Program-made: the position numbers and the translations under genes
Shown here: positions 1 to 64,000 of the stretch, piece by piece
How positions within the stretch are numbered: position 1 is the stretch's first letter
How the letters are laid out: each line of letters starts with the position of its first letter
DNA from: Cellulomonas timonensis
GTDB lineage: Bacteria > Actinomycetota > Actinomycetes > Actinomycetales > Cellulomonadaceae
NCBI RefSeq assembly: GCF_900046455.1
Contig: NZ_FCOT01000012.1
Coordinates: forward strand, 248,001 to 312,000
Direction: 5' to 3'
DNA length: 64,000 nt
The notes under the pieces: model-generated
What the model was told of the DNA's origin: nothing
The model's database searches: none
What the model saw: only the letters and a program-made list of their open reading frames with translations

Positions 1-906
1 GAGGTGGGCACCGGGTTCCACCCCGAGCTCACCGGTCGGGAGAACGTCTACCTCAACGGCACGCTGCTGGGCATGCGGCGCGGGGAGATCCAGCGGCGCT
101 TCGACGAGATCGTCGACTTCTCCGGGGTGGAGAAGTTCCTCGACACCCCGGTGAAGCGGTACTCGTCGGGCATGTACGTGCGCCTGGCCTTCGCGGTCGC
201 CGCGCACCTGGACACCGAGATCCTCGCCATCGACGAGGTGCTGGCCGTGGGCGACGCCGAGTTCCAGGCCAAGTGCATCGACCGGATGCGCAGGTCCGCG
301 CAGGACGGGCGCACGGTGCTGTACGTCAGCCACCAGGTGCAGACCGTCACCGCGCTGTGCTCCACAGCGCTGTACCTGGAGAACGGCCGGCTGGTGATGC
401 AGGGCGACGTCGACGAGGCGATCGAGCTGTACCGCACCAGCCGGGACCGCGTGGTGCTGGCCGCCACGGACATCGAGCGCCGCGCCGGCACCGGCGAGCT
501 GCGGATCACATCGGCCACCGTGTCGAGCCCGCTGTACCGCACCACCGAGGACAAGACCATCGAGCTGGTGGTGGGCGCCAACCCGTCGTTCATCGGCAAG
601 TACTTCGTCTCGTGCCACATCAACGACCGCAACGGCACCACCCTCCTGCAGTGCGATTCGCGGGTGAGCGGCCTCTGGCTCGACGCGGGGCTCGACCAGA
701 AGATCGCGCTCACCATCAGGTCGCCGTGGCTCAAGCCCGGGGAATACTCGGTGGACCTCTACGTGTGCGCCGCAGGGGTCCTCGACGCGTTCGAGGGCGC
801 CGGCCGGTTCGAGATCCACCCGGTGCTGCCCTATGAGCACGCGGTGTCCGACGAGGGGCTCGAGAACGGCCTCGTCCTCGCCGACTTCGGCTACGAGAGG
901 CGTTGA
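1..906 (+). CDS. wzt: Polysaccharide ABC exporter ATP-binding subunit, Wzt-like (5' end outside window)
   Basis: The reading frame is already open at base 1, so the N-terminus with Walker A lies upstream of the window. The first visible residues match the Wzt-type segment after Walker A (GTGFHPELTGREN). The ABC signature region (YSSGM, near visible residue 54) and Walker B (ILAIDEVLAVGD) follow. The last ~135 residues form a separate beta-rich domain typical of Wzt C-terminal carbohydrate-binding domains, which in the family recognise the completed glycan before export. The next gene is the cognate permease, 3 bp downstream. In the family this subunit drives export of lipid-linked polysaccharide across the cytoplasmic membrane. 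The C-terminal domain suggests, but does not prove, recognition of a modified chain end. Confidence 0.9.
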   Translation, partial: EVGTGFHPELTGRENVYLNGTLLGMRRGEIQRRFDEIVDFSGVEKFLDTPVKRYSSGMYVRLAFAVAAHLDTEILAIDEVLAVGDAEFQAKCIDRMRRSAQDGRTVLYVSHQVQTVTALCSTALYLENGRLVMQGDVDEAIELYRTSRDRVVLAATDIERRAGTGELRITSATVSSPLYRTTEDKTIELVVGANPSFIGKYFVSCHINDRNGTTLLQCDSRVSGLWLDAGLDQKIALTIRSPWLKPGEYSVDLYVCAAGVLDAFEGAGRFEIHPVLPYEHAVSDEGLENGLVLADFGYERR

Positions 907-909
907 GGC

Positions 910-1731
910 ATGCCCCGCACGATCGTGATCAACCCGCCCGGACGCCTGCCGCTGCCCAGCCGGCGCGAGCTGTGGGAGGCCCGCGAGGTGCTCTGGCGGT
1001 TCGGGGTGCGCGACCTCAAGCTCCGATACCGGCAGACGGTGTTGGGCGTCGCCTGGGTGGTGCTGCAGCCGCTGCTCAGCGCCGGCATCTTCTCGATCGT
1101 GTTCGGCCGCATCGCCGAGCTGCCGAGCGACGGGGTGCCGTACTTCGTGTTCAGCTTCGCGGGGATGCTGTGCTGGACGCTGTTCAGCGGGATCGTCACC
1201 CGCGCGGCGCCGTCGCTGGTGAACAACCAGGCGTTGGTGTCCAAGGTGTTCTTCCCGCGGGTGCTCGTGCCGCTGTCGTCGGTGCTGTCGGTGGCGGTGG
1301 ACGTGCTCGTCGCCGGGGTGCTGATGGCCGGGATGCTCGCCGTGACGGGCATCTGGCCGGGGTGGCCGGTGCTGCTGCTGCCGGTGTGGATGGTGCTGGT
1401 GGCGCTGCTCGCCTCCGGCATCGGCCTGGCCGCGTCGGCGCTGATGGTCAGCTACCGCGACATCCAGTACATCGTCCCGTTCGCCCTGCAGACCCTGCTG
1501 TACGCGAGCCCGCTGGCGTACTCGCTGTCCGCGGTCGGCGAGGACATCCGATGGCTCTTCGACCTCAACCCCCTGACCTGGCTGCTCGAGGGCTTCCGAT
1601 GGTCGCTCCTCGGCCTGGAGCAGCCCGCGCCCTGGCAGCTCGTGGCGGTGGTGGTGACGAGCGTCGGCGTCTTCGTGGGCGGCATGCTCGTCTTCTCGAA
1701 GATGGAACGCGGATTCGCGGACGTGATCTGA
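910..1731 (+). CDS. wzm: Polysaccharide ABC exporter permease, Wzm-like (ABC-2 family)
   Basis: A 273-residue ABC-2 type permease. It opens with a hydrophilic amphipathic stretch containing RDLKLRYRQTVLGVAWVVLQPLL, the cytoplasmic interface segment typical of polysaccharide permeases, followed by about six hydrophobic membrane spans. The ATG is 3 bp after the stop of the ATPase gene, so the two are almost certainly cotranscribed and form one exporter. Length and architecture are normal for Wzm/TagG-type permeases. The stop overlaps the region just before the next gene, whose start is 1 bp downstream. Confidence 0.92.
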   Translation: MPRTIVINPPGRLPLPSRRELWEAREVLWRFGVRDLKLRYRQTVLGVAWVVLQPLLSAGIFSIVFGRIAELPSDGVPYFVFSFAGMLCWTLFSGIVTRAAPSLVNNQALVSKVFFPRVLVPLSSVLSVAVDVLVAGVLMAGMLAVTGIWPGWPVLLLPVWMVLVALLASGIGLAASALMVSYRDIQYIVPFALQTLLYASPLAYSLSAVGEDIRWLFDLNPLTWLLEGFRWSLLGLEQPAPWQLVAVVVTSVGVFVGGMLVFSKMERGFADVI

Positions 1732-1732
1732 G

Positions 1733-4700
1733 ATGGCGCCACCCCAGCAGGCCCAGCCGACCCAGTCCCAGGCCCGGCGACGCCGCCGCGTCACGTCAGG
1801 CGCCCTCGTGCTGCTGCTCGCGCTGCTCGGCGTCGGCGCCTGGCAGCTGCGCGGGTCGCCGCCGGAGGACAGGCCGGCGCCCGTCGCGGCGCCGGGCGCG
1901 GAGGCGGCTCCGCTGTGCGGTGTCGCCGATGTGGGCAGGTACTCGGCGCTAGCCGGCGATCCCCCGACCGACGTGGTGGAGACGGTCGTGGCCGACATGA
2001 CCGTGGACGGCGCCCAGCCGAGCAGCCTGGCCGTGGACGGCTCCGACCTCCTCGCCCTGGTCGCCGATGACGACGGGTTCACCGTGACCCGCCACGGCCC
2101 CGACGGCAAGGAGCTCGGACGGTTCACATCGCCCACCCCAGAGGGCGGCCGCACCCCATCGACCTTCGCGCCTGTCGGCGACGGGGTGGTGGCCACCGCG
2201 ACCAGCCGCTCGGACCAGAGCGCCGTCGTCGGGCACGGAGACGACGGCTCGACGCGGTGGACCCTCGACCTGGGGGCGCTGGACCGCGGCGCCGTCTCCG
2301 CCGTCGTGGACTGGTCCGCCGGCGTCGAGGGCGCGGCGATGGCCGTCGTGTTCGCGGACTCGCCGCGGCTGGCCATGGTCTCCGCCGAGGGGAGGCTGGT
2401 GGAGCCGGACGGCCCCGAGATCGCCGCCCAGGCGTTCTTCCCGCAGCTGGACGACACCCTCGTGACACGCGCGGACGATGACGACGACGGGGTGCGCCTC
2501 AGCCGCTGGTCGGCCGCCGGGGAGCTGCTCCGGGAGTTCGGCGGCCCGGTGCAGGGCTCCGCGAACGGCGGGCCCGCGGAACTGGAGCGTCCCACGGGTG
2601 TGACGGTCGGTCCCCACGGCGGGCTGCTCGTGGCCGGCCCCCGGTACCGCGTGGTCGAGGTGGGCGACGACGGGGTGTGGCGGCGGGTGGCGCTGTCTGA
2701 GCAGGGCATGGCCCCCTTCAACCTGGCCGAGCAGAGCCCGCTGGTCCGCTCCGCCGACCACTTCTACTTCCTGTCGTCCAGCGAGGACGGCGACGTGAGC
2801 CTGTCCCGGGTGGACGTGCCGGCCATGGACACGCTGCTGGACTCGCCGGTGATCTACGACATCAACCACGCCTCGAGCCTGGACCGGCTCGGCTTCGGCG
2901 CGGGGCTCGTCACCGATGTCCCCTACAGCTACTTCGGCCCGGGCGAGGAGCCCGCCGTCCATCTCGAGCTGGACCCCTGGTGGGGTGCGGTCTCGGCGGA
3001 CTACGAGCTGCGCTACCGGGTCACCGGGGACCCGTGGGCCGAGCCGCCGGTGGAGCCCGTCGCCGGCACGCTCGATCTGCCCGGGGACGGCGGCCGCGCC
3101 ACGCTCGACCTGCCGCCCGCCCGGCCCGGGCCGTATGACGTGCACGCCGAGCTCGTGGAGCGGGCTACCGGCGAGGTGCGCACCGCGACGTGCCTGCGGT
3201 ACGCGGTGGGCGCGCCCGGCTCCACATTCGACCCGGCGGGGCTCGCGGAGGGATCGGACTGGGGCGGGGCCCAGCCGGTGCGCGGCGTGCAGCTCGCCGA
3301 CCAGCTCGGCGTCGGGTCGCACCGCGTCCAACTGGTGTTCGGCGACCTAGTGCCCGACGTCGACGCGACGCCGTCGGTGGCCGCGCTCGACCTGGACGCG
3401 CTGCCCGGCGCGGCCCCCGGCGACCCGTTCGCCGCGATCGGGGAGGCGGCCGCCCTGGCGGTGGCGAGCGACGTGGCGCTGTACGTCCAGGTGGGCCAGG
3501 GCGGCGACGCCGAGCACCAGGCGGTGAGCGACGGCACCTGGGGCGCCTGGGTCGGGGCCATCGCGGAGGCCTTCGCCGCGGGCGCCCCCGACGTGAGCCT
3601 GTGGGCGCCGTGGAACGAGCCCAACAACACCGGGTTCGGGGACGGCGGCGACTATGCGCGCGACGTGCTGGCCCCGTTCGCGCAGGCGGTCAAGGCAGTG
3701 GACCCGGGCGCCCAGGTCATCGGCGGCAACGCCCTCAACCTGGTGGTCCCGTGGTACCGGCAGGTCATCGACGCGGGCGGCTGCGACTCACTCGACATCG
3801 TCGGCATCCACCCGTACACGGGCTTCAACCGCTCCTGGGACGAGGAGGGCGTCGACGGCCCGCTCGGCCAGATCGCTGAGCTGAACGAGGCGCTCGAGGC
3901 GTGCGGTTCGTCGCCCCCGGTGTGGAACACCGAGTCGGGCTGGTGGTCGGACGGGCCGGGCAACCACTGGGCGCAGGGGTACGACGTGGCCCGCACCCTG
4001 CTGTGGTCCCGCGCGCTGGGCGTCGAGGAGTGGACGTACTTCTTCAGCGAGGGCGGCTGGGGCGAGGGCGGGTTCTCGTGGTCCCTGCTGCAGGTCGAGA
4101 GCTTCGTGAAGCCGAGCGCCCTGGCGATGGCCACGGTCGCCGGGCTCCTCGAGGACCGGCCGCCGCCCACCGTGGAGGACGCCGCCGTGCCGTACACCCA
4201 CGTCATGCGGGTGGGCGCGCGCCCGGGCGGCGACGACCGGCTCACCGCTGTGTGGACGGACGACCTGGTCATGGAGGTGCAGGCCACCGCCGACCAGGAC
4301 ACGACGCTCACGCTCACCGACGTGTACGGCGCCACCCGCGAGGTCGACGCGAGCGCTGGCGAGCCTTTCTCGCTGCCGGTGAGCGGATCCCCGGTCATCG
4401 TCTCGGCGCCCGGCGGCGCCGAGGTCGTCATCCCCGCCGCCGATCCCGCCGGCCCCAACCTGCTCGCCGACGGCCGGGTCAGCGCCAGCTCCACGGGCGA
4501 GGACACCGATCCCGCCGCCGTGCTCCACCCCGGCGGCGCCGACGCCACACCATGGCGGGCGGGCGCCCGCACCAGCGACGGGGACCTGGACCTGAGCCCG
4601 TGGCTGCAGGGCGACCCGCCCGCCCCCGCCACGATCGACCGGGTCGCTGTGGAGAGCGCGGGGCTGCGGTGCTGCACGTCGGCCCTGCGGGACTACACCG

Positions 4701-4972
4701 TGAGCGTGCAGGGCCCGGACGGCGAGTGGACCGAGGTCGGATCGAGCGCCGACCTGTTCTTCGAGCGCACCTCGCTCGTGCGGTTCGAGCCCGTCGAGGC
4801 CCAGGCCGTGCGCGTCCAGGTGCCCACCACCACCGAGCGCGGCGTCCGGGTGCCGCAGCTCAACTACTCCGGGCAGACCGCCGGGCTGCACCCCGCCTGG
4901 TCGCCGGTGGTCCCCGAGACGAGCTGGCCCGCGGCGGTCGTCTCGCTCGCGGCCTACGGGCCGCCCTCCTGA
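1733..4972 (+). CDS. Large secreted or membrane-anchored multidomain protein with a clan GH-A glycoside hydrolase-like domain
   Basis: The 1,079-residue product has one hydrophobic segment near residues 22-37 after an Arg-rich start, which fits a signal anchor. A beta-propeller/NHL-like region follows (about 70-390). From about 500 to 810 there is a TIM-barrel-like domain carrying WNEPNN with Glu629 and WNTESGWW with Glu734. Two glutamates about 100 residues apart in these contexts match the acid/base and nucleophile of clan GH-A (for example GH39-like enzymes). The last ~130 residues resemble a discoidin (F5/8 type C) carbohydrate-binding fold. Its position between the exporter permease and the glycosyltransferases suggests it trims or processes the exported glycan, as PslG does in Pseudomonas; that role is inferred. 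I cannot assign a GH family. Confidence 0.7.
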   Translation: MAPPQQAQPTQSQARRRRRVTSGALVLLLALLGVGAWQLRGSPPEDRPAPVAAPGAEAAPLCGVADVGRYSALAGDPPTDVVETVVADMTVDGAQPSSLAVDGSDLLALVADDDGFTVTRHGPDGKELGRFTSPTPEGGRTPSTFAPVGDGVVATATSRSDQSAVVGHGDDGSTRWTLDLGALDRGAVSAVVDWSAGVEGAAMAVVFADSPRLAMVSAEGRLVEPDGPEIAAQAFFPQLDDTLVTRADDDDDGVRLSRWSAAGELLREFGGPVQGSANGGPAELERPTGVTVGPHGGLLVAGPRYRVVEVGDDGVWRRVALSEQGMAPFNLAEQSPLVRSADHFYFLSSSEDGDVSLSRVDVPAMDTLLDSPVIYDINHASSLDRLGFGAGLVTDVPYSYFGPGEEPAVHLELDPWWGAVSADYELRYRVTGDPWAEPPVEPVAGTLDLPGDGGRATLDLPPARPGPYDVHAELVERATGEVRTATCLRYAVGAPGSTFDPAGLAEGSDWGGAQPVRGVQLADQLGVGSHRVQLVFGDLVPDVDATPSVAALDLDALPGAAPGDPFAAIGEAAALAVASDVALYVQVGQGGDAEHQAVSDGTWGAWVGAIAEAFAAGAPDVSLWAPWNEPNNTGFGDGGDYARDVLAPFAQAVKAVDPGAQVIGGNALNLVVPWYRQVIDAGGCDSLDIVGIHPYTGFNRSWDEEGVDGPLGQIAELNEALEACGSSPPVWNTESGWWSDGPGNHWAQGYDVARTLLWSRALGVEEWTYFFSEGGWGEGGFSWSLLQVESFVKPSALAMATVAGLLEDRPPPTVEDAAVPYTHVMRVGARPGGDDRLTAVWTDDLVMEVQATADQDTTLTLTDVYGATREVDASAGEPFSLPVSGSPVIVSAPGGAEVVIPAADPAGPNLLADGRVSASSTGEDTDPAAVLHPGGADATPWRAGARTSDGDLDLSPWLQGDPPAPATIDRVAVESAGLRCCTSALRDYTVSVQGPDGEWTEVGSSADLFFERTSLVRFEPVEAQAVRVQVPTTTERGVRVPQLNYSGQTAGLHPAWSPVVPETSWPAAVVSLAAYGPPS

Positions 4973-4999
4973 ACTTCGACCTCGCGACAGGACGACGAC

Positions 5000-5935
5000 A
5001 TGGCAGCGACGAGCGGCATCCGGGCGACGGTGGGCGTGCCGGTCTACAACGGGGAGCGGTTCCTCGCCCAGGCGCTCGCCTCGGTGCGCGAGCAGGACGT
5101 GGCCGACCTCGACATCGTGATCTCCGACAACGGCTCCACCGACGGCACCGAGGAGATCTGCCGGGACGCCGCGCGCGCCGACCCCCGGGTCCGCTACCAC
5201 CGCCACGACGTCAACCGCGGCGGGGCGTGGAACTTCAACCACGTGCTGCGGCTGGCCCAGGCGCCGTACTTCACGTGGGCGGCCGCCGACGACATCCGCC
5301 GGCCGTCGTTCGTGCGGCGCTGCGTGGAGGTCTTCGAGGAGTCCGACCCGGCGACGGTGCTGGTCTACCCGCGCACCCAGATCATCGACGCGCAGGGGCA
5401 GATCACCGAGGACCTCAACGACGCCGGCCTGGGCTGCGACGAGCCGAGCCCGCATGAGCGCATGGCCCACTTCCTGCGCGCGCAGGCGGCGCACATCTTC
5501 TACGGGCTGCACCGCACGGACGTGCTGCGCACCACGCGCGGGATCCGCCGCACCGTGGGCAACGACATGGTGATCCTCACCGAGCTGGCGTGCCGGGGGC
5601 CGTTCGCCCTGGTCCCCGAGCAGCTCTTCTGGCAGCGGCGGCACAGCGAGCAGTTCTCGGCGCGGCGCGCGGGGCAGGTCGCGTGGCATGCGCCCGACGC
5701 CGCGGTGCGGTTCGCGTTCCCGCACTCGAAGGTGACCTGGGAGCTGTGCACGGCCGTCACCTCCTCCCCGCTCCCCGCCGCCGAGCGGGCACGGTGCCTG
5801 GCGACGGTCCCGGTGGCGTGGACGCTCCCCCGCTGGCGTGGCCCGGCCTCGGACCTGCGCACCGCGTTAGGCATCCCCCGGCGGGCTGCTGCACGGCCCG
5901 TCGTCGGCGACCAGGCGCGGAGCACCGCCCGGTGA
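5000..5935 (+). CDS. Glycosyltransferase family 2
   Basis: The 311-residue protein starts with the GT-A nucleotide-binding pattern VGVPVYNGERFLAQAL, has the SDNGSTDGT segment, and carries AADD in the DXD position, all standard for GT2 inverting transferases. No membrane segment is evident, so it should act at the cytoplasmic face. The start ATG lies 27 bp after the previous stop. Its last bases overlap the GTG of the next glycosyltransferase. Sugar donor and acceptor cannot be read from the sequence. Confidence 0.87.
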   Translation: MAATSGIRATVGVPVYNGERFLAQALASVREQDVADLDIVISDNGSTDGTEEICRDAARADPRVRYHRHDVNRGGAWNFNHVLRLAQAPYFTWAAADDIRRPSFVRRCVEVFEESDPATVLVYPRTQIIDAQGQITEDLNDAGLGCDEPSPHERMAHFLRAQAAHIFYGLHRTDVLRTTRGIRRTVGNDMVILTELACRGPFALVPEQLFWQRRHSEQFSARRAGQVAWHAPDAAVRFAFPHSKVTWELCTAVTSSPLPAAERARCLATVPVAWTLPRWRGPASDLRTALGIPRRAAARPVVGDQARSTAR

Positions 5936-7074
5936 CGCCCCGCGTGGACGTGCACGTGCTGACCCCGGGCGACCACTTCTCGCCGCGCACCGGCTCGGCC
6001 ATCCCGACTGTCGTGGACGGCCTGTGCCGCGCCGCTCCCCCGGGCGTCCCGCGGCCACGCGCGGTGGTGGCACGGGGCACGTACCCCGAGCGGTACACCA
6101 GCGCCGACGTGCTCGACTACGCGCCAGTCGGGGCCCGCCCATGGGACCGGTACGCCGATCTCGCGCTCTCCCGGGCCGCGGGCGCCCGCCCCGGGCTGCG
6201 CCGCACGCTGCGCCCCACACTCGCCGAGCAGTCGACATGGCCCGCGTCCGTGGTGCTGGCGCACAACGCCCCGCAGCTCGTGCCGCTGGTCCGCGAGCCG
6301 CATCGCGCGGTGCTCTACGCCCACAACCTGCTGCTGCGCACGTACACCCGCCGGGAGGTGGACCGCGTGCTCGGCGGCGTCCACGCGATCGTCTGCGTGA
6401 GCCGGTCGCTCGCCGACCAGACGTGCGCCCGGCTGCCCGCGGTGCTCGTCGACCGGGTGCGGGTCGTGCCGAACGGGGTGGACGCGCGGCAGTTCCGACC
6501 GCGCGCCGATCCCACGCGCGGCGAGCGGCTGCGAGTGACCTTCGTGGGGCGGATGATCCGCGACAAGGGCGCCGACGTGCTGCTCGACGCGGTGACGCTG
6601 CTGCGCCGCCAGGACGTGGCCGTCACCCTGGTGGGCAGCCAGAATTTCGACGCCGGAGCGGCGCCGTCGGCCTATGAGCGGGACCTGCGGGCCCGAGCCG
6701 CGGCGCTCGGGGACCGGGTGCGGCTGCAGCCGTTCGCACCCCGCGCGCAGGTTGCCGAGCTGTGCCGTGACTCGGACGTGCTGGTGGTCCCCTCGCGCTG
6801 GGCCGAGCCGTTCGCGCTGACGGTGCTCGAGGGCATGGCCAGCGGCGTGCCGGTGATCGCCAGCCGCATCGGCGGCATCCCCGAGGTGATGGGGCCCGCC
6901 GGCCTGCAGGTCCGTCCGGGCGACCCCGTGGACCTGGCGGCGGCCATCGACGCGCTGGCCGCCGACGAGCCGTGGCGCCAGCGGCTCGGCGCCGAGGCCC
7001 GCGCGTGGGCAGTGGCGCACGACTGGGCCTGGGCGCGCCGAGAGTTCGACGCCGTGCTCGCCGGGATCGCGTGA
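5932..7074 (+). CDS. Glycosyltransferase family 4
   Basis: I place the start at the GTG that overlaps the GT2 stop (GTGA), which gives 380 residues; the open frame continues upstream but only as an out-of-frame shadow of GT2. A GT-B fold is indicated by an N-terminal segment with a Gly-rich donor loop (TPGDHFSPRTGSA) and a C-terminal Rossmann half beginning FVGRMIRDKGADVLLDA. The EX7E motif is present as EPFALTVLEGMASG, typical of retaining GT4 enzymes. It is part of the tightly overlapped polysaccharide operon; specificity is unknown. Confidence 0.87.
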   Translation: MTPRVDVHVLTPGDHFSPRTGSAIPTVVDGLCRAAPPGVPRPRAVVARGTYPERYTSADVLDYAPVGARPWDRYADLALSRAAGARPGLRRTLRPTLAEQSTWPASVVLAHNAPQLVPLVREPHRAVLYAHNLLLRTYTRREVDRVLGGVHAIVCVSRSLADQTCARLPAVLVDRVRVVPNGVDARQFRPRADPTRGERLRVTFVGRMIRDKGADVLLDAVTLLRRQDVAVTLVGSQNFDAGAAPSAYERDLRARAAALGDRVRLQPFAPRAQVAELCRDSDVLVVPSRWAEPFALTVLEGMASGVPVIASRIGGIPEVMGPAGLQVRPGDPVDLAAAIDALAADEPWRQRLGAEARAWAVAHDWAWARREFDAVLAGIA

Positions 7075-7169
7075 TGGCGCCCGCCGTGCCGCCGACGCCC
7101 GGGAGCGGTGGGCCGGGCCGTCGCCGGCTGAGCCGTCGCGCGATGCCCGATCTGGGGCATTATGTCCCG

Positions 7170-9335
7170 ATGAGGGTCCTGCGGATCTCCCACAGCGCAG
7201 TCGTCGATGAGTGGCGCCACCGCGAGCGCGCGATCCGCTCCCACGGGCTGCGAGTCCACCTGATCTCGGCCCGCCGCTGGGACGAGGGAGGCCGAGTCGT
7301 CCCCCTGGAGCCCCGCCCTGGCGAGGACGTGCGCGGCGTTCGGACCCTCGGCCGCCACCCCAACCTGTTCGTGTACGACCCGGTGGCGCTGTGGCGCGCC
7401 CTGAAGAGCCCGTGGGACGTGATCGACATCCACGAGGAGCCGTACTCGCTGGCCACCGCCGAGGTGCTCGCCCTGCTCACGTTGCGCCGCCGCCGCACGC
7501 CCGTCGTGCTGTACTCCGCCCAGAACATCGCCAAGCGGTTCCCCCCGCCCTTCGCCTGGCTGGAGCGTCGTGCGCTGCGGCGGGCCGCGGCCCTGTCGGC
7601 GTGCAACACCCAAGCCGGCCGGATCGCCCGGTCGCGCGGCCTGGCCGGGCCGGCGCGGGTGATCGGGCTCGGCGTGGACCTCACCCGGTTCAGCCCGCCC
7701 GACGGGCGTCGGCGCCAGGCGACGCCCTCCGACCTGCCGCAGCCCGATGTGCTGCGCGTCGGCTACGTCGGCAGGCTCGCGCCGCATAAGGGCGTCGACG
7801 TGCTGCTCGACGCCGCCGCGCTCGACCCCCGCATGCGCGTCGAGATCGCCGGCGCTGGCCCGTCCCAGCAGGCCCTGCGCACCCGTGCGGCGCAGCCGGA
7901 CCTCGCCGGGCGGGTGCGGTTCCTGGGCCATCTCACGCCGCCCGCGCTCGCCGAGCTGTACCGCGAGGTCGACGTGCTGGCTGTGCCGTCGCTGCCCACC
8001 CCCGGATGGCTCGAGCAGTTCTGCCGGGTGGCGGTCGAGGCGATGGCCAGCGGCTGCGTGGTCGTCGCGGCCCGGACTGGCGCGCTGCCCGATGTGGTCG
8101 GCGACGCGGGGCTTCTGGTCGCGCCCGGGGATCCCGCCGCGTTGGCGCAGGCGCTCGCCCGCGTGGTCGACGAGCCAGGCCTGGGGCCCTCGCTGCGCGC
8201 ACGTGGGCTCGACCGGGCGGGGCAGTACTCGTGGGAGCGGGTCGGCGCGCAGTACGTCGAGCTGTACGCCGAGGCGGTGCGGACTGGCGGTGGCGCCACC
8301 TCCGCCCGGCATGGGCTGGTCGGAGCGCACCCCGTGCGAGCGGCCGCCCGCACGGACCGTCCCGCGCCCGAGGTCGTCGTCATCGCGTACGGCGCGCCCG
8401 AGCTGCTCGAGCAGTGCCTCGCCGCACTGGGCGACCCGGCGGACGGCACACGCCCCCCGCTGCTGGTGGTGGACAACTCCAGCGACCGGCGCGTGCGGGC
8501 TATCGCGACAGCCGCCGGCGCGGAGTACCTCGACCCGGGCGGCAACCTCGGCTTCGCGGGGGCGGTGAACCTCGCGCTGGGGCGCCGCGCGGAGTCGGGC
8601 GGCAGCACCGACCTGCTGCTGCTCAACCCCGACGCGGCAGTCGACGCGGCGGGGATCCGCGAGCTGCAGCGCGCGCTGCACGCCGAGCCAGGCCTCGCGG
8701 CGGTGGCGCCCACGCAGCATGACGGCGCCGGGGAGCCGGCCCAGGTCGCCTGGCCGTTCCCGTCACCCGTCCGCGCGTGGCTACAGGCGGTGGGCCTGGG
8801 ACGCCTGAGCCGGCGGGAGGACTTCATGATCGGCTCGGTGCTGCTGCTCAACGGCGAGGCCCTCGACGAGGTCGGGACCTTCGACGACGACTTCTTCCTG
8901 TACAGCGAGGAGACCGACTGGCAGTACCGCGCCCGGCAGGCGGGGTGGCGGGCAGTGCTCGTCCCGACGGTCGTGGCGACCCACGTCGGCGGCGCGACGA
9001 GCACCGATCCGGTGCGACGCGAGACGCACTTCCACGCCTCGCAGGAGCGCTACCTGCGCAAACACCACGGGCCGCTCGGCTGGGCGTCCGCCCGGCTCGC
9101 CATGCTCCTCGGCGTCGCCGCGCGCGGGGCCCTGCTGCGCGGCACACGCGGACGTGACGCACGGCGGCGCGGCGTGCTGTACCTGCGCGGCCCGCTGCAG
9201 GTCGAGGCCGCACTGCTCGGCGACACACCGCCCCAGCCGCGCAGGCCTCACCACGAGGATCCGGGACCGAGGCCGGCGGCGCCGGTCCGGACCCGTCACG
9301 GGCGCCACATCGACCGCTCGGGCATCGGCTCATGA
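7170..9335 (+). CDS. Two-domain glycosyltransferase: GT4 fused to GT2
   Basis: From ATG 7170 (MRVLRISHSAVVDEW) the product is about 721 residues. Residues ~1-365 form a GT4-type GT-B enzyme, with VGYVGRLAPHKGVDVLLDA and an acidic motif region near LEQFCRVAVEAMASG. Residues ~390-690 form a rhamnosyltransferase-like GT2 domain with LLLNPDAAV and FDDDFFLYSEETDWQYRARQ. An in-frame ATG at 7074 overlaps the preceding stop and would add 32 Pro/Gly/Arg-rich residues. I prefer 7170 because family homology begins there, but cannot exclude 7074. The fusion implies two consecutive sugar additions by one polypeptide. The stop overlaps the next start by 4 bp. Confidence 0.83.
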   Translation: MRVLRISHSAVVDEWRHRERAIRSHGLRVHLISARRWDEGGRVVPLEPRPGEDVRGVRTLGRHPNLFVYDPVALWRALKSPWDVIDIHEEPYSLATAEVLALLTLRRRRTPVVLYSAQNIAKRFPPPFAWLERRALRRAAALSACNTQAGRIARSRGLAGPARVIGLGVDLTRFSPPDGRRRQATPSDLPQPDVLRVGYVGRLAPHKGVDVLLDAAALDPRMRVEIAGAGPSQQALRTRAAQPDLAGRVRFLGHLTPPALAELYREVDVLAVPSLPTPGWLEQFCRVAVEAMASGCVVVAARTGALPDVVGDAGLLVAPGDPAALAQALARVVDEPGLGPSLRARGLDRAGQYSWERVGAQYVELYAEAVRTGGGATSARHGLVGAHPVRAAARTDRPAPEVVVIAYGAPELLEQCLAALGDPADGTRPPLLVVDNSSDRRVRAIATAAGAEYLDPGGNLGFAGAVNLALGRRAESGGSTDLLLLNPDAAVDAAGIRELQRALHAEPGLAAVAPTQHDGAGEPAQVAWPFPSPVRAWLQAVGLGRLSRREDFMIGSVLLLNGEALDEVGTFDDDFFLYSEETDWQYRARQAGWRAVLVPTVVATHVGGATSTDPVRRETHFHASQERYLRKHHGPLGWASARLAMLLGVAARGALLRGTRGRDARRRGVLYLRGPLQVEAALLGDTPPQPRRPHHEDPGPRPAAPVRTRHGRHIDRSGIGS

Positions 9336-10732
9336 CCGGGCCCGGGCTGGCCCCCGCCGACGACCCCATGCGCGACGGCTCGGTGCACGGCGACATCCTG
9401 CGCGCCGACCAGGAGTCCCGCGACCACGACGCGCTCCGGCGCCAGCGGCTCCGCCGGGGCACGGCGCTGGGCCTGATCGCCCTGGGGGTGATGCTCAGCG
9501 CCCTCGTCGCCGAGCGCCCGTGGCTCACGCTGCTGGTCGGGGCGGCGGCCCTCCTCGTGGGGCTCACCCTGCGCCAGCCCGCGGCCGTGCCCGTGCTCGC
9601 CATACCCGCCCTCATCCTCATCAACCGGGTCGGCGACGAGGCAGGCGGGCTGTCCATCTCCGACCTCGTCCTGTTCGTCGCGCTGTGGCCCGCGCTGCTC
9701 CTCGGCGCCCGGCCGCTGAGCGCCCCCCTGCGGTCGATGCTGTGGGCGTCGGCGGTGTACCAGGCGCTCACCCTGTTCACAGTGGTCGCGAACCCCTACG
9801 CCGCGAACACCACCGAGTGGTTCCACTCGTGGCTGCTGATCGCCGGCGCGCTCCTGGTCGGGTGGGCGGCCGGCGCCTCGGGGCACGGGCCGCTGGCCCT
9901 CGGCCTCTACGTCGGGGCGGCGGCCTGCGTGGCCGTCGTGACCTGCTCCGCCTGGCTGATGGCGGCAGCGGACGGCAACTACGGCCCCGTCTTCCTCGGC
10001 GAGCCGCTGATGATGCACAAGAACTACCTGGGCTGCGTGCTCGCGTTCGCGGCGCTGATCGTCTACGCGCGCCCGCGCTGGCTGCGCTGGCATGACGCCT
10101 GGTGCATGGCGCTGCTGGGGCTGTTCCTGGTGGCGATCCTCGCCTCGCAGTCCCGGCAGGCGATGATCGGGCTGGCCGTGGCGGTCACTGTCGTGTCGCT
10201 GCGCCCGGACCCGACCCGGAGGCGGTCGAGGCTGGTGCTCGTCGCGGTCGTGGCGGTCACCGTCAGCGTGGTGTCGCTGGTGCGCGACCAGATCGACTCC
10301 GGCGACCTGCACAACTCCGCCAACCAGAGGCTCGCCTGGTTCGAGCAGTCGGTGGCGATCTGGCAGCAGCACCCGGTCTTCGGCGCCGGGCTGCGCTGGT
10401 GGTACACCGACCGGTTCCCCGAGCGCTTCCAGCCGCCGAACGCCGAGTTCGAGGTGCTCTCCTCGGCGGGCGCCGTCGGACTGGTGGGCTGGGTACTGCT
10501 GGTGGTGGTGTGCCTGGTGGCGCTGTGGCGGGTCGACCCGGCGTTCGGGACGCTCGCGTTCGCGATGGTGCTGATGCGCTTCACGCAGGGCCAGTTCGAC
10601 CTGTTCTGGGTCGCCGCGCAGGTCTCCATCCCGTTCGCCGTGGCAGGGGTGTGCCTCGGAGCCCAGGCGCATGCGGCCCGGGCCGCCGACCACTCCCTCG
10701 ACCCGCCACGCGCGCGAGAGGCGACGTGGTGA
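9332..10732 (+). CDS. O-antigen polymerase/ligase-like multispanning membrane protein (Wzy/WaaL superfamily)
   Basis: The 466-residue protein has about ten hydrophobic spans. The central region carries MHKNYLGC and SQSRQAMIGL. A large extracytoplasmic loop contains RLAWFEQSVAIWQQHPVFGAGLRWW. This is the pattern of the Wzy_C/O-antigen ligase family, in which a periplasmic-loop Arg/His pair acts on undecaprenyl-linked glycans. Whether it polymerises repeat units (Wzy) or ligates finished chains (WaaL-like) cannot be told from sequence. It overlaps both neighbours by 4 bp (ATGA upstream, GTGA downstream), so it is translationally coupled within the operon. Confidence 0.82.
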   Translation: MTGPGLAPADDPMRDGSVHGDILRADQESRDHDALRRQRLRRGTALGLIALGVMLSALVAERPWLTLLVGAAALLVGLTLRQPAAVPVLAIPALILINRVGDEAGGLSISDLVLFVALWPALLLGARPLSAPLRSMLWASAVYQALTLFTVVANPYAANTTEWFHSWLLIAGALLVGWAAGASGHGPLALGLYVGAAACVAVVTCSAWLMAAADGNYGPVFLGEPLMMHKNYLGCVLAFAALIVYARPRWLRWHDAWCMALLGLFLVAILASQSRQAMIGLAVAVTVVSLRPDPTRRRSRLVLVAVVAVTVSVVSLVRDQIDSGDLHNSANQRLAWFEQSVAIWQQHPVFGAGLRWWYTDRFPERFQPPNAEFEVLSSAGAVGLVGWVLLVVVCLVALWRVDPAFGTLAFAMVLMRFTQGQFDLFWVAAQVSIPFAVAGVCLGAQAHAARAADHSLDPPRAREATW

Positions 10733-11748
10733 GCCCCGTCGACGTCGCGCATGTGGTCTGCACCGCCGCGTTCGCGGGGGTGGAGCGCTACGTCGCGACC
10801 CTCGCGCAGGAGCAGGACGCACGCGGGATGCGGGTGCACGTGCTGGGCGGGGCGCCCGAGCGGATGCGCGCCGAGCTGGCGGGCACCGAGGTCCGCTGGT
10901 CGCCGGCCGCGACCCCGTGGCATGCGGTGCGCGGGCTGCTGGCCCTGCGGGGCCTGCGCCTCGTGCATGCGCATATGACGGCCGCGGAGTCGGCGGCGAT
11001 GGTGGGCGGCCGCGCCCCGATGGTCGTCACCCGGCACTTCGCGGGCCGCCGCGGCTCGAGCCCGCCCGCGCGGCTGGTGGGCCGCCTGGTGACCCGTCGG
11101 GTCGCGGACCAGGTCGCGATCAGCGCGTTTGTGGCCCAGCGCATCGAGGGCCCGTCCACGGTGATCCACCCGGGGGTGCGCCCACAACCCGCCGCCAAGC
11201 AGTCACGGGAGCCCGTGGTGCTCGTGGCCCAACGCCTGGAGGCCGAGAAACGCACCGACCTCGCCCTGCGGATGTGGGCCGCCTCCGGCCTCGCGGGCCA
11301 GGGCTGGCGGTTGCAGGTCGCCGGCGACGGGGCGCTGCTGGGCGGGCTGCGGCGCCTGGCCGCCGAGCTGGGCGTGGCCGAGTCCTGCGACTTCCTGGGC
11401 GCGCGCGCCGACATCGACGACCTCATGGCGCGGGCGGGGGTGCTCCTGGCGCCCCGGCCCGACGAGCCGTACGGGCTGTCCGTCGTGGAGGCGATGGCCC
11501 ACGGCACACCTGTGGTGGCCGCCACGGGCGGCGGCCATGACGAGACGGTCGGCGCGAGCCCGCTCGCCACGCTCGTCGACGCCACGCGGGTCGAGGACGC
11601 GGGGGCAGCCCTCGCCGCGCTGGCGCTGGATCCTGGCCGCCGCGCCGATTACGGCGAGGACCTGCGGCGCCTGCAGCGCCGCCGGTTCACCGTCGCGGCG
11701 CCCGCCGCCCGCTTGGAGGGCGTCTACCGCGCGGCGGTGCTGCCATGA
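10729..11748 (+). CDS. Glycosyltransferase family 4
   Basis: I chose GTG 10729, which overlaps the preceding stop, giving 339 residues; GTG 10726 is one codon earlier. The N-terminus AFAGVERYVATLAQEQ is the acceptor-side helix typical of GT4. The second Rossmann half begins VVLVAQRLEAEKRTDLALRMW, and EPYGLSVVEAMAHGTPVVA provides the EX7E motif. The protein is short but complete. It lies inside the overlapping polysaccharide operon and its sugar specificity is unknown. Confidence 0.86.
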   Translation: MSPVDVAHVVCTAAFAGVERYVATLAQEQDARGMRVHVLGGAPERMRAELAGTEVRWSPAATPWHAVRGLLALRGLRLVHAHMTAAESAAMVGGRAPMVVTRHFAGRRGSSPPARLVGRLVTRRVADQVAISAFVAQRIEGPSTVIHPGVRPQPAAKQSREPVVLVAQRLEAEKRTDLALRMWAASGLAGQGWRLQVAGDGALLGGLRRLAAELGVAESCDFLGARADIDDLMARAGVLLAPRPDEPYGLSVVEAMAHGTPVVAATGGGHDETVGASPLATLVDATRVEDAGAALAALALDPGRRADYGEDLRRLQRRRFTVAAPAARLEGVYRAAVLP

Positions 11749-13004
11749 CCGGGGAGGCCGCGATGACCGGGGAGCCCGCCACTGCTGAGCCCGCCCCGAC
11801 CGGCCCCGCCGCCGCGCATCCGGCCGCGCAGGGCGGCCACGACCTCGTCGTCGCATCCCTAGAGCCGTGGGATGAGGTGTGGCGCCGCAACCAGCACCTG
11901 CTCGCGGGCCTGCTCCGCGCCGACCCCGCCCTGCGGGTGCTGCTGCTCGAGCCGCCCGTCGACCCGCTGCACGACCTGCGCCGCGGGGCGCCCGCCAGCG
12001 CGGGCCGGCGCCTGCGCGCGATCGGCCCCGACGAGGGCGGGGCCCACGGCCGCCTGTGGGCGCTGCGCCCCACGAAATGGCTCCCGCGCCGGGTGGATCC
12101 GCAGGGTGACGCGCGGCGGGCCCGTAGTGTCCGGGCCGTCGCACGCCGGCTGGGGATGGCCGCGCCGCTGCTGTGGGTCAACGATCCCGCCGCTGCCACG
12201 CTGCTGGAGGTCACCGGCTGGCCGGCGCTCTACGACGTCACGGACGACTGGCTGCTCGCCTCGCGGAGCCCGCGCCAGGCGGCGATGCTGCGGGCCCATG
12301 AGCAGGTGCTGCTCGCGCGGTGCGCGGAGGTGACGGTGTGCTCCCCCGCGCTTGCCGCGACGAAGGGCGCCCGCCGGCCGGTGACGCTCGTCCCGAACGG
12401 GGTCGACGTCACGCGGTACCGCGCCCGCGCCGGTCGGCCGCCGACGCTGCCCGAGGGGCCGTGCGCCGTGTACGTCGGCACGGCGCACCCCGACCGGATG
12501 GACGTCGACCTGTGCGTCGAGGTCGCCGCGCGGCTCACCGCCACGGGCTGCGGGACGCTGGTGCTGGTGGGCCCCGTGCTGCTGGAGGGCGCCGACGTGA
12601 TGCGCCTCGAGCGCGCGGGCGCGCGCCTGCTCGGACCGCGGCCGTCCGCCCAGGTGCCCGGCTACCTCCAGCACGCCGATGTGCTGGTCGTCCCGCACGT
12701 CGTGGACGACTTCACCGACTCGCTCGACCCGCTCAAGATGTACGAGTACCTGGCGGTGGGGCGCCCTGTGGTGAGCACGCCGGTGGCCGGATTCCGCGAC
12801 CTGACCCCGTCCGCGCGGGTGCGGGTGGCCGAACGCCCGGGCTTCACCGCGGCGGTGGTCGAAGCGCTCCGCTCGGCGCCCGACGGCGGGCCGCCGACAC
12901 CGGGCGACCTGGTCCCGGTGCCGACTTGGGATCAGCGCGTGCGGGAGATGGCGCTCGTGCTCAGCCGCGTGGCCGCGACGCGAGGAGCTCCCACACGCGC
13001 GTGA
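11745..13004 (+). CDS. Glycosyltransferase (GT4-like, TuaH-type), last gene of the rightward operon
   Basis: The 419-residue product begins after a ~25-residue Ala/Pro-rich tail with DLVVASLEPWDEVWRRNQHLL, a start seen in TuaH-like transferases of surface polysaccharide loci. The middle has LYDVTDDWL and PNGVDVTRYR. The C-terminal half has YVGTAHPDRMDVDL and DSLDPLKMYEYLAVGRPVVS, the donor-binding region. ATG 11745 overlaps the previous stop by 4 bp; ATG 11763 is an alternative start. The 3' end overlaps the opposite-strand glycosyltransferase by 44 bp. Confidence 0.82.
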   Translation: MTGEAAMTGEPATAEPAPTGPAAAHPAAQGGHDLVVASLEPWDEVWRRNQHLLAGLLRADPALRVLLLEPPVDPLHDLRRGAPASAGRRLRAIGPDEGGAHGRLWALRPTKWLPRRVDPQGDARRARSVRAVARRLGMAAPLLWVNDPAAATLLEVTGWPALYDVTDDWLLASRSPRQAAMLRAHEQVLLARCAEVTVCSPALAATKGARRPVTLVPNGVDVTRYRARAGRPPTLPEGPCAVYVGTAHPDRMDVDLCVEVAARLTATGCGTLVLVGPVLLEGADVMRLERAGARLLGPRPSAQVPGYLQHADVLVVPHVVDDFTDSLDPLKMYEYLAVGRPVVSTPVAGFRDLTPSARVRVAERPGFTAAVVEALRSAPDGGPPTPGDLVPVPTWDQRVREMALVLSRVAATRGAPTRA

Positions 13005-14145
13005 TCCCGTCGGCGGTCCTGTCGATGCCGAAGCGCACCCGCACGTCCTCCCACGCCGCCCTGGCTCGCAGCCGCGCGGTGGCCGGATCGCTCAGCACCT
13101 CGTCCACTGCCCGGGCCAGGCCCGCCACATCGTGCGGCTCCACCAGCTCGCACCATGAGGAGCCGTCGGGGGTGTAGGCGATCTCCTCCACCCCGCCGCC
13201 CCGCGTCGCGACCACCGGGACGCCGCGGGCCATCGCCTCCACGATGACCTGCCCGAAGGGCTCGGGCGCTGGCGAGGCGTGCACCAGGATGCTCAGCCCG
13301 TCCAGCTCGCGCGTCGGGTCCTCGGCCCACCCGGTGAGCTCGAGCCGGTCCCCCAGGGCGAGCCGCTCGACGAGCTCACGCACCTGGGCCTCGTAGGCCC
13401 GCTCGGCGAACAGCGCGGCGCCCACCACCCGGAAGCGCGCCTTCGGGTGGCGCTCGGCCAGCGCGGCGCAGGCCTGGACGAACTCGAGCTGCCCCTTGGT
13501 GGGGCTGATCCGGCCCACCAGGCCCACCACCGCCGGGGATGGGTCGAGTCGCTCGTCGGGGTCGGCGACGAGCTGCTCGGAGGTGAGCCCCGGATGCGCG
13601 AGCGTCCACCCGCGCGGCATCGGCAGCAAGGTGCTCGCGGTGGCCCGCGAGTTCACCACCACGTGCTCGGGCCCGTGCCGCGCGGCCCAGCGGAACACCT
13701 GGGCCAGCCGCGCGGGGAGGTAGTCGTCGCTGATCCTGTCGTGCACGTGCCACACCAGCGGGATGCGGGCGAGGCGGGCGGCCGGCAGCGCCAGGAGGTC
13801 GGCCTTGAGCGAGGTCGCGTGGACCACATCCGGCCGCAGCGCCCGCAGCAGCCACGCGAGGCGCAACACGAATGGCGCCGTCCGCGCGGCCGACGCCCCA
13901 GCCCGCCACACCGAGCTCCCCGCCGTTTGGCGGTCGGTGGCGCCCAACGCCCGGGCCAGCGGCAGGACGCGCACCTTGACGCCCGCCTTCTCGAGCCGCA
14001 CCACGAGCGGACCCTGCGCGAACAGCACCACGATCACCTGCACGCGGGCGGGGTCCAGCGCGGCGCACAGCCGCACGAGCGCCAGCTCCGCGCCGCCGAG
14101 CTGGGCGGTGTGGTCCAGCACCACGACCCGCGTGGGTCGGCTCAT
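12961..14145 (-). CDS. Glycosyltransferase family 4
   Basis: From ATG 14145 the product is 394 residues (MSRPTRVVVLDHTAQLGGAE). LGGAELALVRL is the classic GT4 N-terminal motif. The C-terminal half has VGLVGRISPTKGQLEFVQAC and the EX7E motif EPFGQVIVEAMARGVPVVA. The start overlaps the stop of the upstream Wzz/kinase-like gene by 4 bp, so it is the last gene of the leftward operon. Its 3' end runs 44 bp into the end of the convergent transferase gene, and no room remains for a dedicated terminator between the two operons. Confidence 0.88.
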   Translation of the reverse strand: MSRPTRVVVLDHTAQLGGAELALVRLCAALDPARVQVIVVLFAQGPLVVRLEKAGVKVRVLPLARALGATDRQTAGSSVWRAGASAARTAPFVLRLAWLLRALRPDVVHATSLKADLLALPAARLARIPLVWHVHDRISDDYLPARLAQVFRWAARHGPEHVVVNSRATASTLLPMPRGWTLAHPGLTSEQLVADPDERLDPSPAVVGLVGRISPTKGQLEFVQACAALAERHPKARFRVVGAALFAERAYEAQVRELVERLALGDRLELTGWAEDPTRELDGLSILVHASPAPEPFGQVIVEAMARGVPVVATRGGGVEEIAYTPDGSSWCELVEPHDVAGLARAVDEVLSDPATARLRARAAWEDVRVRFGIDRTADGITRVWELLASRPRG

Positions 14146-15710
14146 GGGGTGTCCAGCAGCACCGCATCCCGCGCGCGGCCCCGCTCCCGCGCGGCATCGG
14201 CGAACGCCGTGTCCCCTGTGAACCGGTAGGTGGCGGTGTAGTCGGACCGACGCGACCCGGCCGGGCCCTCGAGCACGACGCCCAACAGTCGGGCGTTCGC
14301 CGCCCGCAGCCGGTCCGCGGACTCCTCGATGGCGGCGATCTCCGTGCGCCCGATGGTCGCCGCCAGCACGACCCCGTCGGCGTAGGCCCCGATGATCGTG
14401 GCGTCGGCGGCGACGAGCATGGGCGGCGCGTCGATGATGACCACGTCGACGCTCGCCCGCAGCTGCTCGACCAGGTCGCGCACGATGTCGCTCGCGAGGA
14501 AGTCGGCGGGGTCGAGCTCGGTGCGCAGTGCGGGCAGCACGCGCAGATGCGGGATGTGGGTGGGCTCCGGCGAGTGGTCGCCCAGATCCACCTCCATCCC
14601 GTCGCGCCAGCCCGCGTCGCCCTCCGCGGCGGGCAGCAGCGCGTTCAGCCGCGGCTGGCGCAGGTCGCCCGAGAGCGCCACCACGCTGCGCCCGCTCAAC
14701 GCCCACGACGCGGCCAAGTTCGCGGCGATGAAGCTGCGGGGCGCGTCCAGGTCGGCGGCCGTCACCACGATCACCATGCCCGGGCTGCCCTCGACCGCCG
14801 CCTGCACGGCGGTGCGCAGCTCGCGGACCGACTGGGTGTATGGCGTGGCGGTGCGGATCGCCACGGGCAGGTCGCCGCTGCGCGCATGCTCCCGGTGCGC
14901 CGCCTGCGTGCCAGTGAGCCGCGCCAGCACCGGGGAGCCCGACGCGCGCCGGGCTCCGCCCACGGTGCGCAGCTTGGTGTCCAGCGTGCGCCGGGCGATG
15001 GCGAGCCCGATGCCGAGCAGCAGGCCGCCGAGCAGCGCGACCAGGTAGATCAACGACGGCGGCAGGCTGGTGAGCCGGGCGGTGACGGCGTTCTGCCGGA
15101 TCGACGACGGCGCCGCGATGAGCTGGGCCTGCGACACCTGCGCCGCGAGCGTCTGGTACTGGTCCATGCTCGCGGCGTACTGCGCCTCGATCAGCCCGTC
15201 GGCGGCCTCGGCGGCGCGGGTGGCGTTGACCGCCGCCTGCCGCTGGGCGATCGACTCCCCCAGCACGGCGAGCCGCTCCTGCATCGAGGCGACGCCGCTG
15301 TCGAACTGGGCCTGCAGGGCCGCGACGTAGGCGCCCGCGACGGCGTTCGCGATCTCGACGCTGTCGGTTGCCGAGCTGCTCGACGCGTCGACAGTCACCC
15401 GGTCGGCGATGTCGCGCAGATATCCGCCCGTGACGTGCCGGGCGAGGTCGTCGGCCCTCGCGCCCTGCCCCAGCGCCTGGGCGGCGACGGCGGTCACCGC
15501 CGGGCTCGTGGTCAGGCTGGGGTCCGTGTCGAGCCGCACGCCGGCGGCAGTGAGGGTCTCCGCATCGACGAGCTGCACGGTGGCAGTGGCCACGTGCACG
15601 GGGACCTGGCGTTCCAGGTACCACCATGCGCCGACGATGGTCGCGGCGACCGCGACCAGGACGAGCCAGCGGCTGAACCAGATCGTGCGGAACAGCTCCT
15701 GCAGTGTCAT
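14142..15710 (-). CDS. Polysaccharide co-polymerase (Wzz domain) with degenerate BY-kinase-like domain
   Basis: The 522-residue protein has a first membrane span at about residues 13-30, an extracytoplasmic Wzz-type coiled region, and a second span near 218-238. A cytoplasmic P-loop domain of the CpsD/Wzc BY-kinase family follows. The normal Walker A (GxGKST) is replaced by TAADLDAPRSFIAANLA, with no lysine, and Walker A' reads ALSGDLRQP rather than LLIDADLRRP. Walker B is intact (VDVVIIDAPPML). The C-terminal tail lacks a clear tyrosine cluster. It should regulate chain length, probably without kinase activity. The start ATG 15710 is preceded by AGGAAGG; the stop overlaps the next gene. Confidence 0.8.
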   Translation of the reverse strand: MTLQELFRTIWFSRWLVLVAVAATIVGAWWYLERQVPVHVATATVQLVDAETLTAAGVRLDTDPSLTTSPAVTAVAAQALGQGARADDLARHVTGGYLRDIADRVTVDASSSSATDSVEIANAVAGAYVAALQAQFDSGVASMQERLAVLGESIAQRQAAVNATRAAEAADGLIEAQYAASMDQYQTLAAQVSQAQLIAAPSSIRQNAVTARLTSLPPSLIYLVALLGGLLLGIGLAIARRTLDTKLRTVGGARRASGSPVLARLTGTQAAHREHARSGDLPVAIRTATPYTQSVRELRTAVQAAVEGSPGMVIVVTAADLDAPRSFIAANLAASWALSGRSVVALSGDLRQPRLNALLPAAEGDAGWRDGMEVDLGDHSPEPTHIPHLRVLPALRTELDPADFLASDIVRDLVEQLRASVDVVIIDAPPMLVAADATIIGAYADGVVLAATIGRTEIAAIEESADRLRAANARLLGVVLEGPAGSRRSDYTATYRFTGDTAFADAARERGRARDAVLLDTP

Positions 15711-15741
15711 GGGGCACCTTCCTGGGATGACGGGCACACAT

Positions 15742-16869
15742 TCACAGCTGGCACAGCTCCTCCTCGACCACGGCCCGCAACCGGGCGACGAAACGGGGCG
15801 CGGCGAACGCGTCGGCGTGGTCCCGCAGGGCGCCCGCGGACCATGGGCGGCGCAGCGCGCGCTCGACGGCGCGCGCCACCTGGTCGGGCTCGGGCGCGTC
15901 GAAGAACTCACCGGTGACCTGCTCCACGACGGTGTCGAGGTAACCGCCGTCGCGGAGCACCACCGCGGGCCGGCCGAATGCGGCGGCCTCGAGCGGGCAC
16001 AGGCCGTAGTCCTCGAAGGACGCCGCCACGAGCGCCGAGCAGCTCTGGTACAGCCACCTCAGCTCGGCGTCGGTGACCCGTCCGAGCAGCCGCGCGCCGG
16101 GCGTCGCACGCGCGAGCCCCTCCAGCCGGCCGCGGTCTGGCCCGTCGCCCACCACCACGAGCCGGACGCCGCCGAGCCGCTGCGCCGCGCGCAGCACCAC
16201 GTCCACGTTCTTGTACGGGAGCAGCCGCGCGACGCAGAGCAGGAACCCGGCCTCGATGCCGGGCGCCGGCTCCGCTGGCCCGTCGGGCAGCAGCGCGGGG
16301 GGCGGGGGCAGCACCTCGGCGTCGATCCCGTACACCTCGCGCACGGAGCGCGCGGTCACGGACGAGTTCGCGAGATACCTGTCCGCGCTGAGCGCGGCAC
16401 GGCGGTCCCAGGCGCGGAGAGAGGGCGAGAGCATCTCCAGCGAGCGCGCCGCGACCCAGCCGCGCACGCCCTTCCGGGTGCGTTCCGAGCCGAGGTACCT
16501 GTCGGACTGGTAGAGCCAGCGCGCGGGCGCATGGCAGTAGACGACCTTGCGCCCGGTCGAGCGGAAGCCGTGCGCCCAGCCCGTGGAACTCGCCAGCAGC
16601 ACCTCCGAGTCGATCGGCGGCGTGGCGGACACCGCCGACGCGAGGAACGGCAGCGCGAGCCGGTGGTGGCGCCGCACCACCCCGAACCGGTCGAGGCGCG
16701 TGGTCCTCAGGTCCATCGCCCCGAACTCCGGGAACGTCCCCTCCGGGTCGTAGAGCGAGGTGTGCATCGGCGCGCCGGGGAAGCCCTCCGCCATCGCCAG
16801 GGCCACCCGCTCGGCGCCGCCGCGCTGCGTCGCGTAGTCGTGGGCCAGCGCCACCCGGTCAGCGCCCAC
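15742..16869 (-). CDS. Glycosyltransferase family 4
   Basis: The 375-residue protein starts ALAHDYATQRGGAERVALAM, the GT4 family opening with the Gly-Gly-Ala-Glu acceptor loop, and has LLCVARLLPYKNVDVVLRAA at the start of the donor domain. The acidic motif reads EDYGLCPLEAAAFGRPAVV. The start lies 11 bp inside the end of the upstream sugar-transferase gene, so the two are cotranscribed. In many exopolysaccharide loci the enzyme next to the initiating transferase adds the second sugar; that role here is inference. Confidence 0.88.
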   Translation of the reverse strand: MGADRVALAHDYATQRGGAERVALAMAEGFPGAPMHTSLYDPEGTFPEFGAMDLRTTRLDRFGVVRRHHRLALPFLASAVSATPPIDSEVLLASSTGWAHGFRSTGRKVVYCHAPARWLYQSDRYLGSERTRKGVRGWVAARSLEMLSPSLRAWDRRAALSADRYLANSSVTARSVREVYGIDAEVLPPPPALLPDGPAEPAPGIEAGFLLCVARLLPYKNVDVVLRAAQRLGGVRLVVVGDGPDRGRLEGLARATPGARLLGRVTDAELRWLYQSCSALVAASFEDYGLCPLEAAAFGRPAVVLRDGGYLDTVVEQVTGEFFDAPEPDQVARAVERALRRPWSAGALRDHADAFAAPRFVARLRAVVEEELCQL

Positions 16870-18400
16870 CGCGCCCGCTCACGACCACGTTGACGGTCTT
16901 CCACATGATCATGAGGTCGAGGGCGATTGACCAGTTCTCGACGTATCGCAGGTCGAGCTTCACCGCCTCCTTCCACGGGAGGTCGGTGCGCCCGCTGATC
17001 TGCCACAGGCCCGTGAGGCCCGGTTTGACGAGCAGCCGCCGGCCCACCGAGTCGCCGTACTGGGCGACCTCGTGGGGCAGCGGCGGCCGAGGCCCGACCA
17101 GGGCCATCTCCCCGCGCAGCACGTTGAGGAGCTGCGGCAGCTCGTCGATCGAGTGCTTGCGCAGGAACCGTCCCACCCGGGTGACGCGCGGGTCGTCGTC
17201 CAGCTTGAACAGCGGGCCGTCCGCCTGGTTGTCGAGGCGCAGGCCCGCCTGCTGGGCCTCGGCGTCCACGACCATGCTGCGGAACTTCAGCATCGTGAAG
17301 GTGCGGCCGCCCTTCCCCACCCGGGTCTGGTGGAAGAGCGCCGGCCCAGGGCTGGTCACCCGGACGACCACCGCCACGACGAGCAGCACGGGCGTCAGCA
17401 CCACCAGCGCCCCGACGGCGCTGCCCAGGTCGAACATGCGCTTGAGCGTGACCCGGGGGCCGCGCGACTCGGCGCGGCGCACGTGGATAAGGGAGAGGCC
17501 GGCAGTCGGCTCGAGCATCACCCGGGGGCCGAAGACCTCGACGAGCCCTGGCGCCACCACCAGGCTGGCGCCGGTGCGCTCCAGCGCCCAGGAGAGCCGG
17601 CGCAACGCCTGCCCGGTGAGGTCCGAGCCGGCGACGATGACCACGTCGAAGTCGCCGTCGACCACCACCTGCGGGATGTCCGACAACGACCCGAGCACCG
17701 GCACCCCGACCTCGGGGCCGGGGACGGCGAGTGCCGGCACGCACAGGCCGGCGATCTGGTAGCCGTGCTGTGGCGCGGCCCGGAGGTCCGCGACGAGCCG
17801 GTCGATCGCCGCGACGTCGCCCACCACGAGGGTGCGGCGCATCGCCTCCCCGCCGCTGCGGCGCCGGTGCAGCCCGCGCCGGTTGAGATGCCGGGCCCCG
17901 GCCAGGGCCCCCATCATCAGCGGCAGCGCGCCGAAGACGACGGTGCGCGGCACCTCGGCGTCGAAGCCGACGGCGAACAGCGCGAGCGTCGCGGCGGTGA
18001 GCACCCCGGCGCGCAGCACCGCCTGGAACTCCAAGGGCCCGTCGCCCAGGTTCGCGCGCTCGTACCCGCGCTCGACGCCGACCATGACCACGAAGAGCAG
18101 CCCGATCGACGCCCCCCAGCCCAACTGGAGCAGGCTCACCCCGTGCATCACGAACAGCAGGGCCGTGGGGATGGACAGGCACAGCAGCAGGTCCCGCGCC
18201 ATGGTCGACCACTGGTACGCGGTCTGCTGCTCGCGCCAGCTCAATCCGGAGCCGGCGGTGGCGCTGCGCCTGACGCGGCGGATGAACGGCTGGCTCGACG
18301 CCCAGGACACGCGTGGGCCGGCAGCGGGCCGGCGGCGTTCCTCGGTGGCGGTGTCTGCGGTCCGTGGTGGTGGCACGTCCCGGTCGTCGATCAAGCTCAT
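16859..18400 (-). CDS. Initiating undecaprenyl-phosphate sugar-1-P transferase (WbaP/CpsE-type)
   Basis: The 513-residue protein has four to five N-terminal spans, a central Rossmann-like region, and a further span followed by the catalytic bacterial sugar-transferase domain. Diagnostic features are KRMFDLGSAVGALVV, FHQTRVGKGGRTFTMLKFRSM, HSIDELPQLLNVLRGEMALV and LVKPGLTGLWQISGR. These enzymes transfer a sugar-1-phosphate, often glucose or galactose, to undecaprenyl phosphate and start repeat-unit synthesis. It is the first gene of the leftward polysaccharide operon, behind an AT-richer promoter region. The sugar cannot be assigned. Confidence 0.92.
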   Translation of the reverse strand: MSLIDDRDVPPPRTADTATEERRRPAAGPRVSWASSQPFIRRVRRSATAGSGLSWREQQTAYQWSTMARDLLLCLSIPTALLFVMHGVSLLQLGWGASIGLLFVVMVGVERGYERANLGDGPLEFQAVLRAGVLTAATLALFAVGFDAEVPRTVVFGALPLMMGALAGARHLNRRGLHRRRSGGEAMRRTLVVGDVAAIDRLVADLRAAPQHGYQIAGLCVPALAVPGPEVGVPVLGSLSDIPQVVVDGDFDVVIVAGSDLTGQALRRLSWALERTGASLVVAPGLVEVFGPRVMLEPTAGLSLIHVRRAESRGPRVTLKRMFDLGSAVGALVVLTPVLLVVAVVVRVTSPGPALFHQTRVGKGGRTFTMLKFRSMVVDAEAQQAGLRLDNQADGPLFKLDDDPRVTRVGRFLRKHSIDELPQLLNVLRGEMALVGPRPPLPHEVAQYGDSVGRRLLVKPGLTGLWQISGRTDLPWKEAVKLDLRYVENWSIALDLMIMWKTVNVVVSGRGGR

Positions 18401-18432
18401 GCGTCGCCCCCCAGCAGATGATGTGCCTTGAG

Positions 18433-18461
18433 GGTATATGGCCCGATTCGATCATGTAACA
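18433..18461 (-). promoter_or_regulatory. Candidate promoter of the leftward polysaccharide operon
   Basis: On the minus strand a TGTTAC hexamer (18456-18461) and a TATACC hexamer (18433-18438) are separated by 17 bp. They lie in the only clearly AT-enriched patch between pth and the sugar-transferase gene, about 33 bp upstream of its ATG. The spacing fits a housekeeping sigma factor. This is pattern recognition only. Confidence 0.4.
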
Positions 18462-18555
18462 CCGAGTTGCCCGAATTCACCCCATTTGCTCGGCGAGTCG
18501 GTCGGCGCGGCGCATCCTGCGCCCTCCGGAACCCTCGCGCGACGGGGCGGGCCGG

Positions 18556-19173
18556 CTAGGAGCGGGTGTGGTACTTCAACTGGGCGCGCTCCAGCCCCTC
18601 CGTCACGACGAGCTCCACCGCGTCGGCGGCGGCGTCCACCAACCACGGCAGGTCCTTGCGCTCGGGCCCCGTGAAGTCCCGCAGCACATAGTCCGCGGCG
18701 TCCATCCGGCCCGGCGGGCGGCCCACGCCGACCCGCACACGCACGTAGTCCTTGGTGCCCAGTGCCTTCGAGGTGTCGCGCAGCCCGTTGTGGCCGCCCT
18801 CGCCGCCGCCGATCTTCAGCTTGATCTCCGCGTATGGGATGTCGAGCTCGTCATGCACCATCACCACGCGCTCGGCCGGCACGTCGTAGTACTGGGCCAG
18901 CGCGGCCACCGGGCCGCCGGAGACGTTCATGTAGGTGGTCGGCTTGGCGAGCACCACCCGCGGGCCGGGAGCCCCACCGGGCAGCGTCCCGAGCCGGGCC
19001 TCGGCGACCGCCGCCTGTGGCCGCCGCGACAGCAGCCCGCCCCGGGCGCCGAAGCTGGCGCCGGTGCGGCGAGCCAGCTCGTCCAGGACCATCTGGCCGA
19101 CATTGTGCCTGTTGCCCGCGTACTGCGGGCCCGGGTTGCCGAGCCCGACGACGAGCCAGGGTCCCTCCGACAT
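18556..19173 (-). CDS. pth: Peptidyl-tRNA hydrolase
   Basis: The 205-residue protein has the family signatures [21 protein letters not shown], with the catalytic His in [15 protein letters not shown], and [20 protein letters not shown] with GHNGLRD. It recycles peptidyl-tRNA released from stalled ribosomes in the cytoplasm. A strong Shine-Dalgarno (GGAAGGAAG) precedes the ATG. It lies downstream of rplY on the same strand, the usual actinobacterial order, separated by a hairpin. Confidence 0.97.
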
Positions 19174-19244
19174 GCGCTTCCTTCCGTTCTGCCCGCGACG
19201 CCCTCCACGGACGCGACGACGCCCTCACCGGGCGCGGACGCGAC

Positions 19245-19277
19245 GACGCCCGGCACCGTCGAACGGTACCGGGCGTC
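19245..19277 (-). terminator. Hairpin between rplY and pth
   Basis: GACGCCCGGCACCG (19245-19258) pairs with CGGTACCGGGCGTC (19264-19277) across a 5-nt loop, with a single mismatch in 14 bp. It lies 38 bp past the rplY stop. There is no T-run, as is common in high-GC actinobacteria. A 16-bp direct repeat (GGACGCGACGACGCCC) at 19209 and 19237 overlaps its left arm. Confidence 0.6.
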
Positions 19278-19314
19278 GCTGCGCCTACGGCCGGCGAGCG
19301 GCCGACGGGATGGC

Positions 19315-19935
19315 TCAGGCCTTCTCGGCTGCGGACTCCGCGGACTGCTCGGCGGCCAGCTCGGCGACGGCCGCGTCGGCGGCGATGTCGGCGGCGCTCG
19401 CGTGCGGGGCCGTGACGGAGATGATCGCGGCGTCGGGGTCGGTGACGAGCACCGCGCCCTCGGGCAGCGGGATGTCGCGGGCGAAGACGATCGCGCCGGC
19501 GGCGACACCGGTGATGGAGACCTCGATCTCGCGCGGCAGGTTCGTCGCCTCAGCCTCGAGCGCCAGCGTCTGCAGGTCGAAGATGTGGATCGTGCCCGGC
19601 TCGGGCTCGCCCACGACGACGATCGGGACCTCGACGGAGACCTTCTCGCCCTTCTTCACGATGAGCAGGTCGACGTGCTCGATGACGTTGCGGACCGGCT
19701 CGCGCTGGACGTCCTTGGCGATCGCGAGGGTCTTCTCACCGTCGAGCTCGATCGCGAACAGCGCGTTCGCCTGCTTGAGGGCGAGCATCGTCTCGTGGCC
19801 CGGCAGGGCGACGTGCAGCGGGTCGGTGCCGTGGCCGTACAGGACGGCAGGGATCTGGTGCGCACGGCGCAGACGGCGCGCCGCCCCCTTGCCGAACTCG
19901 GAACGGGCGGTGGCGACGAGCTTGACCTCGGACAC
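19315..19935 (-). CDS. rplY: 50S ribosomal protein L25/general stress protein Ctc
   Basis: From GTG 19935 (VSEVKLVATARSEFGKGAAR) the product is 206 residues. The first ~95 residues form the 5S-rRNA-binding L25 domain, with GKGAARRLRR and PAVLYGHG. The rest is the TL5/Ctc beta domain with an acidic Ala-rich tail. GGGAG lies 5 bp before the GTG. Longer upstream in-frame extensions exist but have no homology to the family. It binds 5S rRNA in the large subunit. Its order next to pth and prs is the standard actinobacterial arrangement. Confidence 0.93.
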   Translation of the reverse strand: MSEVKLVATARSEFGKGAARRLRRAHQIPAVLYGHGTDPLHVALPGHETMLALKQANALFAIELDGEKTLAIAKDVQREPVRNVIEHVDLLIVKKGEKVSVEVPIVVVGEPEPGTIHIFDLQTLALEAEATNLPREIEVSITGVAAGAIVFARDIPLPEGAVLVTDPDAAIISVTAPHASAADIAADAAVAELAAEQSAESAAEKA

Positions 19936-20184
19936 GATGACTCCCAGAAAGCAGACGATGAATGGTGACGAAGCTGAGTGGTGGCCTCGACGCGGGGCGC
20001 AGGACGGGCACGCGGAGGCGGCAACCGCCCAGTCGATCACGGACCCGGAGGCTGGTCTCCGCCCAGCTCTGCGGTGCGTGAGCACGCGTCAGAGATCTCG
20101 CGGAACCAGGCCTTCGGCGTCCCTCGCCGGGGCAACCTGATGATCCTACCCGGCTCGGGTGCTTCCCCCAAGCCGGGTGGGGCC

Positions 20185-20203
20185 GCCTGGGGCGGCGCCA
20201 GGC
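20185..20203 (-). terminator. Hairpin just after prs
   Basis: GCCTGG/CCAGGC arms with a 7-nt loop lie 5 bp beyond the prs stop codon. Nested GCCGCC/GGCGGC pairing is also possible, so a compact GC hairpin is likely. No T-tract follows. Confidence 0.45.
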
Positions 20204-20207
20204 AGGA

Positions 20208-21191
20208 TCAGGCCTGGCCGTCGAACAACGACGTGACGGACCCGTCGTCGAAGACCTCGCGGATGGCACGCGCCAGGAGCGGCGCGATGGACAGCACGGT
20301 GAGCTTGTCGAAGCGCCGCTCGTCCGGGATCGGCAGCGTGTCCGTGATGATGACCTCACGGGCGCCGCACTGCTGCAGGCGGTCGATCGCCGGGTCGGAG
20401 AGCACACCGTGCGTCGCCGCGACGATGACGTCCTTCGCGCCGGCCTCCATCAGCACGCGCACAGCGCCGGAGATGGTGCCGGCCGTGTCGATGAGATCGT
20501 CGACGAGCACACAGCTGCGGCCCTCGACGTCACCGACCACGCGGTTCGCGACCGTGCGGTTCGGGCGCGAGATGTCCCGCGTCTTGTGCACGAACGCCAG
20601 CGGCCCGCCGCCCAGCTTGGCGGCCCACTGCTCGGCCACGCGGATGCGGCCCGCGTCGGGCGAGACGACCGTCACGTTCGAGGTGTCGACCCGGGTGCGG
20701 ACGTACTCGGTGAGGATCGGCATCGCCCACAGGTGGTCCACGGGGCCGTCGAAGAAGCCCTGGATCTGCGCGGCGTGCAGGTCCACGCTCATCAGCCGGT
20801 CGGCGCCGGCCGTCTTGAACAGGTCCGCCATGAGGCGGGCCGAGATCGGCTCCCGGCCACGGGGCTTCTTGTCCTGCCGCGCGTAGCCGTAGAACGGCGC
20901 GACCACGGGGATGGTCTTCGCGGAGGCGCGCTTCAGGGCGTCGACCATGAGCAGCTGCTCCATGATCCACTGGTTGATCGGCGCCGCGTGGCTCTGCAGG
21001 ACGAACGCGTCCGAGCCGCGGATCGACTCGCCGAAGCGGACGTAGATCTCGCCGTTCGCGAAGTCGTACGCGGTGGTGGGAACGAGTTCGCTGCCCAGTT
21101 CTTCGGCGACGGAAGCGGCGAGGTCAGTGTGGGCCCGGCCTGAGATGAGGACGAGCCTCCGCTCACCGTCAGGGGAGACGATCCCGGTCAT
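20208..21191 (-). CDS. prs: Ribose-phosphate pyrophosphokinase (PRPP synthetase)
   Basis: The 327-residue class I enzyme makes PRPP from ribose-5-phosphate and ATP for nucleotide, His and Trp synthesis and for cell-wall arabinose donors in some actinobacteria. Visible motifs are the flexible-loop and ATP region [13 protein letters not shown], the PRPP-binding signature [14 protein letters not shown], and [12 protein letters not shown]. Length is normal. Its ATG overlaps the glmU stop by 4 bp, so glmU and prs are translationally coupled, a very common actinobacterial pair. Confidence 0.97.
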
Positions 21192-22837
21192 CGTGCGGAG
21201 TCCTTCGTGTTCGTTGGTGCGTCAGGCAGCTCAGTCGGCTGATCGGGCAGCGTGGGGGGCGGAGTGGGCACCGGGCCGGTGGAGGCGCTCTGGGCGCGGC
21301 CGCGCTCGGCGCGCGCCTGCGGCGAGAGCTCGTCCGGCTGGTCGCCGAGCACACGCTCGGCCGCCGCGGCCGCGGGTGTGCCGGCGCGGGCCCGCACCAC
21401 CCAGCCCTCGATGTTGCGCTGGGCGCCGCTGCTCACCGCGAGGGCGCCCGGGGGGACGTCACGCCGGATGACGCTGCCGGCGCCGGTGTACGCGCCGTCG
21501 CCCACCGTCACCGGCGCGACGAACATGTTGTCCGAGCCGGTGCGGGCGTAGGAGCCGATCGTCGTGTGGTGCTTGTTCACGCCGTCGTAGTTGACGAACA
21601 CCGACGCGGCGCCGATGTTCGTCTCCTCGCCGATGGTCGCATCGCCCACGTAGGACAGGTGCGGCACCTTCGAGCCGGCGCCGATCTGCGCGTTCTTCGT
21701 CTCGACGAACGTGCCGATCTTGCCGTTGGCCCCCAGCACGGTGCCGGGCCGCAGGTAGGCGAACGGGCCCACCGTGGCGCCCTCGCCGATCACCGCGAGC
21801 GAGCCGTGCGTGCGCACCACAGTGGCCCCGGGGCCCACCTCGACGTCCGCGAGGGTGGTGTCGGGGCCGACCGTGGCGCCCTCCCCCACCGACGTGGCGC
21901 CGTGGAGCTGGGTGCCGGGCAGCAGCGTGACGTCGCGCGCCAGGTCCACGTCCACGTCGACCCAGGTCGTCGCCGGGTCCACCACGGTGACCCCCGCGCG
22001 CATCCAGTCGTCGAGGATCCGGCGGTTGAGCTCGGCGCGCAGCGCGGCGAGCTGCACGCGGTCGTTGACGCCCTCGACGAGCAGCGGGTCGTCCGTGCGC
22101 AGCGCGCGCACCCGGCCGCCGTCCTCGCGGGCGATGGCCAGCACGTCGGTCAGGTACACCTCGCCCTGCGCGTTGTCCCGGCCGAGCCGGCCCAGCGCCC
22201 CGCGCAGCACCGTGGAGTCGAAGACGTACACCGAGGAGTTGATCTCGCGGATCGCGCGCTGGTCGGCGTCGGCGTCCTTCTCCTCGACGATGCCCGTCAC
22301 GTCGCCGGTGGACGGGTCGCGCAGCACGCGTCCGTAGCCCGTGGGGTCGTCGACCTCGGTGGTGAGCACCGTCACGGCGTCGTCGTCGGCCACGTGGGCG
22401 GCGAGGAGCTCGGCGAGGGTGCCGCCGTCGAGCAGCGGGATGTCCCCCGCGAGCACCACGACGGGGCCCTCGACGCGCACGCCTGCGACGGCGCCGGTCG
22501 CCGGCAGCCCCTCACCGGCGCGTGCGGCATCGGCCTGGGCTGCGGCGTCGAGCACCGAGAGGGCGCACTGGACGGCCCGGCCGGTGCCGGGCACGTCGTC
22601 CTGGTCGGCGATCAGCGCCTGCGGGTCGACCTCACGGGCATGGGCGGCGACAAGCTCGCGCTCGTGGCGCACGACCACCGCGACGCGGCCTGGGTCGAGC
22701 TCACGTGCGGCGGTCAGGGCGTGGCCGAGCATGCTGCGGCCAGCCAGAGTATGCAAAACCTTGGGTGTCGCCGAACGCATCCGTGTGCCTTCGCCGGCGG
22801 CGAGGACGATGACGGCTGCTGGGCGGGGGGTGGTCAC
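21188..22837 (-). CDS. glmU: Bifunctional UDP-N-acetylglucosamine pyrophosphorylase/GlcN-1-P acetyltransferase
   Basis: I start the protein at GTG 22837 ([20 protein letters not shown]), which gives 549 residues. The N-terminal uridyltransferase domain has [18 protein letters not shown] and [10 protein letters not shown]. The C-terminal left-handed beta-helix has the hexapeptide repeats and the acetyltransferase features [21 protein letters not shown] and [14 protein letters not shown] ~60-residue Pro/Ala-rich tail extends past the usual end and looks disordered. It makes UDP-GlcNAc for peptidoglycan and surface glycans. GGGAG lies 9 bp before the GTG; further in-frame starts up to 22900 lack homology. 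Confidence 0.96.
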
Positions 22838-23289
22838 CTGTGGGTGCTCCCGTCGGATCTGCCCGAGAGCTGTCGGGCGGCGGATCTTGCGCACCAGCAC
22901 TCTACCGCCGCAGGGGCTGGCACTCGTTCAGCCTGTGGGCTGACCCGGCACTTCACACGTCCTGTGATGAGGCGCACGTTGGCGGGCCAGCTCCCCGGGG
23001 CGGCGCACTTGGGGGGGTTCGCGCGGTTTACGGGCAAATGTTACGTTGATGCGCAGCGGCTGCCGGTTCCCCTCAGGAGCGGCGCACCACGGCAGCCCGC
23101 CGCCCCCGAGCCGTCCGAGGCTGGACGCGCCACGCGGCAGGCGCCCGTCAGGTGCGTGGCCCACCGAGGCCCTCACCCACTCCCCCCGCAGAGCGCCGGG
23201 CCCGGCCATGACTCGGCCGTCCCGGCGAAGCCGCAGGCCACCCCCCGGGTGGCCGCGATGCGCCCGAACGGCGCTTTGGAGGTCTGGCG
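22838..23289. other. Divergent intergenic region between glmU and the GH3 gene
   Basis: This 452-bp gap carries no supportable gene. It presumably holds the promoters of glmU (left) and the GH3 enzyme (right). The only AT-richer patch is around 23026-23052, which contains GTAAC and GTAAA on the minus strand 8 bp apart. I could not find a convincing -10/-35 pair, a CebR-type palindrome or a riboswitch. Confidence 0.5.
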
Positions 23290-26200
23290 ATGGTGCCACA
23301 GCAGTCCCACGTCACGGCGGGCGCAGCCGCCCCGCCGCATCGACGACTCCGCAGGTCCTCGCGCGCGATGATCGCTGCGATCCTCGCCCTGGTGGTGACG
23401 GCGACCGGCCTGACGACGATGGCCACGTCGGCCACCGCCCAGGACGAGCCCTGGATGAACACCGACCTGCCCCCCGACGAGCGCGCCGACCTGCTCGCGG
23501 CGGCGATGACGCTCGACCAGAAGCTCACCCTGTTCGAGGGCAGCGGCTCGGGCGCGACCGCGATCCCGGAGCTGGGCATCCCAGCCCGTCGGGAGATCGA
23601 CGGAGCCTCGGGCGTGGTCATCGCCGACGTGCCGACTACCGCCTTCCCCTCCGGCTACGCGGTCACCTCGACGTGGAACCCGGAGCTGGCCCAGGCGTTC
23701 GGCCGCCAGGGAGGGCTTGAGACGCACCTGACCGGGTTCTCCGGCTGGGCCGCCCCGTCCACCGACCTGGTGCGGACGCCGTTCTTCGGCAGGCAGTTCG
23801 CCACCTATGGCGAGGACCCTCTCCTGGGGGGGCTCATGCCCGCCGCCGTCACCACCGGTGTCAACCAGACGAACGACACCAATGGCGTGTACTCGCTGCC
23901 GAAGCACTACGTCGCGAACAACCAGGAGACGCAGCGCACCACGCTCAACGCCGTGCTGGACGAGCGCACCCTGCGGGAGACGTACATCCGGCAGTGGGAG
24001 ATCCTCATCGAGGCGGAGCCCGGCGCGATCATGTGCGCATTCCCGCGGGTCAACGGCACCCACGCGTGCGAGAACCCCAACCTGCTGTTCGACATCCTCA
24101 AGGGCGAGCTCGGGTACCCCGGCTGGGTGTCCTCCGACTTCAACGCCTGCACCACCATCGAGGCGTACAACTTGGGCGCTGACGTGTGCGGCCCGAACTT
24201 CCCCGACTTCGCGACCTTCACGGCAGCGGTCGAGGACGGCACGATCGCGCCCGAGCGCTTCGAGAACATGGTGCACCGCATCCTGCGGACGTACTTCAAG
24301 GACGGCATCATCGACCACCCGCCCGTCGGCAGCCTCGAGAACCCGAAGCCGGCCACGCCACCGCTCCCCGACGACGTCGTCGCGGAGAGCGACCAGACGG
24401 CGTACGACATCGCCGTCAACGGCTCCGTGCTGCTCCGCAACGAGGCCCAGGCCCTGCCGCTCGCGGCGGACGACCTGGACTCGATCGCCGTGATCGGCGA
24501 GGCCGCCGACCGGTACATCAGCGGTTTCGGCAGCGACATCGTGGTCGACCCCACGCAGCTGACCACGATGGTCGACGGCATCTCCGCTCGGGCGGGCGCC
24601 GGTGTGGACGTCACCCACGTCGACGGCGCGGACCCGGTGCGCCCGGCCGACCTGATGCCCGGCGAGCAGCCGGTGCCCTCCGGGGTGCTGCAGCCGTCCA
24701 CTGGTGACGGGGACGGGCTCTGGGCCGAGTGGTTCACCAACTCGGACTTCAGCGGCGACCCCAACACGTCCCGGGTCGAGGACCAGGTGAACTGGGGCCA
24801 AGGGCTCGCCGCGCTGTTCGGGGGCTTCGGCTACGACCCCAGCCCGGCGCCGAAGCTGCCAGACGCGTTCCTCGGCACGCCGAACCCCTCGATCCGGTGG
24901 ACCGGCACGCTGAACCCAGCAGAGTCGGGCTCCTACCAGCTGGGCCTGACCGTGCTGGGCCAGGTCACGCTGTGGGTCGACGACCAGGTGGTGCTCACCG
25001 CCGACGCCGACACGATCCAGACGGTGGCCACCGACCTCGAGCTCACCGCTGGGCAGAGCTACGACATCCGCATCGACTACGTCGCGGACGCGCCGAACCA
25101 GTGCTGCCCCGCGACCACCTCGAACCTCGGACCGGCGATCCGGCTCTCGTGGGTCCCGCCGAGCGGCCAGGCGTCGCCGCAGATCCAGGAGGCGGTCGAG
25201 GCGGCGGCGGCGGCCGACGCCGCGGTCATCATCGCGAACGACTACATGGGCGAGTCGCTCGACCGCGGCCACCTCAACCTGTTCCAGAACATGGACCTGC
25301 TCATCGAGGCCGTGTCCGAGGTCAATCCGAACACCGTCGTCGTGCTCGCCACCGGCGCGCCGGTGGAGATGCCCTGGCTGGACAGCGTTCCCGCCGTGGT
25401 GGAGGCCTGGTACCCCGGACAGGCGCAGGGACGTGCCGTCGCGGCGCTGCTCTTCGGTGACGAGAACTTCTCCGGACACCTGCCGATCTCGTGGCCGGCG
25501 ACGGAGGAGCAGGTCACCGAAGGCCTCGGCCTGGCGAACCCGTACTACGACGTCAACATCCCGAACATCGACGTCGACTACACCGACGGCGTCTTCGTCG
25601 GGTACCGCGCCTACGACGAGCTCGGGATCGAGCCGCTCTACCCGTTCGGGCACGGCCTGTCGTACTCGTCCTTCGAGTACAGCAACCTGCAGGTGGTCGG
25701 GCCGCGGGCCCGTGAGAACGACGGGCCGGACACCTCCGAGCCGGGACTGGTGAGCGTCGACGTGACGAACACCGGCTCGGTCACCTCGACCGAGGTGGTA
25801 CAGGTCTACATCGGCAGGCTGCCCACCGATCGGGCGGTGACACCGCCCGAGGCGCTGCTCGGCTGGGGGCGCACCACCCTGGCTCCCGGGGAGACGGCCA
25901 CCGTGGAGGTGCCCATCGAGCTCTACACGCCCGAGCACGTCCTGGCGTACTGGGACACCGAGTTCGGCTACTGGATCACCCCGACGGGGACCACGGGCCT
26001 CTTCGTGGGCTCCTCCTCGCGGGACATCCGCCTCGAGTCGACCCTCGAGGTCCGCGAGCCGCTCGAGCCCACGGCGCCGACCTTCGAGCTGACCGGCTTC
26101 ACCGACGGCGGGCTCTACGGCGTCGGCGGGACGATCGACTGGGGCCTGACGGTCGACCCGCCGACGGCCACCGTCGAGGCGACGCTCGACGGCCAGCCGA

Positions 26201-26658
26201 TCGATCTGTCAGTCCCGCTCGAGCTGTGGCGCCTGGACCTGGGACAGCACACGCTCGTCGTGACGGCCACGGACCCGTCCGGCGGATCCACCACCGAGAC
26301 CTTCAGGTTCTACCTGAAGACCTCGCTACGGGACCTCGACCTCATGCTGCAGCACTTCGAGGACACCGGGGTCGTCGACCCGGTGGACGTCGTCGCCCTG
26401 CGGAACACGCTCTTCCGCGTGCGCGCGGTCGAGGCCCGAGGCGACGACGCGGGAGCAGTCGCCCTGCTGCGGGTGATGCGGGCCGAGGTGCTGGCCCTCA
26501 ACCTCGCCGACGACGCCGAGGCGGCGCTGCTGCGCAGCATCGACGCCATCATCGTCGAGCTCGGCGGCACGCCACCGGGAGCGGGCGCCGCGGCGCGCGC
26601 GGAGCTCGACGGCCTCGCCGTGGAGCCGGAGGACGAGGGCGAGCTGCTGCGCGAGTAG
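23290..26658 (+). CDS. Secreted glycoside hydrolase family 3 enzyme with inserted PA14 domain and C-terminal Ig-like and FIMAH-like modules
   Basis: The 1,122-residue protein opens with an Arg-rich segment and a hydrophobic core ending ATAQDE, a signal peptide (ATG 23368 is an alternative start). The GH3 N-domain (~60-330) has GRQFATYGEDP, KHYVANNQE and SSDFNACT, with Asp283 as the expected nucleophile; Phe replaces the commoner Trp after it. The GH3 C-domain is split by a PA14 carbohydrate-binding insert (~476-625). A fibronectin-III-like domain (~815-900), an Ig-like module and a helical FIMAH-like module (~1010-1090) follow. It probably acts on plant-derived or other beta-glucosides outside the cell; substrate is unknown. 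It sits between glmU and tRNA-Gln, which are adjacent in relatives, suggesting later insertion. Confidence 0.87.
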   Translation: MVPQQSHVTAGAAAPPHRRLRRSSRAMIAAILALVVTATGLTTMATSATAQDEPWMNTDLPPDERADLLAAAMTLDQKLTLFEGSGSGATAIPELGIPARREIDGASGVVIADVPTTAFPSGYAVTSTWNPELAQAFGRQGGLETHLTGFSGWAAPSTDLVRTPFFGRQFATYGEDPLLGGLMPAAVTTGVNQTNDTNGVYSLPKHYVANNQETQRTTLNAVLDERTLRETYIRQWEILIEAEPGAIMCAFPRVNGTHACENPNLLFDILKGELGYPGWVSSDFNACTTIEAYNLGADVCGPNFPDFATFTAAVEDGTIAPERFENMVHRILRTYFKDGIIDHPPVGSLENPKPATPPLPDDVVAESDQTAYDIAVNGSVLLRNEAQALPLAADDLDSIAVIGEAADRYISGFGSDIVVDPTQLTTMVDGISARAGAGVDVTHVDGADPVRPADLMPGEQPVPSGVLQPSTGDGDGLWAEWFTNSDFSGDPNTSRVEDQVNWGQGLAALFGGFGYDPSPAPKLPDAFLGTPNPSIRWTGTLNPAESGSYQLGLTVLGQVTLWVDDQVVLTADADTIQTVATDLELTAGQSYDIRIDYVADAPNQCCPATTSNLGPAIRLSWVPPSGQASPQIQEAVEAAAAADAAVIIANDYMGESLDRGHLNLFQNMDLLIEAVSEVNPNTVVVLATGAPVEMPWLDSVPAVVEAWYPGQAQGRAVAALLFGDENFSGHLPISWPATEEQVTEGLGLANPYYDVNIPNIDVDYTDGVFVGYRAYDELGIEPLYPFGHGLSYSSFEYSNLQVVGPRARENDGPDTSEPGLVSVDVTNTGSVTSTEVVQVYIGRLPTDRAVTPPEALLGWGRTTLAPGETATVEVPIELYTPEHVLAYWDTEFGYWITPTGTTGLFVGSSSRDIRLESTLEVREPLEPTAPTFELTGFTDGGLYGVGGTIDWGLTVDPPTATVEATLDGQPIDLSVPLELWRLDLGQHTLVVTATDPSGGSTTETFRFYLKTSLRDLDLMLQHFEDTGVVDPVDVVALRNTLFRVRAVEARGDDAGAVALLRVMRAEVLALNLADDAEAALLRSIDAIIVELGGTPPGAGAAARAELDGLAVEPEDEGELLRE

Positions 26659-26686
26659 CGCTCGGCCCGAGGAGGGGAACGGCCAT

Positions 26687-26725
26687 GCCGTGTCGGGGCG
26701 CCAGCACGTGGCGCCCCGACACGGC
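26687..26725. terminator. Long perfect hairpin after the GH3 gene
   Basis: A 16-bp perfect stem (26687-26702 with 26710-26725, arms beginning GCCGTGTCGGGG) closes a 7-nt loop 28 bp past the GH3 stop. It also lies 8 bp beyond the 3' end of the oppositely oriented tRNA-Gln, so it can terminate both transcripts. Confidence 0.8.
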
Positions 26726-26733
26726 GCCGCTCG

Positions 26734-26805
26734 CTCCGCCCCCAGGATTCGAACCCGGACCGCAAGGCACCAAAGGCCTGCGTGCTGCCGTTACACCAGG
26801 GCGGA
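26734..26805 (-). tRNA. tRNA-Gln (anticodon TTG)
   Basis: Read on the minus strand, the acceptor arms TCCGCCC and GGGCGGA pair perfectly. The T-arm contains GGTTCGAATCC, and the anticodon loop CTTTGGT has TTG at positions 34-36. The discriminator base is G and CCA is not encoded. tRNA-Gln next to glmU and a TetR gene is the arrangement seen in other actinobacteria. Confidence 0.93.
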
Positions 26806-26889
26806 CCGGCCCACGCCGCCCACCTGCGAAGGGGGTGATGTGCGCCTCGGCAGACCAGTCTGCCAGGCCGCGCACGGCATGATGTCCTC

Positions 26890-27525
26890 GTGGCCACCGA
26901 CGCGAGACGACAGACGCGCCCCCGGATGACCGGGGTGGAGCGACGAGAGCAGCTGATCGACGTCAGTCGCGTCCTGTTCGCCGAGAAGGGCTTCGACGGC
27001 ACGAGCGTCGAGGAGATCGCCTCCCGCGCCAAGGTGTCCAAGCCCGTCGTGTACGAGCACTTCGGCGGCAAGGAGGGCATCTACGCGGTGGTCGTGGACC
27101 GCGAGATCCAGCACCTCACGAGCGAGCTGACGGCGGCCCTGGACGTCGGCGGGCACCCCAAGGTGCTTGTCGAGCGGATGGCCCTGACACTGCTGAGCTA
27201 CATCGAGAACTCGACGGACGGCTTCCAGATCCTGGTGCGCGACTCGCCGGTGGCGCAGGCCACGGGCACGTTCTCCAGCCTCATCGGCGACGTCGCGACG
27301 CAGGTCGAGCACATGCTCGGCGACCAGTTCAAGAAGCAGGGCCTGGACCCGAAGTCCGCGCCGATCTACGCGCAGATGCTGGTCGGCATGGTGGCGCTCA
27401 CCGGCCAGTACTGGCTCGACGCGCGCAGCCCCGGCAAGGCGGAGGTCGCGGCGCACCTGGTGAACCTCGCGTGGAACGGGTTGTCGGGCCTGGAGCGCCG
27501 GCCCCGGCTGGCGAGCGCGCCGTGA
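26890..27525 (+). CDS. TetR-family transcriptional regulator
   Basis: The 211-residue protein has an N-terminal HTH, residues ~18-65: EQLIDVSRVLFAEKGFDGTS, then VEEIASRAKVSKPVVYEHFG, the TetR DNA-binding signature. The C-terminal ligand-binding domain is helical and has no recognisable ligand motif. GTG 26890 is the first good start; ATG 26926 is an alternative. It is the counterpart by position of the TetR gene downstream of glmU in mycobacteria. Target genes are not evident. Confidence 0.9.
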   Translation: MATDARRQTRPRMTGVERREQLIDVSRVLFAEKGFDGTSVEEIASRAKVSKPVVYEHFGGKEGIYAVVVDREIQHLTSELTAALDVGGHPKVLVERMALTLLSYIENSTDGFQILVRDSPVAQATGTFSSLIGDVATQVEHMLGDQFKKQGLDPKSAPIYAQMLVGMVALTGQYWLDARSPGKAEVAAHLVNLAWNGLSGLERRPRLASAP

Positions 27526-27559
27526 GCATGCCGTGGCACGCGCCAAGGCGCGTTCGCCC

Positions 27560-27582
27560 GTGCGCGCCGTGAGCGCGCGCAC
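27560..27582 (+). terminator. Hairpin after the TetR gene
   Basis: GTGCGCGC (27560-27567) pairs with GCGCGCAC (27575-27582) across a 7-nt loop, 34 bp after the TetR stop and before the MarR promoter. There is no T-run. Confidence 0.45.
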
Positions 27583-27600
27583 CGGTATCTCGACGGCGAG

Positions 27601-27606
27601 TAATCT
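27601..27606 (+). promoter_or_regulatory. Candidate -10 element for a leaderless MarR-family mRNA
   Basis: TAATCT stands exactly 6 nt before the MarR ATG at 27613, with no Shine-Dalgarno between them. A TAnnnT hexamer 6-8 nt before the start codon is the usual sign of a leaderless transcript in actinobacteria. Confidence 0.5.
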
Positions 27607-27612
27607 CAGCGC

Positions 27613-28191
27613 ATGGCGGCAGGCAGCACTCCGGCGGATGACGCCGACCACACGGACGCGACCCGAGCCGTGGGGCAGCGCATGAGCGGCGTCGACGGCG
27701 TGCAGGACGAGGTCGACCGGATCGTCACGGCCTGGGAGCGCGAGCGCCCCGACCTGGACGTCACGCCGCTCACCGTGCTCTCACGGGTCAGCCGGCTCTC
27801 ACGGCACCTGGACCTGGCGCGGCGCGCGGTGTTCGCGCGGCACGGCCTGGAGACCTGGGAGTTCGACGTGCTCTCGGCCCTGCGCCGGGAGGGCGCGCCG
27901 TACCGCCTGTCCCCCGGCGCCCTGCTGACGCAGACGCTGGTGACGAGCGGGACGATGACCAACCGCATCGACCGCCTGACCCAGCGCGGCTTCGTGTCCC
28001 GGATGCCCTCCCCGGAGGACCGGCGCGGTGTGCTCGTCGAGCTCACCGAGCTGGGCCGGACCCGGGTGGACGGGGCCCTCGCGGACCTGCTCGACGAGGA
28101 GCGCATGCTGCTGGCCGGGCTCGCCGACGAGGACCGTTCACGGCTCGCCGACCTGCTGCGCAGCGTGGTCGCCCCGTTCGACGCCCACTAG
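27613..28191 (+). CDS. MarR-family transcriptional regulator
   Basis: The 192-residue protein has a ~40-residue variable N-terminus and then a winged helix: LETWEFDVLSALRREG, LTQTLVTSGTMTNRIDRLTQ and GFVSRMPSPEDRRGVLVELT, with the Asp-Arg-Arg wing tip typical of MarR. It should bind DNA as a dimer in the cytoplasm; the ligand and targets are unknown. It is convergent with the GT-C gene downstream, whose stop is 19 bp away. Confidence 0.92.
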   Translation: MAAGSTPADDADHTDATRAVGQRMSGVDGVQDEVDRIVTAWERERPDLDVTPLTVLSRVSRLSRHLDLARRAVFARHGLETWEFDVLSALRREGAPYRLSPGALLTQTLVTSGTMTNRIDRLTQRGFVSRMPSPEDRRGVLVELTELGRTRVDGALADLLDEERMLLAGLADEDRSRLADLLRSVVAPFDAH

Positions 28192-28210
28192 CCCGCCTCG
28201 TGGGGCGACC

Positions 28211-29761
28211 TCATGGAAGCCGCTCCCAGAGCCCGGTGTAGTGGTTGCGGCCCACCTGCGCGAACTCGCCGCGCAGCCACGCCTCGAGCCCAGCGCTCAT
28301 CTCGTTCCTCGAGAGCTGGTTCGTCAAAAGCGCGGCTCGCGCGTCGGCCAGTTGCGCCCAAATGATCCGCTCGTCGGGCGGCAACCCGGCGGGCCGCCCG
28401 GGGCCGTCGGCCGCGCGGGCCTCCGCCGCGGCCAGCTCGGGTGTCGGGCTCCCCGCGTCCAGCGCGAGCCGCACCCCGAAGATGTCCACCACATCAGGGC
28501 ATCCCGCGCGGATCTGCCGTCGGCCCGCGTCGGCGGCGGCCAGCAGCGACGGCGTCGCGCTCCACGTGCACTCGTGCTGCCGGGCGAAAGCCGCCAGGGG
28601 CTCGTTGTCGAGCGGCCGCCCCCAGCCGGGCGCGACCACGCCGGAGACCACGAGCGGCACGGCGAGCACGGCCCCGCCCGCGACGGCCCACGGGCGGGCG
28701 TCTGAGGGCAGTCGCGTGGCCAGGCGCCCCGCGCCCGCGCCGAGCAGCAGGCACAGCGCGGGCCCCACATACGCGGTGTAGTGCGTGCCCCAGCTCGGGG
28801 CTAGGAGCAGCAGCGCCGTCTGCGCCAGGGCCAGCAGGCCCCACCACACCGGGTCGGACCACTCCCGGGGCGCCTGCCGCGCGCGCACGGCGCGGATCAG
28901 CGGCGCGGCGCACAGGGCCACGAGCAGCAGGCCCCCCGCGGCGGCGAGGGCGGGCCCGATGGTCGGGTCGGTGAGGGCAGCCGGGGACACGAGCGTGCCG
29001 ATCCGCTCCAGGGCGCCCGTCGGATTGGCCTCCCGGCCCCGCTGGATCGCGACGACGTTCCGCCACGCCGCCGCCGGGTCGGCCGCCGCGAGGGCCAGCG
29101 CCGGGCTGAGCCCCACCAGGCACCACAGCGCCCCACGGCCCACGGCGCGCACGCCCGCGCGGGCCCCGATCAGCGCGCCCAGCGCGAGCACGTCAGCCGC
29201 GCCCCACAGCTTGAACGCGACGGCCAGCCCGGCCATCGCGCCCGCCACGGCCACCGCCCGAGGCGCCGGCCCGACGCTCCCGGCGCCCGGGCGCCTGCGC
29301 AACGCGAGCAGTGCCACCAGCACGCAGGTGTTGAGCAGCGGCTCGAGGTACACCGTCCGCTCGGCGATCGTGATCGTGCCCCAGGTGGCGTACAGCGCCC
29401 CGCCGACGATCGACGCCGCCCAGCCGCGCGAGCGCAGGATCGCGGCGACGAGCACGGCGTTGACCGCGCCGAGCAGCACGACGGCGATGCGCGCGGCCGC
29501 CATCGCCCAGGAGTCGCCGACCAGGCCCGCCAGCGCCGCGAACGGCGCCAGCGCCACCACCACGCCACCCGGCTGGAGGAAGGTGAAGTCCGTGTACGGC
29601 AGGTCGCCCGCGAGCAGGTGCTGCGCGGCAGCCAGGTGCACACCGTCGTCGTAGCCGATCACCCCGCGCAACGAGCCTCGATGCAGCACCGGGCCCAGGC
29701 GCACGGCGACTGCGAGGCAGCCGAGGACGAGCGCCAGGACGACGACCCCGCGGCTGCCCAT
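28211..29761 (-). CDS. GT-C fold membrane glycosyltransferase-like protein (ArnT/PMT-related)
   Basis: With ATG 29761 (MGSRGVVVLALVLG) the product is 516 residues and has about ten membrane spans. The first extracytoplasmic loop carries YDDGVHLAAAQHLLAGDLPY followed by TDFTFLQPG, the acidic GT-C loop motif found in polyprenyl-phosphate-sugar-dependent transferases. The C-terminus is soluble, with YTGLWERLP at the end. An earlier ATG at 29809 would overlap the ABC-F gene by 31 bp. The ABC-F gene is upstream on the same strand, 17 bp away, so they may be cotranscribed. Donor and acceptor are unknown. Confidence 0.72.
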   Translation of the reverse strand: MGSRGVVVLALVLGCLAVAVRLGPVLHRGSLRGVIGYDDGVHLAAAQHLLAGDLPYTDFTFLQPGGVVVALAPFAALAGLVGDSWAMAAARIAVVLLGAVNAVLVAAILRSRGWAASIVGGALYATWGTITIAERTVYLEPLLNTCVLVALLALRRRPGAGSVGPAPRAVAVAGAMAGLAVAFKLWGAADVLALGALIGARAGVRAVGRGALWCLVGLSPALALAAADPAAAWRNVVAIQRGREANPTGALERIGTLVSPAALTDPTIGPALAAAGGLLLVALCAAPLIRAVRARQAPREWSDPVWWGLLALAQTALLLLAPSWGTHYTAYVGPALCLLLGAGAGRLATRLPSDARPWAVAGGAVLAVPLVVSGVVAPGWGRPLDNEPLAAFARQHECTWSATPSLLAAADAGRRQIRAGCPDVVDIFGVRLALDAGSPTPELAAAEARAADGPGRPAGLPPDERIIWAQLADARAALLTNQLSRNEMSAGLEAWLRGEFAQVGRNHYTGLWERLP

Positions 29762-29778
29762 CCGCGGGGCCGGCAGCC

Positions 29779-31611
29779 CTACCCGGCGCTCTCCGCCGCC
29801 GCCAGCCACAGCTCCTCGAGCGCGTCGCGCTCCTCGGCCAGTGCGCGCAGCTCGGCGTCGAGCCGCTGGACCGCCTGGTGGTCGGTGGCCTGGGCGGCCA
29901 TCTTCTCGTGCAGGCGCGCCTCCAGCTCGGCGATCTTGCTGAGCCGGCGCTCGACGCGCTGCACCTCCTTGCGGGCGGCGCGCTGGTCCGCGGCGCTCGG
30001 CGCCGGCTGCGCGTCGTCGGCCGCGCTCGACGGCGCCTCGGCCAGGGCGGCCGCCGGGCGTGCGGTCCCGGGCGCGGCACGCCGCAGCTCGAGGTACTGC
30101 TCCACCCCGCCCGGCAGGTCGCGGATGGCGCCGTCGCCCAGCAGCGCCACCTGCCGGTCGCAGACGCGCTCGAGCAGGTAGCGGTCGTGTGAGACGACGA
30201 TGAGCGTGCCCGGCCAGCCGTCGAGCAGGTCCTCCAACGCGGCCAGGGTGTCGGTGTCGAGGTCGTTCGTGGGCTCGTCGAGGAGCAGCACGTTCGGCTC
30301 CCCCACCAGCAGCCGCAGGAGCTGCAGCCGACGGCGCTCGCCGCCCGAGAGGTCCCGCACGGGGGTGCGGGCACGGTCCTTGGTGAATCCGAGCCGCTCC
30401 ACGAGCTGCGCGGCGGTCAGCTCCTTGCCGCCGGCCACGACGGTGCGCTTCTCCCGCTCGATCACCTCGACGACACGCAGGTCGGCGAGCTCGTCGAGGT
30501 CCTCCACGTCCTGCGTGAGCTCGGCCACCTGCACCGTCTTGCCCCGCTTGACCCGCCCCGACGTGGGCTCAAGCCGCCCGGCCAGCAGGCGCAGCAGCGT
30601 CGTCTTGCCGGCGCCGTTGACCCCGACGATGCCGTACCGGTCCCCGGGGCCGAGCCGCCACGTCACGTCGTCGAGGAGCGTCCGGCCGCGCACGGCAGGG
30701 CTGTCCGCCGTCGCGGGCTCGTCGAAGCGGACCGTCACGTCCTCCAGGTCCAGCACGTCCTTGCCGAGCCGGCTCGTGGCCATCCGGGTCAGCTCGAGCT
30801 GGTCGCGCGGCGCCGGCTCGTCGGCGATGAGCTCGGTGGCGGCGTCGATGCGGAACTTCGGCTTGGAGGTGCGCGCCGGGGCGCCGCGGCGCAGCCACGC
30901 GAGCTCCTTGCGCAGCAGGTTCTGCCGCTTCTCCTCCGTGACGGCGGCGGTGCGGGACCGCTCCGCCCGGGCCAGCACGTAGGCGGCGTACCCGCCCTCG
31001 TAGCCCTCGACGCCGCCGTCGTTGACCTCCCACATGCGCGTGCACACCGCGTCGAGGAACCAGCGGTCGTGGGTGACGACCACCAGTGCCCCATTGCCGC
31101 GCGCATAGCGCTCGGCGAGGTGCTCCGCGAGCCACGCGACACCCTCGACGTCCAGGTGGTTGGTGGGCTCGTCGAGCGCCAGCACCTCGTCGTCGCGCAC
31201 CAGCAGCGCGGCCAGCGCGACGCGGCGGCGCTGCCCGCCGGACAGGTTCGCGACGTCCTCCTCCAGCGAGAGGTCGCCGAGCAGCCCGGAGTGCACCGAG
31301 CGGATCCGGGGGTCGGTGGCCCACGTGTGCTCGTCGGCGTCCCCGTGCACCAGGTCCCGCACCGTCTTCCCGGCGGGCAGCTCGTCCCGCTGGTCGAGCA
31401 CCGCGACCCGGACGCCGCCCGCGCGGGTCACGCGACCGGAGTCGGGCGCCTGGATGCCGGCCAGCACGCGCAGCAGCGTGGACTTGCCGGCGCCGTTGGG
31501 GCCGACCACCCCGACGCGCATCCCGTCGTCGAGGCCGAGGCTCACCTCGTCGAGGAGCGTGCGGGTGCCGAGCGTGAGCGAGACGGAGTCCGCTCCGAGC
31601 AGGTGGGCCAT
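29779..31611 (-). CDS. ABC-F family ATPase (Uup-like)
   Basis: The 610-residue soluble protein has two ATP-binding domains: Walker A VGPNGAGKSTLL with NLSGGQRRRVALA and LALDEPTNHLD, then VGVNGAGKTTLL with DLSGGERRRLQLL and LLLDEPTNDLD. It has no membrane domain. A ~90-residue charged C-terminal coiled-coil region follows (EVQRVERRLSKIAELEARL), the Uup-type DNA/ribosome-binding extension. ABC-F proteins act on the ribosome, and Uup is linked to branched DNA or ribosome maturation. Between the domains is a P-site tRNA-interaction-like linker. Confidence 0.92.
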   Translation of the reverse strand: MAHLLGADSVSLTLGTRTLLDEVSLGLDDGMRVGVVGPNGAGKSTLLRVLAGIQAPDSGRVTRAGGVRVAVLDQRDELPAGKTVRDLVHGDADEHTWATDPRIRSVHSGLLGDLSLEEDVANLSGGQRRRVALAALLVRDDEVLALDEPTNHLDVEGVAWLAEHLAERYARGNGALVVVTHDRWFLDAVCTRMWEVNDGGVEGYEGGYAAYVLARAERSRTAAVTEEKRQNLLRKELAWLRRGAPARTSKPKFRIDAATELIADEPAPRDQLELTRMATSRLGKDVLDLEDVTVRFDEPATADSPAVRGRTLLDDVTWRLGPGDRYGIVGVNGAGKTTLLRLLAGRLEPTSGRVKRGKTVQVAELTQDVEDLDELADLRVVEVIEREKRTVVAGGKELTAAQLVERLGFTKDRARTPVRDLSGGERRRLQLLRLLVGEPNVLLLDEPTNDLDTDTLAALEDLLDGWPGTLIVVSHDRYLLERVCDRQVALLGDGAIRDLPGGVEQYLELRRAAPGTARPAAALAEAPSSAADDAQPAPSAADQRAARKEVQRVERRLSKIAELEARLHEKMAAQATDHQAVQRLDAELRALAEERDALEELWLAAAESAG

Positions 31612-32336
31612 CGAGCTCTTTCCATGGGGACGGGCGTGCGGATGAAGGTGGTGTGGATGGCGGGCGACGGAGCCGCCGGCCGATGCTGCGGCAGATGCTA
31701 CGGCGACGGGCTGGCGATGACCCGCGCCCCCGGGACGGGCCCGACGGCGGTGAGCACCGTGTCGGCGACGCCGGCAGCGGTCAGCGCCGCGCCTATCACC
31801 TGCGCGTGGGCCCGGCTGCGCGCCAGCGCCGCCACCGTCGGCCCCGAGCCGGACACGAGGACGCCCAGGGCGCCCACGTCATCCGCCGCCGCGAGGGTCT
31901 CAGCCAGCTCGGGCGCCAACTCGAGGGCCGCGGGCTGCAGGTCGTTGCGCAGCGCGCGCCCCAACGCCGTCGCGTCGCCCGCGCGGAGCGCCTGCAGCAG
32001 CTCCAGGTCGCTGTCCGGCCCCAGGGCACTGGACCCCGAGCCGGCGAGGGCGTCGAACTCCGCGTAGACGCGGGCCGTCGACAGGCCGGCGTCACGCACG
32101 GCGAAGACCCAGTGGTACTCGCCACGGCTGAGCGCCGGGGTCAGCACATCGCCCCGGCCCGATCCGATCGCGGTGTGCCCCACCAGTCCGAACGGCACGT
32201 CCGAGCCGAGACCCGCGGCCAGCTCGTGCAGCTGGTCACGGCTCAGCCCGGCGCCCCAGAACGCGTCGCAGGCGAGCAGCGCCGCCGCCGCGTCCGCCGA
32301 CCCGCCCGCCATCCCCCCCGCCACCAGCACCGACTC

Positions 32337-32436
32337 CCCGCTGTGCTGGTCCACCCCCCCGGCCACGCCGGCCAACTTCGCCAGCGCCCCCGCCGCGCGC
32401 AAGGCCCGGTGCTCGTCGTCCCGGGGCCACCGGTGG
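32337..32436. repeat. Degraded copy of 32488-32587 inside ispE
   Basis: Bases 32337-32436 align without gaps to 32488-32587 (offset 151) at roughly 75% identity by eye. The best-conserved stretch is 32391-32407. Differences are mostly changes to C or G. This fits a low-quality read tail rather than an old duplication. Confidence 0.75.
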
Positions 32437-32459
32437 AGCGACGCAGGCGGAGGGTAAGA

Positions 32460-32487
32460 GGCAGCGTCGGATGTGTATAAGAGGCAG
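32460..32487 (+). other. Residual Illumina Nextera Read-1 adapter with Tn5 mosaic end
   Basis: 32460-32468 is GGCAGCGTC, the 3' part of the Nextera Read-1 tail. 32469-32487 matches the 19-bp Tn5 mosaic end at 17 of 19 positions (core GATGTGTATAAGAG), both differences being A to G. True genomic sequence resumes directly after it, exactly as an insert follows the adapter in a tagmentation read. Confidence 0.9.
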
Positions 32488-32789
32488 CTCGATGTGCAGG
32501 TGCACGCCCTCGTCGATGCCCGCGAACTCCGCGAGGGCGCGCGCCGCGCGCAAGGCCAGGTTCGTGTCGTCCGTGGGCACCAGGTGCGCCTGCGGGCCGC
32601 TGACCGAGAGCGTCAGGCCGTCCCCGGGGGTCGCCACGACGTCCTCGTACACCGACACCGCCTGGAACACGGTCACCAGGGGGTGGTAGCCGTCGGGCTC
32701 GCGGGCGCCGACGCGCAGTCCCAGGTTCACCTTGCCGGGCGCGCGGACCCGGACCTCGGGCTGGCTGCCGATCTCGACGCGGGGCTGAG

Positions 32790-33728
32790 TCACGGCTCCA
32801 CTGTGCCAGGTCCGCCCACGGGCGGCTCGGACTGCTCCACCGGCTCGGGCCGCTCGTCCGCCCGCTCGCGCGCGTGGTCGGCGAGCTGCGCCGCGATCCG
32901 CGCGAAGCCGTCGATGTCCACGCGCTCGCCCCGGGTCTGCGGGTCGATGCCCGCGCCCTCCAGCGCGCGCACGGCCGCCTGCGGGGAGCCGGCGAGTGGC
33001 GCCAGCGCCGCGCGGAGCATCTTGCGGCGCTGCGCGAACGCGGCGTCGACCACGGCGAAGACCTGCTGCCGGGTGGCGGACGTCACCGGCGGGTCCCGGC
33101 GGTCCATGCGCACCAGCGCCGAGTCCACGTTCGGCGCCGGCCAGAAGACGTTGCGGCCCACGGTGGCGGTGCGGCGGGCCGACGCGTACCAGGCGACCTT
33201 CGCGGACGGCACCCCGTAGACGCGGCTGCCGGGGGGCGCGGCCAGGCGGTCGGCCACCTCCGCCTGGACCATCACGAGCACGCGCTCGAGGCTCGGGAAC
33301 CGCTCGAGGAAGGTCAGCAGCACCGGCACCGAGACGTTGTACGGGAGGTTCGCGACGAGCGCGGTGGGCGGCGGGCCCGGCAGCTCGTGCACCTCCAGCG
33401 CGTCAGCCCCGACGACCGTCAGGTCGGCCTCGCCGGGGACATGCGCGGCGACGGTGCCCGGCAGCAGGCCCGCGAGCACCGGGTCGATCTCCACGGCGAC
33501 GACGCTGGCCCCCGCCTCCAGCAGCCCGAGCGTCAGCGAGCCGAGCCCTGGCCCGACCTCGACGACCCGCTCGCCCGCTGTCACGTCGGCCTGGCGCACG
33601 ATCTTGCGGACCGTGCCCCCGTCGAGCACGAAGTTCTGCCCGAGCGTCTTGGTGGGGCGGATGCCCGCCCGTGCGGCCAACTCGCGGATCTCCGCGGGAC
33701 CGAGCAGGGGTCCGGCGGTGGCAGTCAT
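32790..33728 (-). CDS. ksgA: 16S rRNA (adenine1518/1519-N6)-dimethyltransferase
   Basis: The 312-residue protein has [19 protein letters not shown] at the N-terminus, the SAM-binding motif [19 protein letters not shown], and the catalytic [12 protein letters not shown] (the N-[IL]-P-Y motif). A ~30-residue Pro/Glu-rich tail is dispensable-looking. It dimethylates two adjacent adenosines in helix 45 of 16S rRNA during 30S assembly. The stop overlaps the ispE start by 4 bp. A TAGGCT hexamer 7 nt before the ATG suggests a leaderless ksgA-ispE message. Confidence 0.96.
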
Positions 33729-33735
33729 GCCCCAG

Positions 33736-33741
33736 AGCCTA
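33736..33741 (-). promoter_or_regulatory. Candidate -10 element for leaderless ksgA-ispE
   Basis: TAGGCT on the minus strand lies exactly 7 nt before the ksgA ATG. No Shine-Dalgarno is present in between. Confidence 0.5.
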
Positions 33742-33762
33742 ACGGCCCGCGCCGGACACGCC

Positions 33763-33798
33763 GCGAGCGCGCACTCCCCGGAGGGTGTGCGCGCTCGC
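33763..33798 (-). terminator. Hairpin after rpfB
   Basis: GCGAGCGCGCAC (33763-33774) pairs perfectly with GTGCGCGCTCGC (33787-33798), with three more C-G pairs possible inside. It begins 27 bp past the rpfB stop and would separate rpfB from the ksgA promoter. Confidence 0.7.
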
Positions 33799-33824
33799 GA
33801 CAGCGTGCTGCGGTGCTGCGTCGG

Positions 33825-35012
33825 TCAGCTGAACAGGCGTGAGCCGCAGTGCGGCCACTGCCCGGCGCCCGACCGGTTGTAGAGCATCTTCGCGCGGGCC
33901 GTCTGCTCGTCGGCTGATGCCTGCGAGGGCAGGCCCGTGCCGCCGACGGCCTGCCACGTGGCCACCGAGAACTGGTACAGCCCGTGGTACTTGCCGGTCG
34001 CGGAGACGATCGACGCGTTGCCGCCCGACTCGCACTTCGCCAGCGCGGCCCAGTTCAGCGAGTCGGCGGCGCCGCCCGCGGTGATGGCGCTGCCCGACGA
34101 CGAGGACGCCGCGGCCCGCTTCTTGGAGCCCACCTTCACGACCTCGTCAACCGGGGCCTGGGTGACCGTGTCGGAGAGGTTCTCGCGTGCCGTCTCCACG
34201 CCGTCCACCGTGGTGACGCGGTCGACGACGGTGCGGACACCGGCGACGCCCTTGGTGGCGACGGCCTTCTGGCCGACGTAGCGCGACGCGTCGTCCTGCG
34301 TCACGGTGCCGAAGGCGATCTCGCTGGTGGTGGTGACCTCCTCGACGGTCACGCGGCTCACGACGACGGACACACGGCCCGCGTCGGTGCGGGTGACGGT
34401 CACGGTGTCATGCTCGCCGAGCGTGACGCCCAGGCTGTCGAGCGCGTCGCCGACAGTGGTGGAGCCATCGTCGACGGTGAGGGTCTGGCCGTCCACGACC
34501 ACGTCCGCGGGCCCGTCCAGGGTCAGCTCGAGCGAGAGCTCGGGGCGGCCGTCGGCGGCGGACCGGGTGGCCACGAGCCGCACGTCGTCGCCGCGAGCCT
34601 GGAACACCTCGAGGGCCTCGTCGGCGGTGAGGGCCGTGGTCCACACGCTCTCGGCGGCGCCATCGGTCTGCACGTCGATCTGGCGTGCGTGCCGGACGAC
34701 GATCTCGGCGCCGTCCTGCAGGGCCCCCACGGGGGCCACCAGGTCACGCTCGGATATCTCGATGTCCTTCTCGTCGAGGAGGCCCTCGACGCTGCCGGAC
34801 CACGTGGTCACGGTGGTGGTGTCGCCGTTCACGTCCAGCGAGACGGTTTTGTGGGCGGCGGCTGCGACGGCGGTGCCGGAGCCGACCAGCAGGACTGCTG
34901 TGGCTGCGACGACGGCACGGAACCGGATCGAGCCTGAGTCGGTGAGGTGCTTGCGGAGGGTGGAGCGACGGGGGGCCGCGCTCGCGGAGGGGGGTTGAGT
35001 CGAGGAAGTCAC
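33825..35012 (-). CDS. rpfB: Resuscitation-promoting factor RpfB-type (DUF348-G5-Rpf)
   Basis: I start at GTG 35012 (VTSSTQPPSASAAPRRSTLR), which gives 395 residues; GGAAA precedes it. A membrane-spanning signal segment (FRAVVAATAVLLVGSG) is followed by three DUF348 repeats, a G5 domain (~210-290), a short linker and the C-terminal Rpf catalytic domain (LNWAALAKCESGGN, GLYQFSVATW). The Glu in CESGG is the expected catalytic residue of this lysozyme-like transglycosylase. Rpf proteins cleave peptidoglycan and promote exit from dormancy. The tatD-rpfB-ksgA-ispE order is conserved with mycobacteria; here a second paralogue is inserted. Confidence 0.93.
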   Translation of the reverse strand: MTSSTQPPSASAAPRRSTLRKHLTDSGSIRFRAVVAATAVLLVGSGTAVAAAAHKTVSLDVNGDTTTVTTWSGSVEGLLDEKDIEISERDLVAPVGALQDGAEIVVRHARQIDVQTDGAAESVWTTALTADEALEVFQARGDDVRLVATRSAADGRPELSLELTLDGPADVVVDGQTLTVDDGSTTVGDALDSLGVTLGEHDTVTVTRTDAGRVSVVVSRVTVEEVTTTSEIAFGTVTQDDASRYVGQKAVATKGVAGVRTVVDRVTTVDGVETARENLSDTVTQAPVDEVVKVGSKKRAAASSSSGSAITAGGAADSLNWAALAKCESGGNASIVSATGKYHGLYQFSVATWQAVGGTGLPSQASADEQTARAKMLYNRSGAGQWPHCGSRLFS

Positions 35013-35249
35013 GCGTTTCCAGACGTCGGAGTTCCCGGGCACGGGGAGACGGCGCGGCCTCAGAAGGGCCCCAGCGACGTCGCCGGCCGACCGGTCGCAC
35101 GACGATGTGCGTCCTCCTGGGAGGCTGCACCCGCTGGTCCGGATCCCCGATCCGGCAGTCACGGCCCGCGGTCACGTGTCGTGAACGAGCCGACATCGCC
35201 CGCGCGCACACCACCACACAGGCGGCGAACGGCGTTCGAGCGACATAGG

Positions 35250-35279
35250 ACCGTAACTGGTGCGTGACAGATGTGCCAA
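35250..35279 (-). promoter_or_regulatory. rpfB promoter with MtrA-like direct repeat
   Basis: On the minus strand TTGGCA (35274-35279) and TACGGT (35250-35255) are 18 bp apart, a plausible promoter ~238 bp before the start codon. Read on the plus strand, GTAAC-N6-GTGAC at 35253-35268 overlaps the -10. GTAAC-N6-GTAAC is the published-type MtrA consensus in streptomycetes, and MtrA controls rpfB in M. tuberculosis. The same element occurs before the neighbouring paralogue. Confidence 0.5.
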
Positions 35280-35309
35280 TCGACTGCTGTCAGCGCCGGG
35301 CGGTGGGAG

Positions 35310-36554
35310 TCAGTACCAGCCCTTGGCCTGGGAGGCGGCCCATGCCCCGCAGGGGGTGCCGTAACGGCCCTCGATGTAGTTCAAGCCCCAGGTGATCTGG
35401 GTCGCCGGGTTGGTGCGCCAGTCGTCGGCCACAGTGGCCATCTTCGAGCCCGGCAGGGCCTGCGGGATGCCATAGGCGCCCGACGACTTGTTCTCGGCGT
35501 TCACCCGCCAGCCGCTCTCCTTCTTCCACAGCGACAGCAGGCAGGCGAACTCGTCATCGCCGTATCCACGCGCCGCGGCGAGCTGCTTGCCGAGCTCCTG
35601 CGCGCTGCCCGGCTCCACCACGACGGTGGACGGGTCGGGGAGCTCCTGGGTGCCGACGCGGACGACCTGCGTCACAGGCGCCACCGTCACGACGGACGCC
35701 ACGACAGTCCGCTCGACGACGGCGCCGCCCACGATCGACAGCGAGTACGTGGTGGTCCGCACCCCGGCCTTGCCCTTGGTCTTGACGACCTTGTTGCCCT
35801 TGACGAGCGCCGGGTCCTCGACCTCTTCGACCTCGAACGGCATGGCCTCGGTCTGCGTCTCCCCGCCCACGCTGGCGCGGGTGACCAGGACGACCAGCCC
35901 GTCCACGGCCGTCGCGTCCAGCGGGACCGACACCTGGTCGCCCTCCTCGAGCACCAGGCCGATCTCACGCAGTGCCTCACGCACCGTCGGGGCGCTGGTC
36001 ACACCGTCGATGACCTGCCCGTCCACCGCGAGGTGGATCGTCTTCTGCGTGGAGACCCGCAGCGGCTCCCGGCCCAGCGAGGCCGAGCGCGACGCGGACA
36101 GCAGCGTGTCGCCGCCGCGCAGCCCCAGCCCGTCCACCGCCTCGCCCACCGTCAGCGCGGTGGTCCACACGCGCTGCTCCGAGCCGTCGATCACCACGTC
36201 GAGCTCGCGCCCGTGCCGCACCACCACCTGGGAGTTGTTGGCAACCGGCTCGTGGACGCCCGGCGCGACGAGGTCGCGCTCGCCGACCTCGATGCCGCCG
36301 CCGGCGAGGACGTCGCCCACGGTGCGGCCGAACGCGCTGACCTCGACGCTCTGCCCGTCGACGTCCACGGTCACGGTCTTGTGCAGCACCGCGAAGGCGC
36401 TGGTGCCGCCCGCGACGATGGCCAGGACGAGGGCCTGGGCGCCGAGCCGGGCGACCCGCGATATGCCGGGTGCCTCGCGCGCCGAGCGCTCCTGGGCCTC
36501 GCGCAGCGCCGCGCGCTCGCGCCGCGTCTGCGGCTGCGCGTCGGGCTGGGGCAC
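35310..36554 (-). CDS. DUF348-G5 cell-wall protein with SLT/lysozyme-like C-terminal domain (Rpf paralogue)
   Basis: From GTG 36554 (VPQPDAQPQTRRERA), preceded by GAGGAG, the product is 414 residues. A hydrophobic segment (QALVLAIVAGGTSAFAVL) is followed by three DUF348 repeats and a G5 domain, as in RpfB. The C-terminal ~80 residues differ: FACLLSLWKKESGWRVNAEN, SSGAYGIPQALPGSKM and INWGL-type ITWGLNYIEGRYG. This is a transglycosylase SLT-like domain, with Glu in KKESGW as the likely catalytic acid. It is therefore a tandem paralogue of RpfB with a swapped catalytic domain. It should act on peptidoglycan at the outer face of the membrane. Confidence 0.87.
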   Translation of the reverse strand: MPQPDAQPQTRRERAALREAQERSAREAPGISRVARLGAQALVLAIVAGGTSAFAVLHKTVTVDVDGQSVEVSAFGRTVGDVLAGGGIEVGERDLVAPGVHEPVANNSQVVVRHGRELDVVIDGSEQRVWTTALTVGEAVDGLGLRGGDTLLSASRSASLGREPLRVSTQKTIHLAVDGQVIDGVTSAPTVREALREIGLVLEEGDQVSVPLDATAVDGLVVLVTRASVGGETQTEAMPFEVEEVEDPALVKGNKVVKTKGKAGVRTTTYSLSIVGGAVVERTVVASVVTVAPVTQVVRVGTQELPDPSTVVVEPGSAQELGKQLAAARGYGDDEFACLLSLWKKESGWRVNAENKSSGAYGIPQALPGSKMATVADDWRTNPATQITWGLNYIEGRYGTPCGAWAASQAKGWY

Positions 36555-36613
36555 CGGTGCTCCTCGTGCTGGGGGATGGTGGCAGCGGACGTCGCTGCCG
36601 GTCGGCCGCACCG

Positions 36614-36632
36614 ACCGTAACCGATCTGTGAC
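36614..36632 (-). promoter_or_regulatory. Promoter element with MtrA-like direct repeat before the Rpf paralogue
   Basis: TACGGT on the minus strand (36614-36619) overlaps GTAAC-N6-GTGAC on the plus strand (36617-36632). The nonamer GACCGTAAC is identical to that at rpfB. No good -35 is seen, which would suit an activator-dependent promoter. Confidence 0.45.
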
Positions 36633-36710
36633 GCCAGCGGGTAGCCGACAGCGGCCTGATCGGCGGGTTCTCACCCGACCCTCACCCCTGTGGCGGCGCC
36701 CCGAACGGGC

Positions 36711-37655
36711 TCACCAGGGGCCGTAGACGTCCTGCGAGGTCGCCGCGATGGCCGCGCACACGTCGGCCAGGTCCCGGTCCAGTGTCTCGGCGACGTGGCG
36801 CACGGTGTGCGGCAGCAGGTACGGCGAGTTCGGCCGGCCGCGGTACGGGTGCGGCGTCAGATACGGCGCGTCGGTCTCCACGAGCACCCGGTCGAGCGGC
36901 GTGACGCGCAGGGCCTCCCGGAGCCCGTCATTCGCCTTGAACGTCACGGGCCCCGCGAACGACAGGTACCAGCCGTGCTCGGCGCACACGGCGGCCATCT
37001 GCGCGTCGCCCGAGTAGCAGTGGAACACCGTGCGCTCCGGGGCGCCGTCCCGCAGCAGCACGTCGATGACGTCCTGGTGCGCGTCACGGTCGTGGATCTG
37101 GAGGGCCAGGCCCAGATCCTTGGCGAGCGCGATATGCGCCCGGAACGCGTCGACCTGCGCCCGGCGGCCGGCCGGCCCGGCACGGAAGAAGTCCAGCCCG
37201 GTCTCGCCGATCGCGCGGACGCGCTCGTTGCCACGGGCCAGCTCCGCGATCCGGGAGATCGCCGCGTCGAGGCCCACGTCGTGCCGGGGCGCGGGCGCGG
37301 GCTCGAGGCCGTCGGGGGCGACCTCGCGGACGCCCGCGTGCAGCACTGCCTCGTTGGGGTGCACCGCGAGCGCCCCCAGCAGCGTGCGGTCCCCCGCGGC
37401 GGCCCGCTCGCGCAGCAGCGCGTCGGTCCACGCGGCGGCGTCCAGGTCGCAGCCGACCTGCACCATGCGCGTCACCCCGACGGCTGCCGCGCGGGCCAGG
37501 TGGTCGTCGAGCGTGCGCGGGGCGCCGCCCGCGTCACCGTCCCCGGGCACGTCGAAGGACAGCACGCTCTCGAGGTGCGTGTGGTTGTCGACGACGGGCA
37601 CGGGCAACAGCTCGGGGGCGGTGGGCCATCCCCGTTCGCGCGTGCGGCGGCTCAC
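36711..37655 (-). CDS. tatD: TatD-family metal-dependent hydrolase/DNase
   Basis: The 314-residue TIM-barrel hydrolase has VVDNHTHLES (the His-x-His metal ligands), AIGETGLDFFRAG (bridging Glu), LQIHDRDAH, FHCYSGD and LVETDAPYLTPHPYRGRPN (the C-terminal Asp ligand). TatD proteins are cytoplasmic nucleases or D-aminoacyl-tRNA deacylase-like enzymes. The start overlaps the metG stop by 4 bp, a conserved actinobacterial coupling. Confidence 0.95.
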   Translation of the reverse strand: MSRRTRERGWPTAPELLPVPVVDNHTHLESVLSFDVPGDGDAGGAPRTLDDHLARAAAVGVTRMVQVGCDLDAAAWTDALLRERAAAGDRTLLGALAVHPNEAVLHAGVREVAPDGLEPAPAPRHDVGLDAAISRIAELARGNERVRAIGETGLDFFRAGPAGRRAQVDAFRAHIALAKDLGLALQIHDRDAHQDVIDVLLRDGAPERTVFHCYSGDAQMAAVCAEHGWYLSFAGPVTFKANDGLREALRVTPLDRVLVETDAPYLTPHPYRGRPNSPYLLPHTVRHVAETLDRDLADVCAAIAATSQDVYGPW

Positions 37656-39280
37656 TGCTCAGCCGGCTCCTCGATGCGCGGGAACAGCGACGAGCCCTTG
37701 GTGACGACGGTCCCGGGGCGCAGCTGGCCCCAGCGGGCCGCGGCGTCGACCGGCTGCAGCGCGAGCGCGCCCAGCGCCGGCTCGGCGCCGAGCGACTCCC
37801 ACAGCGCGGCGGCGGCCTTCGGGGTCACCGGGTGCAGCAGCACCGCGAGCGCGCGCAGCGCCTCGGCGGCCGTGACCAGGATCGTCGCGAGCCGGCCGCC
37901 CTGGACCGCGGCGCCGTCGGGGCCGACCTCGGCCGGGTCCTTGGCGACCTTCCACGGCTCCTGCTCCGTGATGTACCCGTTGGTCGCCTCGACCAGCGTC
38001 CACACCGCCGCGATGGCCTCGTGCAGCGCGAGCCGGTCGATGGCGTCCTCGGCGTCCGTCACGGCACGGGCCGCCACGGCCGCGAGCGCCTCCTCAGCCG
38101 CCGTCTGCTCGCCGGCCTGCGGCAGCACGCCGCCGTAGTACTTGCCGATCATCGCCGCGACGCGCGAGGCCAGGTTGCCGAAGCCGTTCGCGAGCTCGGC
38201 CTGGTACCGCGCGGCCAGGTCCTCCCAGGAGAACGACCCGTCTTGCCCGAACGCGATCGAGCGCAGGAAGTAGTAGCGGAACGCGTCCGAGCCGAACGTG
38301 TCGATGATCTGGCTGGGCGCGATGCCGGTGAGCTTGGACTTGCTCATCTTCTCGCCGCCCACCAGCAGCCAGCCGTGCGCGAAGACCTGCCCGGGCAGCG
38401 GCAGCCCGGCGGCCATGAGCATGGCCGGCCAGATGACCGCGTGGAAGCGCAGGATGTCCTTGCCGACCAGGTGCACGTCCGCCGGCCAGGTGCGCTCGAA
38501 ACGCGCCTTCTCCTCCGGGTCGTCCGAGTCGACGCCGATGGCCGTGGCGTAGTTGAGCAGCGCGTCGAACCACACGTACAGCACGTGCGAGGTGTCCCAC
38601 GGGATCGGGATGCCCCAGTCGAACGTGTTGCGGGAGATCGACAGGTCCTGCAGGCCCTGCTTCACGAACGCGATGACCTCGTTGCGCGCGCTGGCGGGCT
38701 GCACGAACGTCGGGTTCTGCTCGTAGAAGTCGAGCAGCCGCTGCGTGTACGCGCTCATCCGGAAGAAGTAGTTCTGCTCCGAGAGCATCTCGACGGGCGT
38801 GCTGTGGATCGCGCACACCTTGAGGCCCTCGTACTCGCCCGTGCCGTCCACGAGGTCGCCGGGCAGCTTGAACTCCTCGCAGCCCACGCAGTACGGGCCC
38901 TCATAGGAGCCGGCGTAGATCTCGCCCTTGTCCTTGAGGTCCTGGATGAAGGCCTGCACCCGCTCGGTGTGGCGCGGCTGCGTGGTGCGGATGAAGTCGT
39001 CGTTGCGCACGTCGAGCGTCTTCAGCACGGGCTTCCAGGCGTCCTCGACCAGGCGGTCGGCCCACTCCTGCGGGGTGACGCCGTTCGCCTCGGCGGTGCG
39101 CATGACCTTCTGGCCGTGCTCGTCCGTCCCAGTCAGGAACCACACGGGCTCCTGGCGCTGGCGGTGCCAGCGGGTGATGACGTCCGCCGCCACCGTCGTG
39201 TACGCGTGCCCGATGTGGGGGGCGTCGTTCACGTAGTAGATCGGGGTCGTCAGGTAGAAGGTCGAGCGCGCGTCGGGCAT
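37652..39280 (-). CDS. metG: Methionyl-tRNA synthetase
   Basis: From ATG 39280 (MPDARSTFYLTTPIYYVND) the class I synthetase is 542 residues. It has the HIGH motif as PHIGHAYTT, KMSKS as GGEKMSKSKLTG, and VWFDALLNYATA. Only one clear CxxC is present in the zinc region (YCVGCEEF), so it resembles the smaller mycobacterial-type enzyme without the C-terminal dimerisation domain. An ATG at 39322 would add 14 residues and is less likely. It is the upstream partner of tatD. Confidence 0.96.
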   Translation of the reverse strand: MPDARSTFYLTTPIYYVNDAPHIGHAYTTVAADVITRWHRQRQEPVWFLTGTDEHGQKVMRTAEANGVTPQEWADRLVEDAWKPVLKTLDVRNDDFIRTTQPRHTERVQAFIQDLKDKGEIYAGSYEGPYCVGCEEFKLPGDLVDGTGEYEGLKVCAIHSTPVEMLSEQNYFFRMSAYTQRLLDFYEQNPTFVQPASARNEVIAFVKQGLQDLSISRNTFDWGIPIPWDTSHVLYVWFDALLNYATAIGVDSDDPEEKARFERTWPADVHLVGKDILRFHAVIWPAMLMAAGLPLPGQVFAHGWLLVGGEKMSKSKLTGIAPSQIIDTFGSDAFRYYFLRSIAFGQDGSFSWEDLAARYQAELANGFGNLASRVAAMIGKYYGGVLPQAGEQTAAEEALAAVAARAVTDAEDAIDRLALHEAIAAVWTLVEATNGYITEQEPWKVAKDPAEVGPDGAAVQGGRLATILVTAAEALRALAVLLHPVTPKAAAALWESLGAEPALGALALQPVDAAARWGQLRPGTVVTKGSSLFPRIEEPAEQ

Positions 39281-39370
39281 GGGCTCATCGTAGGACCGCA
39301 GCCCGAGCGGCCTCTCCGTCATTTCACGAGTCGGCCCCGTGTCGCCGCCCGCCGCTCGCGCGTCAGAGCG

Positions 39371-40552
39371 TCAGAGCCGGGTCAGCCCGCGGCGCAGCCC
39401 CCGCACCGCCTGCGCGATGCGCTGCTCGTTCTCGATCAGCGCGAACCGCACGTGCCCGTCGCCGCCCGGGCCGAAGCCGACGCCCGGCGAGACCGCGACG
39501 TCGCACTCGCGCACCAAGTGCTGGGCGAACTCGATCGAGCCCATGTCGGCGTACGGCTCGGGGATCTTGGCCCAGGCGAACATCGTGCCCTTGGGCTTGA
39601 GGATCTCCCAGCCGATGCGGCTCAGGCCGTCGACGAGCGCGTCCCGCCGCGCCTCGTAGACCTTGTTGAGCTCGCGCGGGTAGTCGGCCGCCTCGTTGAG
39701 CGTGACCGTCGCCGCGATCTGGATGGGCTGGAAGGTGCCGTAGTCGAGGTAGCTCTTGAGCTTGGCCAGCGCGTCGACCACATCCGGCCGCCCGACGAGG
39801 AACGCGACGCGCCAGCCCGCCATCGAGAAGGACTTGGTCATCGAGTACAGCTCGACGGCCACCTCCTTGGCGCCCTCGCACTGCAGGATCGACGGGGGGC
39901 TCCACCCGTCGAAGCACATGTCGCCGTAGGCCAGGTCGTGCACCAGCACCACGTCCCGCTCGCGGGCCCAGTCGACCAGGCGCTGCAGGTCCGCGAGCTC
40001 GACGGTGGTGGTCGTGGGGTTGTGCGGGAAGGACAGGACCACCACGCGCGGCTTGGGCCAGCCCAGCTCCCACGCCTCCATCACGCGGTCGATGTACCCG
40101 GCGCCGTCGTCCCCGTCGCCGATGGGCACCTGGCGCGCGTCGGCGCCCGCGAAGTACGGGCCCCAGATGTGGATGGGGTAGCTGGGCGTCGGCACGATCG
40201 CCGCGTCGCCGGGCTGCAGCAGCACCCACATGAGGTGGCTGAACCCCTCCTTGGCGCCGATGGTCGACAGCACCTCGGTGTCCGGGTCCAGCGCGACGCC
40301 GAACCGCCGCAGGTACAGGTCGGCCACGGCCTGGCGCAGCTTGGGCAGCCCGCGTGACGAGGAGTACCTGTGGTTGCGGGTGTTCGCCGCCGCCTCGGCG
40401 AGCTTGTCCACGGCGACCTGCGGGCTGGGCAGGTCCGGGTTGCCGAAGCCCAGGTCGATGACGTCGCGCCCCTCGCGGCGGGCCTCGAGCTTGAGCGAGT
40501 CGATGATCGTGAACACGTAGGGCGGCAGGCCCGGGATGCGACGGAACTCCAT
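39371..40552 (-). CDS. Class I/II PLP-dependent aminotransferase (AlaC-like)
   Basis: The 393-residue protein has the class I fold: VIDLGFGNPDLPSPQVAVDK, YSSSRGLPKLRQAVADLY, SFPHNPTTTTVEL, and SMTKSFSMAGWRVAF with the PLP lysine. FAWAKIPEPY and VSPGVGFGPGGDGHVRFALI complete the active site. The long GF(G/D)NPDLPSP start and overall pattern match AlaC/LL-diaminopimelate aminotransferase-type enzymes, so it probably transfers amino groups between glutamate and pyruvate or a related ketoacid. It is divergent from the nicotinamidase gene. Confidence 0.88.
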   Translation of the reverse strand: MEFRRIPGLPPYVFTIIDSLKLEARREGRDVIDLGFGNPDLPSPQVAVDKLAEAAANTRNHRYSSSRGLPKLRQAVADLYLRRFGVALDPDTEVLSTIGAKEGFSHLMWVLLQPGDAAIVPTPSYPIHIWGPYFAGADARQVPIGDGDDGAGYIDRVMEAWELGWPKPRVVVLSFPHNPTTTTVELADLQRLVDWARERDVVLVHDLAYGDMCFDGWSPPSILQCEGAKEVAVELYSMTKSFSMAGWRVAFLVGRPDVVDALAKLKSYLDYGTFQPIQIAATVTLNEAADYPRELNKVYEARRDALVDGLSRIGWEILKPKGTMFAWAKIPEPYADMGSIEFAQHLVRECDVAVSPGVGFGPGGDGHVRFALIENEQRIAQAVRGLRRGLTRL

Positions 40553-40669
40553 GCCAGGACGCTAGACCCGCAGGCGGCGCGACGGCCAGGGCATTCGCGG
40601 CGCGGGGCTGACTCCCCGCGCCGAACCTGGGAGGCTGGGACGAGCGACCGCACCACCTCAGGAGACACC

Positions 40670-41278
40670 ATGGCTGGCACCACCCCCACCCACCCCGGCA
40701 GGCCCACGCACCGCGCGCTCCTGGTGGTGGACGTGCAGCCCACGTTCTGCGAGGGCGGCGCGCTCGGCGTCGAGGGCGGCAACGCGGTGGCCGAGGCGAT
40801 CGCCGCTTACGCCGCCGAGAACCGCGGCCTGTACGACCTCGTCGTCACCACCCAGGACTGGCACATCGACCCGGGCGCCCACTTCAGCGACGCCCCGGAC
40901 TTCATCGACACCTGGCCGCCGCACGGCGTGGCGGGCAGCGCCGAGGCCGAGCTGCACCCCGCGCTCGCCGGGCTCCGGCCCGATGCCAGCGTCAAGAAGG
41001 GCGAGTACGCCGCGGCCTATTCGGGGTTCGAGGCGGTGGACGCCGAGGGCCGCTCACTGGCGGCACTGCTCGACGCCGGGCAGGTGACGGACGTCGACGT
41101 GGTCGGCATCGCCGAGTCGCACTGCGTGAAGGCCACCACCCTCGACGCCCTGACGCTCGGGCTGCGCGCCCGCGTGCTCACCGACCTCACCGTCCCGGTC
41201 AGCCCTGAGCAGGGCCTCGAGGCGCGTGCGGCGATGGCCGCCGCGGGCGCCGAGCTGGTCGCGTCCCAGGACGCCTGA
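40670..41278 (+). CDS. pncA: Nicotinamidase/isochorismatase-family hydrolase
   Basis: From ATG 40670, 4 nt after CAGGAGA, the product is 202 residues. The catalytic triad is visible: Asp in LLVVDVQPTFCEGGALGV, Lys in ASVKKGEYAAAYSGF, and Cys in VGIAESHCVKATTLDAL. The metal site DWHIDPGAHF is present. Nicotinamidase deamidates nicotinamide to nicotinate in NAD salvage. The residues agree with PncA, although HC replaces the commoner YC before the nucleophile, so another amide substrate is possible. Confidence 0.87.
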   Translation: MAGTTPTHPGRPTHRALLVVDVQPTFCEGGALGVEGGNAVAEAIAAYAAENRGLYDLVVTTQDWHIDPGAHFSDAPDFIDTWPPHGVAGSAEAELHPALAGLRPDASVKKGEYAAAYSGFEAVDAEGRSLAALLDAGQVTDVDVVGIAESHCVKATTLDALTLGLRARVLTDLTVPVSPEQGLEARAAMAAAGAELVASQDA

Positions 41279-41303
41279 ACGGCCCGCGACTCGCGAGGGC
41301 CGT
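41279..41303. terminator. Bidirectional hairpin between pncA and rsmI
   Basis: ACGGCCC (41279-41285) pairs with GGGCCGT (41297-41303), with inner GCGA/TCGC pairing. It occupies the whole 24-bp gap between the two convergent stop codons. Confidence 0.6.
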
Positions 41304-42142
41304 CAGCGCTTGCGGGCGGCGAGGGCCGCGGCGTAGAGGTCGCGCTTGGGCACCTGCGCCGCCTCGGCCACCTCGGACACCGCGTCCTTGAGCCGCTCCC
41401 CGGCGTCGGCCCGGGCCAGCACCTCCGCGACCAGGTCCGCCGTGGACACCGCCGCCCGGCCGACGTCCCCGCCCACCACGATCGCGATCTCGCCGCGCAC
41501 GTCACCGGCCAGCGCCCACGCGAGAAGGTCGCCGAGCGGGCCCCGGCGGACCTCCTCGTACGTCTTGGTCAGCTCGCGGCACACCGCGGCGGGCCGATCG
41601 GCGCCGAAGGCCTCGGACATCGCCGCGAGGGTGTCCGCCAACCGGTGCGGCGCCTCGAAGAAGATGAGCGTGCGCCGCTCGGTGGCGAGCCCGGCCAGCG
41701 CCCGCGCGCGCTCGCCGGGCTTGCGGGGCGGGAACCCCTCGAAGCAGAACCGATCGGTCGGCAGCCCGGAGAGCGCCAGCGCGGTGAGCACGGCGCTGGG
41801 GCCGGGCGCGGCCGTCACAGGCAGCCCCGCCGTGACAGCGGCCTCCACCACACGGAACCCCGGGTCGGAGACGGCGGGCATGCCCGCGTCGGTGACCACC
41901 AGGACGGTGCCGCCCCCGGCGACCACCTCCAACAGGTCCCCGGCCCGCTCAGCCTCGTTGTGCTCGTGGTAGCTGACCACGCGCCCGCCGATCACCACGC
42001 CCATCCGGGACGCGAGCCCTCGCAGCCTTCGGGTGTCCTCCGCGGCGACCACATCGGCCTCGGCGAGCAGCCGGCGCAGGCGCAACGACGCGTCCTCCAC
42101 GTCGCCGATGGGCGTCGCGGCGAGCACGAGGCGTCCGGTCAC
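41303..42142 (-). CDS. rsmI: 16S rRNA (cytidine1402-2'-O)-methyltransferase
   Basis: The 279-residue protein shows the tetrapyrrole-methylase fold: [73 protein letters not shown] and [14 protein letters not shown]. These are diagnostic of RsmI (YraL). It methylates the ribose of C1402 in 16S rRNA. It is divergent from pmt, as in mycobacteria. The start is GTG 42142. Its codons ~47-82 are also present, inverted, in the DNA upstream of the gene. Confidence 0.95.
41896..42003 (-). repeat. 108-bp inverted repeat, copy inside rsmI
   Basis: This internal segment of rsmI (encoding [20 protein letters not shown] onward) is the exact reverse complement of 42175-42282. As part of an intact conserved gene it is clearly the original copy. 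Confidence 0.9.
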
Positions 42143-42174
42143 CGGCCGCTGGACGGGGTCCGGCGAGGCAGGGG

Positions 42175-42282
42175 TGGGCGTGGTGATCGGCGGGCGCGTG
42201 GTCAGCTACCACGAGCACAACGAGGCTGAGCGGGCCGGGGACCTGTTGGAGGTGGTCGCCGGGGGCGGCACCGTCCTGGTGG
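42175..42282 (+). repeat. 108-bp inverted repeat, extra copy upstream of rsmI
   Basis: The reverse complement of 41896-42003 without any difference, separated from it by 171 bp. On the plus strand it still encodes the RsmI fragment, then runs to a stop within a few codons. It ends 6 bp before a TATAAC box. It has no gene of its own. Confidence 0.9.
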
Positions 42283-42327
42283 AATGGGTATAACCCCGAG
42301 GCACTGTCCGCGGGCCCGTCGCCCGCC

Positions 42328-42333
42328 TAACAT
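42328..42333 (+). promoter_or_regulatory. Candidate -10 element of pmt
   Basis: TAACAT lies 7 nt before a GTG at 42341, a leaderless arrangement. A second -10-like TATAAC at 42289-42294 would give a ~30-nt leader to ATG 42332. The inverted copy ends at 42282, so any -35 belonging to TATAAC has been replaced. Confidence 0.4.
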
Positions 42334-44134
42334 GACCCGCGTGCCGCGTACACCCGAGGATGACGCCCCCCGCCAGGACGGCAGCGCGCCGCTCGGCCCC
42401 GCGGGCGTTCCCACTGCTGTCGAGGTCGACGCGGCGCACCCCAGCGCCATCGACGAGCCGCCCGGCCACGACGCGGGCCCGCCGCCCTGGCCGCCGACGG
42501 ACGACTGCCCCCGGGACGAGCCCCCCGCCGACGAGGAGCCACCGCTCCCCACCGTCGAGCGCCTCCGGCGCAGGCTGCTCGGCGAGCGCACGCTGCTGCT
42601 CGACGCGACCCCGCGCGCCCGGCTGACCGGCTGGCTGTGGGCCCTGGCCGTCACCGCGCTCGCCGCAGTGCTCCGGTTCGTGCGGCTCGGCACCCCGCAC
42701 AGCCTGGTCTTCGACGAGACCTACTACGTCAAGGACGCGTTCTCGCTGCTGACCCAGGGCTACGAGGCCCAGTGGGGCGAGGAGCCGAACCCGTCGTTCG
42801 AGGCGGGCGACACGAGCATGCTCGGCGTCGACCCGTCGTATGTGGTGCACCCTCCGGTGGGCAAGTGGCTCATCGGGTGGGGCATTGAGCTCGGCGGCGG
42901 CGCCGGCAGCTCGGCGGCCTGGCGGCTCGCGGCCGCGATCGTCGGCACGCTGAGCGTGCTGCTGATGGTGCGCATCGCCCGGCGGCTGTTCGCCTCGAAT
43001 GCGCTCGGGGTCACGGCGGGGCTGCTGCTCGCCGTCGACGGCGCCGCGATCGTGGGCTCCCGCATCAGCCTGCTGGACGGCTTCGTGATGTTCTTCGCGC
43101 TGGCCGCGTTCGGGGCGCTGATCCTCGACCGCGAGCAGGCCAGACGGCGCCTCGCGGACCGCACAGCGGTGATCCTCGACGCGGGCGGCACGCTCGGCTG
43201 GGGGCCACGGCTCGGCGTCCGATGGTGGCGGCTCGCCGCAGCGGTCCTGCTGGGCCTGTGCATCGGCACCAAGTGGTCGGGGCTCTACTTCCTGGCGGTC
43301 TTCGGGCTGATGAGCGTCGCGTGGGACGCCACGGCCCGGCGCGCGGCAGGCGTCCGGAACTGGCCCCTGGCCACGTTCGTGCGGGACGCCGTCCCGGCGG
43401 GCATCGGCATGGTGGGGATCGCGGCCGTCACGTACGTGGCCTCGTGGGCGTCCTGGTTCCGCACCCCGCAGGCCTACCTGCGCCAATGGGCCGTCGAGAA
43501 CCCGGAGCAGGGCGTCCAGTGGCTGCCCGACGCGCTGCGCTCGCTGTGGAAGTACCACCAGGACATGTGGGGGTTCCACCGGGGGCTGACGTCGGAGCAC
43601 ACCTACTCCGCGCACCCGCTGGGCTGGATCGTGCAGTGGCGGCCCACGTCCTACTGGTACCCGAGTGAGGTCTCCTCGCTGTCGGGCGACGCCGCGCGCG
43701 AGGCCTGCGGCGCCGACGCGTGCGCGCAGGCGATCACGTCGCTCGGCAACCCGCTGCTGTGGTGGGCGGGCGCCGCGGCGATCATCGTCGCGCTGGTGTG
43801 GCTCGTGTGGCAGCGCGACTGGCGCGCGGGCGCGGTGCTGTCCGGCATCGCCGCCGGCTGGCTCCCCTGGTTCGTGTACGCCGAGCGCACCATCTTCACG
43901 TTCTACTCGGTGGCGTTCGTGCCGTGGGTGGTGCTCACCCTGGTCTACGTGCTCGGCCTCGTGGTCGGGCCGCCGGACGGCGATCGACGGGCCCGGCGGC
44001 AGGCGATCGGCTGGGCGGCAGCCTTCGTGGCCCTGATCGTGGCAGTGAGCGCGTTCTTCTACCCGATCTGGACCGCATGGGTCATCCCCTACGACTTCTG
44101 GCACATGCACATGTGGCTGACGAGCTGGATCTGA
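42332..44134 (+). CDS. pmt: Protein O-mannosyltransferase (GT39, PMT family)
   Basis: A ~90-residue Pro/Asp-rich cytoplasmic N-terminus precedes about eleven membrane spans. Loop 1 has LVFDETYYVKDAFSLLTQGY, with the essential Asp-Glu of bacterial PMTs. Further features are YVVHPPVGKWLIGWGI, SRISLLDGFVMFFALA, GTKWSGLYFL, and the C-terminal FYPIWTAWVIPYDFWHMHMW. Length is 600 residues from ATG 42332 or 597 from GTG 42341. It transfers mannose from polyprenyl-phosphate mannose to secreted proteins at the outer face of the membrane. Divergent pmt/rsmI is conserved with mycobacteria (Rv1002c/Rv1003). Confidence 0.94.
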   Translation: MTRVPRTPEDDAPRQDGSAPLGPAGVPTAVEVDAAHPSAIDEPPGHDAGPPPWPPTDDCPRDEPPADEEPPLPTVERLRRRLLGERTLLLDATPRARLTGWLWALAVTALAAVLRFVRLGTPHSLVFDETYYVKDAFSLLTQGYEAQWGEEPNPSFEAGDTSMLGVDPSYVVHPPVGKWLIGWGIELGGGAGSSAAWRLAAAIVGTLSVLLMVRIARRLFASNALGVTAGLLLAVDGAAIVGSRISLLDGFVMFFALAAFGALILDREQARRRLADRTAVILDAGGTLGWGPRLGVRWWRLAAAVLLGLCIGTKWSGLYFLAVFGLMSVAWDATARRAAGVRNWPLATFVRDAVPAGIGMVGIAAVTYVASWASWFRTPQAYLRQWAVENPEQGVQWLPDALRSLWKYHQDMWGFHRGLTSEHTYSAHPLGWIVQWRPTSYWYPSEVSSLSGDAAREACGADACAQAITSLGNPLLWWAGAAAIIVALVWLVWQRDWRAGAVLSGIAAGWLPWFVYAERTIFTFYSVAFVPWVVLTLVYVLGLVVGPPDGDRRARRQAIGWAAAFVALIVAVSAFFYPIWTAWVIPYDFWHMHMWLTSWI

Positions 44135-44151
44135 CGGGCTGGATCTGACGG
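44124..44151 (+). repeat. 14-bp tandem duplication across the pmt stop codon
   Basis: GCTGGATCTGACGG occurs twice back to back (44124-44137 and 44138-44151). The first copy carries the pmt stop; the second is downstream of it and has no coding effect. Confidence 0.85.
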
Positions 44152-44163
44152 CCTAGCCCGGGA

Positions 44164-45681
44164 TCACAGGGTCCAGTCGACCTGCGGGGACCGGTGCCAG
44201 GCGAATCCAGCCCGATCCCAGAACACCGGCTGGCGGGCCACCCGCGCGCGGAACCCCTCCCAGGAGCGGTGCTCGGGAACGGTCCAGGCGACCTCCGCCA
44301 CAGCGGCCAACCGCGGCAGCAGCATGCGCAGCAACGAGTCCAGGTCATGCAGCGTCTCACTCCACACGGCTGCCTCGACCCCGATGACCGCATCGGCGGC
44401 GACCCCCTCGACGAGGGCGGACGGCTCCCAGTCGTAGGCGTCACGCAGCTCGATGTGCCCGGCCCACTCCAGGCCCAGCTCGGTGGACGCGTCGTACTTC
44501 ATGTCCAGGTAGACGCGGGCCCCCGGGGACATCAGCAGCCGGGCGCCGGACTCCACCGCCTCGCGCACCGCCTGCAGGTCGGGCCGCGTGTCCCACAGCT
44601 GCACCACGGCTCCCGGTGCGAGCGGGACGCCGGCGACCTCCTGCCAGCCGACCACCGTCTTCCCCGCCTCCTGGACGACCTTGGCCGCGGCGGCGATCAA
44701 CTCGGTGTACTCGGCGCCCTCCATCGTGAGCACCTCGTCACCACCCAGGTGCACGTAGGGCCCCGCCGTGAGTCGCGCGACGTCGTTCAGCACGTCCTCG
44801 ACGAAGCCCTGGGTCGCCGGGAGGGCGGCGGTCAGGCGGCTGAAGCCGACCTCGAGGCCCGCATGCCGTGGCGGCGCCTCGCCGGACGGGTTGAGCTCCG
44901 GGTAGGCGCGCAGCGCGGCGTTGACGTGGCCGGGCAGGTCGATCTCGGGCACCAGCGTCACGCCCCGCGCCCAGGCGTAGCTGGTCAGGTCGCGCAGGTC
45001 CGCGATCGTCAGATGCCCGCCGCGCCCACCGGTCACCGCGCCCACCGCCGCCTCGTCCACGAGGCGGGGCCGCGACGGCGTCTCCAGGCGCCACGCCTGG
45101 TCGTCCGTGAGGTGCAGGTGCAGCATGTTGAGCTTGTAGTGGGCCATCAACGAGATGACGACCTTGATCTCGTCGGGCGGGAAGAAGCTCCGCGCGAGGT
45201 CGAGGGAGAGTCCGCGCCAGCGGTAGCGCGGCACGTCCTCCACCTGCACCGCCCGCGCGCGCAGGTACCCGTCCGGCCCGGGGCGCAGCAGCTGCTGGAA
45301 GGTCAGGAAGCCGGCGAGCAGCCCGGCCGTGGTGGGCGCCGAGACTTGCGCCCGGCCCGGCCCGGCCTCCAGCCGGTAGCTCTGCGCGGTGGTGGCCGCC
45401 CGGTCGGGCGCCGGGGTGCTCTCATGCGCGGGGACCGCCGCGTCCGGCGTGACGCGCAGCACGAGGACGTCCTCGCCGCGCACCGCCCCGCCGTGCCCGC
45501 GCACCTCGACCGCCCGATGGGTCAGCCGGCCGAGCAGATCGGCGGCCAGGACCCCCACGGAGACCTCGTCAGGGCTGTCGCCCACCAGGACGACGAGCCG
45601 GGGCCCGAGCACGAACGGCTCGTCGTCGAGCGGCTCGATCCGGAGCGGCTGCGGGATGAGCTCGATGGCCTCAGGCTGCAC
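44164..45681 (-). CDS. Glycoside hydrolase family 20 beta-N-acetylhexosaminidase
   Basis: From GTG 45681 (VQPEAIELIPQPLRIE), with GAGAGGGG just upstream, the product is 505 residues. The N-terminal GH20b-like domain is followed by the TIM barrel: YRWRGLSLDLARSFF, LNMLHLHLTDDQAWRLE, LVPEIDLPGHVNAALRAYPE and YVHLGGDEV, where the Asp-Glu pair is the catalytic dyad for substrate-assisted hydrolysis. VGWQEV and AVWSETL follow. No signal peptide is evident, so it may act on imported chitooligosaccharide or peptidoglycan-derived GlcNAc in the cytoplasm. Confidence 0.92.
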   Translation of the reverse strand: MQPEAIELIPQPLRIEPLDDEPFVLGPRLVVLVGDSPDEVSVGVLAADLLGRLTHRAVEVRGHGGAVRGEDVLVLRVTPDAAVPAHESTPAPDRAATTAQSYRLEAGPGRAQVSAPTTAGLLAGFLTFQQLLRPGPDGYLRARAVQVEDVPRYRWRGLSLDLARSFFPPDEIKVVISLMAHYKLNMLHLHLTDDQAWRLETPSRPRLVDEAAVGAVTGGRGGHLTIADLRDLTSYAWARGVTLVPEIDLPGHVNAALRAYPELNPSGEAPPRHAGLEVGFSRLTAALPATQGFVEDVLNDVARLTAGPYVHLGGDEVLTMEGAEYTELIAAAAKVVQEAGKTVVGWQEVAGVPLAPGAVVQLWDTRPDLQAVREAVESGARLLMSPGARVYLDMKYDASTELGLEWAGHIELRDAYDWEPSALVEGVAADAVIGVEAAVWSETLHDLDSLLRMLLPRLAAVAEVAWTVPEHRSWEGFRARVARQPVFWDRAGFAWHRSPQVDWTL

Positions 45682-45820
45682 GGTGCCCCTCTCGTCGGTG
45701 CGGCGACGGGCGCCGCAGGGCGCCATCCTCGCATCGCGACGCGCAGAGAGAAAGGGTGGCTGATGTGCGTTTTCGCGCGACCGACGGGCGAGCGACGGGC
45801 GAGCGACCCCAGAGACGACT

Positions 45821-45853
45821 CAACCCTGCCCGCCATCATGGCGGACAGGGTTG
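45821..45853 (-). terminator. Hairpin after tRNA-Ala
   Basis: CAACCCTG-C-CCGCC (45821-45834) pairs with GGCGG-A-CAGGGTTG (45840-45853) across a 5-nt loop, with a single mismatch. It begins 13 nt beyond the tRNA 3' end and lies between tRNA-Ala and the GH20 gene. Confidence 0.75.
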
Positions 45854-45866
45854 TCGTCGAACTTCG

Positions 45867-45942
<76 letters not shown>

Positions 45943-45993
45943 TTGAGCGGCTCAAACATTAGCACCCGAGCGGGGTGCATCGCGAACTCGCCG

Positions 45994-47127
45994 CTACTCC
46001 CCCGCAGCCCGTCGACGCGCGAGGATCTCGTCGAGGTTCATCGACCCCGTGGTGGTCGCGGGCTGCTCGATGGGCGTGCGGCCACCGTCGGCCTCGGCTG
46101 CGGCCGTGCGGCTCACGCCGTCGGCGTCGAGGGTGGAGCCCCGCAGGTCAGCGCCTGCGACGGGCTGCGCCGCAGCGGTGGAGCCCTCGACCTCGCCGAG
46201 CGGCGCGGGCTCCCGGCGCGGAGCCGAGGCCTTGAGCGTGTACGTGGGGCGAGGCACCGGAACCGGCGACCAGGCGTCCTCGTCCTGCTCGGCGGCGCTG
46301 GGGTCCACGCGGGAGCTGCGGCGCACCACGGGGATGGTCCCGCTCGCCGCGCTGGGCGTGGCCGCGGCGACTGCGCCGGGGACGCTGGCGGGCCCCTCGA
46401 CGTTGTCGATGATGCGGGCGAACACCTCGGTGTGCGCGTCCGAGGGCCGCACCGCACGCCCGGTGACCGCAGGCGACTGCGCGGTGGCCCGCGCCGGGGG
46501 CAGCGCGTGCTCCTGCAGCCGGCGCTCCCACTCCGCGTCGGCGGCGTGGCCCGAGACCACGGCGCGGCGGCCCAGCACCAGCACGGATCCGAGCAGCACC
46601 GTGGGCGCGGCGCCGGCCAGCAGCGTGACAGTCGTGAGTCCCGCGACCGTCCAGCCCGCGATGCTCGCCACCAGCAGCGCCAGCGCGAGCACGGCCCTGC
46701 GGCGTGCGGCGGCGCCCCGTCGGGCGACGGCGGCCGCGTGCGCGGCACGCTGCTGCGCGGCACGACGGGCAGCGTCGGCGCTGATCCTGTCCTGAGTCCC
46801 GTGAGGTCGATCCACGGCCATGCCTCCGTTCGCACCGCCGGACGCCCCGAGCGGGATCCCCCGACCCGGGGTGAGCAACTTGACCCGCTGTTCGGCGACC
46901 GTCGAGCAGTCAGCCGAGGCAGTGAGCAGGATAGGCGTCGAGCGCTCCCTGCGCGGGCTCCGGCGACGAGGCCGGTCCGCGACGGCGAGCACCCGCAGCG
47001 CACCCGAGTGGCGGTCGTCGATCCGCGCCTCGAGGAGCTGTTGGCGATGCCGCAGCCGGTGCGGCATCAGGTACGCGCCCCACAGGCCGACCACCGCGAG
47101 GGTGACGAGGCCGGCAGGAGTGTCCAC
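45994..47127 (-). CDS. Membrane protein of the GlpR/SepX family (divisome-associated)
   Basis: The 377-residue protein has an N-terminal span (GLVTLAVVGLWGAYLMPHRLRHR), a basic cytoplasmic loop rich in Ala/Arg, two further spans at about 143-190, and a ~185-residue soluble tail ending MNLDEILARRRAAGE. The GLWGAYLMPHRLR start and its position after galU-glp-rimJ match the membrane receptor of the gephyrin-like Glp in Corynebacterium (GlpR) and SepX of Streptomyces. In those organisms it recruits Glp to the septum through FtsZ and influences polar growth. The assignment rests on topology and gene order. Confidence 0.75.
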   Translation of the reverse strand: MDTPAGLVTLAVVGLWGAYLMPHRLRHRQQLLEARIDDRHSGALRVLAVADRPRRRSPRRERSTPILLTASADCSTVAEQRVKLLTPGRGIPLGASGGANGGMAVDRPHGTQDRISADAARRAAQQRAAHAAAVARRGAAARRRAVLALALLVASIAGWTVAGLTTVTLLAGAAPTVLLGSVLVLGRRAVVSGHAADAEWERRLQEHALPPARATAQSPAVTGRAVRPSDAHTEVFARIIDNVEGPASVPGAVAAATPSAASGTIPVVRRSSRVDPSAAEQDEDAWSPVPVPRPTYTLKASAPRREPAPLGEVEGSTAAAQPVAGADLRGSTLDADGVSRTAAAEADGGRTPIEQPATTTGSMNLDEILARRRAAGE

Positions 47128-47229
47128 GTCATGACGGTAGGGGCAGGCCCGTCACCACCCGGGGATCGCCCTCGGCGTGTCGCGCTCCCCCTCCGCCCAC
47201 ACGCCGACGCGCCCGGGTATGAGCAGTTC

Positions 47230-47826
47230 TCAGCGTCGCGCGCGCCACCGCGCGAGCAGGCCGCCCGGCGGCAGCTCCTCGACGGTCAGGGCGAATGTCC
47301 GGTGGTCGCACCACTCGTCGCCGATGTGCAGGTAGCGCTCGCGGACGCCCTCGTCCCGGAAGCCGAGCTTCTCGACGACGCGCAGCGACGGCCCGTTCTC
47401 GGGGCGGATGTTGACCTCCACCCGGTGCAGCCCGAGCGCCCCGAAGCAGTGGTCGCTCGCCATCGCCACGGCCGTGGGGATGATGCCCCGGCCGGCGACG
47501 TGCCGTGACACCCAGTACCCGATGGACGCCGAGCGCAGCGAGCCGTACGTGATCCCGGCGACGGTGAGCTGCCCGACGAGCCGCCCCTGGTGGTCGACGG
47601 CGAACGGGAGCGCCGCGCCTGAGCGGGCCTGCCTGTTGAGCGACCGCACGAACTCCCCGAACGAGGGCCGGGGCCCGCGCACTGGCACGGGCGACGTGGC
47701 GTCCCACGGCTCGAGCCACGCGGTGTTCTGCGCGCGCAAGGCCATCCACGCGTTCCCGTCACGCCTGCGCAACGGCCGCAGCCGCACGTCGCCGTCGGTG
47801 AGCACCACGGGCCAGCCCGGCGCCAT
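47230..47826 (-). CDS. rimJ: GNAT-family N-acetyltransferase (RimJ/RimL-like)
   Basis: The 198-residue protein has the GNAT core: VRLRPLRRRDGNAWMALR, a beta-bulge near VGQLTVAGITYGSLRSASIGYWV, the acetyl-CoA loop VAGRGIIPTAVAMASDHCFG, and VEVNIRPENGPSLRVVEKLGF. These are the RimJ/RimL motifs for N-terminal or small-molecule acetylation. The ATG overlaps the glp stop by one base (TGATG), so the two are translationally coupled. Confidence 0.92.
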   Translation of the reverse strand: MAPGWPVVLTDGDVRLRPLRRRDGNAWMALRAQNTAWLEPWDATSPVPVRGPRPSFGEFVRSLNRQARSGAALPFAVDHQGRLVGQLTVAGITYGSLRSASIGYWVSRHVAGRGIIPTAVAMASDHCFGALGLHRVEVNIRPENGPSLRVVEKLGFRDEGVRERYLHIGDEWCDHRTFALTVEELPPGGLLARWRARR

Positions 47827-49055
47827 CAGCCCTCCAGCACCAGGCAGTGCACCCGCTGGCCCGGGTGCACGACGGCGTCCTGCTCGCCCACCACCGCGAG
47901 CGCGTTGGCCCGGGACAGCGCGGTGACGGACGGCACGCCCGGGTCGCCCACCGGGGTGACCTCGTAGCCCTCGTCCGGCGACCCGACGACGAGCGCCGGC
48001 ACGAACTGCCGCAGCCCGGGCGGGGAGGCCCACCCGACGGTGGCCTCGGCGGTCACGGACGGGCGGAACAGGTCCGCGTGCCCCGCCATGGCCCGCAGCG
48101 CCGGGCGCACGAACACCTCGAAGGACACCTGGGCCGCCACGGGGTGGCCCTGCAACGCGAAGATCGGCACGGCGCCGTCCCCGCCCAGCCCGGCGACGGT
48201 GCCGAAGCCGTGCCGGTGGCCGGGCGACATGGCGACATGGTCGAACCGGACGGTGCCCAGCGGGGCCAGCACGTCCTTGACGGTGTCGTTCGCGTACTCG
48301 CTCAGCCCGCCGGTGGTGAGGATCAGGTCGGCGCGGACCAGTTGGTCCTCCAGCGCCTCGCGCAGCGTCGCCCTGTCGTCCGAGACGATGCCGACCCGTC
48401 GGGCGGAGGCGCCCGCGTCGCGCACCGCGGTCTCCAGCGCGTGCCCATCGGCCTCGTACACGCGGCCCTCGCGGCGCGGGGAACCCGGCTCGACGAGCTC
48501 GTCGCCCACCGAGACGATCACCACGCGCGGCGTCGGGTGCACCCGGATCCGCCCATGCCCGAGCGTCGCCGCCAGGGCGAGCTGACGGGCCCCGAGCCGG
48601 GCGCCCGCCGCGAGGACCACATCGCCCGCGCGGGCGTCCGAGCCCGGCAGCCGCACGTGCTGCCCGGGGACGGCCGGCCGCTGCAACGCGACCCGGGCCG
48701 TGCCCGGGTCGGTCTCCTCCACCGGGACCACCGCGTCGGCGCCCGGCGGCAGCCGGGCGCCGGACGCGATGCGCACCGCCTGGCCGGGCGCCAGCCGCAG
48801 CAGGCCCTCCGCCCCGACCATGACGTCATGGGCCACCGGCAGCGTCCGGGTGCTGGTGGGCCCCGCGTCCGCGGTGTCGTAGGCGGCCACGGCGTACCCG
48901 TCGCGGGCCGCCACGGGCGCCGGCGGCACGTCGAGGCCGACGGTGATGTCGGTGGCGAGGATGCAGCCGACGGCGTCGGCGAGGACGACGTCGAGCGGGG
49001 CGACCGGGCCGACTGCGCCCAGCACCGCCGCCAGGTGGTCCTGGACGGATCTCAT
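47826..49055 (-). CDS. glp: MoeA/gephyrin-like protein, probable division factor Glp
   Basis: From ATG 49055 (MRSVQDHLAAVLGAV) the product is 409 residues with full MoeA architecture: domain I/II APVAARDGYAVAAYDT, the molybdopterin-binding segment LTTGGLSEYANDTVKDVL, and ALQGHPVAAQVSFEVFVRPAL, then the C-terminal beta domain. The canonical MoeA loop (GGVSVGD) reads GGLSEYAND here. In Corynebacterium the equivalent gene in galU-glp-rimJ-glpR encodes a gephyrin-like FtsZ-binding protein, and the genes here are in the same order. No other molybdenum-cofactor gene is in the window. I infer a role in division rather than cofactor synthesis. Confidence 0.8.
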   Translation of the reverse strand: MRSVQDHLAAVLGAVGPVAPLDVVLADAVGCILATDITVGLDVPPAPVAARDGYAVAAYDTADAGPTSTRTLPVAHDVMVGAEGLLRLAPGQAVRIASGARLPPGADAVVPVEETDPGTARVALQRPAVPGQHVRLPGSDARAGDVVLAAGARLGARQLALAATLGHGRIRVHPTPRVVIVSVGDELVEPGSPRREGRVYEADGHALETAVRDAGASARRVGIVSDDRATLREALEDQLVRADLILTTGGLSEYANDTVKDVLAPLGTVRFDHVAMSPGHRHGFGTVAGLGGDGAVPIFALQGHPVAAQVSFEVFVRPALRAMAGHADLFRPSVTAEATVGWASPPGLRQFVPALVVGSPDEGYEVTPVGDPGVPSVTALSRANALAVVGEQDAVVHPGQRVHCLVLEG

Positions 49056-49113
49056 CTGCGCATTCTGCCCCGACGGCGGCCACGGGACGGACCCGGACCG
49101 CCGTCGGCGCGGC

Positions 49114-50013
49114 TCAGGCCTCGAGCGTCGGGGTGAAGCCCACCAGCCACTCGCGGAAGTCCGGGCCCAGGTCCTCGCGGTCAGCGGCCAGGCGCACCAC
49201 GGCCTTGAGGTAGTCGAGCCGGTCGCCCGTGTCGTACCGGCGCCCGCGGAACACGACGCCGTACACCCCGCCGCCCTGCTCGGCCGGCAGGTCCGCGAGG
49301 GTGGCCAGGGCGTCGGTGAGCTGGATCTCGCCGCCACGGCCCGGCGCGGTGTTCTCCAGCACCTCGAAGACGGCCGGGTTCAGCACGTAGCGCCCGATCA
49401 CCGCGAGGTTGCTCGGCGCGTCCTCCGCGGCGGGCTTCTCCACGAGCCCGGTCACGCGCACCTGGTCGGCGGGGCCGTCCGCCAGCTCCTCGACCGCCGC
49501 GGCGCCGTACAGCGAGATCTGGCTGGGCTCGACCTCCAGCAACGCCACCACCGAGCCGCCGGTGCGCTCCTGGAGCGCGATCATCGTCGGCAGCAGCGGG
49601 TCCCGCTCGTCGATCAGGTCGTCGCCGAGCAGCACCGCGAACGGCTCGTCGCCGACGTGGTGCTTGGCCTGCAGCACCGCGTGCCCCAGGCCCTTCGGCT
49701 GGCCCTGCCGCACGAAGTGCACGTGGGCGAGCTCGCTCGAGCGCCTCACCGCGTCGAGCCGCGCGGGGTCGCCCTTGGCCTCCAGGGCGCGCTCGACCTC
49801 GGGGGCCGAGTCGAAGTGGTCCTCGATGGAGCCCTTGTTGCGACCGATGATGAGGAGGACGTCGTCGAGGCCCGCAGCCGCGGCCTCCTCGACGACGTAC
49901 TGGATGGCTGGCTTGTCGACGACCGGGAGCATCTCCTTGGGCGTCGACTTGGTGGCGGGCAGGAAACGGGTGCCGAGACCCGCTGCGGGGATGACCGCTT
50001 TGTGGAGTGTCAT
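49114..50013 (-). CDS. galU: UTP-glucose-1-phosphate uridylyltransferase
   Basis: The 299-residue enzyme has KAVIPAAGLGTRFLPATKST and PKEMLPVVDKPAIQYVVEEA, the nucleotide and sugar-phosphate sites, GLGHAVLQAKHHVGDEPFAV and GLVEKP. It makes UDP-glucose for glycans and surface polymers, and so supplies donors relevant to the polysaccharide locus at the left end. It is the first gene of the galU-glp-rimJ-glpR group, 58 bp before glp. A TAGCGT box lies 8 nt upstream of the ATG. Confidence 0.97.
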   Translation of the reverse strand: MTLHKAVIPAAGLGTRFLPATKSTPKEMLPVVDKPAIQYVVEEAAAAGLDDVLLIIGRNKGSIEDHFDSAPEVERALEAKGDPARLDAVRRSSELAHVHFVRQGQPKGLGHAVLQAKHHVGDEPFAVLLGDDLIDERDPLLPTMIALQERTGGSVVALLEVEPSQISLYGAAAVEELADGPADQVRVTGLVEKPAAEDAPSNLAVIGRYVLNPAVFEVLENTAPGRGGEIQLTDALATLADLPAEQGGGVYGVVFRGRRYDTGDRLDYLKAVVRLAADREDLGPDFREWLVGFTPTLEA

Positions 50014-50021
50014 GCCAGATC

Positions 50022-50027
50022 ACGCTA
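50022..50027 (-). promoter_or_regulatory. Candidate -10 element of galU
   Basis: TAGCGT on the minus strand lies 8 nt before the galU ATG with no Shine-Dalgarno. The same hexamer stands 6-7 nt before two other start codons in the window. Confidence 0.45.
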
Positions 50028-50139
50028 GCGTCGGTCGGCGATCCCGGCGCGCGAGATTCGTCACACTTCTCCCGTAGATGTGAAATGTCCGTGAGAGTTA
50101 GGACACACGTGCCAGAGGTCCCAGGTCACCTTTGCGAGA

Positions 50140-50805
50140 ATGGTCCACATGCGCAGCGCTGCACAGCCCTATCCCACCGCCTCCGAGGGCTTGGAGGTCG
50201 AGGACCTCAAGGACTATCTGCGCAGGTCAATCAGGGCGTCCAGGACGGCTCGCTCAAGCCGCCGCCGCCTCGAGGCGGGGCCCGCACTGGCCTCCGTGGG
50301 GGAGACCGTCCCCGAGATCGCCGAGGCCCGCCGCGTGTCGGGGTACGCCGCGCGACCCACGGAGCCCGGCACCGGCCCCCTGCTGGAGCGCCTCGCCCCA
50401 CGGGGCGTCCGCGTGCTGCTGCCGGTGCTCGGCGCGGGGCTGCAACGCGACTGGGCCGAGTACGCCGGAGCCGAGGACCTGCGCCAGCGCGCGCCCGGCA
50501 GGCCGCCCGAGCCGAGCACCCCTCCGCTCGGCCCGGAGGCCATCGCCGAGGCGGACGTCATCGTCGCCCCCGCCCTCGCGGTCGACACCGCGGGCACCCG
50601 GCTCGGGCAGGGCGGCGGCTGGTACGACCGTGCGCTGCTGCACGCCCGCCCCGGGGTCCGGGTCATCGCGCTGGTCTACCCCGAAGAGGTGTACGACGCC
50701 GGGACGCGGCCGCTGCCCCGGCAGCGGCACGACCGCACCGTGGACGCCGTGGCCACCCCCGAGGGCTGGCGGTCGCTGCGCCCCGGTGACGACCGGATGG
50801 GCTGA
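50140..50805 (+). CDS. 5-formyltetrahydrofolate cyclo-ligase
   Basis: The 221-residue protein begins at ATG 50140 or 50149; the second is 7 nt after GAGAAT and may be a leaderless start. Family features are the basic helix KDYLRRSIRASRTARSSRRR, VRVLLPVLGAGLQRDWAEY, ADVIVAPALAVDTAGTRLGQ and GGGWYDRALL, the ATP/phosphate loop. It converts 5-formyl-THF to methenyl-THF, keeping folate cofactors usable. It is divergent from galU, as in mycobacteria (Rv0992c/Rv0993). Confidence 0.93.
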   Translation: MVHMRSAAQPYPTASEGLEVEDLKDYLRRSIRASRTARSSRRRLEAGPALASVGETVPEIAEARRVSGYAARPTEPGTGPLLERLAPRGVRVLLPVLGAGLQRDWAEYAGAEDLRQRAPGRPPEPSTPPLGPEAIAEADVIVAPALAVDTAGTRLGQGGGWYDRALLHARPGVRVIALVYPEEVYDAGTRPLPRQRHDRTVDAVATPEGWRSLRPGDDRMG

Positions 50806-50812
50806 CCCGGGA

Positions 50813-53389
50813 TCAGCTGTTGGCGCGGGCGGGCCTCAGGGTGAGCCGGTCCTCGGCCGCCTGGTCGGCAGCCTCAGCCGTGAACGGCCACGGGTAGCTC
50901 GACCCCTCCGCCCAGGCGCCGAGCTGGTCGGCGTAGTGCGGGCTGGCCGGGTGGCCAGACGCCCCGGTGAGCGTGACCCAGGTGCTGGAGTCCAGGTCGC
51001 CGAGGTCCACGACCATGCGCATCGACGGCGCCGCGCCCACCTCGAAGGAGTCCGACGCCGCATCCCAGGACGTCGCGTTGACGATCGAGGAGCCGCCGCC
51101 CACCGGCACCGCCCCGGGGTTCACCAGGCGGCGCACGATCGCCGGCATCGTGGGCCCGCCGAGCAGCGCATGCGTCGGCGCCGCAGCGTGCAGCCTGCCC
51201 CACGTCCAGTCGCTCGCGTCACGCCCCATCGCCACGGTGAGCTCGCTGCGCGCCGTGACGAGCGCCCGGGTGAGGATCTCGTCGCGCCCCTCCACGATGC
51301 CCACAGTGGTCCGGTCGTCCCACCACGCCGACTGCGGGTCGTCGAGCATCCCCGCGACCACCGTCAGCCAGCGTGAGCCGCCGCTCGGCTCGAACCCGTC
51401 GGGCAGGTCGTCCCAGAACGTCAGCTCGAGCAGCGTCGACCACACCGCCGCGAAGTACGCCGCCGCCGCCGAGTCGGCATCCGAGCGCAGGTCCCAGCTG
51501 CGCAGCAGCTCCTGGCCGTCGTCGTCCCACTCGTCGTCGATCTGCACCGCCAGCAGCGCGGGCATCAGGGCCTGCGCGAAGGGGTTGAGGTCGTCGAGCT
51601 GCAGCTCCTCGGTGCTGGCCACGTCGATCTTCTGGCCCGCCTCGATCTGGGCCACGAGGCGGTCGCGGATGGCCTGGGAGCGGTAGCCGTAGTCGAAGTC
51701 GTTCGTCATGAACGGGCCGGCGTCGAAAGCCGTCACCGCCTGGTTCGCGGCCACGATGTACCCCTCGACGGGGTCGAGGGCAGCGGGCAGCTCCTCGGCG
51801 GGCAGGTAGCCCTGCCAGTCGTAGGCGCTGTCCCAGCCTGGCCGCGGCCACGAGCCGTCGGACGGCAGGCTGGCCCCGGCGACGTCGTTGCGCACCGGGA
51901 TCAGGCCGGGCGCCTGGTAGCCGATGTGGCCGTCGACAGTCGCGAAGACGATGTTCTGCGCGGGCGCCGCGAACTGGGCCGCGGCGGCGGCGACGTCCTC
52001 GGCGTCCTCGGCGACGTTCAGCGCGAACAGGGCGTCCGCCGTGACGGACGGCTCCAGGGCCGTCCAGCGGAGCGCCACCTCGTACTCGCCCCACGGCGTC
52101 TCCTCGGCGACCGGCGCCTGGTGGGCCTCGCCGAGGTTGAGCACGTCGGAGACGATCGGGCCGTGCACCGTCTCGCGCACCGCCAGGTCGACGTCATCTC
52201 CGCCGTTGACCTTGATCGTCTCGATGCGGATGTCCATGGGCACGCGCTCGCCGTCGAGCAGCGTGGTCCGCTCGACCACCCGCTCCAGGAAGAAGTCGGT
52301 GACGTCCGCCGCCATGTTGGTCAGGCCCCAGGCGAGTTGGGCGTTGTGGCCGATGACGACGCCGGGGAAGCCCGCGAACGAGAACCCGGACACGTCGAAG
52401 GGGCACTCCTCCGACACCTTCGCGCAGGTCAGGGAGATCTGCGACCAGATGCCCGGCGCGGAGATCCCCAAGTGCGGGTCGTTGGCCAGGATCGGGTTGC
52501 CGGAGGCGGTGTGGTCGCCCGCGACGACCCACGAGTTCGAGCCGGTGCCCTCGCCGTCGGCGAGCAGGCGGGGCACCGCGGCGAGCGCGGCGTCGGCGGC
52601 GGCCAGCGCGTCCTGCAGCTCGGAGTCGGCCAGGTCGAGGTCAGAGCCCTCGACCACCGCGCTGACCTGCTGTGCGGTGGAGGCGTCGAGGATCGGGAGG
52701 TTGGACTCCTCGGGATAGGCCGGGAACAGCTCCTCGACGCGCGCGACGTCGCCCACGGCGGCGTAGGTCGTTGCCCGCGCGATCTCCTCGTCGTAGTTGG
52801 ACCGCAGGTCCCAGGCCATCGCCTTGAGCCACGCGAGGGAGTCCACCGGCGTCCACGGCTCCGGGTCGGCGACGTCGACGCGCATCCCGAGGATCGTGTA
52901 CTCGACGGCGATCTCGCCGGGCTCGCGATCCGCGAGGTAGGCGTTCACGCCGTCGGCGTATGCCTGCATGTGCTCCTGCGTCGACTCCGAGAGCAGGTCC
53001 CATTCCTGCTCGGCGACCTTGCGCCAGCCGAGCGTGCGGATCACCTTGTCGGCGTCCAGGGCCTGCTCGTCGGCGCCGACGAGCTCCGACAGCCGGCCCG
53101 CCGTGACGTGCCGGCGGTAGTCCATCTCGAAGAATCGGTCCTGCGCGTGCACGAAGCCCTGGGCGCGGAACAGGTCCGCGGACGTCTCCGCGGTGATGTG
53201 CGGGATCCCCTGCGCGTCGCGCGTCACCGTCACGGCGGCGTCCAGGCCCGACAGCTCGACCTCGCCCGACACCTGCGGGAGCGGGCGGCGCACGAGCACT
53301 GTGGTCACGACGACAGTGCCGACAAGCGTGAGCACGATGACCGTTGCGACGGCGGCGAGGACGAGGCGGCGAACACGGCGACGGGGCAC
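50813..53389 (-). CDS. Penicillin acylase family protein (Ntn hydrolase), membrane-anchored or secreted
   Basis: From GTG 53389 the precursor is 858 residues with an N-terminal hydrophobic segment (VLAAVATVIVLTLVGTVVV) after VPRRRVRR. The alpha-chain region has DAQGIPHITAETSADLFRAQ and GFVHAQDRFFEMDYRR. The autocatalytic junction is EGTGSNSWVV, making Ser284 the new N-terminal nucleophile of the beta chain. ANDPHLGISAPGIW, VIGHNAQLAWGLTN and a C-terminal GGGSSIVNATSW follow. Family members cleave amides such as beta-lactam side chains or acyl-homoserine lactones. The natural substrate is unknown. GTG 53413 is an alternative start. Confidence 0.9.
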   Translation of the reverse strand: MPRRRVRRLVLAAVATVIVLTLVGTVVVTTVLVRRPLPQVSGEVELSGLDAAVTVTRDAQGIPHITAETSADLFRAQGFVHAQDRFFEMDYRRHVTAGRLSELVGADEQALDADKVIRTLGWRKVAEQEWDLLSESTQEHMQAYADGVNAYLADREPGEIAVEYTILGMRVDVADPEPWTPVDSLAWLKAMAWDLRSNYDEEIARATTYAAVGDVARVEELFPAYPEESNLPILDASTAQQVSAVVEGSDLDLADSELQDALAAADAALAAVPRLLADGEGTGSNSWVVAGDHTASGNPILANDPHLGISAPGIWSQISLTCAKVSEECPFDVSGFSFAGFPGVVIGHNAQLAWGLTNMAADVTDFFLERVVERTTLLDGERVPMDIRIETIKVNGGDDVDLAVRETVHGPIVSDVLNLGEAHQAPVAEETPWGEYEVALRWTALEPSVTADALFALNVAEDAEDVAAAAAQFAAPAQNIVFATVDGHIGYQAPGLIPVRNDVAGASLPSDGSWPRPGWDSAYDWQGYLPAEELPAALDPVEGYIVAANQAVTAFDAGPFMTNDFDYGYRSQAIRDRLVAQIEAGQKIDVASTEELQLDDLNPFAQALMPALLAVQIDDEWDDDGQELLRSWDLRSDADSAAAAYFAAVWSTLLELTFWDDLPDGFEPSGGSRWLTVVAGMLDDPQSAWWDDRTTVGIVEGRDEILTRALVTARSELTVAMGRDASDWTWGRLHAAAPTHALLGGPTMPAIVRRLVNPGAVPVGGGSSIVNATSWDAASDSFEVGAAPSMRMVVDLGDLDSSTWVTLTGASGHPASPHYADQLGAWAEGSSYPWPFTAEAADQAAEDRLTLRPARANS

Positions 53390-53440
53390 GTTGCGAGGGT
53401 AGCCGGTGAGCACAGGCGCCGACCTGCCCTCGCGTCCGCG

Positions 53441-53446
53441 TAAGAT
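53441..53446 (+). promoter_or_regulatory. Candidate -10 element of fmdB
   Basis: TAAGAT stands immediately before, and shares one base with, the CIRCE-type inverted repeat. A repressor bound to the repeat would cover the transcription start. Confidence 0.5.
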
Positions 53447-53472
53447 TGGCACTCGAACTTGGAGAGTGCCAG
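53446..53472. promoter_or_regulatory. CIRCE-type HrcA operator upstream of fmdB
   Basis: TTGGCACTC-N9-GAGTGCCAG. The consensus CIRCE element is TTAGCACTC-N9-GAGTGCTAA, so 15 of 18 arm positions agree and the spacer is exactly 9. The inner 8 bases of each arm are perfectly complementary (TGGCACTC/GAGTGCCA), the A-to-G change being compensated by T-to-C. It lies 44 bp before the fmdB start codon, in the divergent region with the penicillin acylase gene. Confidence 0.85.
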
Positions 53473-53515
53473 CCGCGGATCTGTGGCCGGCACGTCGCTC
53501 GACCGGGGAGAGACA

Positions 53516-53917
53516 GTGCCCACCTACGCCTACGCCTGCACGGAGTGCGGCCACGCCTTCGACATCCAGCAGTCCTTCAGCGACGACACGCTGACGGTCT
53601 GCCCGGAGTGCGAGGGGCGGCTCCGCAAGGTGTTCTCCGCCGTCGGCGTGGTGTTCAAGGGCTCCGGCTTCTACCGCAACGACTCCCGGAACACGAAGTC
53701 GTCCTCGTCGGCGAGTGTGCCGTCGACGTCGGGCTCCTCGTCGTCGGGCGGCTCCTCGTCGGGCGACTCGGGCTCGTCCGCCTCGTCGAGCGGCTCAACG
53801 GCGGCATCCTCGGCCGGCACGTCGTCGAGTGGCTCGGCCTCGAGCGGGTCGTCGTCGACCGGATCGTCGGCCTCCTCCTCGAAGCCCGCTGCCGCGAAGC
53901 CTGCCGCCGCGAGCTGA
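53516..53917 (+). CDS. FmdB-family zinc-ribbon protein with disordered Ser-rich tail (Ruc-like)
   Basis: From GTG 53516, with GGGGAGAG just upstream, the product is 133 residues. The first ~50 residues form a CxxC...CxxC zinc ribbon (YACTECGHAFDIQQSF, VCPECEGRLRKVF). The remaining ~75 residues are almost only Ser, Gly, Thr, Ala and Pro with some Lys, and end in KPAAAKPAAAS. A zinc ribbon plus unstructured C-terminus is the architecture of mycobacterial Rv0991c (Ruc), a redox-regulated chaperone, and the genomic position is equivalent. The CIRCE element in front supports heat-shock control. Chaperone activity is inferred. Confidence 0.85.
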   Translation: MPTYAYACTECGHAFDIQQSFSDDTLTVCPECEGRLRKVFSAVGVVFKGSGFYRNDSRNTKSSSSASVPSTSGSSSSGGSSSGDSGSSASSSGSTAASSAGTSSSGSASSGSSSTGSSASSSKPAAAKPAAAS

Positions 53918-54024
53918 GCACTGCGGCACTGCCGCACTGCCGCGCTGATCCGCCCACAGCCCATCGGCTGGAGGGGATTCCCGCGGGAACCCGCGCTGGC
54001 CCCTCGACGTCCTCGCGCCGCGCC

Positions 54025-54030
54025 TAGCGT
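54025..54030 (+). promoter_or_regulatory. Candidate -10 element of the SAF-domain gene
   Basis: TAGCGT lies 6 nt before ATG 54037 with no Shine-Dalgarno, a leaderless arrangement. Confidence 0.45.
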
Positions 54031-54036
54031 CCGGGC

Positions 54037-54723
54037 ATGGTCATGTCCCGCCCACCCACGCCACGGGCCTCCCGGTCGGCCCGACGGCGCGCGCGCGTCC
54101 TGATGTGGCGGCCGCGCCTGCCGCTCGCCGCCCTCCTCGTCGGCGCCGCGGCGGCTGTGGCCGTCGGGCAGCTCAGACCCGCTCCGGCAGCCACCATCCC
54201 GGTGGTCGTCGCCGCGCACGCGCTGCCCGCTGGCTCCGTGCTCACCGCCGCCGACCTGCGCACCTCACCGCACCTGACCGGCTCCGCGCCGGACGGGAGC
54301 CTCCCCGTCGCCGACGACCTCGTGGGGCGCACGCTCGCCGTCCCCGCGCCCGCTGGCCTGCCGCTGGTCGACGGCATCGTGGCGGCCGAGGTCATCGCCG
54401 GCCCGCCTGGCACGGTGGTCGCGCCGGTCCGCTTCGCCGACGACGGGGTGGCCGCGCTGCTCACCCCCGGCGCCCGCATCGACGTGCTGGCCGCGGCCGC
54501 CGACGGCGCGGACCAGGACGGCCGCTACCTGGCTCGCTCGGCGCTCGTGCTCGCGGCGCCCGTCGACGCGCCGAGCGGCGCCGAGGCTGGGCCGCTCTCG
54601 CTCGGCGCCAACCCGGGCGGGCAGGAATCTGGCCCGGTGTTGCTCGCCGTCTCCGCCGATGACGCGGCGGCCCTCGCCGGCGCCGCCTCATGGGCCTCAC
54701 TGAGCCCGGTCATCGTGGGATGA
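54037..54723 (+). CDS. SAF-domain protein (CpaB/FlgA-like), membrane-anchored
   Basis: The 228-residue protein has a basic start, a single span (LPLAALLVGAAAAVAVGQL), and an extracytoplasmic SAF domain: IPVVVAAHALPAGSVLTAADL, PVADDLVGRTLAVPAPAGLPLVDGIV. The rest is RcpC/CpaB-like, with LLTPGARIDVLAAA. Such proteins act in pilus or flagellar periplasmic assembly, but actinobacterial copies often stand alone, and no pilus gene is in the window. It lies between fmdB and mscL, as in many related genomes. Confidence 0.8.
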   Translation: MVMSRPPTPRASRSARRRARVLMWRPRLPLAALLVGAAAAVAVGQLRPAPAATIPVVVAAHALPAGSVLTAADLRTSPHLTGSAPDGSLPVADDLVGRTLAVPAPAGLPLVDGIVAAEVIAGPPGTVVAPVRFADDGVAALLTPGARIDVLAAAADGADQDGRYLARSALVLAAPVDAPSGAEAGPLSLGANPGGQESGPVLLAVSADDAAALAGAASWASLSPVIVG

Positions 54724-54756
54724 TCCCCGCGCCCAGTTCCCCCCACAGGAGGCGTC

Positions 54757-63355: not shown

Positions 63356-64000
63356 GTGGAACCGCCGGTCGACAAGCGCAGACGCGTGCCCACCATGAGC
63401 GACGTGGCCCGGCTCGCGGGCGTGTCCACGATGACCGTCTCCAACGTCCTCAACAGCCGCTCCCGGGTGGGCGACAGCACCCGACTGCGGGTCCTGCAGG
63501 CGGTCGACGAGCTGGACTACGAGGTGAACCTCACCGCCCGCCGGCTCCGCGCCGGCCGCGTCGACACCGTGGCGCTGATCGTGCCGAGCTTCGACCACGC
63601 GTACTTCGCCGAGCTGGCCGCCGGCTTCGCGGCGGAGTTCGCCCGCCACGGCCGCCACCTGGTCGTCACGCAGTCCGGCGCCAGCCGGGAAGGCGAGCTG
63701 TCGGCGTTGTCGCAGGCGCGGCTCGGGCAGTACGACGGGGTCATCCTCAGCGCCGTGGGCCTCGCCTATGAGGAGGTCGACGCCCTGCGGAGCGCCCAAC
63801 CGCTGCTGCTGCTCGGCGAGCAGGCCGTCCCGCCCCGGTTCGACCACATCTGCATCGCGAATGTCGAGGGCGCGCGACTGGCGGTGCGGCATCTGCTGGA
63901 CCGCGGCGCGCGGAGGGTCGCCGTCGCCGGCGGGGTGGCCACGGGCCGCGCAGACGGCGCCGGGGCGCAGGACTCGATGTCGGGGCTGCGCACTCGCGGC
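63356..64000 (+). CDS. LacI-family transcriptional regulator (3' end outside window)
   Basis: GTG 63356, 9 nt after AGGAGG, opens a frame that runs through the window end (215 codons visible). After ~13 residues the HTH reads MSDVARLAGVSTMTVSNVLN, followed by the hinge region NLTARRLRAGRVDTVALIVP. The periplasmic-binding-protein-like sensor domain then starts (SFDHAYFAELAAGFAAEFAR, YDGVILSAVG) and is cut off. LacI-type regulators of this group usually respond to a sugar. The divergent hydrolase and the palindrome between them make autoregulation and control of the hydrolase plausible. Confidence 0.93.
   Translation, partial: MEPPVDKRRRVPTMSDVARLAGVSTMTVSNVLNSRSRVGDSTRLRVLQAVDELDYEVNLTARRLRAGRVDTVALIVPSFDHAYFAELAAGFAAEFARHGRHLVVTQSGASREGELSALSQARLGQYDGVILSAVGLAYEEVDALRSAQPLLLLGEQAVPPRFDHICIANVEGARLAVRHLLDRGARRVAVAGGVATGRADGAGAQDSMSGLRTRG

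Follow-up and report, generated by a model that had tools for sequence, protein, structure and literature searches.

A 151-bp insert interrupting ispE in a Cellulomonas timonensis assembly is very probably an assembly artefact containing Nextera adapter sequence

In this study, we analysed a window of 64,000 nucleotides (the whole stretch of DNA under analysis) from contig 12 of the Cellulomonas timonensis assembly, which comprises 13 contigs and 4.06 Mb. The gene ispE lies on the minus strand of this window, from 32793 down to 31698, and is interrupted by 151 bp at 32337-32487. Judging from the sequence, we assign a probability of about 98% to the reading that this insert is an assembly artefact, composed of Nextera adapter and a low-quality duplicate, and no feature of the organism. 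The first-pass annotation had already proposed a Nextera artefact, and this proposal is now backed by 36 adapter remnants and barcoded adapter arms in the assembly, by their absence from relatives, by an empty site in 7/7 related loci and by the lack of a second ispE. Thus, it is almost certainly the record that is in error at ispE, not the organism, which very probably possesses a single uninterrupted copy of the gene. The insert had originally been placed at 32337..32488; the insert itself was recovered, but base 32488 already belongs to clean sequence, and the last base of the insert is 32487.

From left to right, the insert consists of a degraded duplicate, a filler and an adapter (98 + 25 + 28 = 151 bp; Table 1). 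When 380 offsets were compared without gaps, an offset of 151 gave 63% identity over the 123 bases 32337-32459, while the next best reached 43%. The similarity is limited to 32337-32434, where it amounts to 74%. This agrees with the roughly 75% identical ungapped copy reported earlier for offset 151, which is clearly the best of the 380. The 19-nt mosaic end is the end of the hyperactive Tn5 transposon. At 32460-32487, the adapter and a 17/19 match to this mosaic end had been recognised before, and both were found again: GGCAGCGTC is exact and is directly followed by the mosaic end, whose two mismatches at 32469-32487 are both A>G. The filler (32435-32459) did not match the source of the duplicate, and its similarity to the remainder of the i5 oligo did not rise above chance, a fraction of 0.09-0.18 of the window positions scoring equally well. 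Placed in register, the index GCGTAAGA agrees with the filler at 5/8 positions, which is background level.

Table 1. Features of the interrupted ispE and of a second probable join, in window coordinates.
Feature	Coordinates	Strand	Remarks
ispE 3' part (insert to stop codon)	31698..32336	-	ORF starting within the insert; partial match to TIGR00154, 111.9 bits; 93% identical to L040 of C. cellasea
Degraded duplicate of 32488-32585 (offset +151)	32337..32434	+	73/98 identical; 17/25 changes yield C (+ strand)
Filler, 25 bp	32435..32459	.	Possibly an error-rich continuation of the i5 oligo; i5 similarity at background level
GGCAGCGTC, 3' end of the S5 arm (i5 side of the Nextera adapter)	32460..32468	+	Exact; whole arm 10/14
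Tn5 mosaic end of the Nextera adapter	32469..32487	+	17/19; clean sequence from 32488 on
ispE 5' part (start codon to insert)	32488..32793	-	ORF continuing into the insert; partial match to TIGR00154, 39.2 bits; alignment with C. cellasea obtained
Second probable assembly join, between the presumed rsmI and the following gene	42143..42300	+	Inverted copy, mosaic-end-like stretch and break in the C. cellasea match

As 151 is not divisible by 3, the insert shifts the reading frame of ispE. Without it, 306 nt (32488-32793) and 639 nt (31698-32336) combine to 945 nt, that is 314 codons and a stop codon. This is the frame of 314 residues that the first-pass annotation had obtained by deleting 151 bp, and the ispE of Cellulomonas cellasea ET82 is likewise an uninterrupted frame of 314 codons (314 aa). 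A TIGR00154 search of the own assembly revealed no second ispE; only the two halves were found, each below the family cut-off. The lack of a further ispE match would also be expected if ispE were a true pseudogene in which the adapter lies by chance. However, the reading frame stays open across the ispE portion of both halves, these are close matches to C. cellasea, and the position of the break is exactly that of the adapter. Moreover, an actinobacterium that uses the MEP pathway would be expected to depend on ispE; we therefore consider a pseudogene very improbable. A genuine insertion with Nextera-like sequence that inactivates ispE in this strain has a vanishingly small probability, and nothing in the analysis supports it.

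The first-pass annotation had suggested a search for the adapter in the rest of the assembly, and the adapter indeed recurs there. The 19-nt mosaic end is present in 36 copies with up to three mismatches, while a control with the pattern read backwards gave 0; 23 copies carry two mismatches, 13 carry three, and none carries zero or one. All 36 were found again in the 31 loci that were fetched to cover them. The 14-nt S5 arm adjoins 17 of these mosaic ends with at least 12/14 matching positions and 7 more with 9-11/14, the ispE site being one with 10/14, and at several other sites of the assembly it is complete (14/14). Beside another six, the 15-nt i7-side arm was detected at 11/15 or better, and the remaining six have no recognisable arm of either type. 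Furthermore, the barcode GCGTAAGA joined to the S5 arm occurs at 18 places with up to three mismatches (4 exact, control 0), and the barcode TTCTGCCT joined to the i7 arm at 8 places (same threshold, 3 exact, control 0). Twelve of the 18 S5 places directly adjoin one of the 36 mosaic ends and six lie elsewhere, so the 36 copies are not the full tally of remnants. According to an appendix of PMC7589761, GCGTAAGA is i5 S517 and TTCTGCCT is i7 N703. The recurrence of these two barcodes points to one dual-indexed Nextera-type library. Nearly all mosaic ends (35/36) are at least about 9.8 kb away from any contig end.

Several of these sites show further traits of their own. At L014, L015, L020 and L025, two mosaic ends on opposite strands stand facing or back to back within about 45 to 210 bp, as if adapter-bearing contig ends had been joined. 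Inverted repeats in L014, L015 and L020 pair where the two adapters face each other, while other high scores are mostly self-pairing. The N703 barcode TTCTGCCT with the i7-side arm is exact in L014 and L022 and has 2 mismatches in L028, together with traces of the P7 oligo; these barcoded arms lie in the interior of contigs measuring 0.64 and 1.1 Mb.

Relatives were compared at the same locus. A scan of species genomes yielded 26 loci of relatives, the best of which belongs to C. cellasea ET82 (93% identity). Window bases 32336 and 32488 align to adjacent bases in this genome. Each 150-bp flank was aligned separately and its end projected, and the two flanks met with 0 bp between them in 7/7 loci (L040 of C. 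cellasea and L067-L072 of the same genus); the scores of L040 and L067 are identical, so that the seven may include one genome twice. Hence, there is no target-site duplication and no sequence was lost at the ispE site. At up to three mismatches, no mosaic end was detected in the relatives sample apart from our own genome (18 other genomes, of which six belong to the same genus), nor in the C. cellasea ET82 genome.

These results bear on a biological origin of the insert. If a Tn5-like or MITE-like element had really inserted, or if the strain were a transposon mutant, ispE would be broken as it is here, and the 19-nt mosaic end, which is derived from Tn5, is a feature that the insert has in common with the ends of Tn5 / IS50. 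However, the insert differs from these elements in that 151 bp offer no space for a transposase and paired ends are missing: in the window, on both strands, the mosaic end occurs once at up to five mismatches (control 0), and at six and seven mismatches chance matches appear with both the pattern and the control. The 9-bp target duplication of such an insertion is lacking as well, the flanks being 0 bp apart in the related loci, the arms and barcodes are those of synthetic library oligos, and 36 differently corrupted copies do not represent one element. An insertion of this kind thus has hardly any probability.

A close parallel is the known contamination of draft assemblies by Nextera read-through, in which, like here, S5 and i7 arms with the mosaic end are present in the assembly. 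Among 394 genomes of a sample of the same class, 13 carry the S5 and mosaic-end sequence with up to three mismatches, our genome included. The 12 others comprise, for example, G275, G148 and G130. Exact copies were present, among the matches listed, in at least six other genomes, and many adapter places of the other genomes lie, again among the matches listed, no more than about 60 bases from a contig start. In contrast, the ten S5 and mosaic-end places of our genome all have 2-3 mismatches; its copies never have fewer than two, and 35/36 are at least about 9.8 kb from contig ends. Adaptors are among the common contaminants of NCBI submissions in a table of PMC10898089. Among the paper titles listed in literature searches, none described such joins, which is no proof that such a study is absent.

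Direct duplications provide information on how the adapter came to lie inside the contigs. Clear direct duplicates were detected in 4/31 fetched loci, ispE included, with offsets of 112, 151, 162 and 394; short-period direct repeats (e.g., in L013 and L026 at offsets 15-36 and in L014 at 21) were left out of this count. In all four duplicated joins, the right-hand copy begins at most 8 bp from the end of the adapter. The first-pass annotation had pointed out that 151 is also a common Illumina read length. It is conceivable that one whole read of exactly this length was wrongly inserted; however, the other three clear joins have offsets of 112, 162 and 394, and for this reason the agreement with a read length looks coincidental. 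In addition, the errors of the duplicate fit a + strand tail whereas the orientation of the adapter fits a minus-strand read-through, which would hardly be combined in one read. We regard the insertion of a whole read as unlikely.

The direction of the errors is the same in tails and adapters. Read towards the gap, 43/60 changes in the four duplicated tails yield C (binomial test against one third, 1.5e-9), and when the adapters are turned to the read direction, 55/85 of their changes are to C (3.4e-9), both values treating the changes as independent. The earlier description of an error-rich consensus can be sharpened in that the changes are mostly to C in the read direction. Two facing tails that share one error habit fit contig ends joined through poor read ends. 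On the left flank of the ispE insert (32284-32336), C is likewise the base found at 4/5 positions that differ from C. cellasea, and natural divergence is inseparable from error there; the sharp clean end of this flank at 32336 is perhaps not real for this reason.

Taken as an assembly artefact, the insert could have arisen as follows. In Nextera fragments shorter than the read, sequencing would have continued into the i5 or i7 adapter. Adapter that was exact or nearly so would have been removed on the way, and copies with at least two errors in 19 would have remained. Judged by the habits of read-trimming tools, the lack of copies with zero or one mismatch agrees with a 19-nt filter with a tolerance of one mismatch; a screen at the submission stage is equally possible. 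A 12-nt trimming seed was considered as the filter and is disfavoured: the mosaic end is intact over its last 12 nt in 6/36 copies and has one mismatch there in 13 more. Subsequently, two contig ends may have been joined tail to tail at places that we infer to be weakly covered. At ispE, the left contig would have ended in a low-quality + strand tail overlapping the right contig by 98 bp, and the right contig, viewed from the + strand, would have begun with at least 28 bp of adapter containing errors. With an identity of only 74%, the overlap would have gone unrecognised, leaving both copies and the adapter in the record. Some observations fit this origin less well: the filler shows no barcode above chance, six mosaic ends have neither arm, six barcoded S5 places do not adjoin any of the 36, and a clear direct duplicate is present in only 4/31 loci.

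The contig-12 loci were also compared with C. cellasea, rows of 150 bits or less being dropped. Five of the 11 loci, the ispE site among them, matched the reference stretches taken, and the other six had no match there. At three other joins, 171, 168 and 307 bases stand in place of 64, 84 and 130 bases of the reference, respectively. Short stretches of the genome are thus missing at the three joins that can be compared with C. cellasea. At one further adapter site of our genome, L017 (C12:390345), the match to the C. cellasea stretch used is confined to the left side, and from this alignment the join may be wrong besides being dirty.

The insert matters for quality control only, as a warning about this assembly. 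Dozens of adapter remnants are present in it, and genes may look split at these places; despite this, the assembly scores 99.98% complete. Since a filter set to allow a single mismatch would miss error-bearing copies of the adapter such as these, looser searches may uncover them in further public genomes.

A second region of the window, at 42143-42300, is probably another assembly join, as far as can be judged from alignment. It lies between a gene that we take by its sequence to be rsmI and the next gene. Positions 42172-42282 are a 99% inverted copy of 41896-42006 (111 nt) and are followed, at 42282-42300, by a stretch that resembles the mosaic end with 8 mismatches. The match to C. cellasea breaks off at 42140 and, the inverted piece apart, restarts at 42300, exactly where the mosaic-end-like stretch ends; the region stands in place of about 180 bp present in C. 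cellasea. It is this position together with the inverted copy that makes a join probable, as 8 mismatches alone would be meaningless. Possibly reflecting natural divergence, further short breaks between the window and C. cellasea lie near 8300, 9240, 11780, 27540, 55230, 60550 and 61510.
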